Shown: positions 1-60,111 of the stretch, one piece after another | Position numbering within the stretch: the first letter of the stretch is position 1 | Layout: every line of letters begins with the position of its first letter | Assembly: GCA_016744755.1 (NCBI GenBank) | Contig: JADGDT010000005.1 | Span: forward strand, 5,938 to 66,048 | Reading direction: 5' to 3' | From: Ichthyobacteriaceae bacterium | GTDB taxonomy: Bacteria; Bacteroidota; Bacteroidia; Flavobacteriales; JADGDT01 | DNA: 60,111 nucleotides | The notes under the pieces: generated by a model | The model's database searches: none | Seen by the model: only the letters and a program-made list of their open reading frames with translations | Told to the model about the DNA's origin: nothing | Position numbers and translations under genes: made by a program

Positions 1-1454
1 ATTTCTTTCTCGTGACGTTCATATCCTTTATATGAGAACTCATTTGTATGAGCATCGAAATCGTAATCTTTTACAAATTCTTGATGATTATCGGCAACAT
101 CACGTATAGAGTCACAAATAAATTGAACTTCCATATCTGTCATAGTTGGATGAATAGACATTCTTATCCAACCTGGCTTGTGTGTTAAATCTCCATCATC
201 AATTTCGCAAGTTATAGATGCCGATTGATCTTTGGTTACATTAAGTAAATAATGGCCGTAAGTTCCAGCGCAAGAACAACCTCCACGAACTTGAATTCCG
301 TATTTGTCATTCAATATTTTCACACCAAAATTATAGTGCATATCCTCGATGTAGAAAGACACAACTCCTAGTCTATCTCTATTGCCATCAGCAAGAAGAC
401 GTAATCCTTTTATAGAATCAAATTCTTTGAAAATAACTTCCAACATTTCGTGTTCACGGGCAACAATGTTATCCGATCCCATTTTCTCTTTTAATTTTAC
501 CGATAAGGCAGTTCTTATGGCTTGTAAGAATCCTGGTGTCCCTCCATCCTCTCTATCTTCAATATTCTGATGATATTTGTGCTCTCCCCAAGGATTTGTC
601 CAACTTACAGTACCTCCACCCGTTTCGTCGGGAACAGTATTTTGGTATAGATTTTTAGAAAACACTAATACTCCAGATGTTCCTGGACCTCCCAAAAATT
701 TGTGTGGAGAAATCATTACCGCATCAAGACAAGTGTCTTCTTCAGGATTGGGATGCATATCAATATCTACATAAGGAGCAGAACATGCGTAATCAGCAAA
801 ACAAAGACCTCCATTTTGGTGCATTATTTTAGCAATCTCATGTACGGGAGGTTGAATTCCTGTAACATTAGAGCATGCCGAAACAGATGCAATTTTCAAA
901 GGTTTATTTTTGTGTTTTACAAGTAAAATTTTTAAATCTTCCAAATCCACTAATCCGTTATCAGTAGCTTTAATTACCTCAACCCTAGCAATAGTTTCTA
1001 GCCAAGAAGTTTGATTAGAGTGATGTTCCATGTGAGTAATAAATACTACTGGTCTTAAGTCCTCAGGAATATCAGTATACTTTGCTAAGTTTTCGGCAAC
1101 TTTTAATCCAAGTATTCTTTGGAATTTATTTATAACGCCAGTCATTCCGTTTCCAGTAGAAATAAAAACGTCGTTTTCGTTAGCGTTCAGGTGATTCTTT
1201 ATTATTTCTCTAGCATTGTGGTAAGCAATTGTCATTGAAGTACCAGTGATGCTAGTTTCGGTATGAGTATTACCAACAAAAGGGCCGAAGGTATTTTTCA
1301 TCTTGTCTTCAATGTCAGAATATAATCTACCGCTAGCTGTCCAATCGGCATAGATTATTTCTTTTTCACCATAAGGACCATCAAACTTCTGCCCTACTCC
1401 AACTATTTTTTCTCTGAATTGGCTAAAATATTGTTCTAAACTTTTATCGCTCAT
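1..1454 (-). CDS. Class V aminotransferase (cysteine desulfurase-like), partial
   Basis: A minus-strand frame opens with ATG at 1452-1454 (MSDKSLEQYFSQFREKIVGV) and runs without a stop to the window edge, giving about 484 residues; the C-terminus is missing. The fold-type I PLP enzyme signature is clear: a Ser-Pro-His-Lys segment followed by FLGGPGTSG carries the lysine expected to bind PLP, and an ADYACSAPYVDID segment upstream supplies the Asp that contacts the cofactor. A RGGCSCAGTYGHYLL segment near residue 400 places cysteines roughly where group II cysteine desulfurases have their catalytic Cys. It is longer than SufS/IscS (about 400 residues), so it may be a divergent family member rather than the main Fe-S sulfur donor. 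Substrate unknown. A TAnnTTTG box lies 42 bp upstream. Confidence 0.85.
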   Translation of the reverse strand, partial: MSDKSLEQYFSQFREKIVGVGQKFDGPYGEKEIIYADWTASGRLYSDIEDKMKNTFGPFVGNTHTETSITGTSMTIAYHNAREIIKNHLNANENDVFISTGNGMTGVINKFQRILGLKVAENLAKYTDIPEDLRPVVFITHMEHHSNQTSWLETIARVEVIKATDNGLVDLEDLKILLVKHKNKPLKIASVSACSNVTGIQPPVHEIAKIMHQNGGLCFADYACSAPYVDIDMHPNPEEDTCLDAVMISPHKFLGGPGTSGVLVFSKNLYQNTVPDETGGGTVSWTNPWGEHKYHQNIEDREDGGTPGFLQAIRTALSVKLKEKMGSDNIVAREHEMLEVIFKEFDSIKGLRLLADGNRDRLGVVSFYIEDMHYNFGVKILNDKYGIQVRGGCSCAGTYGHYLLNVTKDQSASITCEIDDGDLTHKPGWIRMSIHPTMTDMEVQFICDSIRDVADNHQEFVKDYDFDAHTNEFSYKGYERHEKE

Positions 1455-1495
1455 CTTGTAAAGTATGTGTTGTGAAGTGTGTGTTATTCAAGTGA

Positions 1496-1503
1496 CAAAG
1501 ATA
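1496..1503 (-). promoter_or_regulatory. -7 promoter box of the class V aminotransferase
   Basis: Read on the minus strand this is TATCTTTG, an exact match to the Bacteroidota -7 consensus TAnnTTTG, 41 nt before the aminotransferase ATG. A TTG lies 10 nt upstream, closer than the usual -33 position, so only the -7 part is convincing. Confidence 0.5.
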
Positions 1504-1521
1504 TTTTTTTAGTCAAGAAGA

Positions 1522-1561
1522 AGTCTTGCTTAAATAAGTTTAACTTTATTTAAGCAAGACT
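1522..1561 (-). terminator. Perfect 16-bp hairpin after glmM
   Basis: Arms at 1522-1537 and 1546-1561 are perfect inverted repeats of 16 bp around an 8-nt loop. It sits 8 nt beyond the glmM stop codon and before the aminotransferase promoter. Only a weak pyrimidine run follows on the minus strand, so it may end the glmM transcript or only stabilise its 3' end. Confidence 0.55.
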
Positions 1562-1569
1562 ATAAATTC

Positions 1570-2964
1570 TTATTTAATACCCGCAATAGAAGCTAATTCA
1601 TTCAAAAAATTCTTTGCAATTTCATCTGCATATTTTTGAGTTTGTGCTTCAGTATAAATTCTAATTATAGGTTCAGTATTTGATTTACGCATGTGAACCC
1701 ATTTATCTTCAAAGTCAATTTTAACACCGTCAACAGTGTTAATCTCTTCCGATTTATATCTATTTTCAATTTCTATAAGTACTTTGTCAACATCAATTTC
1801 GGGAGTAAGCTGAACTTTATTTTTACTCATGAAATAAGCAGGATAACCCTCTTTAAGTTTAGTACAAGCGATATTTTTCTCTGCTAAAAGAGATAAGAAC
1901 AAAGCAACACCTACTAGAGAATCTCTACCGTAGTGTAGTTCAGGATAGATAATTCCTCCATTACCTTCGCCACCAATTACAGCATCGGTATCTTTCATTA
2001 ATTGTACAACGTTTACTTCTCCTACAGCCGAAGCTTGGTGTTTGCCATTGTGTTTTTCAGTAACATCTCTCAATGCTCTTGACGACGATAAGTTAGAAAC
2101 TGTATTGCCTTTTACTTTCGATAAAACGTAGTCAGCAACAGCAACCAAAGTATACTCTTCGCCAAACATAGAACCATCTTCCGAAATAATTGCAAGTCTA
2201 TCAACATCAGGGTCAACAACTACTCCGAAATCTGCTTTTTCCTTTACTACTAATTCTGAAATTTCGGTTAAGTTTTCTTTTAAAGGTTCAGGGTTGTGAG
2301 GAAAATCTCCGTTTGGAGTACAGTACAACTCAACAATGTTAGTTAATCCAAGAGCTCTAAGCATTTGAGGAATAGAAATTCCTCCTGTTGAGTTAACAGC
2401 ATCAACAACAACTTTGAAATTGGCTTTTTCGATAATACTTTTGTTTACCAATGCCAACTCCATTATTTTATCAATATGTTGTTGTATGTATGTGTCATCC
2501 TTTTTTACAGATCCTAAATCATCAACTTCAACAAAATCAAAATCATCTCTCTCTGCAATATCCAAAATCATCAAACCTTCTTCTCCATTAAGAAATTCTC
2601 CCTTTTCGTTAAGCAGTTTTAATGCATTCCATTCTTTAGGGTTATGAGATGCTGTAAGGATTATTCCTCCATCAGCTTTTTCCATCATCACAGCCATTTC
2701 TACGGTAGGGGTTGTAGAAAGTCCAATGTCAAGAGTATTTATACCAACACCTTGCAATGTTGAAACAATTAAGTTCTGAACCATTTCTCCAGACATTCTA
2801 GCATCACGACCTACAACTACAGTTAGTCCTTCTTTATCTGAATTGCGTTTAAGCCATGTTCCGTATGATGCAGCAAATTTTACAGCATCAACAGGCGTAA
2901 GATTATCTCCTACTTTTCCGCCAATAGTTCCTCTAATCCCCGAGATAGATTTTATGAGTGTCAT
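1570..2964 (-). CDS. glmM: Phosphoglucosamine mutase / phosphohexomutase
   Basis: A 464-residue alpha-D-phosphohexomutase. It should interconvert glucosamine-6-P and glucosamine-1-P on the way to UDP-GlcNAc, in the cytoplasm. Visible motifs are the phosphoserine loop TASHNP with Ser106, the metal site DPDVDR at 251-256, a GEGNGG sugar-binding loop, and a C-terminal RKSNTEPIIR phosphate-binding loop. The GEGNGG form is that of the Bacteroidota/archaeal branch, so phosphomannomutase or phosphoglucomutase activity cannot be excluded. The frame is open to 3027, but I chose ATG 2962-2964: the conserved MTLIKSISGIRGT start lies there, and a -7 box at 2993-3000 would put transcription start downstream of the longer start. 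Confidence 0.9.
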   Translation of the reverse strand: MTLIKSISGIRGTIGGKVGDNLTPVDAVKFAASYGTWLKRNSDKEGLTVVVGRDARMSGEMVQNLIVSTLQGVGINTLDIGLSTTPTVEMAVMMEKADGGIILTASHNPKEWNALKLLNEKGEFLNGEEGLMILDIAERDDFDFVEVDDLGSVKKDDTYIQQHIDKIMELALVNKSIIEKANFKVVVDAVNSTGGISIPQMLRALGLTNIVELYCTPNGDFPHNPEPLKENLTEISELVVKEKADFGVVVDPDVDRLAIISEDGSMFGEEYTLVAVADYVLSKVKGNTVSNLSSSRALRDVTEKHNGKHQASAVGEVNVVQLMKDTDAVIGGEGNGGIIYPELHYGRDSLVGVALFLSLLAEKNIACTKLKEGYPAYFMSKNKVQLTPEIDVDKVLIEIENRYKSEEINTVDGVKIDFEDKWVHMRKSNTEPIIRIYTEAQTQKYADEIAKNFLNELASIAGIK

Positions 2965-2992
2965 ATATTTAAATTTCGTGTTTGTTAATCGA

Positions 2993-3000
2993 CAAATATA
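2993..3000 (-). promoter_or_regulatory. -7 promoter box of glmM
   Basis: Minus-strand TATATTTG fits TAnnTTTG. It lies 28 nt before the chosen glmM ATG and inside the longer reading frame, which argues against the upstream start. A TTG lies 12 nt upstream; a -33 box at normal spacing is not clear. Confidence 0.5.
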
Positions 3001-3227
3001 TAATAATGTACACAATAATAAACCCACATTTGTCAGTTTACTTCTATCGATTATCAGTGTATCGTTGGTATTAGATATGTGTTGTGAATCTACTCATTAT
3101 TTAACTATAATTACTACTTCTATACTCACTTGTATAAGTGTTAATTATTGTGTTGATAATATTTTTCTAATTCCTAAATATCTACAGATGTTTACTCTAC
3201 TTTTAAACTATAAAATCTTTAGTAAAA

Positions 3228-4634
3228 ATGGGGTATAATTTAGATGATACAAGAAAAAAATTGGCTGATGTTTTCGAAACTAGCCTTGTTTCTGGTAGCA
3301 TGCAATATTTTGACACTCATGAGTTTGTGGAGATTATTGATTTTTTTCTAGATCAAAATGAAACAGTAAAAGCTGAGAGAGCAATTAATAATGCATTAAA
3401 TCAACATCCACATTCAACTTCAATTCAGATAAAAAAAGCCGATTGGTTATACGAAACCAATATGCTCGATGAGTCAGAAGAATTAATCGATGATATAATT
3501 GAGTTCGAGATTAGCAATTCTGAAGCTTTAGAACTCAAAGGAGATATTCTTATAAGAAAAGAAAATCAGAAAGAAGGTATTTTGTATCTACAGAAAGCGT
3601 TGATAGGTGCTGAAGATAAATCGGAACTATATTCGAAAATTGGTATTGAGCTAATGCAGATTGAAGAATTAGAGTTAGCATTACAGTTTTTCTTAACCTC
3701 ACTAGATCACAATTTAGATGATGAGTCATCGTTGTACAACGCCACTTATTGTTATGAATTTTTGGGCAAACAATCCGAGTCTATTTCTTTCCTTTTGAAA
3801 TATATTGACAGGGTACCTTACAGTCAGATTGCTTGGCATCAATTAGGACTTCTGTACTATATTATTGAAGATTACAAAAAAGCTATTTGGGCTTTCGATT
3901 ACGCTACTGTTGTGGACGACGCCTTTTTAGGTGCATTTTTCGAGAAGGCTAAATGTCACGAAGAACTAGAAGAGTACAAGGAAGCAATAGATATTTATAA
4001 AAAAGTTCAAAATATGGCAGACCCTACAGCTTGGACTTATCACAGATTGGGAGATGTATATTTGAAAGTTGAAGATGCAGAGCAAGCCTTGGTTAATTTT
4101 TTCAATGCCATACACGAAGATCCAATGCATGCAGAAGCTTGGTATAAAATTGCACTTTTGTATTCTATTTATTCCCAATCTAAAAAATCGTTGGAGTACG
4201 CCGAAAGAGCTGTAGAAATAGAATTTGACAATATTTTATACAATACATTTTTGGCAAGACTATACATGCGACTTTCAAAATTTGAACAAGCAGATAAAAT
4301 ATACGAGAATCTTATTTCTTACGAAGTTGATGATGCAAATATTTGGATAGAATATTTTATTCTGTTGAATCAACTTGAGTTAAAAAATGATGCCGTAGAT
4401 GTTTTGTTGAGATCGTTGAGTTATTTTCCCGAAAATGCTGAAATTTTATACCGATTGTCAGGTGTGCTTTTTGGTACTGATAGAGAAGAGGAAGCTGTAA
4501 TTTTTATGAGAGAAGCGTTGAATATAGATTTCGATAAAAAAGAAGTGCTTAAAATTAATTATCCTCTGGTTTATCACAATGAGTATGTACAGGATATGAT
4601 TTTTGCATTCAAACATCAAGATAAATTCTTCTAG
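3228..4634 (+). CDS. Tetratricopeptide repeat protein
   Basis: A 468-residue soluble protein with no signal peptide or membrane segment. After an acidic helical N-terminus (NLDDTRKKLADVFETSL) it is built from about ten degenerate 34-residue helical repeats. The clearest is near 200-340, with YYIIEDYKKAIWAFDYA and HRLGDVYLKVEDAEQALVNF showing the small/large residue pattern of TPR. TPR proteins act as scaffolds; no partner can be named. It lies divergent to glmM (263 bp apart) and is followed by a structured repeat, so it is probably transcribed alone. This N-terminus resembles a TPR family common in Bacteroidota; that is from memory. Confidence 0.85.
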   Translation: MGYNLDDTRKKLADVFETSLVSGSMQYFDTHEFVEIIDFFLDQNETVKAERAINNALNQHPHSTSIQIKKADWLYETNMLDESEELIDDIIEFEISNSEALELKGDILIRKENQKEGILYLQKALIGAEDKSELYSKIGIELMQIEELELALQFFLTSLDHNLDDESSLYNATYCYEFLGKQSESISFLLKYIDRVPYSQIAWHQLGLLYYIIEDYKKAIWAFDYATVVDDAFLGAFFEKAKCHEELEEYKEAIDIYKKVQNMADPTAWTYHRLGDVYLKVEDAEQALVNFFNAIHEDPMHAEAWYKIALLYSIYSQSKKSLEYAERAVEIEFDNILYNTFLARLYMRLSKFEQADKIYENLISYEVDDANIWIEYFILLNQLELKNDAVDVLLRSLSYFPENAEILYRLSGVLFGTDREEEAVIFMREALNIDFDKKEVLKINYPLVYHNEYVQDMIFAFKHQDKFF

Positions 4635-4707
4635 TAGAGATGCGATGCTCCGTGTCATAATATGAATATTGATACATTACATAAATATAGGATAGGATTA
4701 CAATTTT

Positions 4708-4793
4708 GCATGAGGGATAGAGCCGGCATCCCCCGATTTTTATCGGGGATATAGGTGAAAGCCCGATCCTGAAGTCCTAGCGTAAGGACATGC
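4708..4793. ncRNA. Flavo-1-like structured element, copy 1
   Basis: The core (4713-4763) reads GGGATAGAGCCGGCATCC, then a perfect CCCCGAT/ATCGGGG hairpin, then GATATAGGTGAAAGCCC. An outer stem GCATG (4708-4712) pairs with CATGC (4789-4793), and a side hairpin GTCCT/AGGAC lies at 4774-4789. The same framework with different stem bases recurs at 19158-19260. I recall the GGCATCC...GATATAG...GAAAGCCC pattern from the Flavo-1 RNA motif of Bacteroidota; this assignment is from memory. Plus-strand orientation is assumed from the motif. Confidence 0.55.
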
Positions 4794-4895
4794 CCAGAGA
4801 ATAATCATAATTGATAGCTTTATTCAATTTAATAATAAGATAAATAGTTGATATACGTCTAAAAACTTTATTTTTATATCAGTTAAATAAATCAA

Positions 4896-4916
4896 CCCCC
4901 AAGATTTATCGGGGTA
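4896..4916. repeat. CCCC...GGGG palindrome before bcp
   Basis: A short palindrome, CCCC-AAGATTTATC-GGGG, sits about 30 bp before the bcp start. It resembles the CCCCGAT/ATCGGGG hairpin inside copy 1 of the structured element (4731-4749) and the one after mazG (17868-17886). Function unknown; it could affect the bcp leader. Confidence 0.45.
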
Positions 4917-4943
4917 ATAATTAACCTAAAACAACAACAAAAA

Positions 4944-5405
4944 ATGACACATTTAAATATAGGAGATAAAGCACCCGATTTCAAAGGGTTAGATCAGAAT
5001 GGCGAAGAGGTAAAATACTCTGATTATGCAGGTAAAAAAGTGGTTTTATTCTTCTATCCAAAAGCTAGTACACCTGGTTGTACTGCCGAAGCAAAAGATT
5101 TGAGAGATCACTACGAGGATTTAAAATCAAAAGGATACGAAGTTATCGGAGCTAGTGCCGATTCGCAAAAAAGACAACTCAATTTCTGTACTAAAAACGA
5201 GTTGCCTTACAAGTTAATTGCCGACGAAGAAAAGGAAATAATAAATGCTTACGGTGTTTGGGGTCCTAAAAAAATGGCAGGACGTGAGTACGAAGGTATT
5301 TATAGGACAACATTTGTAATTGACGAGAACGGAGTTTTAGAAGATGTAATTACCAAAGTAAAAACTAAAGAACACACAGCTCAGATTTTAACAAAAAGCT
5401 TATAG
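4944..5405 (+). CDS. bcp: Thioredoxin-dependent thiol peroxidase (Bcp/PrxQ)
   Basis: A 153-residue peroxiredoxin of the Bcp/PrxQ group, expected to reduce hydroperoxides in the cytoplasm at the expense of thioredoxin. The peroxidatic Cys46 lies in YPKASTPGCTAEAKDLRD, with the usual Pro-x3-Thr/Ser-x2-Cys active site. The resolving Cys often found five residues later is Lys here. The only other visible Cys is in LNFCTKNELPYKL, so the enzyme may work as a 1-Cys type or use that distant Cys. FFYPK and the TFVIDENG strand near the end are typical. It lies 84 bp before recA on the same strand; no terminator is seen between them, so the two may be co-transcribed. Confidence 0.92.
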   Translation: MTHLNIGDKAPDFKGLDQNGEEVKYSDYAGKKVVLFFYPKASTPGCTAEAKDLRDHYEDLKSKGYEVIGASADSQKRQLNFCTKNELPYKLIADEEKEIINAYGVWGPKKMAGREYEGIYRTTFVIDENGVLEDVITKVKTKEHTAQILTKSL

Positions 5406-5489
5406 GATAACCGAAGTAAATTTCTATTTTTAACAGATAGAATATAAAAAGAAAACAGATTGAAAACCAAACAATTAGATTTAGATATA

Positions 5490-6500
5490 ATGAGTTCAGA
5501 CAAAGATGCGAAGTTAAAAGCGTTACAGATGACCCTCGACAAAATGGATAAAACCTACGGAAAGGGAGCTGTAATGAGGTTGGGAGATAGTGCAGTGGAA
5601 GAAGTAGAGGTAATTCCTTCTGGTTCTTTGGGAATTGATATAGCACTTGGTGTTGGAGGATACCCAAGAGGTAGAGTTGTTGAGATTTACGGACCAGAAT
5701 CGTCTGGAAAAACAACCCTTACTTTACACGCTATTGCTGAAGTTCAGAAGCAAGGAGGTATAGCCGCTTTTATTGATGCAGAACACGCTTTCGATAGATT
5801 TTACGCTGAGAGTTTGGGAATTGATGTTGAGAATTTAATTATATCGCAACCAGATAATGGAGAGCAGGCTCTTGAAATTGCTGATAACCTTATCCGTTCG
5901 GGAGCTATAGATTTATTGGTAGTTGACTCTGTTGCTGCACTTACACCAAAAGCTGAGATTGAAGGAGAAATGGGAGATTCTCGTATGGGACTTCACGCTA
6001 GATTAATGTCGCAAGCTTTACGTAAAATGACAGGTTCGGTTAGTAAAACTAAGTGTACAGTTATTTTCATTAACCAATTGCGTGAGAAAATTGGTGTTAT
6101 GTTCGGTAATCCTGAAACAACAACTGGAGGTAATGCATTGAAATTCTACGCTTCTGTTCGTGTTGATATTCGCCGTTCTACTCAAATTAAAAACGCTGAT
6201 GCTGTAATTGGTAATAGAACAAAGGTTAAGATTGTAAAGAATAAAGTAGCACCACCTTTCCGTACTGCAGAATTTGATATTATGTATGGCGAAGGAATTT
6301 CTAAGGTTGGAGAAATTATAGATCAAGGAGTTGAGCACGGAATTATCAAGAAAAGTGGATCGTGGTTTAGCTACTCTGAAACTAAACTTGGTCAGGGACG
6401 TGATTCTGTTAAAAAAATAGTTTTAGATAACCCTGAGTTGTTAGTAGAACTTGAAGAAAAAATTAAGAAGGCCATCAAAGGAGATGATGCTGAGGAGTAA
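5490..6500 (+). CDS. recA: Recombinase RecA
   Basis: A 336-residue RecA with the normal length and motifs: Walker [10 protein letters not shown] at 68-76, the EHAFD segment, Walker [11 protein letters not shown], the L1 loop [22 protein letters not shown], the L2 region with [28 protein letters not shown], and an acidic C-terminus. It forms filaments on single-stranded DNA for homologous recombination and triggers the SOS response where LexA is present. The frame extends upstream to a TTG at 5460, but ATG 5490 ([13 protein letters not shown]) matches the usual start. I see no obvious LexA-type palindrome in the 84 bp gap after bcp. A strong terminator follows. Confidence 0.98.
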
Positions 6501-6522
6501 TCACCAATGAATATAAAACAGG

Positions 6523-6556
6523 AAGGCCGTTCGATTAATATTGAACGGCCTTTTTT
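6523..6556 (+). terminator. Rho-independent terminator of recA
   Basis: Perfect 10-bp stem: AAGGCCGTTC at 6523-6532 pairs with GAACGGCCTT at 6543-6552, followed by a T run to 6556. It separates recA from the MFS gene. Confidence 0.9.
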
Positions 6557-6592
6557 GTTTTAAAGATGTAGCTTTAAAACAATGAAAACGTA

Positions 6593-7807
6593 ATGATAAA
6601 AGCAATTAACAGATATTATTTCAATAGCTTCAGGAATCTTTCTAGGGAGGTTTGGTGGCTATCGTTGATAACTTTTATCAACAGAGCAGGAACTATGGTT
6701 ATTCCTTTCCTCACAATTTACTTAACAAGACATCTTGATTTTTCTTTGAGTCAGGTAGGTTGGATAATGATGAGTTTTGGAGGAGGATCTGTTGTGGGTT
6801 CTTGGCTAGGAGGTAAACTTACCGATAGATTTGGTTACTACAAAGTAATGAGTATTAGTTTGTTCCTAACAGGTTTAATGTTTATTTCCTTGCAATTTCT
6901 CACCACTTTCTATACTGTCTTAATTGCTGTTTTTTTTGTGATGAGTATTGCCGATACATTCCGGCCAGCTCTTTTTGTTGCATTAAAACAATTTAGCAAC
7001 GACGAAACTCAAACTCGATCTGTAACACTTATAAGGCTAGCCATAAATCTTGGTTTCTCTATGGGTCCAGCAATAGGAGGTTTTATAATTACTAATTGGA
7101 GTTACTCAGGTTTATTTTGGATAGATGGTATTACTTGTATTATTGCCACTTTGGTATTTGTGATGGTTATTAGAAATGTAGAAGATGTTATTTCAGAAGA
7201 TGTAGGAGTAGAGGATAATGTAAACTTAATAGAAAATATACCTGTTTATAAAGATAAGAGATATATGCTTTTCATACTTGTTACATTTTTGATGGGTTTT
7301 GTTTTTATGCAAGTATTTTTTACGGTTCCAATTTTTTATAGAGAAGTTTTCAATATCAATGAGGAACAAATAGGTTTGTTATTATCTATGAATGGATTGT
7401 TGATATTCTTTTTGGAGATGCCTCTGGTACACGAAGTAGAATTGAGAAATATTTCAAAAATAAAGATAATCAGGTACAGCCTTTTTCTAATAGCCATAAG
7501 TTATTTTGTTTTCAATATTGATGGAGGTATTTGGATTCTGATTGTAAATATGTTGTTTATTACAGTTGGCGAAATGTTTGGATTTCCATTTACAAACTCA
7601 ATTGCAATGACTAGTGCTCCCAAGGGAAAGGAAGGTAGTTACATGGCAATGTACACAATGGCATTTTCGCTAGCTCATCTCTTTAGTGCTAAGCTAGGTT
7701 TTATATGGATAGATAGTTTTGGGTTTGCAACAACTTGGTACATCGTTGGAGGTATAGGACTTGTGGCATTTGTTTTATCCTTTTGGATTAAACGTATAGA
7801 GAGTTAA
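6593..7807 (+). CDS. MFS transporter
   Basis: A 404-residue inner-membrane protein with about 12 hydrophobic segments in two halves split by a charged loop near 195-220 (EDVISEDVGVEDNVNLIEN). The MFS signature between segments 2 and 3 reads GSWLGGKLTDRFGYYKVM, matching G-x-L-a-D-r-x-G-r-k/r. A proton-driven export or import role is likely. The substrate cannot be read from the sequence; the closest general class is drug:H+ antiporter-like or sugar efflux-like. It is separated from recA by a terminator, and its 3' end converges on the minus-strand gene at 7876 with a 68 bp gap. Confidence 0.88.
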   Translation: MIKAINRYYFNSFRNLSREVWWLSLITFINRAGTMVIPFLTIYLTRHLDFSLSQVGWIMMSFGGGSVVGSWLGGKLTDRFGYYKVMSISLFLTGLMFISLQFLTTFYTVLIAVFFVMSIADTFRPALFVALKQFSNDETQTRSVTLIRLAINLGFSMGPAIGGFIITNWSYSGLFWIDGITCIIATLVFVMVIRNVEDVISEDVGVEDNVNLIENIPVYKDKRYMLFILVTFLMGFVFMQVFFTVPIFYREVFNINEEQIGLLLSMNGLLIFFLEMPLVHEVELRNISKIKIIRYSLFLIAISYFVFNIDGGIWILIVNMLFITVGEMFGFPFTNSIAMTSAPKGKEGSYMAMYTMAFSLAHLFSAKLGFIWIDSFGFATTWYIVGGIGLVAFVLSFWIKRIES

Positions 7808-7875
7808 TAGTTTCAAAATATTGAGGGTATATTCCTAAATGAGTTTTAATAGAGGAGTTTAGAGTGTTTTAAGCT

Positions 7876-9063
7876 CTAGTCTATTTGTGCTTTGGAAAAC
7901 AACAAAGAAGCAAATGCCACAAACATCAACGCAGAATAAACAGCAATCCACAGCATAGTATTGGGTAAGGAAATACCTAATCCCAGTGAAACAAGTAAGA
8001 ATTCTGTTCCTAACCATCCACTCCAAAAGAAAACATTATATATTTTTAAACGAGGTAGCAAGTTTAATTCTTGGAATAAGAAAATAAGAAAAGGGGTTAC
8101 AATACCTAAGAATATCCAATGCAGGTAAGCTATTTGTAAAAAATGATTCCCTACATTAAACCAAGGTTGGTAAGGTAGGTTTACAATCAACTCGAAAAGA
8201 TATTTGCTTTCCCAAATTATCATTATCACCATTAAGATAACCTTAGTTCCTTTTGTAAAAATATCTTCTGAAAATATAACACTTTTAAGCATGGGAACTA
8301 AAACCATGTAAAAACCTAAGAGTTGTATTGCACTATTTAAGAAGAATAAGTATTCTGTCCAGACGGGGAAATTAAGCCAGTAGAGGCTATCAAAATAACT
8401 AACTATTAATGTTGAAAACATCAGGTATAAACCTAGTTGATATTTCTTACCAACTATAAGTATCGTTTTTCCTTCGAGGTATGAAACTAAAATTGAAATA
8501 ATCGTGAAAACAAACCAAGTATTGTAGTGAAAATGCAAATAGAAATTAATACCAATATTTATGCTTTCTCCTTCAAATATTACTCCATTCTTTATTAGAG
8601 GAATAAGAATAGGTCCAACGCTAGATATTAAAAACCCAATAATACCTAGTTGTAATGGGGTTCTAAGTTTTGTAGAAATAGTTTTTGATTTCTGAAACAT
8701 TTTTAACATTCCCCAGTAAGCAACAACTATGTGAATACTTAGTAGGGCAATAGGAATTTTGCTATAACCAAATGCAAAGAAAGATAAAAATATAAGATTG
8801 CTAATTGCAAACTCTACCCAAAACCAAATTCTGAATGTCTTATTATCGAACAAATTGGTAATTACAAATTTGTTAATCATCCAAATTAAAGCACTAAATA
8901 CCCAACCTAAAAATGCTAAATGAGAATGTGCTTGGCGTAAGTTATATTGGTTAAATTCAAGATTTATAAAAGGAGCTAATCGCAATAGTAAGCCACCTCC
9001 TGCAGCTACAGCCAAAGTTGCAATAATAAATTTTACTCCTATATTTTTATTAATCAAACTCAC
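7876..9063 (-). CDS. Polytopic membrane protein with heme-copper-oxidase-like histidines
   Basis: A 395-residue, almost wholly hydrophobic protein with about 11-12 membrane segments. Histidines sit within the helices: H46 and H48 in RQAHSHLAFLGWV, HIVVAYWGMLK, FYLHFHYNTWFVF, and AYLHWIFLGIVTPF. This pattern recalls subunit I of heme-copper oxidases and nitric oxide reductases, where helix histidines bind heme and CuB. The protein is shorter than a catalytic subunit, and there is no neighbouring subunit II, cytochrome c or assembly gene. It could be a heme-binding relative, a NnrS-like protein, or unrelated. It lies 40 bp downstream of nadB on the same strand, perhaps as the last gene of the nad operon. 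Confidence 0.5.
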   Translation of the reverse strand: MSLINKNIGVKFIIATLAVAAGGGLLLRLAPFINLEFNQYNLRQAHSHLAFLGWVFSALIWMINKFVITNLFDNKTFRIWFWVEFAISNLIFLSFFAFGYSKIPIALLSIHIVVAYWGMLKMFQKSKTISTKLRTPLQLGIIGFLISSVGPILIPLIKNGVIFEGESINIGINFYLHFHYNTWFVFTIISILVSYLEGKTILIVGKKYQLGLYLMFSTLIVSYFDSLYWLNFPVWTEYLFFLNSAIQLLGFYMVLVPMLKSVIFSEDIFTKGTKVILMVIMIIWESKYLFELIVNLPYQPWFNVGNHFLQIAYLHWIFLGIVTPFLIFLFQELNLLPRLKIYNVFFWSGWLGTEFLLVSLGLGISLPNTMLWIAVYSALMFVAFASLLFSKAQID

Positions 9064-9103
9064 TACTAATTACTTATTACTAATCACAACTAACTAAACT
9101 TAG

Positions 9104-10639
9104 CTATAAATCTTTATTAAAAAATACTCCCGAATTACTTTTTCTTTCTTTAGAATGCTCAACAATTAATTGAGAAATACTTAAAAGGTTTCTAAATTCT
9201 AGAGACTTTATAGTGTAGGCTTTGCTATGAATTAACTTCTCGAAATTACTTGATATTTTTTCAACTTCTTTTGCCATAGTATTTATTGATTCGTCAGACT
9301 TTTCTACAGCCATGTACGAACTCATAAGCCATTGTAATTTTTTACGAAGTTCTTTTAAAGGTAAGTCTAGCGATATATTTTTGTTGATAACAGGATGCCA
9401 AAAATCGTCGACATCTACTTCAAATTCAATATTATCAAATTCGTTTAAAGTATTTTTATACGATTGATTGGCATACACAACGGCTTCTAACAACGAGTTT
9501 GATGCTAGTCTATTTGTGCCATGTAAACCTGTTGACGAACATTCGCCACAAGCATACATGCCATTTAAAGAGGATTTTCCTTTTTTGTTTACCGAAATCC
9601 CCCCGCACAAATAATGAGCAGCAGGTGCTACAGGTATGTAATCCTTTTTTAGGTTAAGTCCTAATTCTTTGCACTTAGCAAAGATTACAGGAAAATGTTT
9701 TTCGAATCCGTTGTCTTGAATATGAGTAACATCAAGGTAAACGTAAGGAATAGTTGAATTTCTAATCTCATTTAGATTGGCTCTTGCAACAATATCTCTT
9801 GGCGCTAAATCTTTGCGAACATCATATTTTTCCATGTAAGCTTCGCCATTTTCATTTCTAAGTATTGCCCCTGCTCCACGTACAGCTTCTGAGATTAAAA
9901 AAGCTCTATCACCAATATCTCCAAAAAGAGCTGTAGGATGAAATTGCACCAATTCCATACCTTCTACATTTGCTCCAATACGATATGCAAGTGCAATACC
10001 ATCGCCAGTAGCAACATTAGGATTTGTTGTAATTTTATAAACCTGACCAATTCCTCCAGTAGCTATAAATACAATTTTAGAGACAACGGTTTCTACCTTT
10101 TCACTCTCAGCATTGTAAATATATGCTCCAATAACTCTGTTGTTACTTTTGTTGTTTATTAGCTCTAATGCAAAATTATGATGTAGAAGTTCTATGTTAC
10201 TTAGGTTTTCAGCCTGTCGTAGTAATTTGTCCTGAATCTCTTTACCTGTAAAATCTTTGTGATGAAGAACTCTATTTTTGCTGTGTCCTCCTTCGAGACC
10301 TAAGTCATATTTGCCTTTATTATTCTTGTCGAAATCTACTCCCCAGTTTATAAGATCATCAATAGATTCAGAAGCTTCACTTACAACCATTTCAACAATT
10401 TCCTTGTCGTTTTTATGATCTCCTGCAATCATGGTATCCTCAACGTGTTTGTTTACCTGATCGTTTGAACATGGTAATACACCTGCAATTCCACCCTGAG
10501 CATACTGTGTATTTGAATTGTCGAATCCTTCCTTAGAAAGAACCATTATTTTTGATTTAGGCCATTTTGATGCTACCTTAATAGCATAACTCAATCCCGC
10601 AATTCCTGCTCCAATTACTAGAAAATCTCTTTTAATCAT
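9104..10639 (-). CDS. nadB: L-aspartate oxidase
   Basis: A 511-residue flavoprotein that oxidises L-aspartate to iminoaspartate, the first step of NAD synthesis. The N-terminal FAD site reads VIGAGIAGLSYAIK, and the succinate dehydrogenase/fumarate reductase family signature is visible as NTQYAQGGIAGV. Further motifs are VQFHPTALFGDIGDRAFLISEAVRGAGA with the active-site region, RDIVARA, and HYLCGGISV, all typical of NadB. The C-terminal helical domain is complete. It follows nadA by 72 bp on the same strand, so iminoaspartate would be made next to the quinolinate synthase that uses it. Confidence 0.95.
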   Translation of the reverse strand: MIKRDFLVIGAGIAGLSYAIKVASKWPKSKIMVLSKEGFDNSNTQYAQGGIAGVLPCSNDQVNKHVEDTMIAGDHKNDKEIVEMVVSEASESIDDLINWGVDFDKNNKGKYDLGLEGGHSKNRVLHHKDFTGKEIQDKLLRQAENLSNIELLHHNFALELINNKSNNRVIGAYIYNAESEKVETVVSKIVFIATGGIGQVYKITTNPNVATGDGIALAYRIGANVEGMELVQFHPTALFGDIGDRAFLISEAVRGAGAILRNENGEAYMEKYDVRKDLAPRDIVARANLNEIRNSTIPYVYLDVTHIQDNGFEKHFPVIFAKCKELGLNLKKDYIPVAPAAHYLCGGISVNKKGKSSLNGMYACGECSSTGLHGTNRLASNSLLEAVVYANQSYKNTLNEFDNIEFEVDVDDFWHPVINKNISLDLPLKELRKKLQWLMSSYMAVEKSDESINTMAKEVEKISSNFEKLIHSKAYTIKSLEFRNLLSISQLIVEHSKERKSNSGVFFNKDL

Positions 10640-10711
10640 TTATGGAAAGCTTTAAGCTTATGATTTTTGATTCTAAATAAGTTTACTGTATTCAGTAAAA
10701 AGCTATATTTT

Positions 10712-11674
10712 TTATTTCGACATTTCCAACATCCTATTTATAGAAGGAAGTGCTAGGTCTATTGTTTCTTGCTCCAAGATAACCTCTGGAGTATCATTTT
10801 TCATGCAATTATAAAGCTTTTCTATAGTATTCATTTTCATGTATGTACATTCGCTACAATTGCAAATATAATCGTCTTTTACAGGTACTGGGATTAGAGT
10901 TTTGCTTGGCGCAACCTTCTTCATCTCGTGAAGTATTCCCATTTCTGTAGCAACAATAAATGATTTAGCTTCTGCTGTTTTTACGTACTCAATAAGTTTA
11001 GCGGTAGAACCTATAAAATCTGCAACGTTTAATACGGGTGCTTCTGATTCTGGATGAGCAATAAGTTCAGCTCCAGGATTCTCTTTCATTAAATCGGTAA
11101 TTTTTTCTAGAGAAAAAGCTTCGTGAACCATGCACGAACCATCCCAAAGAATCATATCTCTTCCAGTTTGTTTATTGATGTATGCACCAAGATTCCTGTC
11201 TGGACCAAAAATTATTTTTTCATCTGCCGGTAATTGATTAATCAATTTTTCGGCATTAGAAGAAGTTACAACTAGATCTGTAACTGTTTTTACAGCTGCC
11301 GATGCATTTACATATGTAATAACTGTGTGATCGGGATGTTTCTCTACAAAAGGTTTAAACTCTTCTATTGGGCATGATTCTGCCAACGAGCAACCTGCTT
11401 CCATATCGGGTAAAACTACTTTTTTTGAAGGGTTAAGAATTTTTGCAGTTTCTGCCATAAAATGTACTCCGCAAAAAACAATTATATCGGCATCAACATT
11501 AGCAGCTATTTGTGCTAATTGTAAACTGTCGCCTACATAATCACCCAATTCTTGTATCTCAGGTATTTGGTAGTAATGAGCTAGAATTACCGCGTTCTTT
11601 TCTTTTTTTAATCTCTTTATTTCAGCTACGTAGTCTATGCTTGCGTTCGCTGTATTTGAATCTGTTAATGCCAT
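10712..11674 (-). CDS. nadA: Quinolinate synthase
   Basis: A 320-residue [4Fe-4S] enzyme that condenses iminoaspartate with dihydroxyacetone phosphate to quinolinate. Recognised features are the start segment IKRLKKEKNAVILAHYYQIPEIQ, then FCGVHFMAETAKILNP with the first cluster cysteine, WDGSCMVHE, and the C-terminal CNCSECTYMKMNTIEKLYNCM, which would provide the remaining cluster cysteines. Length is normal for the short bacterial form. It is the first gene of the minus-strand nadA-nadB pair and has a TAnnTTTG box upstream. Confidence 0.96.
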   Translation of the reverse strand: MALTDSNTANASIDYVAEIKRLKKEKNAVILAHYYQIPEIQELGDYVGDSLQLAQIAANVDADIIVFCGVHFMAETAKILNPSKKVVLPDMEAGCSLAESCPIEEFKPFVEKHPDHTVITYVNASAAVKTVTDLVVTSSNAEKLINQLPADEKIIFGPDRNLGAYINKQTGRDMILWDGSCMVHEAFSLEKITDLMKENPGAELIAHPESEAPVLNVADFIGSTAKLIEYVKTAEAKSFIVATEMGILHEMKKVAPSKTLIPVPVKDDYICNCSECTYMKMNTIEKLYNCMKNDTPEVILEQETIDLALPSINRMLEMSK

Positions 11675-11707
11675 TTTTCTCTATTTCTTGAAAATCGAAA
11701 ATTTTGC

Positions 11708-11715
11708 CAAATTTA
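11708..11715 (-). promoter_or_regulatory. -7 promoter box of nadA
   Basis: Minus-strand TAAATTTG fits TAnnTTTG, 33 nt before the nadA ATG. I see no -33 TTG at standard spacing. Confidence 0.45.
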
Positions 11716-11808
11716 GTATTTCTTTTAATATGTTGAGTTGTTTAATTGCCTTATGTTTAGTTGTTGTAAGTATCAGTTTTACACTCTACATTCAACAAAA
11801 ATCAACAC

Positions 11809-12582
11809 TTAATAAACAGAAGCTTTAACACCCTCTTTTTGCAATCTTTGAGAGATTTCTTCAAGTTTATCGGCATCTATAGTTTCTAAGTTATCTGTAG
11901 GAGTATCTCGTTCTAGAGAGTAAATCATAACATCACTCGGATTTATTTTTTTAACAAGTTCTATCCATGCCGAAACTTCTTCTTCGGTAGTATTATCGAA
12001 TTTATCTCCTTTGTATTCTCCTCTCAAGAATAGTGTTTGAATAACTACTTTATCTGCTAATTTTTTGTAATGCTCTGCCAAATATTCTAACGATCTTTTT
12101 GTCTTTGGTCTGTCAATAAGGTGATAAGTTTTATCGGTACCAGCATCTAGTTTTAGTACAGGCAAATCTACCTTGTGTAGAGCCTCTCTTATTCCGTCTT
12201 TGTTAATTAACAATCCATTAGATAAAACTGCAACATTAGCTTTAGGGTAATACTTATCTCTCAGAGCCATAGATAAGTCTATAATTCTAGGGAATTCAGG
12301 ATGAACAGTAGGTTCTCCGTTACCCGCAAATGTGAAAGAATCTACATTTACACCTTCAGCTTTTATTTTTATTAAGTAGTTTTCAAACTCTTCAGCAACC
12401 TCTTCGTAACTTGGCAATTCTATTTTATGATTTGGTGGTAATGTCCAACCACACTCACAGTAAACACAATCAAGGTTACATAACTTATAGTCGTTTGGCA
12501 AAAGGTTAATTCCTAGCGAATCGCCAAACCTTCTACTTTTGATTGGTCCAAATATCGTTTTGTCGAATAAAAAAGTCCCCAT
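11809..12582 (-). CDS. Radical SAM protein (COG0731-like)
   Basis: A 257-residue radical SAM enzyme. The cluster motif is CNLDCVYC near residue 34, in the exact CxxxCxxC spacing. It is followed by TFAGNGEPTVHPEFP, the GGE-like SAM-binding motif in the GNGEPT variant, and by AVLSNGLL. The N-terminus IFGPIKSRRFGDSLGINLLP resembles the wybutosine-related Fe-S oxidoreductase family (COG0731). The substrate is unknown. It lies 134 bp upstream of nadA and 125 bp downstream of the glutaminyl cyclase gene, all on the minus strand. It has its own -7 box, so it is probably a separate unit. Confidence 0.82.
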   Translation of the reverse strand: MGTFLFDKTIFGPIKSRRFGDSLGINLLPNDYKLCNLDCVYCECGWTLPPNHKIELPSYEEVAEEFENYLIKIKAEGVNVDSFTFAGNGEPTVHPEFPRIIDLSMALRDKYYPKANVAVLSNGLLINKDGIREALHKVDLPVLKLDAGTDKTYHLIDRPKTKRSLEYLAEHYKKLADKVVIQTLFLRGEYKGDKFDNTTEEEVSAWIELVKKINPSDVMIYSLERDTPTDNLETIDADKLEEISQRLQKEGVKASVY

Positions 12583-12621
12583 TGTTTTTTCTTTTTCTAA
12601 TGATAGAAGAATTTAAGGTCG

Positions 12622-12629
12622 CAAATGTA
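12622..12629 (-). promoter_or_regulatory. -7 promoter box of the radical SAM gene
   Basis: Minus-strand TACATTTG fits TAnnTTTG, 39 nt before the ATG. A -33 box is not evident. Confidence 0.45.
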
Positions 12630-12707
12630 AAATATTTAAAATCATTCTTGATAGTGGATGTAATTAATTTTGAAGATTTTAGTTGAAGGATGTAGAAGGG
12701 AAAAGAA

Positions 12708-13700
12708 TTAAAAACCTTCAATACTAATCTCATACATTTTATTCCAATGTTTTCCTGTAATTAAGAAATTACCATTGTTAAGTTTTGCAATGCCGTTTAG
12801 TACACCTTGCCTTCTATGTTTTTCAGCAATATCTCCAAAATATAAATTGTATAAAACAGCTCCTGTATTATAATCAATAACAACGATGATATCCTTTGTG
12901 AAAACATTTGCAAACAAGAATCCATCTACATATTCCAATTCATTTACATATTTTATCATCCCCTTATTGTCGTATACCTGAAGTATTTTTGCTATAGAAT
13001 AGCTATTTGGGTTTAGAAAATAAATACTATTTGTACCATCAGACATTATCAAATTAGTGCCATCGTTTGTCAATCCCCAACCTTCAAAATCAATGGGAGT
13101 GTCTCTGATGTCTATAAGTGATAAATCATCAGGATTAAAAGTTAGTATTTTGTGTTTTCTGTATGTAAGCCCATAAAGTTTGTCGTTCAAAATTGTTATT
13201 CCTTCAGCAAAAATATCATCATCATATTTATACTCTTCTCTTTTTAATTCGGCTTCTACATTGTATTTTAAAAGTCTAGATTTTTTGTATTCCCCACCCG
13301 ATTCGTATATTTTTCCTTTGTACTGCTCTAGTCCTTCTGTGTAAGTATCAGATCCGTGGCGGTAAGTATTTATAATTTTATATTTAAGATCAGCCACATC
13401 GTTGCTAGGATATACAATTATTTTCCTTTTAGCTTGTTTCTTTTTGCCTTCAAAAGAATACTCGAAGCTAAGATTGTTTTCTCCAATTCTGAATATAGTA
13501 GGATCTATATATATTTTATTTTCCGATTTTAGATCATTTACTGTTAAGTCAAAATCAATATCTGACTTAATTTTAAGTGTATCACCAAAATGATAAACGG
13601 TAGAAGTATTAATATCTGAAAAAGGAATCATTTCTCTTTCGCAAGATTGAGATACAAGTGTGTAAATTATAAATAATGCTGTAAGAACTTTCGAAATCAT
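12708..13700 (-). CDS. Glutaminyl-peptide cyclotransferase, lipoprotein
   Basis: About 330 residues. From MISKVLTALFIIYTLVSQSC it has a signal peptide with a lipobox ending in Cys20, so it should be a lipoprotein. After a 100-residue N-terminal domain, the rest looks like the five-bladed propeller of the plant-type glutamine cyclotransferase family: TEGLEQYKGKIYESGGEYKKS, FAEGITILNDKLYGLTYR, GWGLTNDGTNLIMSDGT, ELEYVDGFLFANV and GVLNGIAKLNNGNFLITGKHW. These enzymes turn N-terminal Gln into pyroglutamate on exported proteins. The longer frame to 13727 was rejected because a -7 box overlaps that start and the lipoprotein signal begins at 13700. Confidence 0.85.
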   Translation of the reverse strand: MISKVLTALFIIYTLVSQSCEREMIPFSDINTSTVYHFGDTLKIKSDIDFDLTVNDLKSENKIYIDPTIFRIGENNLSFEYSFEGKKKQAKRKIIVYPSNDVADLKYKIINTYRHGSDTYTEGLEQYKGKIYESGGEYKKSRLLKYNVEAELKREEYKYDDDIFAEGITILNDKLYGLTYRKHKILTFNPDDLSLIDIRDTPIDFEGWGLTNDGTNLIMSDGTNSIYFLNPNSYSIAKILQVYDNKGMIKYVNELEYVDGFLFANVFTKDIIVVIDYNTGAVLYNLYFGDIAEKHRRQGVLNGIAKLNNGNFLITGKHWNKMYEISIEGF

Positions 13701-13724
13701 CTTTTGTAAATTAAAAACAAGGAG

Positions 13725-13732
13725 CAAATTTA
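13725..13732 (-). promoter_or_regulatory. -7 promoter box of the glutaminyl cyclase gene
   Basis: Minus-strand TAAATTTG fits TAnnTTTG. It overlaps the upstream in-frame ATG at 13727, so transcripts from it could only use the ATG at 13700. Confidence 0.45.
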
Positions 13733-14020
13733 TAAAAGGAATACTTAAATATGTAGATAATATCTATCTGTTTTAATACTATTTTGTAAGTATGTTATAG
13801 CATAAGCATATATAAGTATAACAACAATTGAATTAATAAAACTACTAAAGTGTTAATAAATTGAATTAATTTTGTGCCTTTGATATATAAAAGACATTGT
13901 TCTAAAAAAGCGTCAACATTATTAATGATCTTGTACTTGCTAATAGCAATCTCAAATTTTTAATAATTATGAACTACTCGAACAAATAGTAAGTATCAAC
14001 CTATACAAATAAAATCAATA
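13733..14020. other. AT-rich divergent intergenic region before lrgA
   Basis: This gap lies between two divergent genes. Apart from the two -7 boxes listed separately, I see only AT-rich sequence and no ORF, strong hairpin or repeat. Confidence 0.5.
13867..13874 (+). promoter_or_regulatory. -7 promoter box of lrgAB
   Basis: TAATTTTG matches TAnnTTTG, 146 nt before the lrgA ATG. A transcript from it would have a leader of about 140 nt. No -33 TTG is seen at standard spacing. Confidence 0.4.
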
Positions 14021-14380
14021 ATGAAAATAATAGGACAGTTAGCAATAATTCTTGCGGTTTACCTCTCAGGATTATTATTAGAGCATATTTTTAGTTTACC
14101 TCTTCCGGGAAGTATAATCGGTTTACTATTGATGTTGTTACTACTTCATTTAAATATTATTAAGGTTGAAAAAATAAAGCAGGTATCAGATTTTTTTCTA
14201 AATAATATGATGTTTTTCTTCATACCTGCTACTGTTGGAATAATGGCTAGTTATCAAATACTCGAAGGTTTTTTACTTAAAATCATTGTATTAGTAATGA
14301 TTTCAGTATTGATAACAATTTCGATTACAGCTTTAGTTGTTCAGTTTATTGCAAAACGAAAAGACAGAAATAATGGATGA
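14021..14380 (+). CDS. lrgA: CidA/LrgA family membrane protein
   Basis: A 119-residue protein with four hydrophobic segments, the usual size and layout of CidA/LrgA holin-like proteins. The conserved LPLPGSIIGLLLMLLLLHLNIIKVE segment lies between segments 1 and 2, followed by FLNNMMFFFIPATVGIM. The family is linked to control of autolysis and, more recently, to export of small organic acids such as pyruvate. Which applies here is unknown. The stop overlaps the start of lrgB by 8 bp, so the two are translationally coupled. Confidence 0.88.
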   Translation: MKIIGQLAIILAVYLSGLLLEHIFSLPLPGSIIGLLLMLLLLHLNIIKVEKIKQVSDFFLNNMMFFFIPATVGIMASYQILEGFLLKIIVLVMISVLITISITALVVQFIAKRKDRNNG

Positions 14381-15068
14381 ATTTTTCGAAAACCCTATAT
14401 TCGGTTTATTCTTAACGTTGGCAATTGGATGGTTAGGAGTTAAGATACGAGATAAGAGTGGTAAGAATTGGGTTAATCCAATGCTTTTATCAGTATTAAT
14501 GGTAATTGTGGTTTTGCTGACTTTAGATATACCTTACGAGAGCTACAAAAAAGGAGGAGACCTAATACACATGTTTCTTGGTCCAATTACAGTTGTGCTT
14601 GCAGTTCCTCTTTACAGTAATCGGGATTACTTGAAAAAATATTCTAAATCTATATTAGTAGGTATTCTATTGGGTTCTTTTTCGGCATTGATTTCGGTAG
14701 TTTTTCTTTCAAAACTATTTGGACTAGACGAATTTTTGATGAAATCAATTATGGGTAGATCTGTAACTACCCCAATTGCTTTAGCAATTGCTGATATGTT
14801 AAAAGCCAATCAATCTATAGTGATAATTGCCGTTTCAATTACAGGTGTATTCTCTATTCTTATAGTTCCTTTTGTTTATAAACTTCTTAAAATAACTCAT
14901 CCGATTGCGAAAGGTGTTGCATTAGGTACTGCTGCCCATGCAATAGGTACAGGAAAAGCAATGGAATACGGGCCTCTTGAAGGTGCAATGAGTGCACTTT
15001 CTATTGGAATAGCCGGAGTCTTTACTATTGTTTGGATTCTAATTTTTCAAGTGATTGGTTTTATTTAA
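14373..15068 (+). CDS. lrgB: LrgB family protein
   Basis: A 231-residue membrane protein with 6-7 hydrophobic segments. The conserved LrgB/CidB core is present: NPMLLSVLMVIVVLL near the start, HMFLGPITVVLAVPLY, the GRSVTTPIALAIAD segment, and AHAIGTGKAMEYGPLEGAMSALSIGIAG near the end. It would act with LrgA in the inner membrane. I start it at ATG 14373 (MDEFFENPIFGLFLTL). The frame is open 36 bp further up, but that part lies inside lrgA and does not look like family sequence. Confidence 0.9.
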   Translation: MDEFFENPIFGLFLTLAIGWLGVKIRDKSGKNWVNPMLLSVLMVIVVLLTLDIPYESYKKGGDLIHMFLGPITVVLAVPLYSNRDYLKKYSKSILVGILLGSFSALISVVFLSKLFGLDEFLMKSIMGRSVTTPIALAIADMLKANQSIVIIAVSITGVFSILIVPFVYKLLKITHPIAKGVALGTAAHAIGTGKAMEYGPLEGAMSALSIGIAGVFTIVWILIFQVIGFI

Positions 15069-15256
15069 AGACTCTTCTTATTTCTAATTCCAAGAAAAAT
15101 TAGAGACAAAATAAATACATGTTATCCCTCCAGATACTCATAAGTATTTATCAATTATATCTGCTAATAAGTACTCAAAACTATCTCCTTTTTCCATAAC
15201 TCATCATCAATTAAATCACTTTGTCAATAAACAGTGTGAAAGTTGAAAAAAAACAT

Positions 15257-15264
15257 TAATTTTG
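15257..15264 (+). promoter_or_regulatory. -7 promoter box of ruvX-def
   Basis: TAATTTTG matches TAnnTTTG, 45 nt before the ruvX ATG. A TTG at 15243-15245 is 11 nt upstream, shorter than usual for a -33 box. Confidence 0.45.
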
Positions 15265-15309
15265 CACACTATTTTTTTAGAGATAAAAGAGTTAATTATA
15301 TTGGAGTTT

Positions 15310-15729
15310 ATGGGAAAGTTGCTAGCAATTGATTTTGGAACTAAGCGTATAGGATTGGCAGAAACCGATCCCTTACAAATAATTGCTTCTGGATTAGATA
15401 CTATAGAAAACAAGAAAATATTTGAGTTTTTAGACGGTTATCTAAAGAGTGAGCAGGTTGATGAAATTATAGTAGGAGAGCCAAAACGAATGGATGATAC
15501 TCCTTCTGAAAGTGAAAAACACATAAAACCTTTTATAGAAGAGCTCGAAAAAAAATATCCTAATATTCCTATTAAACGTTTTGATGAACGTTATACTTCA
15601 AAAATGGCATTTCAAACCATGATTGATAGTGGAATAGGAAAAAAGGCAAGAAGAAACAAAGGCTTGATAGATAAGATTAGTGCAACAATTATTTTACAAT
15701 CTTACATGGAAAGCAAACAGAGTTTTTAG
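15310..15729 (+). CDS. ruvX: Holliday junction resolvase RuvX / YqgF family
   Basis: A 139-residue RNase H-fold protein: the start MGKLLAIDFGTKRIGLAETD carries the first catalytic Asp, IIVGEPKRMDD is the second conserved block, and FDERYTSKMAF carries the catalytic Glu/Arg block. The family is implicated in pre-16S rRNA 5' maturation and was first proposed as a Holliday junction resolvase. The frame is open upstream to 15262, but that would overlap the -7 box at 15257-15264; ATG 15310 gives the conserved N-terminus. def follows 15 bp later on the same strand, probably in one operon. Confidence 0.92.
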   Translation: MGKLLAIDFGTKRIGLAETDPLQIIASGLDTIENKKIFEFLDGYLKSEQVDEIIVGEPKRMDDTPSESEKHIKPFIEELEKKYPNIPIKRFDERYTSKMAFQTMIDSGIGKKARRNKGLIDKISATIILQSYMESKQSF

Positions 15730-15744
15730 AATAAAAATAAGAAT

Positions 15745-16326
15745 ATGATATTACCAGTAGTAGCCTATGGCGACCCCGTTCTTCGTAAAGAATGTAAAGA
15801 CATAGATAAAGATTATCCGAAATTAGATGCATTTATCGCAAACATGTGGGATACAATGTACAATGCTAATGGCGTAGGTTTAGCTGCTCCACAGGCAGGA
15901 CGTGCAATTAGATTATTTACAATAGACGCTAATCCTTTTGCCGAAGAAGGCGAAGAAGATTTCGAGTTTTTAAAAGACTTTAAAAGAGTTTTTATTAATG
16001 CCGAAATTATCGAGAGAAGAGGAGAAGAATGGGCTTTTAACGAAGGTTGTTTAACAATACCTGATGTTCATGAAGATGTTTTTCGTCCTGAAACTATTGT
16101 TATGGAGTACTACGATGAGAATTGGGAATTTCATACCGAAGAATTTAATGGATTAGCTGCTAGAGTTATTCAGCATGAGTACGACCATATCGAAGGGATT
16201 TTGTTTACCGATAGGTTATCTAGCTTAAAAAAGCGCTTGATAAAAGGGAAGCTTACTAGTATATCTAAAGGAAAAGTTGATGTTGATTACAACATGAGAT
16301 TTCCGTTAAAAAAAGGAAGACAATAA
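15745..16326 (+). CDS. def: Peptide deformylase
   Basis: A 193-residue metallo-hydrolase that removes the formyl group from new N-terminal methionines. The three family motifs are GVGLAAPQAG (motif 1), EGCLTIP (motif 2, with the metal-binding Cys; EGCLS is more common) and QHEYDHIEG (motif 3, HExxH). The region RIFTIDANPFAEEGEEDFEFLKDF is a slightly longer acidic insert between motifs 1 and 2, as in other Bacteroidota deformylases. It is coupled to ruvX at 15 bp spacing. Confidence 0.96.
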   Translation: MILPVVAYGDPVLRKECKDIDKDYPKLDAFIANMWDTMYNANGVGLAAPQAGRAIRLFTIDANPFAEEGEEDFEFLKDFKRVFINAEIIERRGEEWAFNEGCLTIPDVHEDVFRPETIVMEYYDENWEFHTEEFNGLAARVIQHEYDHIEGILFTDRLSSLKKRLIKGKLTSISKGKVDVDYNMRFPLKKGRQ

Positions 16327-16371
16327 AATAGTTAAGAATTAATAATCATAAGTTTTGAGTTAGGTAGTAAA

Positions 16372-16412
16372 AAATCAGTTTAACTGATTTACTGCATTAC
16401 TGTTTACTCATC
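16372..16412. repeat. Octamer repeat (ACTGnnTT) before the DUF5606 gene
   Basis: A perfect palindrome AAATCAGTT-T-AACTGATTT (16372-16390) runs into phased ACTGATTT, ACTGCATT, ACTGTTT, ACTCATC units. The same octamer occurs before mazG (17006-17053) and at the mazG stop codon (17836-17867). Confidence 0.55.
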
Positions 16413-16434
16413 ACTATTTTAAAAAATACAAAAG

Positions 16435-16869
16435 ATGAATTTAGAAGGAATTATTTCAATAGCTGGAAAAGGTGGATTGTATAAATTATTGTCACAATCT
16501 CGTGGTGGATTTATAGTTGAGTCTCTAGTAGACGGTAAACGTTTTCCAGTACAATCAACAAACAATGTTAGCTCGTTGAGTGATATTGCAATGTACACTT
16601 ACGAAGAGGAGGTTCCTTTGGTTGAAGTATTTAATAATATTGCTAAGAAAGAAAACGAAGGTCTAACACTAAATCACAAAGAGAGCGCAAAAGTATTGAA
16701 AGAATATTTCTCTACTGTACTTCCTGATTTTGATGAAGATAGAGTTTACAATTCTGACATTAAGAAAGTTTTTCAATGGTATAACCTACTTCACGGAGCT
16801 GGATTAGTTAAAATATCTGAAGAGAAAGAAGATACTATCGAGGATGCTGATGTAGTTTCTGAAGACTAG
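16435..16869 (+). CDS. DUF5606 protein
   Basis: A 144-residue protein matching the Bacteroidota-restricted DUF5606 family: MNLEGIISIAGKGGLYKLLSQ, then FIVESLVDGKRFPVQ and NVSSLSDIAMYTYEEEVPL. The first half looks like a small beta-rich domain; the C-terminal half is helical and ends in an acidic tail. No catalytic motif, signal peptide or membrane segment is visible. Function unknown. It lies 108 bp after def and before mazG on the same strand, with a hairpin between it and mazG, so it may end the ruvX-def operon. Confidence 0.82.
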   Translation: MNLEGIISIAGKGGLYKLLSQSRGGFIVESLVDGKRFPVQSTNNVSSLSDIAMYTYEEEVPLVEVFNNIAKKENEGLTLNHKESAKVLKEYFSTVLPDFDEDRVYNSDIKKVFQWYNLLHGAGLVKISEEKEDTIEDADVVSED

Positions 16870-16912
16870 TATCTACAAAATATACACTGATTAATTTTCA
16901 GTGATAAATATC

Positions 16913-16953
16913 AAAACACCGTATATTCGCAATTGTGATTATGGTGTTTTTTT
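16913..16953 (+). terminator. Putative terminator after the DUF5606 gene
   Basis: AAAACACC (16913-16920) pairs with GGTGTTTT (16943-16950), followed by more T. The loop contains a further CAATTG palindrome. A second hairpin, CACTGA/TCAGTG, lies just upstream at about 16885-16903. Confidence 0.65.
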
Positions 16954-17005
16954 ATGATTAGTTATTAGTAATGCTGTAATTTAGTAAAACAGCTAAATCA
17001 TTAAA

Positions 17006-17053
17006 ACTGCATAACTGTTTTACTGCATAACTGTTTTACTGTATCACTGCTTC
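17006..17053. repeat. Six-unit octamer array before mazG
   Basis: Six consecutive 8-bp units without spacer: ACTGCATA, ACTGTTTT, ACTGCATA, ACTGTTTT, ACTGTATC, ACTGCTTC. It ends 15 bp before the mazG ATG. Every unit keeps ACTG in the first four positions. Confidence 0.85.
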
Positions 17054-17068
17054 ACTAAATTACAAAAT

Positions 17069-17845
17069 ATGAATTCACGACAAGATAAAATAAAAGCATT
17101 TGAGCGTTTGTTAGATATAATGGACGAGTTACGTACAGGTTGCCCCTGGGATAGAAAACAAACCCTAGAGAGTTTACGTCATCTAACCATAGAGGAGGTT
17201 TATGAGTTGGGAGATGCTATTTTAGATAACGACCTTGAAGAAGTGAAAAAGGAACTTGGAGATGTTTTGCTTCATATAGTTTTTTATTCAAAAATTGGTT
17301 CGGAGTTGGGAGCGTTTGATATTGCAGATGTTGCAAATTCAATAAGTGATAAGTTAATTTTTCGCCATCCTCATATCTATGGGGATGTTGATGTTGAAGA
17401 CGAAGAAGAAGTAAAACGTAACTGGGAAGCTCTAAAAATGAAAGAAGGTAGAATTTCCGTTTTGGAAGGAGTCCCAAAAACTTTACCCGCTTTAGTAAAA
17501 GCATCACGTATTCAAGACAAGGCAAGAGGAGTAGGTTTCGATTGGGATAATGCCGAAGATGTTTGGAAAAAGGTAGAAGAAGAAACTGCTGAATTTTTGG
17601 AAGCTAAAGAGGCTAACGATAAAAAAGCAATGGAAGAGGAATTTGGTGATTTGATGTTCTCGTTGGTTAATTACGCAAGGTTTATGAAAATAAATCCAGA
17701 GGATGCTTTAGAGAAAACTAACAAGAAATTTATAAAACGTTTTCAGTACATAGAAAAGAAGGCAAAAGAAAACGGAATAGAAATGAGTGATATGTCCCTA
17801 GAAGAAATGGATGTTTTTTGGAATGAAGCGAAGAAAACTGTTTAA
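17069..17845 (+). CDS. mazG: Nucleoside triphosphate pyrophosphohydrolase MazG
   Basis: A 258-residue, two-domain MazG. The first domain has the CPWDRKQTLESLRHLTIEEVYELGDAI helix with the EExxE-type metal site; the second repeats it as VEEETAEFLEAKE and EEEFGDLMFSLVNYARF. Length and the motif YSKIGSELGAFDIADVANSISDKLIFRHPHIYGD fit the house-cleaning enzyme that hydrolyses non-canonical NTPs and can lower ppGpp-related stress. The gene starts 15 bp after an octamer array, and its stop codon lies inside a second array. Confidence 0.95.
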   Translation: MNSRQDKIKAFERLLDIMDELRTGCPWDRKQTLESLRHLTIEEVYELGDAILDNDLEEVKKELGDVLLHIVFYSKIGSELGAFDIADVANSISDKLIFRHPHIYGDVDVEDEEEVKRNWEALKMKEGRISVLEGVPKTLPALVKASRIQDKARGVGFDWDNAEDVWKKVEEETAEFLEAKEANDKKAMEEEFGDLMFSLVNYARFMKINPEDALEKTNKKFIKRFQYIEKKAKENGIEMSDMSLEEMDVFWNEAKKTV

Positions 17846-17867
17846 CTGATTAATTGTTGAATTGTTG
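17836..17867. repeat. Octamer array across the mazG stop codon
   Basis: Four 8-bp units in phase: AACTGTTT, AACTGATT, AATTGTTG, AATTGTTG. The mazG TAA stop (17843-17845) lies at the first unit boundary, so the last mazG codons are written in repeat sequence. Confidence 0.6.
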
Positions 17868-17886
17868 CCCCAATAGCTATCTGGGG
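17868..17886. repeat. CCCC...GGGG palindrome after mazG
   Basis: CCCCAATAGCTATCTGGGG forms a short stem with a palindromic TAGCTA centre. It resembles the CCCCGAT...ATCGGGG palindromes at 4731-4749 and 4896-4916. No T run follows, so it is not a classical terminator. Confidence 0.45.
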
Positions 17887-17904
17887 TGAGTTGATTACAA
17901 GAAA

Positions 17905-17970
17905 TCGTCATCTCGACCAACGACAGGAGTGGAGAGATCTTTTCACTCAACTAAGATGTTATTTCATCAC
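17905..17970. repeat. CGTCATCTCGACC-type intergenic repeat
   Basis: The stretch starts CGTCATCTCGACCAACGACA and continues through GGAGTGGAGAGATCTTTTC. CATCTC and GAGAGAT can pair. From memory, elements starting CGTCAT(C/T)TCGAC and ending GAGAGATCT are scattered between genes in Bacteroidota genomes. Only one copy is in this window, so the repeat status is not shown here. Confidence 0.35.
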
Positions 17971-18000
17971 GATTTCACGACTTCACTAAAAACTAAAAAA

Positions 18001-18492
18001 ATGAAAATACTACTAATGTCTGATACTCACGGAACGCTTGATGAGTTGATGATAAAATACATAAATACTGTTGATGAAGTTTGGCACGCTGGAGATATTG
18101 GCAATGTTGACGTTACTGATAGTATCAAAAAAATTAAACCCCTACGAGCAGTTTATGGCAATATTGACGGAACAGAATTACGCAAGGAATTTCCTCTTCA
18201 CAATAGATTTGAAATTGATGGTGTAGATGTGTGGCTCACTCACATTGGTGGTTACCCAGGAAACTACGCTTACGAGCTAAGAAGTGAAATAAAAAAAAAT
18301 CCGCCTAAGCTATTTATTAGTGGGCATTCTCATATTTTGAAAGTAATAAATGATCAGAAGTTAAACTTGCTTCACATGAATCCTGGTGCAATTGGTAAAT
18401 CTGGTTTTCATAAAAAACGTACAATGTTACGTTTCGAAATTTCTGATTCTACAATTAAGAATTTAGAAGTTATAGAACTGGGAGATAGGTAG
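18001..18492 (+). CDS. YfcE/MJ0936-type metallophosphoesterase
   Basis: A 163-residue calcineurin-like phosphoesterase. The metal-binding blocks follow in order: MSDTHG (D-x-H), EVWHAGDIG (GD), VYGNID (GN), WLTHIGG (H), and FISGHSHILK (GHSH). Size and order fit the YfcE/MJ0936 group of small phosphodiesterases with unclear substrates. ATG 18001 was chosen over the in-frame start at 17929, because the latter codes through the intergenic repeat and the fold begins MKILLMSDTHG. A heptamer array follows the stop codon by 8 bp. Confidence 0.88.
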   Translation: MKILLMSDTHGTLDELMIKYINTVDEVWHAGDIGNVDVTDSIKKIKPLRAVYGNIDGTELRKEFPLHNRFEIDGVDVWLTHIGGYPGNYAYELRSEIKKNPPKLFISGHSHILKVINDQKLNLLHMNPGAIGKSGFHKKRTMLRFEISDSTIKNLEVIELGDR

Positions 18493-18500
18493 TCTTAGAG

Positions 18501-18535
18501 TTGCGGGTTACGGGTTACGGGTTGCGGGTTGTGGA
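18501..18535 (+). repeat. Heptamer array TTnCGGG with G-quadruplex pattern
   Basis: Units of 7 bp: TTGCGGG, TTACGGG, TTACGGG, TTGCGGG, then a decaying TTGTGGA. The four GGG tracts (18505-18507, 18512-18514, 18519-18521, 18526-18528) are separated by 4-nt loops, which meets the G-quadruplex pattern. It starts 8 bp after the phosphoesterase stop codon. The same heptamer, same orientation relative to the gene, follows tolC (46348-46417). Confidence 0.8.
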
Positions 18536-18558
18536 AGGGAAATATTTATAATCTTTAA

Positions 18559-18634
18559 GCGGTATAGATTGCTTCGCATACCTTTACAATTGTCTTGAAA
18601 ATGTCATTATAGAAAGTAAACTTTCGTTATACCG
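18559..18634. repeat. GATTGCTTCGC hairpin element, copy A
   Basis: CGGTATA (18560-18566) pairs with TATACCG (18628-18634). Inside lie GATTGCTTCGC and the small hairpin GAAAG-TAAA-CTTTC (18612-18625). A diverged copy is at 19072-19150, sharing GATTGCTTCGC, a central TCTTGA and the AAACTTT segment. Confidence 0.55.
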
Positions 18635-18819
18635 TTTATACCAACTACACATCAAAATGCACATTCTATTTTTTACCTAGCTCAACTACATTTTATGGTT
18701 TAGTTCTAAACATCATCACAAATAACACAGCCCTTAATACTAATATTTATAATAATACATGTAATTATGTGCCAATTCCCACTTTACGCTTTTAGTCCTC
18801 AATGGCAATACTATTCACA

Positions 18820-18870
18820 AACACGTTAGGCGGGTCTTTTGCCCAAAAGCAAAAGCCAGTCTAACGTGTT
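18820..18870. repeat. 51-nt near-perfect inverted repeat
   Basis: AACACGTTAG (18820-18829) pairs perfectly with CTAACGTGTT (18861-18870), and TTTTGC (18837-18842) with GCAAAA (18849-18854) around a 6-nt loop. The parts between mostly pair too. There is no T run. A further small hairpin, CCCA-TTTC-TGGG, follows at 18884-18895, and GGGCTAA (18893-18899) matches TTAGCCC (18946-18952). Confidence 0.75.
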
Positions 18871-19071
18871 GTTCATAGGTCTTCCCATTTCTGGGCTAAC
18901 ACTACAATTGGGGGCATAAAAGTAAAAAGAGATGATTGTTAGAACTTAGCCCATTTTATTTAAAATTTAGTCCATAACTAAGTCTATACAATAAATTTTA
19001 AATTCATATAACAGAACTATACTTCGAATATAAAATAGCATTTTGAAATGAAATTAGTATTATCCAATTGT

Positions 19072-19150
19072 GGTAGGGATTGCTTCGCGTCCCTTTGCTT
19101 CAGTCTTGAGAATACAGCACTTCATAAAGGAAACTTTATTCGTGGCATCC
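19072..19150. repeat. GATTGCTTCGC hairpin element, copy B
   Basis: Begins GGTAGGGATTGCTTCGCGTCC and ends near GGCATCC. It aligns by eye with copy A (18559-18634), with changed stem bases. It runs directly into copy 2 of the Flavo-1-like element. Confidence 0.5.
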
Positions 19151-19157
19151 ATCCTGA

Positions 19158-19260
19158 AGCGGTAGGGATAGAGGCGGCATCCTTTTTTTAACTCGGGGGG
19201 GCGACTTTAAGTCGCACTCCGAGTTAAAAAAAGATATAGCCGAAAGCCCGCTCGACCGCC
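19158..19260. ncRNA. Flavo-1-like structured element, copy 2
   Basis: Same framework as 4708-4793: GGGATAGAGGCGGCATCC, a long hairpin, then GATATAGCCGAAAGCCC. Here the outer stem is GCGGT (19159-19163) with ACCGC (19255-19259), the inner GGC pairs with GCC, and the hairpin arms TTTTTTTAACTCGG and CCGAGTTAAAAAAA pair perfectly around a second palindrome, GCGACTTTAAGTCGC. Stem bases differ from copy 1 yet still pair. Flavo-1 assignment is from memory. Confidence 0.6.
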
Positions 19261-19278
19261 CAAATAAAAATTACAAAA

Positions 19279-19310
19279 AAAGTCCAAGCTGAATTAACAA
19301 CTTGGACTTT
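19279..19310 (-). terminator. Rho-independent terminator of rho
   Basis: AAAGTCCAAG (19279-19288) pairs with CTTGGACTTT (19301-19310); on the minus strand the stem is followed by a T run. It lies 23 nt after the rho stop codon. Confidence 0.85.
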
Positions 19311-19332
19311 ATATTTTATAAACTAATATTAA

Positions 19333-21177
19333 TTAGTCATTCATAGAAATTAAGAATTCTTCGTTATTCCTTGTTCTCTGAATCTTCTTTTTCATATTTT
19401 CAATTGCTTCAAGTGGTGTAAAATCGGCAATATAATTTCTTAATACCCACATACGCTGTGCAGTTGAGGCATCTAGCAACATATCGTCTTTACGTGTGCT
19501 TGAAGAAATAAGGTCGATAGCTGGATAAATACGACGGTTAGAAATTTTTCTATCCAATTGTAATTCCATGTTACCTGTTCCTTTAAATTCTTCGAATATA
19601 ACTTCGTCCATTTTAGAACCTGTGTCTATAAGTGCAGTGGCAATAATGGTAAGCGAACCACCATTTTCGATATTACGAGCAGCACCAAAGAAACGTTTTG
19701 GTTTGTGAAGAGCGTTTGAGTCAACTCCTCCAGAAAGCACTTTACCCGATGGTGGCGAAACTGTGTTGTAAGCTCTTGCCAAACGAGTAATGGAATCTAA
19801 GAGTATAACTACATCATGCCCAGATTCTACCATACGCTTTGCTTTTTCTAAAACAATGTTGGCAACTTTTACATGTCTGTCTGCTGGCTCATCAAAAGTA
19901 GATGCTACAACTTCTCCATTTACACTACGTTGCATATCTGTAACCTCCTCTGGACGTTCGTCTATTAGCAATACCATCATGTAAACCTCTGGATGATTTG
20001 CTGCAATTGCATTTGCAACTTCTTTCAATAAAACTGTTTTACCAGTCTTTGGTTGTGCTACAATCATACCACGTTGTCCCTTACCAATAGGCGAAAACAA
20101 ATCTATAATACGTGTAGATATTGTACTCTGCTTTTCTGCCAACTTAAATTTTTCTGTTGGAAAAAGAGGGGTCAAGTGCTCGAAAGCAACTCTATCGCGG
20201 ATAAAGTCTGGCTCACGACCATTTATTTTTTCAACTTTTATAAGTGGGAAGTATTTCTCGCCTTCTTTTGGAGGTCTAACATTTCCTCTAACCGTATCTC
20301 CTGTTTTTAATCCGAATAATCTTATTTGCGATTGGGATACATAAATATCATCAGGAGACGATAAGTAGTTATAATCAGAAGAACGCAAGAAACCGTAACC
20401 ATCTTGCATAATCTCTAATACACCTTCGCTAGTAATAATACCTTCGAATTCGTGCTCTGGAGATTTATACCGACTTTTATTCTTGTAATCACTTTGCTTA
20501 CGAGGCCCTTTGTTATCTGGTCTTTTGTTTAACTGGTTAGGATTTTCTCTCTTATCCTGTTTTTGGTTAGGATTATTTGCCTGCCTATGATTTGGCTCTC
20601 TTTTCTGAACCTCTTTTGTAGGTTGTTCTCTTTGTTGTTTTGGAGCATCCTGACTTTTCTCTAGACTTTGATTTTGTGTTTCCTGTTGAGGAGCTTTAGG
20701 TCTTAAATCTATTTTTGCAGCACGAGAATTATGTGATTTAACTACCTTACTTTCTACTTTTTTGTTTTCTTCCTTAACAGCATCGTTTTTAGAAATAACT
20801 TCTTTTTTGATTGCGGGTCTAGGATTCGGTTTTTTTGCATCTTTAACAATTCCACTAGCTTCTGCTCGTTTTCTAGCTTCAACCTTTGCTCTAGGAGTAG
20901 GTTTGTTAACTTTTTTTGGAAGTGTATCTTCTGTAGTTTTTCCAGCTATTTCAGTTGCTTGAGTTTTTGCAACTACCTTAACTTTCTCTACCGCTTTGAC
21001 TTTTTCTGTTTCAATTTTTACCTTTTTTATTTCAGAAGGATTGTCAGCTTGAAAGTCTAGTATTTTATATACTAGATCAGACTTATTTAGTTGACTTGTT
21101 TTTTTTAGGTTTAATTGTTTTGCAATAGCCTGCAAATCAGAAAGCTTTTTTTGCTTTAGATCTTCAATACCAAACAT
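19333..21177 (-). CDS. rho: Transcription termination factor Rho, with long disordered insert
   Basis: A 614-residue Rho. Residues 1-48 are the Rho N-terminal helical domain ([20 protein letters not shown]). Residues about 55-240 form a long low-complexity insert rich in Lys, Asn, Gln, Pro and Arg. Then comes the RNA-binding cold-shock fold ([20 protein letters not shown]) and the RecA-type ATPase with Walker A AQPKTGKT, the [10 protein letters not shown] Walker B block, the Q-loop and the R-loop. E. coli Rho has 419 residues; most of the excess is the insert. In Bacteroides such an insert has been reported to drive phase separation; that this one does so is inference. Transcribed alone, with its own terminator. 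Confidence 0.96.
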
Positions 21178-21364
21178 TTGAATATAGAATTAAATTGTGT
21201 TTTTTGATCTTAAAAATATTATGAAAGATTGTTTTAATACTTTTGAGAGTATTGTGAGTTTTTACTTAATTTGAAGTAAGTTAATTTGAAGTATTACCTC
21301 GAAATCGATGCAATTATACAACAATATTTTGTTTTACTACCTACAAAAATAAAGAATATTGTAT

Positions 21365-21372
21365 TACTTTTG
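21365..21372 (+). promoter_or_regulatory. -7 promoter box of the DUF4293 gene
   Basis: TACTTTTG matches TAnnTTTG, 25 nt before the ATG. No -33 TTG at standard spacing is seen. Confidence 0.45.
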
Positions 21373-21397
21373 CCAAACAAATAAAAAATAGCGAAAA

Positions 21398-21805
21398 ATG
21401 ATTCAAAGAATTCAGTCTGTATATTTATTGATTGTGGCAATTTTGGCAGGATTAGGAATATACTCTCCATTGTGGATAAATGATAAATTAATTATTGTTA
21501 AAGGCTTTGATAATATTTATATTTTAGCTTTATTTGCTTCAGTAATCGTTCTTTCTGTGCTGTCAATATTTCTATATAACAATAGGAAATTACAGTTCGT
21601 TTTAGTTCGATTTAATATCTTGATCAACATTATACTGTTGGGCGTTTTCGGATATTATACACAAACACTTTCCGGAGAAACTTTGGTTTCTGAGAAGGAA
21701 ATTGGGTTAATCATACCTTTTGTTTCAATAGTATTTTTATACTTGACTAACACAGCAATTAAAAAGGATGAAGATCTCGTGAAATCTGTAGATAGATTAC
21801 GATAA
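21398..21805 (+). CDS. DUF4293 membrane protein
   Basis: A 135-residue protein with four membrane segments. The start MIQRIQSVYLLIVAILAGLGIYSPLW is the hallmark of the Bacteroidota family DUF4293. The four helices are split by short loops, and the tail is charged (NTAIKKDEDLVKSVDRL). No catalytic residue is evident; function unknown. It is divergent to rho, and followed by a clear terminator, so it is transcribed alone. Confidence 0.8.
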   Translation: MIQRIQSVYLLIVAILAGLGIYSPLWINDKLIIVKGFDNIYILALFASVIVLSVLSIFLYNNRKLQFVLVRFNILINIILLGVFGYYTQTLSGETLVSEKEIGLIIPFVSIVFLYLTNTAIKKDEDLVKSVDRLR

Positions 21806-21844
21806 CGCATAAAGACAGCTTTAGTTAATATATATATGCGTATT

Positions 21845-21875
21845 AAAGAGTTCTGTGAAAACAGAGCTCTTTTTT
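21845..21875 (+). terminator. Terminator of the DUF4293 gene
   Basis: AAAGAGTTCTGT (21845-21856) pairs with ACAGAGCTCTTT (from 21861) around a GAAA loop with one G-T pair, followed by a T run. Confidence 0.85.
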
Positions 21876-21909
21876 AGTTTTGCAAAGAGGTTAAAGGGAG
21901 TGTTGTATT

Positions 21910-22033
21910 GAAGCTGAAGCATCAATTTCTTTATATGTATCGTCGCTATGCGACTTGAAATTTGGGTATTTTATGTTCTTTTGAAGCTAAAGCATAAATT
22001 TCTTAATATATGTTGTAGCTATACAACGTGGCT
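21910..22033. repeat. Tandem pair of GAAGCT(A/G)AAGCAT repeats with hairpins
   Basis: Two copies, about 50 bp each, start at 21910 and 21983: GAAGCTGAAGCATCAATTTC and GAAGCTAAAGCATAAATTTC. Each ends in a hairpin: GTCGC-TAT-GCGAC (21942-21954) in the first and GTTGTA-GCTA-TACAAC (22012-22027) in the second. The stem bases differ but pair in both. The rest of the gap up to 22246 shows nothing else clear. Confidence 0.7.
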
Positions 22034-22246
22034 TTTGATTTATCAAAACACACTTTGGTTCTAATAGTGAGATTTGAGACTCATCTGACGAAATTACAAA
22101 CAAAAGTTATTGCTAATATAAAGGCAAAAAATATTACTAACATCAAACAATCTTCATTAGCCACAGTTTAATATATTTGTACAGTTTTATTCAATACACA
22201 AAACACATTTATCAAAAAAGTATAAATGTTCAAATAGATTGATTTT

Positions 22247-22828
22247 ATGATTCCTAGAGGAAAGATTAAAGATAAAAGAAAGGCAATATTAGATTCTTCG
22301 CTTGAGCTAATTGCTCTACAAGGTTTTCACGGCACTTCTATGAAACAAATAGCAGATAATGCCAAAGTTGCAGCAGGAACTATATACGTATATTTCACAA
22401 AAAAGGATGATTTAATTCACCAACTATTTGTAGAAATAAGAGAAGAACTAAACGAAGTTGTTTTTGGAGGATTCAATTCTGAAATAAGTTTCAAAGAAAA
22501 TTTTATGATATTGTGGAACGAAGTTTTAGAATACTATTTGAGTTTCCCTTTAAAATACAATTTCTTAGAACAATTCTCTATATCTCCATTTATCAACGAT
22601 ATTACTCTCGAAGAAGGCACTCAGGCTTTAGCACCTGCCTACTCCCTTTTCAGAGATGCTCAAAAAGAAGGAACTCTTAAACAGCTACCTATTTCTGCTC
22701 TTATTGCCCTTACACATGGTCCTATTGTTGCCCTAGTAAAAATGAATAATATTGGAGAAATTGTTATAGAAGAGAAGATTGATAAAAAACAATTTGCTGA
22801 GGCTTCTTGGTTTAGTATTTCAAATTAG
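22247..22828 (+). CDS. TetR family transcriptional regulator
   Basis: A 193-residue repressor-type protein. Residues 8-55 form the TetR helix-turn-helix: KRKAILDSSLELIALQGFHG, then SMKQIADNAKVAAGTIYVYF with the recognition helix, and KKDDLIHQLF. The C-terminal ligand domain is not assignable to a known effector. The next gene, a HAD phosphatase, starts 38 bp downstream on the same strand and may be its operon partner. I see no clear operator palindrome in the upstream region. Confidence 0.88.
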   Translation: MIPRGKIKDKRKAILDSSLELIALQGFHGTSMKQIADNAKVAAGTIYVYFTKKDDLIHQLFVEIREELNEVVFGGFNSEISFKENFMILWNEVLEYYLSFPLKYNFLEQFSISPFINDITLEEGTQALAPAYSLFRDAQKEGTLKQLPISALIALTHGPIVALVKMNNIGEIVIEEKIDKKQFAEASWFSISN

Positions 22829-22866
22829 TGAATAATAAAATATGAAAATGATTAAATAAAAAAACC

Positions 22867-23556
22867 ATGCAGAGTATTAAGACCATTGCTTTTGACGCTG
22901 ACGATACCCTTTGGGTAAACGAACCTCTTTTCAGAATAAACGAAGATAAATTCGATAGCCTACTAAAAAGTTATATTGACGATGATAAGATTACATCTAA
23001 GCTATACGACACCGAACTAAGAAATCTAAAGCATTTTGGTTATGGAATTAAAGGTTTCATCATTTCTATGATAGAAACTGCTATAGAACTTACAAATGGT
23101 GAAATTAAAGGTTGCGATTTAAAAAAGATTATAGATTGGGGAAAAGAACAAATTGATCATCCAGTTAATATTATTGATGGTATTCCTGAGGTTTTAGAAA
23201 AACTTAAAAAGAAATATGAATTGATGATAATAACCAAAGGAGATTTGTTTGATCAGGAGAGTAAAATTGCTCGTTCTGGATTAGCCGATTATTTTGATAT
23301 TATTGAAATTGTTTCTGAAAAAGATGAAGACACTTACTCTTCCCTTCTAAAAAAGCACAACATAAATTCTGATGAATTATTGATGATTGGTAATTCATTA
23401 AAATCAGACATCTTACCGCTTGTAAAACTTGGAGCAAAAGCCATACACATACCTTTCCATACAACTTGGGTTCACGAAGAAGTAAACTCAAAAGACCTTG
23501 ACAATTCTGAATACGTAACAATAGATAAGGTTATTGATGTTTTAAAAATTATATAG
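22867..23556 (+). CDS. HAD family hydrolase
   Basis: A 229-residue haloacid dehalogenase-like phosphatase. Motif I is FDADDTLW with the nucleophile and acid/base Asp; motif II/III is seen as LMIITKGD and the later Lys, and motif IV as MIGNSLKSDILP. A helical cap lies between residues 20 and 95. It resembles YjjG-type nucleotidases and other small-molecule phosphatases; substrate unknown. It follows the TetR gene by 38 bp and converges on the cold-shock gene. Confidence 0.88.
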   Translation: MQSIKTIAFDADDTLWVNEPLFRINEDKFDSLLKSYIDDDKITSKLYDTELRNLKHFGYGIKGFIISMIETAIELTNGEIKGCDLKKIIDWGKEQIDHPVNIIDGIPEVLEKLKKKYELMIITKGDLFDQESKIARSGLADYFDIIEIVSEKDEDTYSSLLKKHNINSDELLMIGNSLKSDILPLVKLGAKAIHIPFHTTWVHEEVNSKDLDNSEYVTIDKVIDVLKII

Positions 23557-23637
23557 ATTACAATACACCCTAATAACATGTCGCATTGTGACGGATTAAA
23601 TATTAAAAATATTGCTTCAGATTCATTAATAAAACGC

Positions 23638-23666
23638 AAAAAAGGCTCCAATAAATTGGAGCCTTT
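23638..23666. terminator. Bidirectional terminator between HAD and cold-shock genes
   Basis: AAAGGCTCCAA pairs with TTGGAGCCTTT. On the minus strand it is followed by a T run (from AAAAAA at 23638-23643 on the plus strand), which suits the cold-shock gene; it can also stop transcripts from the HAD side. Confidence 0.85.
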
Positions 23667-23689
23667 CTGTAATAAGTTTGAAACTAATA

Positions 23690-23878
23690 TTATGCAAGTT
23701 TTACATCAACTGCATTTAATCCTTTTCTTCCTTCTTTCAATTCAAAAGTAACTTCGTTACCTTCTGTTACTTCGTCAATTAGACCTGAGATGTGTACAAA
23801 GTATTCTTTGTTATCTGCATTGTCTACAATGAATCCAAATCCTTTAGAGTCATTAAAAAATTTTACTGTTCCTGTCAT
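23690..23878 (-). CDS. Cold-shock domain protein
   Basis: A 62-residue single cold-shock domain. RNP1 is seen as KGFGFI and RNP2 as YFVHIS, in MTGTVKFFNDSKGFGFIVDN and following. Such proteins bind single-stranded RNA and act as RNA chaperones and antiterminators. It is slightly shorter than E. coli CspA (70 residues). It lies 124 bp after the start region of the immunophilin gene's 3' end, with its own terminator, so it is a single-gene unit. Confidence 0.95.
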   Translation of the reverse strand: MTGTVKFFNDSKGFGFIVDNADNKEYFVHISGLIDEVTEGNEVTFELKEGRKGLNAVDVKLA

Positions 23879-24002
23879 AATGAAAACAAAAGTAAATCAT
23901 TTAGTTAAGACAAAAAACATAATAATGTTTTTTTTAAATAAAAAAGGGCAAGCACGCTTGCTCACCCTTAATCATCAACTTATCAGTAAGTTATATCTTA
24001 AA

Positions 24003-24938
24003 TTATTTGATTGCCATAAGCTCTACATCAAAAATCAATGCTGCATTTGGAGGAATTACTCCACCAGCACCAGCTGCACCGTAAGCTAAATCAGAAGGGA
24101 TAACAAAACGAGCTTTGTCTCCAACTTTCAATAACATAATTCCTTCGTCCCAACCTGGTATAACTTGCCCAATACCAACTTGAAAATCAAGAGGTTGATT
24201 TCTATTGTATGAAGAATCAAATACTTTACCATCTAGCAACGTACCTTTGTAATGTACACTTACTCCCTGTCCTTTATTTGGTTGAACATCTCCTTTCCCT
24301 TTTTGAATCATCATGTAGTAAAGTCCAGATTCAGTTTGAGTAAATCCAACAGTGTGTTCTGCTAATTGTTTAGCTTGCTCAGCATTAGCTTTAATCAATG
24401 CTTCTGCTCTAGCTTCATCTTTCTTAGCAAATACTGTAGCAGCATCAAAAGCTTCGGCATCAGCACCAACACGAATAACTTCTACTTTATCCATAACATC
24501 ATCTTGAGCAATGCTATTAACAATATCCATTCCTCCAACTACGTTTCCAAAGACTGTGTGCTTACCATCTAACCAGGCAGTTTCTACATGAGTAATAAAA
24601 AACTGAGATCCGTTTGTTCCAGGACCTGCATTAGCCATAGAAAGTATTCCTGGGCCTGTATGTTTTAAATCAGGGTGAATCTCATCGTCGAAGTTGTAAC
24701 CAGGCCCACTAGTACCAGTACCTGATGGACAACCTCCTTGAACCATAAAATTTTCAATTACACGGTGAAACTTCAAACCATCGTAGTAAGCTTCTCCTTC
24801 TCCTTTATGAGTATTCTTAATTACACCCTCAGCCAAACCAACAAAGTTTGCAACTGTAACAGGAGCTTTTTCAAATTCTAAATTTACTAGAATTTCACCT
24901 TTCGTAGTGTGAAATTTTAAATATAATCCGTCTTGCAT
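24003..24938 (-). CDS. Cyclophilin-FKBP fusion peptidyl-prolyl isomerase
   Basis: A 311-residue dual-family immunophilin. Residues 1-165 are a cyclophilin: FHRVIENFMVQGG with the catalytic Arg, then [22 protein letters not shown] and [14 protein letters not shown] charged helical linker (165-200) leads to an FKBP domain at about 205-311: [42 protein letters not shown], and [22 protein letters not shown]. No signal peptide, so it should be cytoplasmic. It is the last gene of the nrnA-gldI-immunophilin cluster, 106 bp after a paralogue with the same architecture. Confidence 0.95.
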   Translation of the reverse strand: MQDGLYLKFHTTKGEILVNLEFEKAPVTVANFVGLAEGVIKNTHKGEGEAYYDGLKFHRVIENFMVQGGCPSGTGTSGPGYNFDDEIHPDLKHTGPGILSMANAGPGTNGSQFFITHVETAWLDGKHTVFGNVVGGMDIVNSIAQDDVMDKVEVIRVGADAEAFDAATVFAKKDEARAEALIKANAEQAKQLAEHTVGFTQTESGLYYMMIQKGKGDVQPNKGQGVSVHYKGTLLDGKVFDSSYNRNQPLDFQVGIGQVIPGWDEGIMLLKVGDKARFVIPSDLAYGAAGAGGVIPPNAALIFDVELMAIK

Positions 24939-25044
24939 TTTATTAAATTTTATTTATTATATTTTTTAACCTGAGACTTTATCTTAGAGCTTCGAGCTTT
25001 TTTTACATTCAGTCTTTCAGCTTTGAGCTCATTTTATCTTTCAG

Positions 25045-26139
25045 CTATTTCACCACTTCAATCAACTCTACATCAAAAATCAAATCTGCATTTGGAGGTA
25101 TAACTCCACCTGCTCCTCTTTCGCCATAACCTAGGTAAGAAGGTATAACAAGCGTAGCTTTATCTCCTACCACTAATTGCATAATTCCTTCATCCCAACC
25201 TGGTATAACTCTACCTACTCCTACAGGGAATTTTATTGGATCTTTTCTCTCGAAAGAAGAATCAAACACTTTTCCACTAAGAAGTTTCCCTCTGTAATGA
25301 ACTTTCACTTCCTTACCAACAGTTGGCTTATCTCCACTACCAGCAAAAGTTTTTATAATCACCAATCCTGTTTCTTTAGTTTCTACACTTACAGCGTTAA
25401 CACTCAAAGAATCAACAATTCCTTTTAGTGCGACTTGTTGTTCTTTAATAATTTTTTCTTTAGCTTTTTCAATAGACTTCATCTCTTCTTTAAACACTTT
25501 AGGAGCATCAAATTTCTTAGCAGTTCTACCTACTCTTCTGATAGTTAATTTTTCTAAAATATCGCCTTGAGCAATTGTATCAACTATACTTTGACCTTCA
25601 ACAACATAGCCAAAAACAGTATGTTTACCATCTAACCAAGGAGTAGCTTTGTGAGTAATGAAAAACTGAGACCCGTTTGTTCCAGGACCAGCATTAGCCA
25701 TAGAAAGGACACCAGCGCCATCGTGTTTTAACGAGTTAACTATCTCATCAGGAAAAGCATAACCAGGATTACCTTGCCCTGTTCCTAGTGGGTCTCCACC
25801 TTGAATCATGAAATCAGCTATTACTCTATGGAATATTAATCCATCGTAAAAAGGAGTACTAAGAGGTTTTGCATTATTTTCTTGAGTGCCTTCTGCTAAA
25901 GCAACAAAGTTTGCAACTGTTAAAGGAGTTTGTTTAAAAGTTAATTTAACAATAATGTCGCCTTTTGAAGTATGGAAATCTGCAAAAATACCTTCACTAT
26001 CTTTATCTCTTAAACTTTCACTAGATTCCGTAGAATCCGAAATATTTAAGAAATTATTTCTCTGTTCTTCTAATTGATCACACGATTGCATTCCGAATGC
26101 AAATACTGCTAGTGTTAGAATTAATCCTATTTTTTTCAT
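25045..26139 (-). CDS. Lipoprotein cyclophilin-FKBP fusion isomerase
   Basis: A 364-residue paralogue of the preceding fusion protein. It begins with a lipoprotein signal ([20 protein letters not shown], Cys20), then a spacer, a cyclophilin domain at about 45-200 ([43 protein letters not shown]), a charged linker and a C-terminal FKBP domain ([55 protein letters not shown]). It should act in the periplasm on exported proteins, anchored to a membrane. It starts 7 bp after gldI, so co-transcription is likely. The cytoplasmic twin lacks the signal. Confidence 0.95.
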
Positions 26140-26146
26140 TTTATAT

Positions 26147-26683
26147 TTAATTATTTACTTGATTATTAATCACTTTAATTACTCTTATTTTGTACACTAA
26201 AGGTGTGTTTGATTTAATTTTATTGTCATCGCCATGAAATCCGAATGCTTGATGCGAAGGAAAAATAAATATTGCCTCTGCTCCCTCACTCATAAGTTTC
26301 AAACCTTCGTGCATCCCTTTAATTTCTTCCTGATGATCTACTACTAAATTCTTAGTAATACTTGTATAAATTATTTTTCCATCCAAACCCTCTACAATTT
26401 CAGTATACCTAATCTCATCTTCTGATTTAATTAGTTCAGCTGAATTATTTTCGATATGGTAAATAAATCCAAAATTCGATCTCTTAAATTCTAAGTCTTG
26501 TTTGGCTACGTATTTCCTAAACTTCCTCTCTTCTCTTTGATTTATCTTTTTCGACAACTCTATAGATTCTGTATAATCTATTCCAGAACTAACACTTACC
26601 GGCAATCTAGGCTCTTGCTCTTTACAAGAACTTAAAAACAGAAAGGTTATTATCGAAAAGAAAAAAAATAGTTTGCTACCCAT
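26147..26683 (-). CDS. gldI: GldI-like FKBP lipoprotein
   Basis: A 178-residue lipoprotein with the signal [20 protein letters not shown] (Cys20) and an FKBP-like C-terminal domain: [41 protein letters not shown], and [13 protein letters not shown]. Length and layout match GldI, the gliding-motility-associated peptidyl-prolyl isomerase of Flavobacterium. Key FKBP active-site positions are only partly kept, so catalytic activity is uncertain. Its start overlaps the stop of the DHH phosphoesterase gene by 8 bp, and the dual immunophilin follows after 7 bp. Gliding itself needs other gld genes not in this window. Confidence 0.82.
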
Positions 26684-27701
26684 TAGAATTTATTATTTCT
26701 TTCTTATTCAATTTTACAGCTTTAATAAACATATCAACAACCTCAGTTATAGGCAAATCTACTCTTCCTCCTGCTGCGTTAATATGCCCTCCTCCATTAA
26801 AATTATCTCTCGACATTTGGTTAACAGAAAACTTTCCTGTAGACCTTAAACTAATTTTTACAAAATCACCTTCAAGATCTTCTATAAAAATTGCCGCTAC
26901 ATTTACTCCCTCAATAGAAAGTGCCATATTTACAAATCCTTCCGTATCTCCTTTCTGAAATTTATTTTTTCTTAACTCTTTACGAGTCATTGTAATATAT
27001 GCTGAATTGTAATTTTTCAACACCACCAAATTATTCAAAGCAATACCCATAAGCTTCATTCTAGCCATAGTGTTACCATCAAAAATATTGTTGTGTATTT
27101 CATGATTCACTGCTCCTCTATCTATTAAATCAGCAGCTATACGATGAGTTGTTGATGTTGTAGAAGCATAACGGAAAGAACCTGTATCGGTAAGTATTCC
27201 TGTATAAATACATGTAGCAATTTCAGCATCTATTTTATCTACCTCATTAATATTCTCTAAAAAGTGATATAACATTTCAGAAGTAGCACATATTGTAGTA
27301 TCAGAATAAGTGTAATCGGGAAAACTATCTGGTTGCTGATGATGATCTATCATTATTTTAATAGCATCCGATTTATCAACAAAAGGTTTTATTTCTTCTA
27401 TTCTTTCAAGTGTATTGAAATCCATAAAGAAAATTACATCAGCTTGATTAATTAAATTAGTTTTTGCCTCATCTTCTTCGTTAAAAATCTCTACAGTATC
27501 ATTATTTGGCAGCCAATGAAGAAACTTCGGATATGGTGTAGGTGCTAATACTACAGGGCTATGCCCGTTGTTTTTTAAATATTTATACAATCCTAAGCTA
27601 CTGCCCATTGCATCACCATCAGGATTTTTATGTGGGATTATCACAACTTTTTTAGGTTGCGATAACAATTCTTTTACTTCTGAAAAATCATCTTTTGTCA
27701 T
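26676..27701 (-). CDS. DHH/DHHA1 phosphoesterase (NrnA-like)
   Basis: A 341-residue bifunctional oligoribonuclease/PAP phosphatase-like protein. The DHH domain motifs are NPDGDAMGSSLG, FFMDFNT, MIDHHQQPD and TDTGSFRY; the DHHA1 domain ends in GGGHINAAGG. NrnA-type enzymes degrade 2-5 nt RNA and dephosphorylate pAp; the closely related DhhP/Pde2 group hydrolyses c-di-AMP or pApA. Which applies cannot be read from the motifs, but a diadenylate cyclase gene (37704-38486) is present. It is the first gene of the gldI cluster. Confidence 0.9.
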   Translation of the reverse strand: MTKDDFSEVKELLSQPKKVVIIPHKNPDGDAMGSSLGLYKYLKNNGHSPVVLAPTPYPKFLHWLPNNDTVEIFNEEDEAKTNLINQADVIFFMDFNTLERIEEIKPFVDKSDAIKIMIDHHQQPDSFPDYTYSDTTICATSEMLYHFLENINEVDKIDAEIATCIYTGILTDTGSFRYASTTSTTHRIAADLIDRGAVNHEIHNNIFDGNTMARMKLMGIALNNLVVLKNYNSAYITMTRKELRKNKFQKGDTEGFVNMALSIEGVNVAAIFIEDLEGDFVKISLRSTGKFSVNQMSRDNFNGGGHINAAGGRVDLPITEVVDMFIKAVKLNKKEIINSNG

Positions 27702-27806
27702 AGGATGCGAAAATAGTGTTTTTTGATTAATGATTACAGTTTTTTACACATTGATTTACAACTGTAAAACACCAGAATAAACTTCTACAACCGTAAAGTA
27801 TAAACG

Positions 27807-27834
27807 CAAAAAAGCCTCCGCTTGGAGGCTTTTT
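27807..27834 (-). terminator. Terminator of the OmpA/TPR lipoprotein gene
   Basis: AAAAAGCCTCC pairs with GGAGGCTTTTT around a CGCTT-type loop; on the minus strand a T run follows. It lies 20 nt after the stop codon of the upstream gene. Confidence 0.88.
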
Positions 27835-27853
27835 AAATATTATTTCAGTTTTA

Positions 27854-29593
27854 CTATTCTGCAGCTTCAGCAACTGGAGCAGCATATATTTCTCTGAATT
27901 CTAAATCTTTCTTAACTTTTTCTTCTAACTTAGGATTCTTCTCGATTGCAGAAGCAATAAATTTCTTTGCATCATCAGTTTTCCCAAGTCTTTGAGAAGC
28001 GATAGCTCTTAGGTAATCACCTTTACAAGTTTTAACATCACCAGCATCAAGAGTTTTAATACCTCCGTCAAAATCACCATTCAATACTTTAGCAAGTGCT
28101 AAGTTGAAAGTGTTTTTACCTTGCATTTCTTCTATAGCTTTTGCATAATCTCCTTCTTTTATAGCTTTAACACCACGGTTATAAGCTGCCTCAGGAGATG
28201 TTGACTTAGTAAACAACTCATTTGCAGTTGCAACGTCCCCTTTAAGAGCAGTAGCTACAGCTAAGTTATTTATTGTTACATCATTCTCTTCTATTTCGAA
28301 AGCTTTTTCAAACAAAGCAATAGCATCATCACTATTTCCTAACATTTGAGAACAGTGTCCTGCATTAGTAGCAAAACGGTAATCAGCAGGATATAACTCC
28401 ATACCTTTTTTCATTATATCAAGACGAGTTTCTTTAGAATCAGCAAGTTTTGCAGCATAAAGAACTTCTTCAGCATCTAATTGAAAAGCTTTAGTATTAT
28501 CCGCTTTAGTAATCTCAACTTTTAATTCCTCTACTGTCTTAGCAGATAATTCTTTGATCTCTTCATCTGTCTTACCAACTAAATCGTAACCTACAACAAT
28601 ATTAGTTCTACGTAATTCTGGAAGAATATCGTCTTTAATAACGTCATATGTAGTCGACAAAGATTTAAGAGTTTTCTCTTTTGTTTCCAATAAAGGCTGA
28701 TCATCAAGAGAACGTAAAATCATATCTTTATCTTCGATATTTGAGTTCTTGATAGCAACATAAACACCTTCCCAGTCAGCTCCTTTAGCCTCTTTAGAGA
28801 ATAAGTCTTCTTGATATTGAATCTTAGCTCTCTTAACAGAAGATTCAATTTTGGCTTGTACTTTCTTTGCTCTATCATCAGATAATTTTGCATTATCTTC
28901 TGCTTCACCCTCTGGAGATGCGTAACCTACTAGAGAAACACTAGTAATAGTCATTTTTTCTTCTTTTCCAGAAGACTTTACCAATTCAGATAAAGCTTTA
29001 TAGTCTTCTTGTTTTAGTTCACTTCCTTTTACTACAGAAGACCCTAAATTAAAGTTAACCATTGCACTTGACTCATGCTTAGTAGTTTGCTCGTATGTAG
29101 GAGGAACCATTGATGACTTGAAATCATCTTGAACCAAAAGAGAAGTTGTAATAACTCCATCTGCTAACTTGATAGCTTCAAATTCTTTTACTTTGTCTCC
29201 TTTTTTACCGTTTATATTAATGTAAAGTTCAGAGTTCTCCATTTCAGGTGTGTAATCTATCTCATCAGTATAAGAAACTGATTTCCCTGTCTCGTAAGGT
29301 ATAACAGTAGCATTACCAGGATATTCTTCTCCTTGGAATTCAGCCATTTTAAAATCTGTGTTCCCAGCTTCGTAACGCAACTGAGGAGTTAACTCAACAG
29401 CAACATTTTTCTTGAACAACTTTTCAGGATATTGACCATTGATGTCAATTTTTACTTTTCCTCCGTGAACCTCTAAAGGTTGTGGATTTACCGAATAATA
29501 ATCTTTATCAAGGTTTTTCATAGAATTACAACTTGAAAGTGTTGCAATAGCTAATCCAACAACCGCGAATGATTTTAAGCTAATATTTCTCAT
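27854..29593 (-). CDS. OmpA-domain and TPR lipoprotein
   Basis: A 579-residue lipoprotein (signal MRNISLKSFAVVGLAIATLSSC, Cys22). Residues 40-180 look like a beta-rich domain (HGGKVKIDINGQYPEKLF). Residues about 185-270 resemble an OmpA-type peptidoglycan-binding domain (SVSLVGYASPEGEAEDNAKLSDDRAKKVQAKI). The C-terminal third carries TPR-like helices with NNLAVATALKGD and YNRGVKAIKEGDYAKAIEEM. It probably anchors the outer membrane to the cell wall or scaffolds other proteins. Bacteroidota proteins of this layout are usually called TPR or OmpA family; exact role unknown. Confidence 0.8.
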   Translation of the reverse strand: MRNISLKSFAVVGLAIATLSSCNSMKNLDKDYYSVNPQPLEVHGGKVKIDINGQYPEKLFKKNVAVELTPQLRYEAGNTDFKMAEFQGEEYPGNATVIPYETGKSVSYTDEIDYTPEMENSELYININGKKGDKVKEFEAIKLADGVITTSLLVQDDFKSSMVPPTYEQTTKHESSAMVNFNLGSSVVKGSELKQEDYKALSELVKSSGKEEKMTITSVSLVGYASPEGEAEDNAKLSDDRAKKVQAKIESSVKRAKIQYQEDLFSKEAKGADWEGVYVAIKNSNIEDKDMILRSLDDQPLLETKEKTLKSLSTTYDVIKDDILPELRRTNIVVGYDLVGKTDEEIKELSAKTVEELKVEITKADNTKAFQLDAEEVLYAAKLADSKETRLDIMKKGMELYPADYRFATNAGHCSQMLGNSDDAIALFEKAFEIEENDVTINNLAVATALKGDVATANELFTKSTSPEAAYNRGVKAIKEGDYAKAIEEMQGKNTFNLALAKVLNGDFDGGIKTLDAGDVKTCKGDYLRAIASQRLGKTDDAKKFIASAIEKNPKLEEKVKKDLEFREIYAAPVAEAAE

Positions 29594-30066
29594 GCTTAGA
29601 ATTATGAATTACTGTGTATACAGTTTGTTAATTATTTACAATTTTATTGATGTAGTTTTAACATCATTGCAAAAATATAAAAATAGATGACTAATCAATA
29701 ACATATCACGAAAAACATACACTTTATGACAAAAGTATCTTTAGTTATGACGAATAAATATTTTATTATGCTTCTTTTATTACATATTATCAAATATATC
29801 TCGTAATTATTGCCATGAATTATACATATAACTAGTAAGAAAATACTTAATTCAATAAAAATAGACTTGATTTATGTGGAATCATCTGTAACTTTTTTTT
29901 AAAACTATTATTAAATCGTGACAAAAGTGCTGTGGAAACGATCAACTTATCCGTTTTGGTCATTCGTCCATTTCGGATAAAAATGATTTTCAACTTCAAC
30001 AGCTATATATTAAAACCTCCAATAGATATCCAGGCAACAGTTATACGGTTTAATAATTAAACCTTC
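29594..30066. other. Gene-free region upstream of the OmpA/TPR gene
   Basis: 473 bp, AT-rich. I see one weak inverted repeat, TTATCCG (29947-29953) with CGGATAA (29974-29980), without a T run. No ORF of note, no repeat copy, no clear -7 box. Confidence 0.5.
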
Positions 30067-30585
30067 TTAAAATTCCTTAGCTATTTCTAATTTAAGCTGA
30101 AGCAAAGCAAGTTTGGTAGGATTGTCTTCTGTACTATCGCCACTTATAAGTATGCTTTTAAAATCCATAATTCCTTCACCTTCTTCTAGTTTCAACATTG
30201 TTTGATTTATAGCAATGATTGAAGCATTTTTGGCAGTGGTAATCATATTCCAAAGTTCTGGAGTAACATAAATTTGTTGAGAAAGGTTATGGTCAAACTC
30301 ATCATTTATCTGTTTTATTAAAACATTTTTATAAAGCTCTATAGAATCAATATTCATAGGGATTCTTCTGGCTAGGCTAACCATAGAAATCCTCTCCAAT
30401 AAAAGAGTAAGTCTTTCGTATGCCTGAAACCTAATGGGAGTGGTTTCTTTTGTTGAAGCCACTTTAAGTTGATAACGACGTTTGTTATTTTCTTCTTCAA
30501 AAAATGTTTTGAGAAAGTACATTGCTATTCCCCCAATTAATAATGAAGGAACAATATATTTTAAAAATTCTATTAAATCAAACAT
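30067..30585 (-). CDS. Membrane-anchored protein of unknown function (DUF7935-like)
   Basis: A 172-residue protein with one N-terminal membrane segment (FLKYIVPSLLIGGIAMYFLKTF), followed by a basic helix and a soluble helical domain with PIRFQAYERLTLLLERI, NIDSIELYKNVLIKQINDEFDHNLSQQIYVT and WNMITTAKNASIIAINQTM. This block order is common in Bacteroidota genomes and I think it is DUF7935, from memory. No catalytic motif. The N-terminus puts the soluble part in the cytoplasm if positive-inside rules hold. It follows another unknown gene by 80 bp on the same strand. Confidence 0.6.
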   Translation of the reverse strand: MFDLIEFLKYIVPSLLIGGIAMYFLKTFFEEENNKRRYQLKVASTKETTPIRFQAYERLTLLLERISMVSLARRIPMNIDSIELYKNVLIKQINDEFDHNLSQQIYVTPELWNMITTAKNASIIAINQTMLKLEEGEGIMDFKSILISGDSTEDNPTKLALLQLKLEIAKEF

Positions 30586-30665
30586 GTGTTTTTTATTTTA
30601 TGAAAAGCCAAAAATACAATTTTTTCAATAATTTGAAATTAGATTATTGGCCATTTAATTAGAGG

Positions 30666-31145
30666 TTAATTATTGTCAATTTTTTCTAGCTCTCTTTCAA
30701 AATCGTACTGTAGATCTTCGTGTAACTTAGAAATAGATTTTTGTGAAGCCTCTACTTGTCGTAAATAAATATTGTGTAAAGCTTGATCCCTTTCCATAGG
30801 AGGGTGCATATTTTTTAGTTTAATACAGAAATACAACATTAATTCTACTTCAGTTTCTTTGTTGTTGGAGTAACGGATATATTTTTTTACAAGACGTAGA
30901 ATCTTCCTAGCACTCTTTTTTATAAAAAAGTAACTAGAAGTATTAATCGTTTCAAAGGTATCGTCAACTTCTTGTTTAACAGCTTCAATATAACTAGCCT
31001 CACTAGATTCCTCAAACAACAAATAAGTTAACAACTCTTTGTTTTCTTTCTTGAATTTAGATAATCGCAAAACCAATTCTATCATCTCTTCTTGCGAAAG
31101 ATGCTTTAGTTCTTTTTTAATTACTGTTACTGTTGCTGTTTTCAT
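30666..31145 (-). CDS. Unknown helical protein
   Basis: A 159-residue, charged, mostly helical protein without signal peptide or membrane segment. The start MKTATVTVIKKELKHLSQEEMIELVLRLSKFKKENKELLTYLLFEE is distinctive and is followed by FFIKKSARKILRLVKKYIRYSNNKETEVELMLYFC. I do not recognise it beyond a conserved look. It lies upstream of the DUF7935-like gene and could form a two-gene unit with it. Confidence 0.6.
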   Translation of the reverse strand: MKTATVTVIKKELKHLSQEEMIELVLRLSKFKKENKELLTYLLFEESSEASYIEAVKQEVDDTFETINTSSYFFIKKSARKILRLVKKYIRYSNNKETEVELMLYFCIKLKNMHPPMERDQALHNIYLRQVEASQKSISKLHEDLQYDFERELEKIDNN

Positions 31146-31234
31146 TTAATGAGTTGATATTTATTAGAGGTAAATATAAAGTTATACAATTAATGTTTCT
31201 GTACTCTAATGGAAATAAATATTAAATATTTTTT

Positions 31235-31300
31235 TGCCCGCTGATTTCGCTGATTTCCGCAGATTTTTATCAGCGATAATCTGTGTAATCTGCGGGAGAT
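31235..31300. repeat. CGCTGATTT/CGCAGATTT repeat with inverted arms
   Basis: CGCTGATTT, CGCTGATTTC and CGCAGATTT units follow each other; ATCAGCG and AATCTGCGG then repeat them in inverse orientation. CCGCAGATT (31257-31265) pairs with AATCTGCGG (31287-31295). Similar CGCAGATTT/AATCTGCGG sequences occur between genes in many Bacteroidota, from memory. Only one copy is in this window. Confidence 0.55.
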
Positions 31301-31309
31301 AAAAACATA

Positions 31310-31346
31310 AAAACGGCCACAATACAATTAAGTATGCGACCGTTTT
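31310..31346 (-). terminator. Terminator of gltBD
   Basis: On the minus strand AAAACGGTCGCATAC pairs with GTATTGTGGCCGTTTT with one bulge and G-T pairs, and the second arm ends in a T run. It lies 40 nt after the gltD stop codon. Confidence 0.7.
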
Positions 31347-31386
31347 CTGCTATAAATAAACGAAATCTTAGATAACCTTGTTAAGA

Positions 31387-32802
31387 TTATTTTTTTCTTA
31401 AATATTTATCAATTGCTATTGCTGCATCTCTACCTTCCGATAAGGCCCAAACTACCAACGATTGTCCTCTACGAGCATCGCCTGCTGCAAAGAATTTTTC
31501 TTTTGAAGTTTTATAGTCTTTTTGTGATGCAGAAATATTTTTTCTATCAGTAAGTACTACACCACTATCGGCAACAATGCCTTCTACAACAGGCGATAAA
31601 AATCCTGCTGCTAAGAATACTAAATCGTACTCTTCAATTTTAGAAGTTCCTTCAACCGCTTCAAAAGTTCTTCTTCCATCTTTAGTTAGCCATTTTACTT
31701 CTTGCATTTCAACAGCTTCTAATTTACCGTTTCCAATAAATTTAGTTGTTTGAATATTCCAATCTCTATTTCCTCCTTCTTTCTGCGAAGTAGAAGTTTT
31801 AAGAGTGAAAGAATACTCAGGCCAAGGATTTGTAGCTTCTCTTTCGTTTGCAGGCTTAGGTACAATATCTATTTGTGTAACCTTACTTGCTCCTTGTCTT
31901 ATAGCTGTTCCTAAACAATCTGATCCTGTATCGCCACCACCAATTACTAAAACTTTTTTATCCTTAGCATCAATAGTAAGTTTTTTTATTTCTCCTGATT
32001 CAAGTTGATTAGACTCTCTAAGGTATTCCATTGCAAAATATACACCATCCAAATCACGACCTTCAATCGGTAAATCTCTAGGTACTTGAGCTCCAATAGT
32101 GAATAAAACAGCATCGTAACTATTATCTAAATCAGCCAGTTTTATATCTTTACCAACTTCGGTAGAAGTAATAAATTGTACGCCCGCTTCTTTCATTACC
32201 TCAACACGACGCTCAATTACTTTTTTCTCTAATTTAAAATCAGGAATTCCATAACGTAGTAAACCTCCAACAAATTTATCTTTTTCGTAAACTGTTACTG
32301 AGTGTCCTAGGCTAGAAAGTCTATCGGCAGCAGCCATACCTGCCGGCCCACCGCCAATTACTGCAACATTGTATTCAGATGCATCTACTTCATCAGCAGG
32401 TTTTACCCAACCGTTTTCGTAGGCTGTTTCAACAATTCTTTTCTCTATTTGTTTAATACTTACCGCATCGCGATTTATACTTAACACACAAGCCGACTCG
32501 CATGGTGCTGGACAAACTCTACCTGTAAATTCAGGAAAAGAATTTGTATCGAATAGATATTGTGCTGCTGTTTCCCAATCTTCTCGTGCTACTGCATCGT
32601 TAAAATCAGGTATAACATTCCCCAGTGGACATCCACTATGGCAAAACGGCACACCACAATCCATACAACGTGTTGCTTGTTCTTTTAATTCTTCTTTAGA
32701 TAGAGGAATAGTAAATTCTTTGAAATTCTGAATACGACTTACCTTATCCTGGTAAGATTCGTCTTTTCTTTCAGTTGTTAGATATGCTCCTATTACTCCC
32801 AT
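31387..32802 (-). CDS. gltD: Glutamate synthase small subunit
   Basis: A 471-residue flavoprotein that passes electrons from NAD(P)H to the large subunit for glutamate synthesis. N-terminal cysteines for [4Fe-4S] clusters are present: CMDCGVPFCHSGCPLGNVIP and CPAPCESACV. The FAD site reads VAVIGGGPAGMAAADRL, and the NAD(P)H site is VLVIGGGDTGSDC. The C-terminal FAAGDARRGQSLVVWALSEGR binds FAD. Length is normal. It starts one base after the gltB stop, so it is translated from the same message. Confidence 0.96.
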   Translation of the reverse strand: MGVIGAYLTTERKDESYQDKVSRIQNFKEFTIPLSKEELKEQATRCMDCGVPFCHSGCPLGNVIPDFNDAVAREDWETAAQYLFDTNSFPEFTGRVCPAPCESACVLSINRDAVSIKQIEKRIVETAYENGWVKPADEVDASEYNVAVIGGGPAGMAAADRLSSLGHSVTVYEKDKFVGGLLRYGIPDFKLEKKVIERRVEVMKEAGVQFITSTEVGKDIKLADLDNSYDAVLFTIGAQVPRDLPIEGRDLDGVYFAMEYLRESNQLESGEIKKLTIDAKDKKVLVIGGGDTGSDCLGTAIRQGASKVTQIDIVPKPANEREATNPWPEYSFTLKTSTSQKEGGNRDWNIQTTKFIGNGKLEAVEMQEVKWLTKDGRRTFEAVEGTSKIEEYDLVFLAAGFLSPVVEGIVADSGVVLTDRKNISASQKDYKTSKEKFFAAGDARRGQSLVVWALSEGRDAAIAIDKYLRKK

Positions 32803-32803
32803 C

Positions 32804-35800
32804 TTATTTATTTTGATTTGCTAATTTCTCTTCTTCCAAAACTCTCTTGTAATCCGTTGGCATTACTTTCTTAAATAGTTTTATTTCTTCATCAAAACTA
32901 TCTAAGAAATCTTGTGCTTTAGGGCTACCAGTAAGCTCTAGATGCTTAACAGCCTCATCTTTTACATAAGACATATCATCAGCAGTTAAATCTTCTAATT
33001 CTACATCAGCAGGATTTAATCGTCTTTCTAACTTGTCGTATTTATCGTAGATGTAAGCAATACCACCTGTCATACCAGCAGCAAAGTTTCTTCCTGTTCT
33101 ACCAAGTACAATAACTCTACCTCCTGTCATATACTCACAACCGTGAGCACCAACGCCTTCTACAAAAATATTTACACCAGAGTTACGTACTGCAAAACGT
33201 TCTCCTGCAGGACCAGCAATGTATGCACTACCATTAATAGCACCGTAAAAAGCAACGTTACCAATAGTTATTTCGTTATCGTCGCGAGTGTAAGAGTAGG
33301 GTTTAATTACCAAATTAGCTCCCGAAAGACCTTTACCAACATAATCATTTGCTTCTCCACAAAGATTAAGTGTAAGACCTTTAATTGCAAATGCTCCAAA
33401 ACTTTGTCCTATTGAACCTTTAAATCTTAAATTAATTGGAGTAGAAGATCCTTCTTTCCCAAATTGATGATAAAGTTCGTGAGATAAATAAGTACCAACT
33501 GCTCTGTCTGTATTAACTACATCAAAAACTTCGTCAATTGCTTTGTTAGCAATAACATCAGACTTAATTTTTTTCCAAATAATTCTATCAAGATTATCGT
33601 TAGATTGGTGAATTTCACTAACCTGTTCTTGGAACTTTGGATAAGATTCAAGCATAACACTCAAATCAACTCTACTGTGTTTCCAGTGGTTAAATTCTTT
33701 TTTCTGACGTAACACTTGAGCTTGTCCAACCATTTCTTCAACAGTTCTAAATCCTAGCATAGCCATGTGCTCACGCATATCGTTTGCCAAGAAAGTAAAG
33801 AAGTTTACAAGGTGTTCTACCTTACCGCTAAACATTTTTCTAAGCTCTGGACGTTGTGTTGCAATACCTACAGAACATGTGTTGTTATGGCATTTACGTT
33901 GCATAACACAACCTTCTACAACAAGTGCTGCAGTAGCAATACCCCATTCTTCGGCACCTAGTAAAGTTGCTATAGCTAAATCTCTACCTGTACGTATCTG
34001 ACCATCGGTTTGAAGAACAATTCTTTTTCTTAATTCATTTTTTACAAGAGTCTGATGAGTTTCAGACAATCCCATCTCCCAAGGTAAACCTGCGTGATAA
34101 ATAGAACTAAGTGGTGCTGCACCTGTACCTCCGTCAAATCCTGAAACTAAAATTGCTTCGGCCTGTGCTTTTGCTACTCCTGCAGCTACTGTACCTACAC
34201 CTGCTTCCGAAACAAGTTTTACGTTGATACGTGCTTTAGGATTTGAGTTTTTAAGATCGTAAATAAGCTGAGCCAAATCCTCAATAGAATAAATATCATG
34301 GTGAGGCGGAGGAGAAATTAATCCTACTCCTTTTGTAGAGTTACGAGTATCGGCAATCCACTGGTCAACTTTGTGTCCTGGTAAGTGCCCACCTTCTCCT
34401 GGCTTTGCTCCCTGTGCAACTTTAATTTGTAATTCTATAGCTTGATTTAAGTATTCTATTGATACTCCAAATCTACCTGATGCTATTTGTTTTGTTTCCG
34501 ATCTTGCCGATATTTCTCCTTCGGCAGTAGTATATCTTCTTGGATCTTCTCCTCCTTCTCCACTATTAGATTTACCTCCAATGGCATTCATTGCCATAGC
34601 AAGTGTAGTGTGGGCTTCGTAGGAAATAGAACCGAAAGACATTGCACCTGTAACAAAACGTTTAAGTATGTTTTCTACCGGTTCAACTTCATCAATAGAT
34701 ATTGAATTGCGTTGTCTGAATTCTAATAAACTACGAAGAGTAATTGATCCTTTATCTGTTTGATCGTTTATTAAATCGGCATATTCTTTATAAATACCTA
34801 AATCGTTAAGTTTAGATGATTTTTGAAGTTTGGCGATAACCTCAGGAGTAAACATATGACTTTCTCCTTCTTTACGCCATGCATAAACTCCACCTAAAGG
34901 AAGTTTGAATTTCATTTTAGGATTATAAGCTTGGTTGTGCTTGTTTAATACTTCACGACCAATATCATCATAAGTTAATCCTTGAATTCTGCTAACCGTT
35001 CCTGCAAATGAATTTTCAACTACTTCTGATGATAAACCAAGAATCTCGAAAATTTGAGCTCCGTGGTAAGACTGTAAAGTAGAGATTCCCATTTTAGCAA
35101 AAATCTTTAATAGACCTGCATTAATAGATTTTATAAAATTTTCTCTACGTATAGGGAAATCTATTTCAACATTTAAGTGTTTAATACTTGCAAAGGCTAG
35201 GTAAGGATTTATTGCCGTGGCTCCATATCCTATTAATGTAGCAAAATGGTGAGTTTCAAAAACATCAGCAGCTTCAATTACTAACCCTACACGCACACGG
35301 TTTCTGTTACGAACTAGGTGGTGGTGAATAGTTCCTAATGCTAATAAAGAAGGAATAGATGCATAATTGGCATTCGCTTTTCTATCAGATAAAATTAGCA
35401 GGTTTGCTTCTTCATCTAAAATAGCTTCATCACATTGCTTGCAAATATCATCAAGGGCACTTTTTAATGCGTCTTTTTCTCCTGTATTCTTGAATACAAT
35501 ATCTATAACCTTAACTCTAAAATCAGTTGGGGGAAGATTTTTAATTCTTTCTAATTCCTCGTTTGTTAGTATTGGGTGGTCTAACGAAATTTGCTTACAG
35601 TGACGTGGTGACTCTGAAAGAATATTATATGTTTTTCCTATACTTGTATTCAATGCCATTACCGATTTCTCACGAATAGGATCAATAGGAGGATTGGATA
35701 CTTGAGCAAATAATTGCTTAAAATAGTGACTTAAATGAGGATTTTTTTCTGATAAAACTGCTAGAGGAATATCGCTACCCATTGAGCCAATTGGCTCGTG

Positions 35801-37270
35801 AGCATCAACACTCATAGGCTTTAGTATTCTCTCTAAAACTTCTCTAGTGTATCCATTTGCAACCTGACGGTGTTTTAATTCTTCTTCAGAAATGAATATC
35901 AAACCTTCTTCGGCATGTTTTAAATCATTTATATGTTTTTCGTTTACCTCTAGCCATTTTGTATAAGGTTTTCTGCTAGATAAATCGTGCTTAATTTCTT
36001 CATCTTCAAGAATACGACCTTTTTTGAAATCTACTAAGAAAAGTTTACCTGCTTGTAAACGTCCTCTTTTTAAAACTTCAGAATCGTCAATTTTTAATGT
36101 TCCAGCTTCACTTGCCAAAATAACGTGATTGTCTTTTGTTATCGTGTAACGAGAAGGGCGTAATCCGTTTCTATCTAAAGTAGCTCCTATTGAGTTACCA
36201 TCGGTAAAACTTAAAGAAGCAGGACCATCCCAAGGCTCCATAATAGAAGCATGGTATTGATAGAATGCTTTTAAATCAGCATCCATTTTTTCATCTTTTT
36301 GCCATGCTTCAGGAATAAGCATCATCATTACGTGTGATAATGATCGTCCACCTAAAACCAAAAGCTCAACTATATTATCTAGATTTGCAGAATCTGAATT
36401 TTCTGGATTTACAATTGGCTTAATCATCTCTAATTCTTCTCTTGTAAATAAAGAAGACTCTAGAAGATTTTGATAAGATTTCATCCAGTTTACGTTACCC
36501 TTAATGGTGTTAATTTCTCCATTATGAGCAATGTAGCGGAAAGGCTGAGCCAATTTCCACTTTGGGAAAGTATTTGTTGAAAAACGAGAATGAACCATGG
36601 CAAAACCAGCTTCCATCTTACTATTTCTCAAATCATCGTAATACTCTGTTAACTGCGGAGTAGTAAATTGTCCTTTAAACCCAAGCACTTTAGAAGAGAA
36701 AGAAGTTACATAAAACTCACCGTCCTCTAAATCTACTTGTCTTCCAATTTCGTGAGCAGAAGATTTACGCAAAACAAATAATTTACGTTCTAGTGCATCT
36801 TGGTCAATATCTTCTTTGGCATCTACAAAGACCTGAACAATTTGTGGCTCGGTACCTATAGCTGCTTTTCCTAAAGTTGAATTATCAACAGGCACATCTC
36901 TATAACCCAATAGAACTAATCCAGTTTTGTTGATGTACTCATTTAGTATATTTCTACACTGTTGGCGTTTAAATTTGTCGGATGGAAAAAATACCATTCC
37001 TACACCATACTTACCTTTACTTGGTAATTCTATACCTAGTGTGTGTGATTGTTTTTCGAAAAATGTGTGAGGTAATTGAATTAAGATTCCAGCTCCATCT
37101 CCTGATTGTTCATCAACAGACTGTCCTCCTCTGTGCTCCATATTTTCTAACATGGTTAGAGCACTAGTTATTATCTTATTTGACGGCTTTGCCTTTAGAT
37201 GAGAAATAAATCCTATACCACATGCATCATGCTCCATTTCTGGTAGATACATTCCAAAACGTTTACTCAT
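32804..37270 (-). CDS. gltB: Glutamate synthase large subunit
   Basis: A 1488-residue enzyme. After a short propeptide the Ntn-type glutaminase begins at Cys17 (HDACGIGF). The central region and FMN domain contain GAMSFGSISYEAHTTLAMAMN and GEGGEDPRRY. The [3Fe-4S] cluster motif CVMQRKCHNNTC follows, and the C-terminal GXGXG-rich beta helix (SFGAFAIKGLTLNLCGEANDYVGKGLSG) is complete. It transfers the amide of glutamine to 2-oxoglutarate. It is the first gene of gltBD; a palindrome at 37461-37475 lies in its upstream region. Confidence 0.97.
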   Translation of the reverse strand: MSKRFGMYLPEMEHDACGIGFISHLKAKPSNKIITSALTMLENMEHRGGQSVDEQSGDGAGILIQLPHTFFEKQSHTLGIELPSKGKYGVGMVFFPSDKFKRQQCRNILNEYINKTGLVLLGYRDVPVDNSTLGKAAIGTEPQIVQVFVDAKEDIDQDALERKLFVLRKSSAHEIGRQVDLEDGEFYVTSFSSKVLGFKGQFTTPQLTEYYDDLRNSKMEAGFAMVHSRFSTNTFPKWKLAQPFRYIAHNGEINTIKGNVNWMKSYQNLLESSLFTREELEMIKPIVNPENSDSANLDNIVELLVLGGRSLSHVMMMLIPEAWQKDEKMDADLKAFYQYHASIMEPWDGPASLSFTDGNSIGATLDRNGLRPSRYTITKDNHVILASEAGTLKIDDSEVLKRGRLQAGKLFLVDFKKGRILEDEEIKHDLSSRKPYTKWLEVNEKHINDLKHAEEGLIFISEEELKHRQVANGYTREVLERILKPMSVDAHEPIGSMGSDIPLAVLSEKNPHLSHYFKQLFAQVSNPPIDPIREKSVMALNTSIGKTYNILSESPRHCKQISLDHPILTNEELERIKNLPPTDFRVKVIDIVFKNTGEKDALKSALDDICKQCDEAILDEEANLLILSDRKANANYASIPSLLALGTIHHHLVRNRNRVRVGLVIEAADVFETHHFATLIGYGATAINPYLAFASIKHLNVEIDFPIRRENFIKSINAGLLKIFAKMGISTLQSYHGAQIFEILGLSSEVVENSFAGTVSRIQGLTYDDIGREVLNKHNQAYNPKMKFKLPLGGVYAWRKEGESHMFTPEVIAKLQKSSKLNDLGIYKEYADLINDQTDKGSITLRSLLEFRQRNSISIDEVEPVENILKRFVTGAMSFGSISYEAHTTLAMAMNAIGGKSNSGEGGEDPRRYTTAEGEISARSETKQIASGRFGVSIEYLNQAIELQIKVAQGAKPGEGGHLPGHKVDQWIADTRNSTKGVGLISPPPHHDIYSIEDLAQLIYDLKNSNPKARINVKLVSEAGVGTVAAGVAKAQAEAILVSGFDGGTGAAPLSSIYHAGLPWEMGLSETHQTLVKNELRKRIVLQTDGQIRTGRDLAIATLLGAEEWGIATAALVVEGCVMQRKCHNNTCSVGIATQRPELRKMFSGKVEHLVNFFTFLANDMREHMAMLGFRTVEEMVGQAQVLRQKKEFNHWKHSRVDLSVMLESYPKFQEQVSEIHQSNDNLDRIIWKKIKSDVIANKAIDEVFDVVNTDRAVGTYLSHELYHQFGKEGSSTPINLRFKGSIGQSFGAFAIKGLTLNLCGEANDYVGKGLSGANLVIKPYSYTRDDNEITIGNVAFYGAINGSAYIAGPAGERFAVRNSGVNIFVEGVGAHGCEYMTGGRVIVLGRTGRNFAAGMTGGIAYIYDKYDKLERRLNPADVELEDLTADDMSYVKDEAVKHLELTGSPKAQDFLDSFDEEIKLFKKVMPTDYKRVLEEEKLANQNK

Positions 37271-37703
37271 AGCAATAATATTTTATTGAAATTGTGAATT
37301 ACCAATATAAAATGTGTGTGTATTTTAATGAAGTGTAAGTAAAAATACTTATATATATGATAATATAATACTTTATAGCGACGTGAATATATACCTATAA
37401 TTTAGAGTCTACAACTTTGACTGGACTTTTTAACTTATTTCAGAATTAGTAAGTGTATTTTTGACAATTTGTCAATTATGCTTGTGAAATATTGAGAAAT
37501 ACATATCCATAAAAATATTTTTACTTGACAATCTATTGGGTTTTATGGGGATGTAAAAGATATATCAACTTATAATTTGAAAGTGTATCGACAACAATAG
37601 GGGGTGTTTGGTTATATACTGTTATTTTTGGCATTACGTAGAAAATATGTCTTATCTACTAGCATATACTATACTGGTAATGATAGTTTAGAGGTTAAGA
37701 AAA
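37271..37703. other. Gene-free region upstream of gltB
   Basis: 433 bp of AT-rich sequence between cdaA and gltB. Apart from the palindrome at 37461-37475 and a matching half-site at 37524-37531, I see no ORF, terminator or repeat copy. Confidence 0.5.
37461..37475. promoter_or_regulatory. Palindrome TTGACAA-T-TTGTCAA upstream of gltB
   Basis: A perfect 7+1+7 palindrome about 190 bp before the gltB start. A half copy, TTGACAAT, lies 49 bp further up at 37524-37531. It could be an operator for gltBD. No regulator gene is adjacent. Confidence 0.35.
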
Positions 37704-38486
37704 CTAAGCATTTGCAAGGTCTTCCTTGACCATCTGAGTCAACTCTAAAGGAGATGTTTTAACTGTAATTTTCCCCTCTCTAACATGAGATATTTTTCCT
37801 GTTTCTTCTGATACCACCAAACAAACAGCATCTGTGTTTTCTGTGATTCCAAGAGCTGCACGGTGGCGTAAACCAAGATGCAGAGGAATGTTTTGAGAGT
37901 TTGATACAGGTAAAATAACTCTAGTAGCCATTATTTGGTTTTTAGAAATAACAACTGCTCCATCGTGCAAAGGTGAGTTTTTGTAAAAAATACTTTCGAG
38001 CAAAGGTTTGTTTACCTCAGCATTCATTTTATCTCCTGAATTATTAAATAAAAATTCAAGTTTATTAGTTCTTTCTATGACTATTAATACACCTGTTTTT
38101 GTCTTTGCCATGGATACACATGCCGTAACTATAGAATCAATATCAGTTTTTAGAATCTGCTCTTCCTTGAAAAAACGCAATTGTTTAAAAACACTACTCC
38201 TAGATCGTAGATTTGAAGACCCTATAAATAGAAGAAATTTACGTATTTCTTGCTGGAACACAATAACAATGGCCAAAACGCCAAGACCAATAAACTGTCC
38301 AAGAATTTCGCTTAACATTTCCATCTGAAGAGCTTTTACAATTTGCCACACTAGGTAAATTGCCATTACTCCTATAAAAATATTAATAGCCACAGTACCT
38401 CTTGCTAACTTGTACAATTGGTACATGAAGAAAGCAACTAAAAGTATATCAAGAAAATCGAGGATTCTAAATTCTAAAAAATTCAA
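37704..38486 (-). CDS. cdaA: Diadenylate cyclase CdaA
   Basis: A 260-residue c-di-AMP synthase. Three N-terminal membrane segments (about 10-90) precede the DAC domain. The catalytic motifs are present: LHDGAVVI with DGA at 175-177 and GLRHRAALG with RHR at 207-209, plus the segment TKTGVLIVIER. Two ATP are condensed to c-di-AMP at the inner membrane. It follows folP by 64 bp on the same strand, a pairing often seen in Bacteroidota. The usual partner CdaR is not seen; the DHH phosphoesterase at 26676-27701 is a candidate for turnover. Confidence 0.95.
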   Translation of the reverse strand: MNFLEFRILDFLDILLVAFFMYQLYKLARGTVAINIFIGVMAIYLVWQIVKALQMEMLSEILGQFIGLGVLAIVIVFQQEIRKFLLFIGSSNLRSRSSVFKQLRFFKEEQILKTDIDSIVTACVSMAKTKTGVLIVIERTNKLEFLFNNSGDKMNAEVNKPLLESIFYKNSPLHDGAVVISKNQIMATRVILPVSNSQNIPLHLGLRHRAALGITENTDAVCLVVSEETGKISHVREGKITVKTSPLELTQMVKEDLANA

Positions 38487-38550
38487 ACTACAGGATAATT
38501 ATTGTTGAGAGTAAAAGTATGAATATTAATTAATATTTGCTGATTAAGAA

Positions 38551-39390
38551 TTAATAATTGTAATTCAATATTTTTTGAGTTAGTAAAATGGCTTGCTTTG
38601 CTTCCTTTACATCGTGAACTCTCAGTATATTTGTTCCCTTGATTAAAGCAACGGTATTCAAGATACTTGTCCCATTTAGTGCTTCATCAGGGTTTATACC
38701 AAGTACTTTGTTAATCATCGATTTTCGTGAAACTCCTGTGAGTGTAGGTAAACCTATATTTTGTAGCAACTCAAACTTATTCAATATTTCGTAATTGTGA
38801 TCTAATGTTTTCCCAAATCCAAATCCTGGGTCCAAAATAATATCCCTTACATTAAGCTGTCTCAATCTATTTACCTTTTCAGAAAAGTATTTTGTCATTT
38901 CCAGAATTACATCATCGTACACAGGATTATTTTGCATAGTCTGCGGATTTCCTTTCATGTGCATAGCTATGTATGGAACATCAATTTCAGCAATTAATTC
39001 AAACATTTTATCATCCATTTCTCCTGCCGAAATATCATTGATAATTCCTGCTCCATATCTTATAGACTCTTCGGCAACACTTGCTCTAAAAGTATCTATT
39101 GATATTGGTAGAGATGGAAAGTTTTCGCTGATGATTTTAATAATTGGTACAACTCTTTCTATTTCTTCTCTTGCAGAAACTTCTTTAGCTCCAGGTCTTG
39201 ATGAGTAACCTCCTATGTCCACAATATCCATTCCTTCAGCAATCATTGCTTCAATTTTAACAATAATTCCTTGCTCAGAAAATACACTTTTTTTGTAAAA
39301 GGAATCGGGAGTTATATTTAAGATACCCATTACTTTTGGGCTTGATAGGTCTATCAAATTACCTTTAACGTTGATTGTACTTTTTGTCAT
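38551..39390 (-). CDS. folP: Dihydropteroate synthase
   Basis: A 279-residue TIM barrel enzyme that joins p-aminobenzoate to the pterin in folate synthesis; the target of sulfonamides. Visible motifs are VMGILNITPDSF near the start, the ADIVDIGGYSSRPGA loop in the form MDIVDIGGYSSRPGA, PISIDTFRASV, NDISAGEMD, and DPGFGFGKT. The C-terminal RVHDVKEAKQAI is typical. It has its own -7 box and is followed by cdaA. Confidence 0.97.
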   Translation of the reverse strand: MTKSTINVKGNLIDLSSPKVMGILNITPDSFYKKSVFSEQGIIVKIEAMIAEGMDIVDIGGYSSRPGAKEVSAREEIERVVPIIKIISENFPSLPISIDTFRASVAEESIRYGAGIINDISAGEMDDKMFELIAEIDVPYIAMHMKGNPQTMQNNPVYDDVILEMTKYFSEKVNRLRQLNVRDIILDPGFGFGKTLDHNYEILNKFELLQNIGLPTLTGVSRKSMINKVLGINPDEALNGTSILNTVALIKGTNILRVHDVKEAKQAILLTQKILNYNY

Positions 39391-39411
39391 TTTATCGAAA
39401 ATTTAACTATG

Positions 39412-39419
39412 CAAAAGTA
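39412..39419 (-). promoter_or_regulatory. -7 promoter box of folP-cdaA
   Basis: Minus-strand TACTTTTG fits TAnnTTTG, 21 nt before the folP ATG. No -33 TTG at standard spacing. Confidence 0.5.
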
Positions 39420-39440
39420 GGATAAATATTGTGTATTAGG

Positions 39441-40121
39441 TTAAATAATAAGATTATCAATTCTACTTTTAATACCACTATTTTTCATTTCATTTTCAAT
39501 TAAGTAGAACTCATTTTTATTTACACTTTTAGCAATTGTTCCATTTTTTAAGTAGTGTAGGTTATCACAAGTTTCATTTAGGGCAGAGAAGATATGAGAT
39601 GAAATAATTATAGTTTTATTTAACTCTTTTAGCTTTTCTAATATTTCTTTTATAATTATATTACTATGAATATCAACACCATTAAATGGCTCGTCTAAAA
39701 TAAAGACTTCATTATTTTGAAGAAGCACTCCTGTTAGCGCTAGCTTCTTCTTCATCCCTGTAGAATATGTTTCGCAATATTGTTTTAGAGGTAAGTCGAA
39801 AATATTTTTTTCATCAAAGTCTTTAATTTTTATATCTCTAGCATTGCATAGTAATTGCAAATACTCTTTGCCTGTAATTTTAGAAATGAAATCGGGATTG
39901 GTAGCTAGGAAACCTACTGTATTTTTAAGAATCTCTCCTTTATAAATAACACTGCCGTTGTAATCTTCTAGTCCAGCAATACACTTAAATATAGTTGTTT
40001 TTCCTGCTCCATTTTCTCCAACAATACCACTAATTTCACCTTGCTTAAAGTGTAAATTTATGTCGTTTAAAACCTTGTTGTCGATATAAGATTTTGAAAG
40101 AGATTTAATTATTAGACTCAT
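39441..40121 (-). CDS. ABC transporter ATP-binding protein
   Basis: A 226-residue ATPase. Walker A is GENGAGKTT, the Q-loop region is poorly defined, the signature region is YSTGMKKKLALTG (a diverged LSGGQ), and Walker B is VFILDEPFNGVD. The YSTGMKKKL form is typical of ABC-2-type exporters of the NatA/CcmA/EcsA group. It overlaps the permease gene upstream by 4 bp, so the two should form one transporter. Substrate unknown. Confidence 0.88.
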   Translation of the reverse strand: MSLIIKSLSKSYIDNKVLNDINLHFKQGEISGIVGENGAGKTTIFKCIAGLEDYNGSVIYKGEILKNTVGFLATNPDFISKITGKEYLQLLCNARDIKIKDFDEKNIFDLPLKQYCETYSTGMKKKLALTGVLLQNNEVFILDEPFNGVDIHSNIIIKEILEKLKELNKTIIISSHIFSALNETCDNLHYLKNGTIAKSVNKNEFYLIENEMKNSGIKSRIDNLII

Positions 40122-41035
40122 TTAAGTAGCTTTTTTAAATTTTGGTTTGATTTGAAATAAAAGTATGGCAAAACAAATATTATCAAAGGAGGAAATCCTA
40201 TGCACGAAATAAGAAGCAATAATTGTATTGGAGTTTCTGATGGATAGAAACTGTATTTTCCTAGTATAGCTGTTACAAGTATAAATAATGCGAGTATGCT
40301 AATAGTTGCTATAATATCGTAATTATTAGAAGGAAAAAATATTAAGAGAGATATGATAATAGGAAACCCAAGAGCTAAACTAAATATGATGGCGGTTTTA
40401 ATTTTACGATAAAGAAATTCAGATGGATTAGATGAGTGTATCCAAACGAAAAAAGGGGGTTCTGGTTTGGTGTAGAAACTCAGAGGAGTTAGCAGTACAA
40501 TAATTAACGAAAATAATGCTAAGTTGAAATTTTGTACAGTAATAGCCATATAGGTAATGAAGTAGGATATAGGAAATAGCCAAAATGTATTTCTGAAACC
40601 AACTATAAATTCAAAAGGTTTTCTATGAAAAGGAGTAGGGATCACAAAACTTAAAGAAGCAATATTATTGAATTGAGAAATTGCTAAAGCAATAAATATA
40701 AAAATAACGCTATTGATATAAATATTTTTAAAAAGCATAAATACAAAAAATGGAATAGCCAAAATTAGATTTTCAATTAGCCGCAGTTTCTTATATTTAA
40801 AATTGTTGAATATGTTTTTGAGAAAATCATTTCTTTTTTTACCACTTAGTTTTCCAAAGAAAAACAAACTAAGTATTGGGTATATTATTTTTGCATTCTC
40901 AACTTTATCAAATAATAAATTGGAGGCAAAAATAAATATTGAAAAACCAATAAACACTCCAATTAATGGATTGAATCCTGTGGAATCAATTATTCTATAT
41001 AGCCTTTTGTATTGTAGTTTAAAGTAATATTTCAT
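40118..41035 (-). CDS. ABC transporter membrane protein
   Basis: A 305-residue protein with about eight hydrophobic segments and no detectable enzyme motif. The first 20 residues (MKYYFKLQYKRLYRIIDSTG) are basic and cytoplasmic. It is coupled by a 4 bp overlap to the ATPase gene that follows, which is the main reason for calling it a permease. I see no clear family signature; it may be a Bacteroidota-specific ABC-2-like subunit. Base composition is even more AT-rich than its neighbours. Confidence 0.65.
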   Translation of the reverse strand: MKYYFKLQYKRLYRIIDSTGFNPLIGVFIGFSIFIFASNLLFDKVENAKIIYPILSLFFFGKLSGKKRNDFLKNIFNNFKYKKLRLIENLILAIPFFVFMLFKNIYINSVIFIFIALAISQFNNIASLSFVIPTPFHRKPFEFIVGFRNTFWLFPISYFITYMAITVQNFNLALFSLIIVLLTPLSFYTKPEPPFFVWIHSSNPSEFLYRKIKTAIIFSLALGFPIIISLLIFFPSNNYDIIATISILALFILVTAILGKYSFYPSETPIQLLLLISCIGFPPLIIFVLPYFYFKSNQNLKKLLK

Positions 41036-41315
41036 GAAACGATACTTGATATGAATCTATAACACAAAGTAGTTGGTTTTATTGTTCTGTGAGTCAGTCA
41101 ATAACGGTACTACCGCTAATGTTGTGGAAATTTGAATAAATTATATCCTTAAGAAAATAAAAGATTAAGGGTTTAAAGGATTACTGTACCTAATTATATT
41201 TACTCTGTAATACCCTAGTTTATAATCTAATTTTCAGTCTACTATTTTATTTTCCACACAAATCAGGGAGAACCATAATAGCTAACGACAACAAGCCTAC
41301 AATACCAAAATGATT

Positions 41316-41546
41316 CTACTTGTCGTAAACGATTAAATCTCTAATAAAATCTATTTCTACTTCGTTTGTAACACCGTTATCTTCCATCAAAATTAAATCC
41401 TCGTTATACTCACCAATCTTGAACTGTTTAACAATCCCTTTGATGGTATCGAAATCAAAAGTTGTTATTTCAATTTCTGTAGTCGTTGATTCTTTAGCTA
41501 TATTTTTTAATACTTCTACCCTATTTTCTTTTGGTATATTTTTCAT
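41316..41546 (-). CDS. Small unknown protein
   Basis: A 76-residue acidic protein (MKNIPKENRVEVLKNIAKES, then EIEITTFDFDTIKGIVKQFKIGEYNEDLILMEDNGVTNEVEIDFIRDLIVYDK). The middle looks like a short beta barrel of five strands, somewhat like an SH3 or Hfq/Sm-type fold, but there is no recognisable motif. The gene follows the CarboxypepD-like gene by 63 bp on the same strand. Real coding status is supported by its ATG and codon use, not by a family match. Confidence 0.5.
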   Translation of the reverse strand: MKNIPKENRVEVLKNIAKESTTTEIEITTFDFDTIKGIVKQFKIGEYNEDLILMEDNGVTNEVEIDFIRDLIVYDK

Positions 41547-41609
41547 TTATCTGTAGTTAAATGTTGAGAAACAAAATATTATTTAAAAAGATCAAATCTA
41601 ATTACAAAA

Positions 41610-42416
41610 TTAATTGCCCTCTCCCGCCTCAATATCTTTATCAATTATATCTTTATACTGCTCGTAACATCTAAGTACAGCCTGTAAAATCTGAAGATCG
41701 TTTGCCTGAATAATATAATTAGGATCATAATCGCAGTGCTTAAGAATACTCTCTATTTGTTTCCTTGAAAGATCTAATGTTTCCATCAAGAACTCTCTAT
41801 CATATTTCTGATACAGTAAGTCTCTAACTTGATTTTGTTCTTCTAGCTTTTTCAACTTTCTCAACTCCTTAGGCCTATCCCCAAATATATTATAGATAAA
41901 ATCAACAGGTTGGAACACACTTGGTTTTTCGTAAATATTTCTACCTAATTCCGATGAAGTCTTAAGTCCTCCAATTTTAACAACTCTTCTTTCATTGATA
42001 GAAATTAAATTCTTTACATCTACTTCTAGTATACCTGTTAAATCGTAAGGTGTGACTACTACTTCATCTAATTTATAATTCTGTGTTATAAGTTTGACAA
42101 TATTCTGCCTATCGAGCATTTTTGTATCTATTATCATTTTCTTACCATGAAAACCAATCTCCGAAAAATAAAGGGTATCTCCTATTGCTACTTCTATCCT
42201 AAATTCTCCACGATAATTAGAAATAGTACCTTTTGTTGTTGTTAAATTTATGATATGGGTATTTTCTAACGGTTGCTGATTGAACAAATTAATAACCTGA
42301 CCAAAAAATGGTTTTCTAAAAATAACTTTATCCTGCGAAAATGAATCAGTTGAAACAACTAATAATATCACTGTTACCAATAGTACTCTCAGGTACTTTA
42401 CTTTCAATTTTATCAT
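41610..42416 (-). CDS. Secreted protein with carboxypeptidase-like regulatory domain
   Basis: A 268-residue protein with a signal peptide (VKYLRVLLVTVILLVVSTDSFSQ). Residues about 35-115 form the CarboxypepD_reg-like beta sandwich common in Bacteroidota outer-membrane proteins (GQVINLFNQQPLENTHIINL, GEFRIEVAIGDTLYFSEIGFHGKK). The C-terminal half is helical and charged, without a TonB-dependent barrel. Function unknown; likely periplasmic or surface-exposed. It is divergent to ettA, with 119 bp between the starts. Confidence 0.75.
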   Translation of the reverse strand: MIKLKVKYLRVLLVTVILLVVSTDSFSQDKVIFRKPFFGQVINLFNQQPLENTHIINLTTTKGTISNYRGEFRIEVAIGDTLYFSEIGFHGKKMIIDTKMLDRQNIVKLITQNYKLDEVVVTPYDLTGILEVDVKNLISINERRVVKIGGLKTSSELGRNIYEKPSVFQPVDFIYNIFGDRPKELRKLKKLEEQNQVRDLLYQKYDREFLMETLDLSRKQIESILKHCDYDPNYIIQANDLQILQAVLRCYEQYKDIIDKDIEAGEGN

Positions 42417-42535
42417 GTATATATTTCTAATTATATAATAATTTACGAAGAAACAAAAAAATAAGTATTATACAAGAAACTTTGTTTTAAGATTTTTATT
42501 TTAGCAGATTCAAATATTGATACAAATTTCACAAA

Positions 42536-44224
42536 ATGGCAGACGATAAAAAAGTCATATTTTCTATGACGGGAGTAAGTAAAACTTACAAAAGTGCAAA
42601 TAAAACTGTTCTTAAAAACATTTATTTAAGTTTCTTCTACGGAGCTAAAATTGGTATTTTAGGATTGAATGGTTCTGGTAAATCTACTCTACTAAAGATT
42701 ATTGCAGGTATAGATCAAGAGTTTCAGGGTGATGTTGTTTTTTCTAAAGACTACAGCGTTGGTTATTTAGAGCAAGAACCAAAATTGGACGATAGCAAAA
42801 CTGTTATCGATATTGTTAGAGAAGGAGCAGCTGAAACTATTGCCATACTCGACGAGTACAACAAAATAAACGACATGTTTGGTCTTGAGGAGGTATACAC
42901 AGATCAAGACAAGATGGATAAGCTGATGAGTAGGCAGGCAGTTCTTCAAGATGAAATCGATGCAAAAAATGCTTGGGAGTTAGATACTAAGTTAGAAATT
43001 GCAATGGATGCATTACGTACACCTGATGGAGATACTCCAATTAAAAACCTTTCGGGTGGTGAGCGTCGTAGAGTTGCTCTTTGTAGATTGCTACTTAAAG
43101 AACCAGATGTACTTTTACTTGATGAGCCTACCAATCACCTAGATGCCGAATCGGTACTTTGGTTAGAACAACACCTGCAACAATATAAAGGGACAGTGAT
43201 TGCTGTAACTCACGATAGATATTTCTTAGACAACGTTGCTGGTTGGATTCTTGAACTAGACCGTGGTGAAGGTATTCCTTGGAAAGGAAACTATACTTCT
43301 TGGCTAGATCAGAAAACTACTCGTATGGCGAAAGAAGAAAAACAAGCTTCGAAACGCAGAAAGACTTTAGAACGAGAACTAGAATGGGTGAAGATGGCTC
43401 CAAAAGGTCGTCATGCTAAATCTAAAGCACGTTTGAATAACTACGATAAATTGATGAGTCAGGAGGAAAAGCAGAAAGATGAAAACCTTGAGCTTTATAT
43501 TCCTAATGGACCTCGTTTAGGTAATCATGTAATTGATGCTCTTGGGGTATCTAAAGGTTTCGATGATAAATTGCTTTACGAAAACCTAGAATTTAGTCTT
43601 CCCCCTAATGGTATAGTTGGAGTTATTGGACCAAATGGTGCTGGTAAAACAACTTTGTTTAAAATGATAATGGGCGAGGAAACTCCTAACTCAGGAACTT
43701 TTACCGTTGGAGATTCTGCTAAGATTGCTTACGTTGACCAAAGCCACTCTAACATAAACCCTGACAAAACTATCTACGAAAACTTTGCCGATGGACAAGA
43801 ACAAGTTATGATGGGTGGACACATGGTAAATACTCGTGCCTACCTAAGTAGATTTAACTTTGCTGGCCCAGAACAAAACAAAAAGGTTAGCGAATTATCA
43901 GGAGGAGAAAGAAACAGACTTCACCTAGCAATGACTTTGCGCGAAGAAGGTAACGTACTTCTACTAGATGAGCCAACAAATGATTTGGATGTAAATACAC
44001 TACGTGCCTTAGAGGAAGGTTTAGATAACTTTGCTGGATGTGCTGTAGTAATTTCTCACGACCGTTGGTTCTTAGACAGAATTTGCACTCACATTTTGGC
44101 TTTCGAAGGAAATAGCTCTGTTTACTATTTCGAGGGATCATTTTCTGAATACGAGGAAAATAAAAAGAAAAGATTAGGAGATAACGCTCCTACAAGAATA
44201 AAATACAAGAAATTAGTAAGATAA
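42536..44224 (+). CDS. ettA: ABC-F protein EttA (translational throttle)
   Basis: A 562-residue tandem ABC ATPase without membrane segments. The first domain has Walker A GLNGSGKST (43-51), signature LSGGERRRV and Walker B LLLDEPTNHLD; the second has GPNGAGKTT, LSGGERNRL and LLLDEPTNDLD. The basic inter-domain linker (EEKQASKRRKTLERELEWVK, RHAKSKARLNNYDKL) is the P-site tRNA-interacting motif region of EttA. The protein binds the ribosomal E site and gates translation by energy state. Length and linker fit EttA better than Uup or the resistance ABC-Fs. Confidence 0.93.
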   Translation: MADDKKVIFSMTGVSKTYKSANKTVLKNIYLSFFYGAKIGILGLNGSGKSTLLKIIAGIDQEFQGDVVFSKDYSVGYLEQEPKLDDSKTVIDIVREGAAETIAILDEYNKINDMFGLEEVYTDQDKMDKLMSRQAVLQDEIDAKNAWELDTKLEIAMDALRTPDGDTPIKNLSGGERRRVALCRLLLKEPDVLLLDEPTNHLDAESVLWLEQHLQQYKGTVIAVTHDRYFLDNVAGWILELDRGEGIPWKGNYTSWLDQKTTRMAKEEKQASKRRKTLERELEWVKMAPKGRHAKSKARLNNYDKLMSQEEKQKDENLELYIPNGPRLGNHVIDALGVSKGFDDKLLYENLEFSLPPNGIVGVIGPNGAGKTTLFKMIMGEETPNSGTFTVGDSAKIAYVDQSHSNINPDKTIYENFADGQEQVMMGGHMVNTRAYLSRFNFAGPEQNKKVSELSGGERNRLHLAMTLREEGNVLLLDEPTNDLDVNTLRALEEGLDNFAGCAVVISHDRWFLDRICTHILAFEGNSSVYYFEGSFSEYEENKKKRLGDNAPTRIKYKKLVR

Positions 44225-44248
44225 TTTAATTGGATTTTAAATACCTAA

Positions 44249-44276
44249 ACTGCATCATTTCTGATGCAGTTTTTTT
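44249..44276 (+). terminator. Terminator of ettA
   Basis: ACTGCATCA (44249-44257) pairs with TGATGCAGT (44262-44270) around TTTC, followed by seven T. Confidence 0.92.
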
Positions 44277-44445
44277 GTCTATTACACCTCTATTAATGAC
44301 TAAAACTCATAGTATTTCCTGTACACTTACCTAGCAATCAAATCTATATATATAGTTATATGATTACGAGTATGTTTTTTTTAGACTAAAATCATAAGGG
44401 AGCTAAAGCACCACTATATCAATGTATTTGGAAGCTTTACTGATA

Positions 44446-44469
44446 AAAGTCAGTTGTAAAACTGACTTT
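44446..44469. promoter_or_regulatory. Hairpin in the citrate synthase leader
   Basis: AAAGTCAGT (44446-44454) pairs with ACTGACTTT (44461-44469) around TGTAAA. It is followed by a short T-rich stretch and lies 54 nt before the gltA ATG. It could be a second terminator, an attenuator or an operator. Confidence 0.4.
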
Positions 44470-44522
44470 ATTTCCTATATTCGTTGCTGTTCAATAATTA
44501 TTCACCATTAAAACTTAAATAG

Positions 44523-45815
44523 ATGTCAGAGAAGGCAATTTTAAAAGTAAAAGGAAAAGAGATAGAATTAGATGTAATAGAAGGAACAGAGCAAGAAGTT
44601 GCAGTTGATATATCTAAACTTAGAGGTCAGTCGGGAGTAATAACTATAGACCCAGGCTACAAAAATACAGGAGCTACAAAAAGTGCTATTACTTTCCTTA
44701 ATGGAGAGCTAGGAATACTTCGTTACAGAGGTTACACAATAGAAGAATTAGCTGAGAAAGCATCTTTCTTAGAAGTTGCATGGTTATTGATTGGTGGTGA
44801 GCTACCAACTAAAAGACAACTTAATAAGTTAGAAAAAGATATTAAAAACAATCAAATTGTTCATGAGAGAATGAAAAAGATTGTTGAAGAGTTTCCATCT
44901 ACTGCTCACCCAATGGGAGTATTAGCATCTATGGTTTCGGCACTTACAGCTTTCCATCCAACTACTCTTAATCCTAACAACGACAATAAAGAGGATTACT
45001 TAAATATGGTTAAACTTTTAGCTAAGTTACCTACTCTTGCTGCATGGACTTTCAGAAAAAACATAGGTAGACCAATTAACTATCCTAACCCAAAATTGGA
45101 CTATACATCTAACTTCTTGTACATGATGAATAGCTGTCCTAATTCTGATTACAAAGCAGACCCTATTGTTGCTAAGGCTTTAAACGTATTATTGATACTT
45201 CATGCTGATCACGAGCAAAACTGTTCTACTTCTACAGTACGTATAGTTGGTTCTTCAAATGCAAGTATGTATGCTTCTGTATCTGCAGGAATTGGTGCTC
45301 TTTGGGGGCCATTACACGGTGGTGCAAACCAAGCGGTAATCGAAATGCTTGAAGCTATTAAAGCTGATGGTGGCGATGCTGGAAAATATATTGCAAAAGC
45401 CAAAGACAAAGAAGATCCATTCCGTTTAATGGGATTCGGACATAGAGTTTACAAGAATTTCGATCCACGTGCTACTATTCTTAAAAAGTATGCTGATGAT
45501 GTTCTTAAAGCTTTAGGTATTCAAGATCCAATTCTTGAAATAGCGAAGAGTCTTGAAGAAACTGCTCTTAACGATCAGTATTTTATTGATAGAAAATTAT
45601 TCCCTAACGTAGATTTCTACTCAGGGATTATTTATCGTGCACTTGGTATTCCTACTGATATGTTTACAGTAATGTTTGCATTAGGTCGTTTACCAGGATG
45701 GATTGCTCAATGGAAAGAAATGAGAGCTAACCACGAGCCTATCGGTCGTCCTCGTCAGGTTTACACAGGTTACACAGAACGTGGATTTGTAGAAATGGAT
45801 GGCAGAAAAGAATAA
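44523..45815 (+). CDS. gltA: Citrate synthase
   Basis: A 430-residue type II citrate synthase, catalysing oxaloacetate plus acetyl-CoA to citrate at the start of the TCA cycle. Catalytic segments are present: HEQNCSTSTVR (first His), GPLHGGANQAV (second His) and GFGHRVYKNFDPRA (His/Arg with the Asp further on). The N-terminal small beta domain (ILKVKGKEIELDVIEGTEQE) marks the hexameric, NADH-regulated type II group, though NADH control is not proven. It is transcribed alone between two terminators. Confidence 0.97.
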   Translation: MSEKAILKVKGKEIELDVIEGTEQEVAVDISKLRGQSGVITIDPGYKNTGATKSAITFLNGELGILRYRGYTIEELAEKASFLEVAWLLIGGELPTKRQLNKLEKDIKNNQIVHERMKKIVEEFPSTAHPMGVLASMVSALTAFHPTTLNPNNDNKEDYLNMVKLLAKLPTLAAWTFRKNIGRPINYPNPKLDYTSNFLYMMNSCPNSDYKADPIVAKALNVLLILHADHEQNCSTSTVRIVGSSNASMYASVSAGIGALWGPLHGGANQAVIEMLEAIKADGGDAGKYIAKAKDKEDPFRLMGFGHRVYKNFDPRATILKKYADDVLKALGIQDPILEIAKSLEETALNDQYFIDRKLFPNVDFYSGIIYRALGIPTDMFTVMFALGRLPGWIAQWKEMRANHEPIGRPRQVYTGYTERGFVEMDGRKE

Positions 45816-45840
45816 CCTTTAACCAGTTATATAAACCCGA

Positions 45841-45875
45841 AAACCGTTAATCTTTATTGATTAACGGTTTTTTTT
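45841..45875 (+). terminator. Terminator of gltA
   Basis: AAACCGTTAATC (45841-45852) pairs with GATTAACGGTTT (45859-45870) around TTTATT, followed by a T run. Confidence 0.93.
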
Positions 45876-46085
45876 AGTTTTATACATGGGCAGTTTCACG
45901 TGCTGTACGTTAAAGTTATTTCTCACAAGTATTTTCGAAAATGCCCATAAAATTGTCTTCGCTTAGGCGTAAGCCAACTTTATAGGCTTTCTCAATATAC
46001 TTCTTCAAAACAAGCTACCACTTCCATCACTACTGCAAAACCAAACACCTAAGCTCTACAAAGTCCATTCGAAACAAACGGAAGT

Positions 46086-46330
46086 CCTACGAGCGGGCAA
46101 AACTCCTCGTAGTGTCTGGGTTTAAAATATACATTTCTAATTTTAATTCGACACTCGTAGTTCTACAACTTATCTACCGTCAGGCAGGCACTAAGAGGTC
46201 AATATAGTTGAGTGAAAATGAAAAATCACAACTAAACAAAAAGTTTAATTGTGATTTTTTTATAATTTAAATTTCAACTTAGATATTCCCTATTTTAAAT
46301 CCTACACTCGTAGGTCTTCGACACTACGAG
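46086..46330. repeat. Cluster of CTCGTAG/CTACGAG inverted repeats
   Basis: The 7-mer CTCGTAG or its complement occurs five times: 46087-46093, 46106-46112, 46154-46160, 46307-46313 and 46324-46330. The first two and the last two form 7-bp hairpins. GTGTC or GACAC often adjoins it. No ORF is in this stretch. Confidence 0.6.
46220..46260. terminator. Bidirectional terminator between gltA and tolC
   Basis: AAAAATCACAACTAAAC pairs with GTTTAATTGTGATTTTT (one mismatch), with T runs on both strands. It can end the efflux operon from the minus strand. Confidence 0.8.
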
Positions 46331-46347
46331 GTCTATATTTCTCTAAA

Positions 46348-46417
46348 CCCGTAACACGAAACCCGTAACACGTAACTCGAAACCCGAAACCCGCAACTCA
46401 AAACACGTAACTCGAAA
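46348..46417 (-). repeat. Ten-unit heptamer array after tolC
   Basis: Ten consecutive 7-bp units. Read along tolC (minus strand): TTTCGAG, TTACGTG, TTTTGAG, TTGCGGG, TTTCGGG, TTTCGAG, TTACGTG, TTACGGG, TTTCGTG, TTACGGG; consensus TTnCGnG. An eleventh unit-like TTTAGAG follows at 46341-46347. The array starts 1-2 nt after the tolC stop codon. Same unit and same orientation as 18501-18535. Confidence 0.9.
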
Positions 46418-46418
46418 A

Positions 46419-47780
46419 CTACATCTGCACTTCTGCCATAAATAATCCTGCTAGTTTCATTAATTTCAGCTCGGCTACTTTTGCCAAGTATTTTGCTTCG
46501 TTGTATCTGTTTATAGAATCTTCTAAATCTACTTGTGCTTTTCGGTAATCAATAGAGTTTATTTGACCAAGAGCATTTTTATCTCTAGAATATTCGAAAT
46601 TCAATTGATTGGTTTGCATATTTTTTGACTCTGCCTTCATCACGTAAATAGAATTTTCGTAAACTACAAAAGCGTTAGAAACCTCTCTTTCTAAGTTGTT
46701 TTTTTGATTGTACGATTCTTCCTGAGCATTAAGTTCGGCTATCTTAGAATTTTGAACATTAACACTTGTTTTTCCTCCATCAAAAATATTCCAGCTCAGT
46801 GTAGCATTTGCGTTAAAACCCTGTGATTCGCTATGCATAGGGAGTCCTATTATCCCGTTTTCACTATCTGAATAACTCCCAGAATAACCGCCTTTTAAAT
46901 CTACTTTAGGCATATATCCCGATCTATTTGACTTCTTCATTAATTCTGCAATATCAACATTTTGCAAAGCCAAAAGATAATCTACATTCTGCTCTAGTGC
47001 TAATTCTAGCATTTTATCTTCATTTATATCCTTACTAAATAAGACTAAAGTATCTACTTCAAAAGGAGTTCGAACATTACGCGCTAGTAAACCATTAAAA
47101 TCTCTACGTGCAACTTTTAAATCTCTGTTTGTATTAATCAGATTAATACTATCGTTATTCATATCAACCTCAGACCGTAACATATCTAGCTTACCAGCCT
47201 GCCCATACTCAAACTTTGAAGTAGTAAGCATATGACGTTCATTAGATATTTCTATAGTTCTACGTTGATTTTCAAGTTTAGAAGTAAGCTTAGCCACATC
47301 GTAGTAAGCAATTATTAAGCTCATCAATATATTTTCAATTACAGCTCTACTTTTAAGTTCTTCTAAAGTAAAACTAGATTGGAATTTTTGATAGTTGTAA
47401 TATCTCCCCATACCATCGAAAAGGCGATAATTTAAGGCTATACCATAATTGTATGACTCGGTTGTAGCTCCATCAGCTTCAGTTGCAGGATTATTACCTG
47501 TTTTATTATAAACATCGTCAACCTTATAAGTTGCTCCCCCGTTAGTGTTTAAAGTAGGCAAGAAACCAGAGTTCATTAAACCAGCATTATTTTCAGCTAT
47601 TTTAATATTGTTTCTAGCTATTTTAATAGTGTGATTCTTCTTCATAGCTATATCCACAGCATTATTGATGCTAATAACATCAGCCTTTACCTCTATTGCC
47701 ACACTAGTTGTATCTTCCTGTGCAAAAATTAGCATAGGAAATACCAACACCACAAATAAACTATTTATTTTCTTCAGCAT
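46419..47780 (-). CDS. TolC family outer-membrane efflux protein
   Basis: A 453-residue outer-membrane channel subunit with a signal peptide (MLKKINSLFVVLVFPMLIFA). The two TolC repeats are visible as long helices with INNAVDIAMKKNHTIKIARNNIKIAENNAGLM and the second copy LELALEQNVDYLLALQNVDIAELMKKSNR, each followed by beta strands (NGGATYKVDD and LSWNIFDGG). It would complete the RND pump: its start overlaps the end of the RND gene by 20 bp. It is the last gene of the marR-led operon. Confidence 0.93.
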   Translation of the reverse strand: MLKKINSLFVVLVFPMLIFAQEDTTSVAIEVKADVISINNAVDIAMKKNHTIKIARNNIKIAENNAGLMNSGFLPTLNTNGGATYKVDDVYNKTGNNPATEADGATTESYNYGIALNYRLFDGMGRYYNYQKFQSSFTLEELKSRAVIENILMSLIIAYYDVAKLTSKLENQRRTIEISNERHMLTTSKFEYGQAGKLDMLRSEVDMNNDSINLINTNRDLKVARRDFNGLLARNVRTPFEVDTLVLFSKDINEDKMLELALEQNVDYLLALQNVDIAELMKKSNRSGYMPKVDLKGGYSGSYSDSENGIIGLPMHSESQGFNANATLSWNIFDGGKTSVNVQNSKIAELNAQEESYNQKNNLEREVSNAFVVYENSIYVMKAESKNMQTNQLNFEYSRDKNALGQINSIDYRKAQVDLEDSINRYNEAKYLAKVAELKLMKLAGLFMAEVQM

Positions 47781-50700
47781 CTTTCTCTGATTTTAATTCT
47801 TTAATTGCTCTTTCTACAACTTCGGGCTCTACCCATTCGCCTTCCCAAATCCAATGGATAGTTCGTTTCAAACTATTAAAAGATTTTAGCATTAACGGTA
47901 ATAATAACAGTGTTAATATAGTTGAGAAAGCTATACCGTAAGAAATAGAGATTGCCATAGGTATTAGAAACTGTGCCTGTAAACTTTTCTCGAAATAAAT
48001 TAGTGGAGTTAATCCGGCAACTGTTGTTAATGAGGTTAAGAATATTGGTCTAAATCTAGAAAAACCTGCGTGTAACAATGCCTCATCAAACTTATGACCT
48101 TCTTTTAAATAACTATTAAGTTTACTTACAAGTACTAACGAATCGTTAACCAAAATACCTACAAGTGCCACAATACCTAATGCAGATAGAATGTTAAGTT
48201 GCATATCGTGCAACCAGTGCCCCCATAATACTCCAACGCTACTAAATGGTATAAGTAGCATTATTAATGTTGTTTGACCAAATGAACGGAATGTAAATGT
48301 GATAACAGCAAAAATTAAAAAGAAAACTACACTTAAAACAACTTTCGCTGATTTTTTTGTCTTCTCTGCCTCTCTATTTTGCCCTTCGTATTTTACCGAT
48401 ACCGATGGGTATTTAGCAATAATATCTGGAACAATGTTTTCCGATACCTCAGCCATCATATCTGTAGCAGATGTATTTTCGTCCATCAAATCTGCTTCTA
48501 CTTTTATCTCTCTTTTTCCATCAAGATGACTTATATCTACCGTTCCTCTTTGGATTTCGTAACTAGCAATTTCTCCAAATGGAATTCTATCACCACTTTG
48601 AGTTATTATTCTCATATCATCTAAGTTAGAAATAGCAGTGCGGTACTCTTCGTTATACCTTACCCAAACTTTAACTTGATCTCTACCACGTTGCAAACGC
48701 TGAACTTCCTTACCAAAGAAACCACTACGTACTTGCCCTAAAATATCTTGAAGTGTTAACCCTAACAAGTGAGCCTTAGGCTTTAGTTTAACATCTATCT
48801 CCTTAATTCCTTTTGGATCATTATCCATAACATCTCTAAGCGAAGGAATATTTTTCAATTCTGATTTCAATTCTTCCTTTGCCAGTTCTAACTCTTCCAT
48901 ATTACTCCCTAAAAAAGCTACAGAAATAGGTTTACCAAAATGAGAACCACTACCAAATGATAATTGCTCCACTCCATAAACTGGACCAAGATTTTTCTTG
49001 ATATCACGTACAATAATATCTGAAGCTAAATTTCTAACCTCAGACTCTAATAAATATATTACAAGTGAACCGTCGGAAGTAGAAGGTCCAACTTTTAGTT
49101 TTACATTTTCTACAATTTCTAAACTGTCAATCCTACCTGTACTAAAGGTTTTATTAGTTTTAGCAGTAGCTTCTTGAATTTTTTCTAACCATTGTTTTGT
49201 TATCTCAGACTTCGTTCCCGCAGGCATTTTAAGATTTATAACTACATTTGATCTCTCCATATTAGGGAAAAATGTAACTCCTATAATTCCTCCTGCTACA
49301 GATGCAAATGATAAAACGGTGATAGAAACAATAACTACAAAGGATAGTGTTTTGTTTTTTAAAACTAATTTAAGTGTTGGAACATATGTTTTGTCTCTCA
49401 TCCAAAACATTGCTTTATCGAATGTTCTTGTTATGTAATTATCTTTACGTTTACCTACTAAAGCCTGCGAATGAGCAAGGTGAGAAGGTAGAATAATTAA
49501 AGCTTCGATAAGAGAAATACCTAGAGTAGCAATTACTACAAAGGAAAGTTCGCTAAAGAAATCTGCTAATCGGCCATCTAAGAAAAAGAATGAAGAAAAT
49601 GCAATAATAGTAGTTAGTATTGCAGAAACAATTGCAGGAACTACTTCCATTGTTCCATCTATAGCCGCTTGTACAGGTGTCTTTCCTTTTTCGTAATGGT
49701 GATAGACATTTTCGGCAATAACAATACCATCATCTACCAATATTCCAATTACTACTATCATTCCGAATAAAGAAATTACATTAATTGTAACTCCCGATAA
49801 TGATGCGAAAATAAACATTCCCAAAAATGAAACTGGAAATCCTGCTGCTACCCAAAATGCCATTCTAGGATTTAAGAATAACGATAAGAATATTAGCACT
49901 AATATTATTCCCGAAATACCATTGTCTATCAAAAGTTGCTTACGAGAATTTAGAACAATCGACATATCCTGAGTTATAGTTAACTCAATCCCTACGTTTG
50001 TGTTATTAAATTCTGCTACATAGTCATTAACTTTCTTGGCAACTCCTAAAAGGTCTTCATCGTCGGTTGTCATAACTGTAACATCTACAGATCTTACACG
50101 GTTTATATCAACCTCGTTTGGAGAATCAGACCATCTATCAGTTACAACAGCAACATCACGTAGTATAACACTCCTACCAGATTTATCTGATTTAATTAGA
50201 ATATTATCGATATCTATTGCGTAGTATTCCTTTGCTCTTCCCCTAATTAAATACTCTTCGTGCTTGCCCTTAATAGTTCCTCCAGTAATATCAATATTTG
50301 CTTTTTTAACAGCATTTGCTACTTGATCGAAGCTAAGATTGTAAGCTCTAAGTTTATCCTCATCTAAAGCAATTTCAATTTCCTCATCAGGGAAACCGCT
50401 GAGAGTAATTTTAGAAATACCTCCTAAATCGCGTAGGTCATCTTCTATTTTACGGGCAGTTTGTTTTAGAGATTTCAAAGAAATTCCTTTTCCACTAATT
50501 GCAAATCCCATAGCAGGATTTACATTTTCATCTTTAGAAACAACTATTGGTTCCATAGCAGCTGGAAAAGACGAAATCTGATCAACAGCATTTTTTACAT
50601 CTCTGTATGCCTCATCCATATCGTAGCCTTTATATATTTCTATATGAACACTACCCATGTTTTCTGAAGATGTAGAAGTAAAACGTTCTATGCCAGTTAC

Positions 50701-50922
50701 TCCTCTTAGATTATCTTCTATCCTTAATATAATTCCATCTTCAACCTCTTCGGGAGATGCCCCTGGAAATATGGCTCTAATAGAAATATTTCTATTTTCT
50801 ATTAATGGGAAGAAAGAAGCTCCCATGTTCATCATACTAAAATACCCAAAAATAACAAACCCAAAAACAAGTACGTTTGTAGATACAGGGTATTTTATAA
50901 AATATGTAATTATTTTTCTCAT
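47761..50922 (-). CDS. RND efflux transporter permease (AcrB/CusA-like)
   Basis: A 1053-residue inner-membrane pump with the standard two halves, each with one plus five membrane segments and a large periplasmic loop. The proton relay Asp pair is kept in TM4 (GILVDDGIVIAENVYHHYEKG). GASFFPLIENRNISIRAIFPGASPEEVE and the second-half VRYNEEYRTAISNLDDM are typical of the HAE family. It should export drugs, bile-salt-like compounds or other hydrophobic toxins; substrate not deducible. It starts 6 bp after the membrane fusion gene. Confidence 0.95.
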   Translation of the reverse strand: MRKIITYFIKYPVSTNVLVFGFVIFGYFSMMNMGASFFPLIENRNISIRAIFPGASPEEVEDGIILRIEDNLRGVTGIERFTSTSSENMGSVHIEIYKGYDMDEAYRDVKNAVDQISSFPAAMEPIVVSKDENVNPAMGFAISGKGISLKSLKQTARKIEDDLRDLGGISKITLSGFPDEEIEIALDEDKLRAYNLSFDQVANAVKKANIDITGGTIKGKHEEYLIRGRAKEYYAIDIDNILIKSDKSGRSVILRDVAVVTDRWSDSPNEVDINRVRSVDVTVMTTDDEDLLGVAKKVNDYVAEFNNTNVGIELTITQDMSIVLNSRKQLLIDNGISGIILVLIFLSLFLNPRMAFWVAAGFPVSFLGMFIFASLSGVTINVISLFGMIVVIGILVDDGIVIAENVYHHYEKGKTPVQAAIDGTMEVVPAIVSAILTTIIAFSSFFFLDGRLADFFSELSFVVIATLGISLIEALIILPSHLAHSQALVGKRKDNYITRTFDKAMFWMRDKTYVPTLKLVLKNKTLSFVVIVSITVLSFASVAGGIIGVTFFPNMERSNVVINLKMPAGTKSEITKQWLEKIQEATAKTNKTFSTGRIDSLEIVENVKLKVGPSTSDGSLVIYLLESEVRNLASDIIVRDIKKNLGPVYGVEQLSFGSGSHFGKPISVAFLGSNMEELELAKEELKSELKNIPSLRDVMDNDPKGIKEIDVKLKPKAHLLGLTLQDILGQVRSGFFGKEVQRLQRGRDQVKVWVRYNEEYRTAISNLDDMRIITQSGDRIPFGEIASYEIQRGTVDISHLDGKREIKVEADLMDENTSATDMMAEVSENIVPDIIAKYPSVSVKYEGQNREAEKTKKSAKVVLSVVFFLIFAVITFTFRSFGQTTLIMLLIPFSSVGVLWGHWLHDMQLNILSALGIVALVGILVNDSLVLVSKLNSYLKEGHKFDEALLHAGFSRFRPIFLTSLTTVAGLTPLIYFEKSLQAQFLIPMAISISYGIAFSTILTLLLLPLMLKSFNSLKRTIHWIWEGEWVEPEVVERAIKELKSEKDAEENK

Positions 50923-50928
50923 CCCTTT

Positions 50929-52047
50929 TTATTTAACTTCTTTTGGAGTTACTCTCATTCCTGGGAAAGACCCAGAGATATTTCTAGAAACTAATTTTGC
51001 ACCATCTAGTATATTATCTACAACAACTGTTTTCTCGTTGTACTTAACTGGATTAATTTTGGTTTCAACTAAAGCACTGTCCTTAACTAAGTACACAAAC
51101 GAATTATTGTGTAATATACTTCTCGAAATCAATATTGCATTATCAATAGGTTTTGACTTAAGTTCTACACTCAAATACATACCATCTTTTAAATCCTTTC
51201 CTTTAGTTTCTATAAAAACTGAAACTGTTTGGGAGTTTAAATCTATGGCTCCATTAATTCTAACAACTTTACCTTTCCAAGTATGAATATAATCTGAAGA
51301 AAATATTTCAACTTCATCTCCAGTATTTATATATTTAGCCTCACTAGCTTTTACTGATACCTCTAACTCGAAAGTATCCATATTACTAAACACTCCCATT
51401 TTCTGACCGCTTCTCACTAGTCCGCCAGGCTTCAAGCTTGTTTGAGTAACCACTCCATTAAACGGTGCTCTTAGATTATACTTATTATATCTAGCTTCTA
51501 AGTTTTTAATAGCGTAATACTGAGTAAATATCTTCTTGCCCGAGATGAAATATTTCTCCTTGGTAGAAGATAATTCTGGTATAGACTTTATATTATTCTC
51601 TATCTCAAATTCATTGAGGTAAGTTTCCCACTTAGAAAACTCATTTGGAAATTCAATTTTAATATCTGGAATAATACTTGTTACTAAATTTTGAAAATCG
51701 CTTCTTTGAGAAAACAATTGTGCTTTCACTTCTGAATCGTCTATTCTTATCATTAACTCCCCTTTTCTAAATCTAGTACCTGTACGAAATTCTTTCCCTC
51801 CAACTTTAAGTACACCCGTTACCTCAGAGTACATGTCATAAGTATGCTTAGATTTCAACTGACCAGAAGCTTCAATCACTAAGGGTTGTTTTGTGTTTTT
51901 TACAATCTTATACATTGCTACTTTATCTGCCTTTTTAGTGCTTTTGGAAACACCGCTCTTACCTTCGCTTATTAACTTGAATGCAAAGAATGTTGCTACC
52001 AACACCACTACTGCAATTACCCAAGATTTTCTAACTGTCATTTTCAT
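50929..52047 (-). CDS. RND efflux periplasmic adaptor (membrane fusion protein)
   Basis: A 372-residue HlyD/AcrA-type adaptor with an N-terminal membrane anchor (SWVIAVVVLVATFFAFKLI). The lipoyl/barrel-sandwich domain halves are around VTGVLKVGGKEFRTGTRFRKGE and YNLRAPFNGVVTQTSLKPGGLV, with a helical hairpin between them; beta-barrel and membrane-proximal domains follow (ASEAKYINTGDEVEIFSSD). No lipobox is seen, so the anchor is the helix. It is second in the operon, after marR. Confidence 0.93.
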   Translation of the reverse strand: MKMTVRKSWVIAVVVLVATFFAFKLISEGKSGVSKSTKKADKVAMYKIVKNTKQPLVIEASGQLKSKHTYDMYSEVTGVLKVGGKEFRTGTRFRKGELMIRIDDSEVKAQLFSQRSDFQNLVTSIIPDIKIEFPNEFSKWETYLNEFEIENNIKSIPELSSTKEKYFISGKKIFTQYYAIKNLEARYNKYNLRAPFNGVVTQTSLKPGGLVRSGQKMGVFSNMDTFELEVSVKASEAKYINTGDEVEIFSSDYIHTWKGKVVRINGAIDLNSQTVSVFIETKGKDLKDGMYLSVELKSKPIDNAILISRSILHNNSFVYLVKDSALVETKINPVKYNEKTVVVDNILDGAKLVSRNISGSFPGMRVTPKEVK

Positions 52048-52082
52048 TATATTTTTTATTTATAAAATATTTTATATCATTT

Positions 52083-52098
52083 AGTTGTAACTACAACT
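52083..52098. promoter_or_regulatory. Candidate MarR operator
   Basis: AGTTGTA-AC-TACAACT is a perfect 16-bp palindrome between marR and the adaptor gene, overlapping the marR stop codon. The flanking half-site ATTTAGTTG recurs upstream of marR (52548-52556). MarR proteins bind such palindromes. Confidence 0.45.
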
Positions 52099-52540
52099 TG
52101 TTTTCTATCTCTGATATATGATTAGTAAGTTTATCTAAAACTATTTTCAAAACATCAAATTCGTCATTACTAATACTACTTAGCATGGAGTTATTAATTT
52201 CGGTTAAATGAGGTTCTATTTCCCCCAACATCTCTTTACCTAAATTAGTAATATAAATATTATTAACTCTTTTATCGTTTTTTGAATGAACTCTAAGAAC
52301 CATGTTCTTTTTCTCCATTTTACTAACTAACCTAGCAATTGTAGTCTTGTCTCTATCTATAGTATTAGATAGTTCTTGCTGATTAATTCCATCATTGATA
52401 CTCAAACATTTCAACAACATAAATTGTTCAACATTCAAGTCTAATTTATTCTTAATAAACACTTTATCAAGCAACAACCTCATCTTATGACTAGTTCTTC
52501 CTAATAATCCTCCAATTGGGATTTCTCCTTTTGTAATCAT
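52091..52540 (-). CDS. MarR family transcriptional regulator
   Basis: A 149-residue winged-helix repressor. The HTH lies at about 50-80: INQQELSNTIDRDKTTIARLVSKMEKKNMV, followed by the wing with VHSKNDKRVNNIYITNLG, both typical of MarR. N- and C-terminal helices form the dimer interface. It is the first gene of the efflux operon and likely represses it until a substrate binds. A near-perfect palindrome sits at its 3' end, and a half-site before its start. Confidence 0.92.
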   Translation of the reverse strand: MITKGEIPIGGLLGRTSHKMRLLLDKVFIKNKLDLNVEQFMLLKCLSINDGINQQELSNTIDRDKTTIARLVSKMEKKNMVLRVHSKNDKRVNNIYITNLGKEMLGEIEPHLTEINNSMLSSISNDEFDVLKIVLDKLTNHISEIENKL

Positions 52541-52642
52541 ATCAATTATTTAGTTGCACATACATCTTTATTTTGCAAATAAACAATTTTACACTATGCC
52601 AAACAACTCATTTCTTTAAATTAACAGTCTTTAACATAAATA

Positions 52643-52684
52643 AAAACTCGTTCATCATAATTGCTAAATTATAACGAACGAGTT
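52643..52684 (-). terminator. Terminator of the ChaN-like gene
   Basis: AAACTCGTTC (52644-52653) pairs with GAACGAGTT (52676-52684); ATAATT/AATTAT extends the inner stem. On the minus strand a T run follows. It separates chaN from the efflux operon. Confidence 0.78.
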
Positions 52685-52760
52685 AAAAACGAATTGCTTC
52701 TTTATTTTAAAGGGTAGAAAAGAAAGATAACAATTCTACTTCTTAACTTCTACCATTAAC

Positions 52761-53636
52761 CTATCTACTAGTTTGAGTCATATTATCAGTAACAACAATA
52801 ATGTAGTCAGCTATACTCCTCTTCTGTTCTTTTGTTTTTTCTTCCCACTCTGTCATTGTTAGAGTAGTAATAGTTTTGATATTTAATCCTGTCTTAATTT
52901 TGTTTACCCACCATACAATTCCTCTGTAATTATTTGAGTGATAAGACCCATCAATATGTAAATAAATATCTCCTTCATTAAAATTATTTACAGAGAACAT
53001 AGCCATTGTAGCATCTTTTGAAGCTTGAGACATTTGAATTTTATCCATTGATGGAGGAATATGTCCACCCATGTTTTCTTTCATATCCTCGTACACACTA
53101 GCATCGTAAAACTCTTGCAATGGTCCAATCATTGCTTTAGCCTCTGGGCTCAACTTATCAAATGCTTCCATTCCATCTTTATAAATCATAGACGCATAAC
53201 GACGTGGAATATTTGAAGCTATAAAACGTAGCTTATTTTCTTTAGCAAATTCTACTAAAGGTTTATAATCTGTTTGATAGTTTTTCCAAAGTTGAGTTAT
53301 TTCTACTAGCATTTTTTTCTCAGGGTAAAAGCCAGCCAAATATTCATCTAACACCAATTGGTTTCCATTCTCGAACATCTCTGCTCCAAAGAAAAGTTTT
53401 TCTCCTTTATTCTTATAAAGTTCTTGTGCCAATTCTAACTGCAACCAATGCGAAATAGGATTGGTATGATATTCTCCGAAAAATATCATATCACTATCAG
53501 TCAAATCTTTTACCATTTTTCGGAATTTAACTTCCTTTCCTTTTTTATTATAAAGTATATATGCTGGTTTATCTTGCGCAAATAAGATATTCGACACCAT
53601 TAATATGGGAATTAAAACTAAAAGTAATTTTTTCAT
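52761..53636 (-). CDS. ChaN-like lipoprotein-family protein
   Basis: A 291-residue exported protein with a signal peptide (MKKLLLVLIPILMVSNILFAQ). The ChaN/DUF399 fold is recognisable: DMIFFGEYHTNPISHWLQLEL, LFFGAEMFENGNQ, and IYLHIDGSYHSNNYRGIVWW near the end. In Campylobacter ChaN, related residues bind heme; here the His and Tyr needed are partly present. A role in heme or iron uptake is possible but not proven. It has its own terminator and no iron-transport neighbour. Confidence 0.8.
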   Translation of the reverse strand: MKKLLLVLIPILMVSNILFAQDKPAYILYNKKGKEVKFRKMVKDLTDSDMIFFGEYHTNPISHWLQLELAQELYKNKGEKLFFGAEMFENGNQLVLDEYLAGFYPEKKMLVEITQLWKNYQTDYKPLVEFAKENKLRFIASNIPRRYASMIYKDGMEAFDKLSPEAKAMIGPLQEFYDASVYEDMKENMGGHIPPSMDKIQMSQASKDATMAMFSVNNFNEGDIYLHIDGSYHSNNYRGIVWWVNKIKTGLNIKTITTLTMTEWEEKTKEQKRSIADYIIVVTDNMTQTSR

Positions 53637-53793
53637 TTTTATATAATTTAAAATTTTATTGTAGATATTTTACGTCATCAAATTAACGAAAAATCTTTTT
53701 ACTATTTAGTTTTATTCTCAATAGTATTTAAATTACTCATCTTATCACCTGATATAGAGGTTTTTCTTAAAAAGGAAAATATCTGATATAAAA

Positions 53794-53822
53794 AAACCGT
53801 AAACATATTATGCTTACGGTTT
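53794..53822 (-). terminator. Terminator of guaA
   Basis: AAACCGTAA (53794-53802) pairs with TTACGGTTT (53814-53822); on the minus strand the stem runs into seven T. It lies 21 nt after the guaA stop codon. Confidence 0.85.
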
Positions 53823-53842
53823 ATATAATTTAGAAAACTTTT

Positions 53843-55375
53843 TTATTCCCACTCAATAGTTGCAGGTGGTTTAGAGCTGATATCGTAAACAACTCTGTTA
53901 ACACCCTTAACTTGGTTGATAATTTTATTAGAAATTTTTGCAAGAAACTCATAAGGTAAATGTACCCAATCTGCTGTCATACCATCGGTAGATTCTACTG
54001 CTCGCAATGCAACTGCATTTTCGTAAGTACGCTCATCGCCCATTACTCCTACTGTATTTACAGGAAGAAAAATTGCTCCTGCTTGCCATACCTTATCGTA
54101 AAGTCCATCATCTTTAAGTCCTTTTACAAATATAGCATCAACTTCTTGCAATAATCTTACCCTCTCTACAGTAACATCGCCAAGAATACGAATGGCTAAA
54201 CCAGGACCAGGGAAAGGATGACGACCTAAAAGTTCAGCATCAATACCTAAAGATTTACCTACTCTTCTAACTTCGTCTTTAAATAAAGTATTTAGAGGCT
54301 CTACCACTTTCAATTTCATGAAATCAGGTAACCCTCCAACATTGTGGTGAGATTTAATAGTTGCTGAAGGACCTCCTGTTGCCGAAACAGATTCGATTAC
54401 ATCAGGATAAATTGTTCCTTGTGCCAACCATTTAACACCTTTTATTTTGTTAGCTTCATCGTCAAATACTTCAATAAATACTCTACCAATTGCTTTACGT
54501 TTTGTTTCAGGATCAGACTCTCCTTCTAAAGCATCGTAAAAACGTTGCTTAGCATTTATACCAATAATATTAAGTCCCATGTGCTTGTATTGATCAAGTA
54601 CACTCTCGAACTCATCTTTACGAAGTAACCCGTTATCAACAAAAATACAAGTAAGATTTTTGCCAACTGCCTTGTGTAACAAAATGGCTGCAACTGTAGA
54701 ATCAACTCCTCCCGAAAGACCAAGTATAACTTTATCATCTCCTAGTTGTGTTTTTAGCTCATCTACTTTTGTATCTACGAAAGAATCTGGTGTCCAATCT
54801 TGAGAACATCCAACTATGTTTACAAGGAAATTTTCAAGCAATTGCTTACCGTCTGTTGAGTGATATACTTCGGGATGGAACTGAATTGCGTAAGTATCTT
54901 CTTCTTCAATTTTGTATGCTGCAACATCTACATCTGCTGTAGAAGCAATAATATTAAATTCCTTTGGAAGAGTAGCAATAGTATCACCGTGACTCATCCA
55001 AACTTGAGAACCTACTTCAATACCTTTCATCAAATCTGAAGAATTATCTATTTTAGCTAGATTAGCTCTTCCGTACTCACGAATTTTAGAAGGCAAAACT
55101 TCTCCTCCGTTAGTTTGAGCCAAATACTGTGCTCCATAACAAACTCCTAATAAAGGAGTTTCGCCACGTATATTTGACAAATCTATTTGAGGTGCATCTG
55201 TATCGCGTACAGAATGTGGACTTCCTGAAAGAATAGTTGCTTTGAACGTATCCATATCATCAGGTAAATGATTGTAAGGGTGAATTTCACAGTAAATATT
55301 TAGCTCGCGTACTCTACGTGCTATTAGTTGTGTGTACTGCGATCCGAAATCGAGAATAAGTATCTTTTCTTGCAT
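53843..55375 (-). CDS. guaA: GMP synthase (glutamine-hydrolysing)
   Basis: A 510-residue enzyme turning XMP to GMP. The class I glutaminase half (1-190) has [11 protein letters not shown] with the catalytic Cys and FHPEVYHS with His/Glu. The PP-loop ATP pyrophosphatase half has LSGGVDST, and the C-terminal dimer domain ([33 protein letters not shown]) is complete. The frame opens with TTG at 55381, but the ATG at 55375 ([22 protein letters not shown]) is the family start. A TAnnTTTG box lies only 4 nt before it, suggesting a leaderless message. Confidence 0.97.
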
Positions 55376-55378
55376 GTG

Positions 55379-55386
55379 CAAAAGTA
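55379..55386 (-). promoter_or_regulatory. -7 promoter box directly before guaA
   Basis: Minus-strand TACTTTTG fits TAnnTTTG. Its last base is 4 nt before the A of the guaA ATG, so transcription would start at or next to the start codon. A TTTG lies 10 nt upstream; a normal -33 box is not seen. Confidence 0.45.
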
Positions 55387-55982
55387 ATATTTATAACAAA
55401 AATATAAAGTCTTTTTTTAGGAAATTTAGATAATTAAAAAACCAAAATTAAGGATTTAAATTAATCCGGCTTATCCGTATATTTCTTTATTTCTTTTATT
55501 CATGAGTATCTATTTATTAGGCATTCATATTTGCTTCGCAGTATCATTGATGAAAAGAGACAGACGCAAATAAAAACCTATAACTTCCTCAAGATCATTA
55601 GATAAGAATACCATTGTCAGCCTTTGTTCTCAATGCTATGTAACACAAAAAAACGTTACGCAATTAGTTTAAAAATAATTTAATAAATATAAAATTTATT
55701 AAAGCATAGCTTTTCCTAACAGTCTGCAACTATCACTGTAGGAAGAAAAAATTTTGGTGACACAAAATATAATTTGACAGTCCAGAATATACTGACCTAA
55801 TTTTAACTGGACAACAATGGTTTTTTTTAATGAATATGATTTTAGTTTTATGCGAAACTTTAGTTAGTTATATAAAAAGTATACATCCAAAAAGCACGTT
55901 AAATATATTATTATTTCTACTTTTGTTATAGATTTTTATTAACAATATCAAACTAATAACTCTAAAATTACTAACCTACAAA
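55387..55982. other. Gene-free divergent region between guaA and the oligopeptidase
   Basis: About 600 bp. I see a weak GTCCAG (55780-55785) / CTGGAC (55807-55812) inverted repeat and the -7 box of the oligopeptidase gene. No ORF with coding character, no riboswitch that I recognise, no repeat copy. Confidence 0.5.
55918..55925 (+). promoter_or_regulatory. -7 promoter box of the prolyl oligopeptidase
   Basis: TACTTTTG matches TAnnTTTG, 57 nt before the ATG. No standard -33 TTG. Confidence 0.4.
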
Positions 55983-58067
55983 ATGAAAAAAACCTTATTA
56001 ACTAGTATACTATTCATTTATCAGCTCAATTTACAATCACAGAGCTATAATCCTCCTACCACATTTAAAGAAACTGTAATTGACACTTATTTTGACACAA
56101 CTGTAGAAGACGAATATAGATGGTTAGAAAATACTTCAAGTGATGAGACTATTAATTGGGTAAAAACTCAAAACAAATTTTCGAAAAAGCATCTTGGAAA
56201 AGCATCATCTAAAACCAATTCGTTCTCTGCAATTGACAGGTACTCACATACTGAATTCAAGTACTCTAGAAAAAAAGGTGAATACTATTTTAACCTTTAT
56301 TATACTTCCCTATTTTCTAGACCTTCACTGTATTATAAAACTGACTTACAAAAAGAGTCTATTAAGCTAATCGATCCAAAGAAAATTTCATTTAACGAAG
56401 TTATAAACATCAAGAATTATGAAGTTTCTAAAGATTCAAAATACCTTGCTTTCCAATACGGAATAGATGGTAGTGATTGGTCTGAAATTAGAGTAGTAAC
56501 AATAAATACTCGTGAACTACACACAGACCATATTAAAGGGGTTAAATTCTCTAATATTGCATGGCTAGATGACGGTTTCTTTTATTCAACTTACGATCAA
56601 ATAAATAAATTTGGAAAGCCAATTAATAACAAGGTTTTTTATCACAAACTAGGAACAAAACAAGTAGATGATAAGTTGATTTTTGCAAGGAAGAGTAAGC
56701 CATTAAATTACTTTGAATTTAAAACTACTTCAGATGAACATTTCTTTGTTATTAAAGAAATAAATGAAGAGAAAGGTAAATCCAGCATTTATTACATTGA
56801 TTATACATCAGAGAAAAAGTCAATGAAATCATTATTACACAACGTCAATTACGACATTAATATCATAGATAACGAAAACGGGAATTTTATAGCTACAACT
56901 TCTAAAGATTCAGAGAATGGAATGATTGTAAAAATAGATCCAAAGAAACCAACTCAATGGAAAGTTATTGCCCCAAACTACTCTACTGACATCTTACTAA
57001 ATATCAAAACTCTTACGGATAGAATAATCACAACTTATCAGCATGATCAAAGCCCTATTCTTGTTATTTACGATTATGAGGGTAATATATTATACAATAC
57101 TAAATTTCCACTAGGATCTTCGGTAGGTGGGTTTAGTGGGAATAAAACTGACAATGAATTTTTGTTTTATATTCAATCATATACTGTCCCTAAAACTATT
57201 TTCAGATTTAATATTTATTCTTTCAAAAAGAAGCTACTCGAAAAAACTGCTGTTACTTTTAAGTTTGATGATATTGTTTATGAAAAAGTAGAATACTTAT
57301 CAAAAGACAGCATGAAAGTCCCCATGATTCTTATACACAGAAACGATATTAAATTAGATGGTACAAACCCAACAATACTTAAAGCATATGGTGGATTTGG
57401 AATTATAAATTCTCCTTCTTACGATCCAGGCATTGTACATTTTATTAGAAAGGGCGGAGTATTTGCCTTTGCAAACATTAGAGGTGGTGGAGATAAAGGT
57501 TCTAAATGGGCTGAAGATGGTAAAGGTGATAAAAAACAAAATTCTATTGATGACTTTATTAAAGGTGCTGAATATTTAATAGCAAACAAATATACTACTA
57601 AAGGTAAGCTTGCTATAACAGGCAGTTCAAACGGAGGGTTAATCGTTGCTGCATCTGCAATTCAAAGACCTGATTTATTTAAGGTTGTTGTTCCTATAGT
57701 CGCACCTTTAGACATGATTCGTTTCGAAAAATTTACTGTTGGTCGTTTTCATCTCGATGAGTATGGTACATCAACGAATCAATCTAGTTTTAATAATTTA
57801 AAAAGCTACTCTCCTTATTTTAATATTAAAGAAGATGTTAATTACCCTCACATGCTTGTTGTTACATCTGAAAATGATGATAGAGTCCCTCCTTTTCATT
57901 CCTATAAATTTGTTGCTAAATTGCAAAACAGAAAATCTCAAACAAATCCAATTTTGCTAAAAGTAGCAAAAGACGCAGGCCATTATGGAGCATCAAACTA
58001 CATTACTAATATTAGAGAAGAAGCTAGTATTTATGGTTTTATGTTATACTACTTAAATAAAAAGTAG
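55983..58067 (+). CDS. Prolyl oligopeptidase family serine peptidase
   Basis: A 694-residue S9A peptidase with an N-terminal signal (MKKTLLTSILFIYQLNLQSQ), so probably periplasmic. The seven-bladed propeller spans about 70-420. The alpha/beta-hydrolase part holds the catalytic triad: Ser549 in GSSNGG, Asp near 632 in NDDRVPP, and His near 666 in DAGHYG. The family substrate is short proline-containing peptides. WLENTSSDETINWVKTQN is the usual N-terminal block. It is followed by a bidirectional terminator. Confidence 0.94.
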   Translation: MKKTLLTSILFIYQLNLQSQSYNPPTTFKETVIDTYFDTTVEDEYRWLENTSSDETINWVKTQNKFSKKHLGKASSKTNSFSAIDRYSHTEFKYSRKKGEYYFNLYYTSLFSRPSLYYKTDLQKESIKLIDPKKISFNEVINIKNYEVSKDSKYLAFQYGIDGSDWSEIRVVTINTRELHTDHIKGVKFSNIAWLDDGFFYSTYDQINKFGKPINNKVFYHKLGTKQVDDKLIFARKSKPLNYFEFKTTSDEHFFVIKEINEEKGKSSIYYIDYTSEKKSMKSLLHNVNYDINIIDNENGNFIATTSKDSENGMIVKIDPKKPTQWKVIAPNYSTDILLNIKTLTDRIITTYQHDQSPILVIYDYEGNILYNTKFPLGSSVGGFSGNKTDNEFLFYIQSYTVPKTIFRFNIYSFKKKLLEKTAVTFKFDDIVYEKVEYLSKDSMKVPMILIHRNDIKLDGTNPTILKAYGGFGIINSPSYDPGIVHFIRKGGVFAFANIRGGGDKGSKWAEDGKGDKKQNSIDDFIKGAEYLIANKYTTKGKLAITGSSNGGLIVAASAIQRPDLFKVVVPIVAPLDMIRFEKFTVGRFHLDEYGTSTNQSSFNNLKSYSPYFNIKEDVNYPHMLVVTSENDDRVPPFHSYKFVAKLQNRKSQTNPILLKVAKDAGHYGASNYITNIREEASIYGFMLYYLNKK

Positions 58068-58083
58068 CTAAATTAATTGTAAA

Positions 58084-58122
58084 AAAAAAGAACTATTGTG
58101 TTTTACACAATAGTTCTTTTTT
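58084..58122. terminator. Bidirectional terminator
   Basis: AAAAAAGAACTATTGTG (58084-58100) pairs with CACAATAGTTCTTTTTT (58106-58122) around TTTTA, with T runs on both strands. It serves the convergent oligopeptidase and methyltransferase genes. Confidence 0.93.
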
Positions 58123-58166
58123 AAATATTTTAACAACGGTAGAACTAATTTAAAACTAATTAGCCT

Positions 58167-59231
58167 TTACTTATTTACTAAAACCCAAAGTTCTACTTCT
58201 TCGGTAGAACGCCAATGCTGATCGCGTTTTGTTTTGCTTGAGGCAGTTTTGACACGCTTTTTAAAACATTTCTCTAATTTAAATCTCCCTCCATCAGCTA
58301 ACTCTTTATCTATTGGATGCTCTTTTGTTACATTAGTTATCTGAGCTAAATTTGAAAATATCAGAACCAATTTACCTTCTGGCAAAAGCCTTTCTTTTGC
58401 TTCTACAAAGAAATCTGTAAATAGGTTTTCATCGTAGTAAATTGCTTCGTCCATATTATCCAAATTAGATAATTTAGGTAACCACGGTGGGTTAAAAACA
58501 ATAAGTTCAGTCTGTTTTTCCCATTTACCAAAAAGATTACCAAAGTCTAATTCTATCTTACGAGACAGCTTCGTTTCTCCCATAAATTCAGTTAAACCTA
58601 CTATCGCATTGGGGTTAGTATCCGTTCCAAATACTTTTTGAAAACCATGTTTTACCATTTGTAAAGAAAGTACTCCACTACCTACTCCAACGTCTATTGC
58701 TGATTTCTTAGGCCCATCGTATCGCTTCAACCAATTATCAAAAAGCTCTAAATGTTCGAAACGTGTAGGGAAGTAAGTTCCATAATATGGGTGTAATTTA
58801 TTTCTAAGCACAGGAATAGTAATTCCTTTTAAAAACCATTGCCACGAACTATTTAAACCTTGAACTTTAGTAAAGGGCAATAGAAAATCGCTGTTATCTG
58901 GGTAAAGTTTCTCTAACCATCCTATTGATGGAGATCGTTTTACTGCCAATTTATGACCAATTATCTGTACTAGAATAAGACTTGATAACTTGTGAAAATC
59001 AACTCTATATTTTCGTTGTTCTAGAAATGTTTTATTTGGAAGTTTATTATTTAAATGAGAATGAATCTCTTTAAGTAAATCCAATCCATTACTGTAAAAA
59101 CCCTTTATCAAAACTGGATTGCCAGATTCCAACACTTCTATTGCATACTTAAGATCCGTTCCTTTAAACGTTTCCATTTTTCCTCCAGATGAAATAGGTT
59201 CTGGCTTATTTACTTCAATTTCTATATTCAT
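58167..59231 (-). CDS. Class I SAM-dependent methyltransferase
   Basis: A 354-residue protein. The Rossmann part begins near residue 165: AIDVGVGSGVLSLQMVKHGF (motif I), VFGTDTNPNAI (acidic loop), and VFNPPWLPK, an NPPW motif IV as in HemK/PrmC and rRNA MTases that act on planar N or ring nitrogen. The first 150 residues are a separate domain, LKYAIEVLESGNPVLIKGFYSNG, of unknown role. The target could be a protein or nucleic acid; no family name is safe. Confidence 0.82.
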   Translation of the reverse strand: MNIEIEVNKPEPISSGGKMETFKGTDLKYAIEVLESGNPVLIKGFYSNGLDLLKEIHSHLNNKLPNKTFLEQRKYRVDFHKLSSLILVQIIGHKLAVKRSPSIGWLEKLYPDNSDFLLPFTKVQGLNSSWQWFLKGITIPVLRNKLHPYYGTYFPTRFEHLELFDNWLKRYDGPKKSAIDVGVGSGVLSLQMVKHGFQKVFGTDTNPNAIVGLTEFMGETKLSRKIELDFGNLFGKWEKQTELIVFNPPWLPKLSNLDNMDEAIYYDENLFTDFFVEAKERLLPEGKLVLIFSNLAQITNVTKEHPIDKELADGGRFKLEKCFKKRVKTASSKTKRDQHWRSTEEVELWVLVNK

Positions 59232-59247
59232 CTGCTAATATTTTACA

Positions 59248-59255
59248 CAAAGGTA
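59248..59255 (-). promoter_or_regulatory. -7 promoter box of the methyltransferase
   Basis: Minus-strand TACCTTTG fits TAnnTTTG, 16 nt before the ATG. No standard -33 TTG. Confidence 0.45.
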
Positions 59256-59437
59256 GGCTTTCTTTTGAAGTGATTGATTAGAACTCATAATTAGCATCAA
59301 AAAACATTAAATTTGATAGTCATATTTTATACATATAGTTTATAAACATATATGAGTGTTTTATTACGAATCATTATATTGTATATTTAACGCCTGATTA
59401 ACACTGAAAAATTACCCATACTATTTACACTATTGTT

Positions 59438-60111
59438 ATGATAAAAAATATATTAGTATTATTGCTCTATATCCCATTGTCATCTTCTTCTCAATCTCTA
59501 ATAATAGAGGTCGATGAGCATCATTTTATAATTGACGAAACAAATTCAATAATATTATCTCATATTGAAAATATTGAATCATTCAATAATATTTCGTCGT
59601 ACAATGATATTATACTATCATTAAATGGAGTTGAATTCTCTTATAATACCAATCCTGATAGCCTTAGCTATTCTGAATCATACTCCGTTGCTAATCTATT
59701 TAAGCAATTCTCTTTATACTTTACACCACTTCCTATTATATCAATAGAATCAACTAATGACATTGTTAATGAACCAAAAACACTTGCTTCCTTTGTATAT
59801 TCTGACAATGAACAAATCATTACCTCAAATATTGGAATAGAACTTAGAGGAGGAAGTTCACAATCATACCCGAAGAAGACATATGATATTGAGTTTTGGG
59901 CAGATGATAATGGCACTGACACTAAAAAAGTTAAATTTGGAGATCTAAGAACTGATGATGATTGGATTCTAGATGGGATGTATAACGAGCCACTTAGACT
60001 AAGAAGTTATATAGCAAATAATTTATGGCTAGATATGCATATGCCTTATTATCTAGAAAACGAACCTGAAGCTAAGGCTGGAGCAGATGTTAAATACGTA
60101 GAAGTTTTTAT
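59438..60111 (+). CDS. CotH-like secreted protein, partial (N-terminal)
   Basis: A frame starting ATG 59438 is open to the window edge (224 codons). It begins with a signal peptide (MIKNILVLLLYIPLSSSSQ), then a beta-rich domain of about 120 residues. From residue 143 on it resembles CotH: IELRGGSSQSYPKKTYDIEF, then DDWILDGMYNEPLRLRSYIANNLW. CotH proteins are secreted atypical protein kinases in spore coats and many bacterial surface proteins; the catalytic core would lie beyond the window. The 206 bp before it hold only the methyltransferase promoter. Confidence 0.8.
   Translation, partial: MIKNILVLLLYIPLSSSSQSLIIEVDEHHFIIDETNSIILSHIENIESFNNISSYNDIILSLNGVEFSYNTNPDSLSYSESYSVANLFKQFSLYFTPLPIISIESTNDIVNEPKTLASFVYSDNEQIITSNIGIELRGGSSQSYPKKTYDIEFWADDNGTDTKKVKFGDLRTDDDWILDGMYNEPLRLRSYIANNLWLDMHMPYYLENEPEAKAGADVKYVEVF

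Follow-up and report, generated by a model that had tools for sequence, protein, structure and literature searches.

A heptamer array past the stop codon of a tolC-family gene belongs to a lineage-restricted class of outward-pointing intergenic simple-sequence repeats

Bacterial genomes hold an excess of heptanucleotide repeats, the cyanobacterial STRRs among them, for which polymerase slippage has been proposed. Slippage was likewise proposed for the long simple-sequence repeats of Mrazek 2007, with their excess of heptamers (cited in PMC4679880 and PMC4692102). Heptamers of the GGGNATC type (GGGAATC or GGGGA(C/T)T) were described in Xanthomonas and Nostoc by Rehm 2015; they are mostly intergenic, and their G-rich strand runs antisense within 50 bp upstream of ORFs or in sense past their stop codons (PMC4692102). 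These repeats form inverted convergent pairs and vary in length among relatives; quadruplexes were favoured as their explanation, while their function was left open (PMC4692102). MacGregor 2015 described TAACTGA direct repeats in Beggiatoaceae, cyanobacteria and some Bacteroidetes, which are intergenic, often just ahead of start codons and in one orientation, and for which translational regulation was proposed in the Beggiatoaceae; they were also reported, with other heptamers intermixed, from several species that include Gramella forsetii, A. sublithincola and Elizabethkingia anophelis (PMC4679880).

The arrays described here resemble the GGGNATC repeats in having a 7-bp unit, an intergenic location, a G-rich strand that points outward from genes (26:7 at 3' edges and 33:1 at 5' edges) and inverted pairs. 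They differ from them in their unit, which is TTDCGDG (where D is any base but C) along with many others, in occurring in another phylum, in a unit that varies between loci and between sister species, and in that most arrays lack quadruplex potential yet are polar. With the TAACTGA repeats they share the form of intergenic heptamer arrays, and TAACTGA-like units even stand beside TTDCGDG arrays in the same genome (L034, L037); however, the TAACTGA unit is fixed and often precedes starts, whereas the arrays of the window are of TTDCGDG and lie past stop codons. As in the class of long simple-sequence repeats, the tandem unit is 7 nt, the arrays are longer than chance would give, and they are enriched outside coding sequence; neither polarity at gene edges nor turnover of units at orthologous sites figures in the descriptions of those repeats, or of STRRs, so far as later papers relay them.

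The array that began this study lies in the window, i.e., the whole 60,111-nt stretch of Ichthyobacteriaceae DNA that was analysed. Direct reading and a script both gave ten contiguous, in-phase heptamers with no spacer on the minus strand (46348..46417, read from 46417 down), just as an earlier note on this DNA had claimed. Units 1-5 are TTTCGAG, TTACGTG, TTTTGAG, TTGCGGG and TTTCGGG, and units 6-10 are TTTCGAG, TTACGTG, TTACGGG, TTTCGTG and TTACGGG. Nine of the ten match TTDCGDG exactly, the exception being unit 3, in which T replaces C at position 4. Only positions 3 and 6 vary freely, which the note had also observed, and neither ever holds C. A degenerate eleventh unit, TTTAGAG, directly follows unit 10 (46341..46347, minus strand), and units 6-7 are an exact copy of units 1-2, which suggests a multi-unit duplication. 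Tandem Repeats Finder called the array at periods 7, 14 and 21, and arrays of three or more units were absent from all 40 dinucleotide-preserving shuffles of the window.

A single nucleotide separates the array from the TAG stop (46419-46421) of a 453-aa ORF (46419..47780, minus strand) for a TolC-family outer membrane efflux protein (Pfam PF02321 OEP, E 1.3e-48), upstream of which lie an RND pump gene and an HlyD-type gene. On the far side of the array is a convergent citrate synthase gene (44523..45815, plus strand) with a terminator-like hairpin of its own (45839-45872). Along the tolC strand, the stop codon is followed by the array, then by about 80 nt and then by a hairpin of 17 pairs with a T-rich tail, resembling an intrinsic terminator (46221..46259, minus strand), so that the array probably lies within the tolC 3' UTR; indeed, it is probably nothing more than transcribed 3' UTR between stop and terminator, with no dedicated function. 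A search of the array against RNA families returned no known family above threshold, and a sub-threshold match to Flavo-1 (RF01705; 25 bits, E 0.007) was seen between the tolC and citrate synthase genes (45892-46038, minus strand). In a genome of the same genus (G001, locus L085), the tolC orthologue (56% identity) has its stop, about 75 nt and a similar A/T hairpin terminator but no array. The simplest account is that the tolC array was inserted, or expanded, between stop and terminator in the lineage of the window. A TolC scan of genome contigs recovered only distant relatives, none above 45% identity, and did not turn up an empty site.

The like-oriented unit that the note had placed behind a phosphoesterase gene 28 kb away is also present, as four TTDCGDG units (TTGCGGG, TTACGGG, TTACGGG and TTGCGGG; 18501..18528, plus strand) that begin 8 nt past the stop of a 187-aa calcineurin-like phosphoesterase ORF (17929..18492, plus strand; Pfam PF12850 (Metallophos_2), E 3.6e-32). 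Both arrays have the same orientation relative to the gene upstream. A Flavo-1 RNA (RF01705) scoring above the gathering score lies at 19147-19257 (plus strand).

Over the whole window genome (G000), a pattern of three exact TTDCGDG units matched 85 times, compared with 2 matches for the pattern read backwards, and about 18 arrays were found. This exact pattern had no match in the two genomes of the same genus; one of these, G002, nevertheless showed a period-7 intergenic excess made of other units, e.g., TCTTTTA and GTGTTTG, with seven intergenic arrays at period 7, four at period 14 and none at other periods. No period-7 intergenic arrays were found in G003, from another family of the same order. 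Order-wide, TTDCGDG arrays are rare, the strict pattern placing them in 11 of 394 genomes, but they recur in a genus from a different family, where 33 of 118 genomes had them. We guess that this related genus is one of the Weeksellaceae, perhaps Chryseobacterium; Elizabethkingia, for which MacGregor 2015 reports assemblages of heptamers, is related to it. The tolC array is one of a fast-changing class of intergenic heptameric simple-sequence repeats restricted to certain lineages. A pattern anchored at the edges missed most arrays, because their edges are ragged. Several arrays run up against an N gap or the end of a contig, which makes draft copy numbers unsafe: in L035, which has 15 successive TTACGGG units, and in L036, L038 and L041 (contigs C69, C77, C111 and C219), arrays coincide with contig ends, N gaps or duplicated flanks, so that they break the assembly and the number of units given for them is unreliable.

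Other repeats were seen in the company of these arrays. An interspersed element, CCTTCGGCTNCGCTCAGNAAC, occurs at L031 3433-3453, L035 5009-5029, L041 5090-5110 and L044 5104-5124, and also in L045, L253 and L260, the last holding four copies at 31-bp spacing; in the window genome it adjoins the gene-proximal side of several TTDCGDG arrays. Arrays of the TAACTGA/TAACTGT type stand opposite TTDCGDG arrays within a shared intergenic region of this genome (L034 2200-2420 and L037 near 5000-5050). In L031 (2950-3400), long GTGGTTGGTGAGC-like and GAGCCGAACCA-like arrays with periods of about 12-14 share an intergenic region with a TTGCGTG array, and in L163 about seven copies of TTTAGGA, telomere-like in composition, lie mid-intergenic in a region with TTDCGDG units at its edge.

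To look at the period independently of the unit, we took an unbiased 400-kb sample from each of three genomes, G412, G417 and that of the window. Intergenic tandem segments of period 7 numbered 14 in G412, 8 in G417, 6 in the window genome and 7 in G002, and other periods that are not multiples of seven gave 0-5 each. Seven was the commonest intergenic period, clearly in G412 and G417 and weakly in the window genome (6, against 5 at period 8). Coding sequence held 0-2 period-7 arrays, as opposed to 6-14 in the much smaller intergenic space, shuffled G412 gave no period-7 segments, and the unit sequences of the intergenic arrays were many.

Orthologous sites show this diversity at a single place. 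In the leader of a 348-aa gene, whose neighbour looks like a glycosyltransferase gene, six sister species carry a homogeneous 7-bp array between the element TTTACCTTTG, which we take to be the Bacteroidota-type -7 promoter element, and the start codon, and no two of them share a unit (CCCGAAA, CCCTAAA, CCCTAAT, CCTCTAA, CCCGCAA and CCCGTAA). The other 25 loci examined at this gene, more distant species among them, are free of the array. Frame-based phase variation was discarded as an account of the leader array, as by our own reading there is no upstream start between promoter element and gene start. Downstream of a 250-aa gene, the stop codon is followed in three species by arrays of TTTCGGG, TTTCGAG or TTGCGGG, at least five further species have a different series of G/T-rich heptamers in the same sense orientation (by eye, GGATTAG and TAGGTTG/CAGGTTT-like), and the rest have none. 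Array lengths also vary between orthologous sites, each species being represented by one genome. Period, place and polarity are retained while the unit sequence changes.

The arrays were almost always intergenic, as judged by a simple codon-model gene caller whose start sites may be off by some codons. In about 85 arrays, drawn from the window genome and the related genus, the TTDCGDG strand points outward from the nearer gene edge whatever the strand of the gene, i.e., it is in sense past stop codons and antisense ahead of start codons, and half of the arrays lie before starts. The related-genus loci had been picked by the TTDCGDG pattern (no C at positions 3 and 6), a choice that leaves polarity unbiased. 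Once orthologous repeats in that genus were removed, 59 of 67 arrays were outward (26 of 33 at 3' edges, 33 of 34 at 5' edges), including all nine arrays between convergent genes. The earlier note had proposed placement at 3' ends, which a placement random in gene end and strand would have contradicted; the scan of the genome and its relatives bore out the non-random place and strand, whereas a rule of "after stop codons" proved too narrow, since arrays occur at either gene edge, half of them antisense before starts. A role specific to tolC, or one limited to 3' ends, was rejected for the same reason, other genes being flanked as well.

With at least two units demanded at each edge, 16 intergenic regions (a few of them mutually orthologous) had inward-facing units at both edges and none had the opposite arrangement, while four had same-direction units in both halves. 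In the unbiased samples the G+T-rich strand pointed outward in 12 of 13 arrays in G412, 5 of 8 in G417 and 6 of 6 in the window genome, and the inward arrays were all of weaker G+T bias. Polarity is clear for G/T-rich units only; pyrimidine-rich or A/T-rich heptamers follow it poorly. In G002, pyrimidine-rich arrays (TCTTTTA and variants; L290, L292) deviate from outward polarity at 3' edges. Background composition was dismissed as a seed: array-free 3' edges are almost without skew, and 5' edges are slightly enriched in T/G, over their first 20 nt only.

These arrays combine period 7, edge-hugging intergenic placement, outward polarity of the G/T-rich strand and turnover of the unit, with absence from the same-genus tolC orthologue. 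We consider it reasonably likely that they are heptamers amplified by slippage, with place and polarity filtered by selection at gene borders. Arrays would be born and rapidly homogenised by DNA slippage in 7-nt steps, as the note had proposed for a favoured unit; the period-7 excess and the homogeneous turnover at orthologous sites support this, and it is from these, rather than from copy-number changes, that we infer slippage, with one genome per species in the comparisons. Growth of an array into a gene would be purged, so that arrays stop sharply at the stop or start codon, and selection acting on the transcript may filter their orientation. Ahead of a start codon, the C/A-rich strand would be tolerated as a leader, having few start codons and little G, while G/T-rich repeats would supply TTG or GTG starts in stop-free frames: read in the gene's direction, CHCGHAA contains no ATG, GTG or TTG, and TTDCGDG gives TTG/GTG starts without stops. 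Selection on leaders accounts for polarity at 5' edges, but not for the bias at 3' edges (9:0 between convergent genes), for which no tested reason suffices.

Function at the level of the transcript is possible, if rather improbable. Here the arrays would be RNA border elements (terminator aids, stability elements, leader elements or partners in 5'/3' pairing) that keep period and polarity as the sequence drifts. The six sister species are in keeping with this, having kept site, period and polarity despite the change of unit; the inverted pairs could form stems; and in Xanthomonas, quadruplex-capable repeats are found at transcript ends more often than controls (PMC4692102). However, the similarity of paired arms within a region ranks anywhere from first to last of 16: the arms of a pair are not regularly copies of each other, nor regularly more alike than arms taken from different regions. 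This speaks against a conserved hairpin, and a perfect hairpin between paired arms was rejected. Furthermore, distant species lack the array at the 348-aa gene, the G001 tolC orthologue does without one while both genomes have an ordinary hairpin terminator there, and the adjacent genes, by our own reading, look varied. The note's suggestion of a protein or RNA that reads the repeat found no support as far as a particular sequence is concerned, and a TTDCGDG-specific reader is not supported, as the unit changes from one locus to another and, at a given locus, from one sister species to the next; TRAP-like triplet binding was dropped because its spacing differs.

Less likely still is a directional birth, in which intergenic breaks gain G/T-rich heptamers at their 3' ends, by telomere-like addition or by slippage on a 3' overhang, before being rejoined, leaving outward repeats from both flanking genes. 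The 16 inward-facing pairs against no outward-facing ones, independent of gene strand, have the polarity of 3'-end extension; arrays begin at gene edges, as expected if deeper damage were purged; and some units are telomere-like (TTTAGGG in G412). Since the symmetric outward rule is the expected trace of such extension, we retain this reading, at low probability. Speaking against it, no polymerase or reverse transcriptase was linked to the arrays, many arrays lie at one edge only, and the promoter element is intact on the far side of the leader array. Ku-dependent end joining is not required, with arrays in 6 of 18 Ku-less genomes and 27 of 100 Ku-bearing ones.

That the arrays are a mobile element, or a REP/REPIN-like repeat whose arms are heptamers, is very unlikely: inverted pairs in intergenic regions recall such elements, but no common centre was seen by eye, arm length is variable, the unit sequence differs between loci and the unit is not palindromic. 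G-quadruplex elements, of the sort put forward for the GGGNATC repeats, are scarcely credible as the general cause, for although four successive GGG-ending units fit the G3-N4 motif (e.g., the 15 units of L035), the motif is absent from 68 of 84 scored arrays and from that of tolC, and arrays without four successive GGG tracts are nonetheless polar (63 outward and 5 inward, against 13 and 3 for quadruplex-capable ones), which largely refutes it.

As the same polarity has already been published for the GGGNATC repeats (PMC4692102), the class and its direction rule are known, and the present arrays extend them, adding the TTDCGDG family, a lineage, turnover of the unit at orthologous sites and polarity without G-quadruplex potential. 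The polarity rule, unexplained in Xanthomonas and Nostoc since 2015, is now seen in a third phylum with unrelated units, and its recurrence with such units and without quadruplex potential weakens sequence-specific and quadruplex explanations. It points instead to action on period and strand composition, either 7-nt slippage with border selection or directional repair. That a directional DNA process, extending 3' ends by 7 nt at intergenic breaks, stands behind the polarity in several bacterial phyla is, in our estimate, unlikely; if true, it would mean that intergenic DNA is rewritten directionally between fixed genes, with the unit drifting freely and converging on telomere-like G/T repeats. 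Sister species with different units at one site offer a ready system in which slippage with selection may be separated from directional repair.
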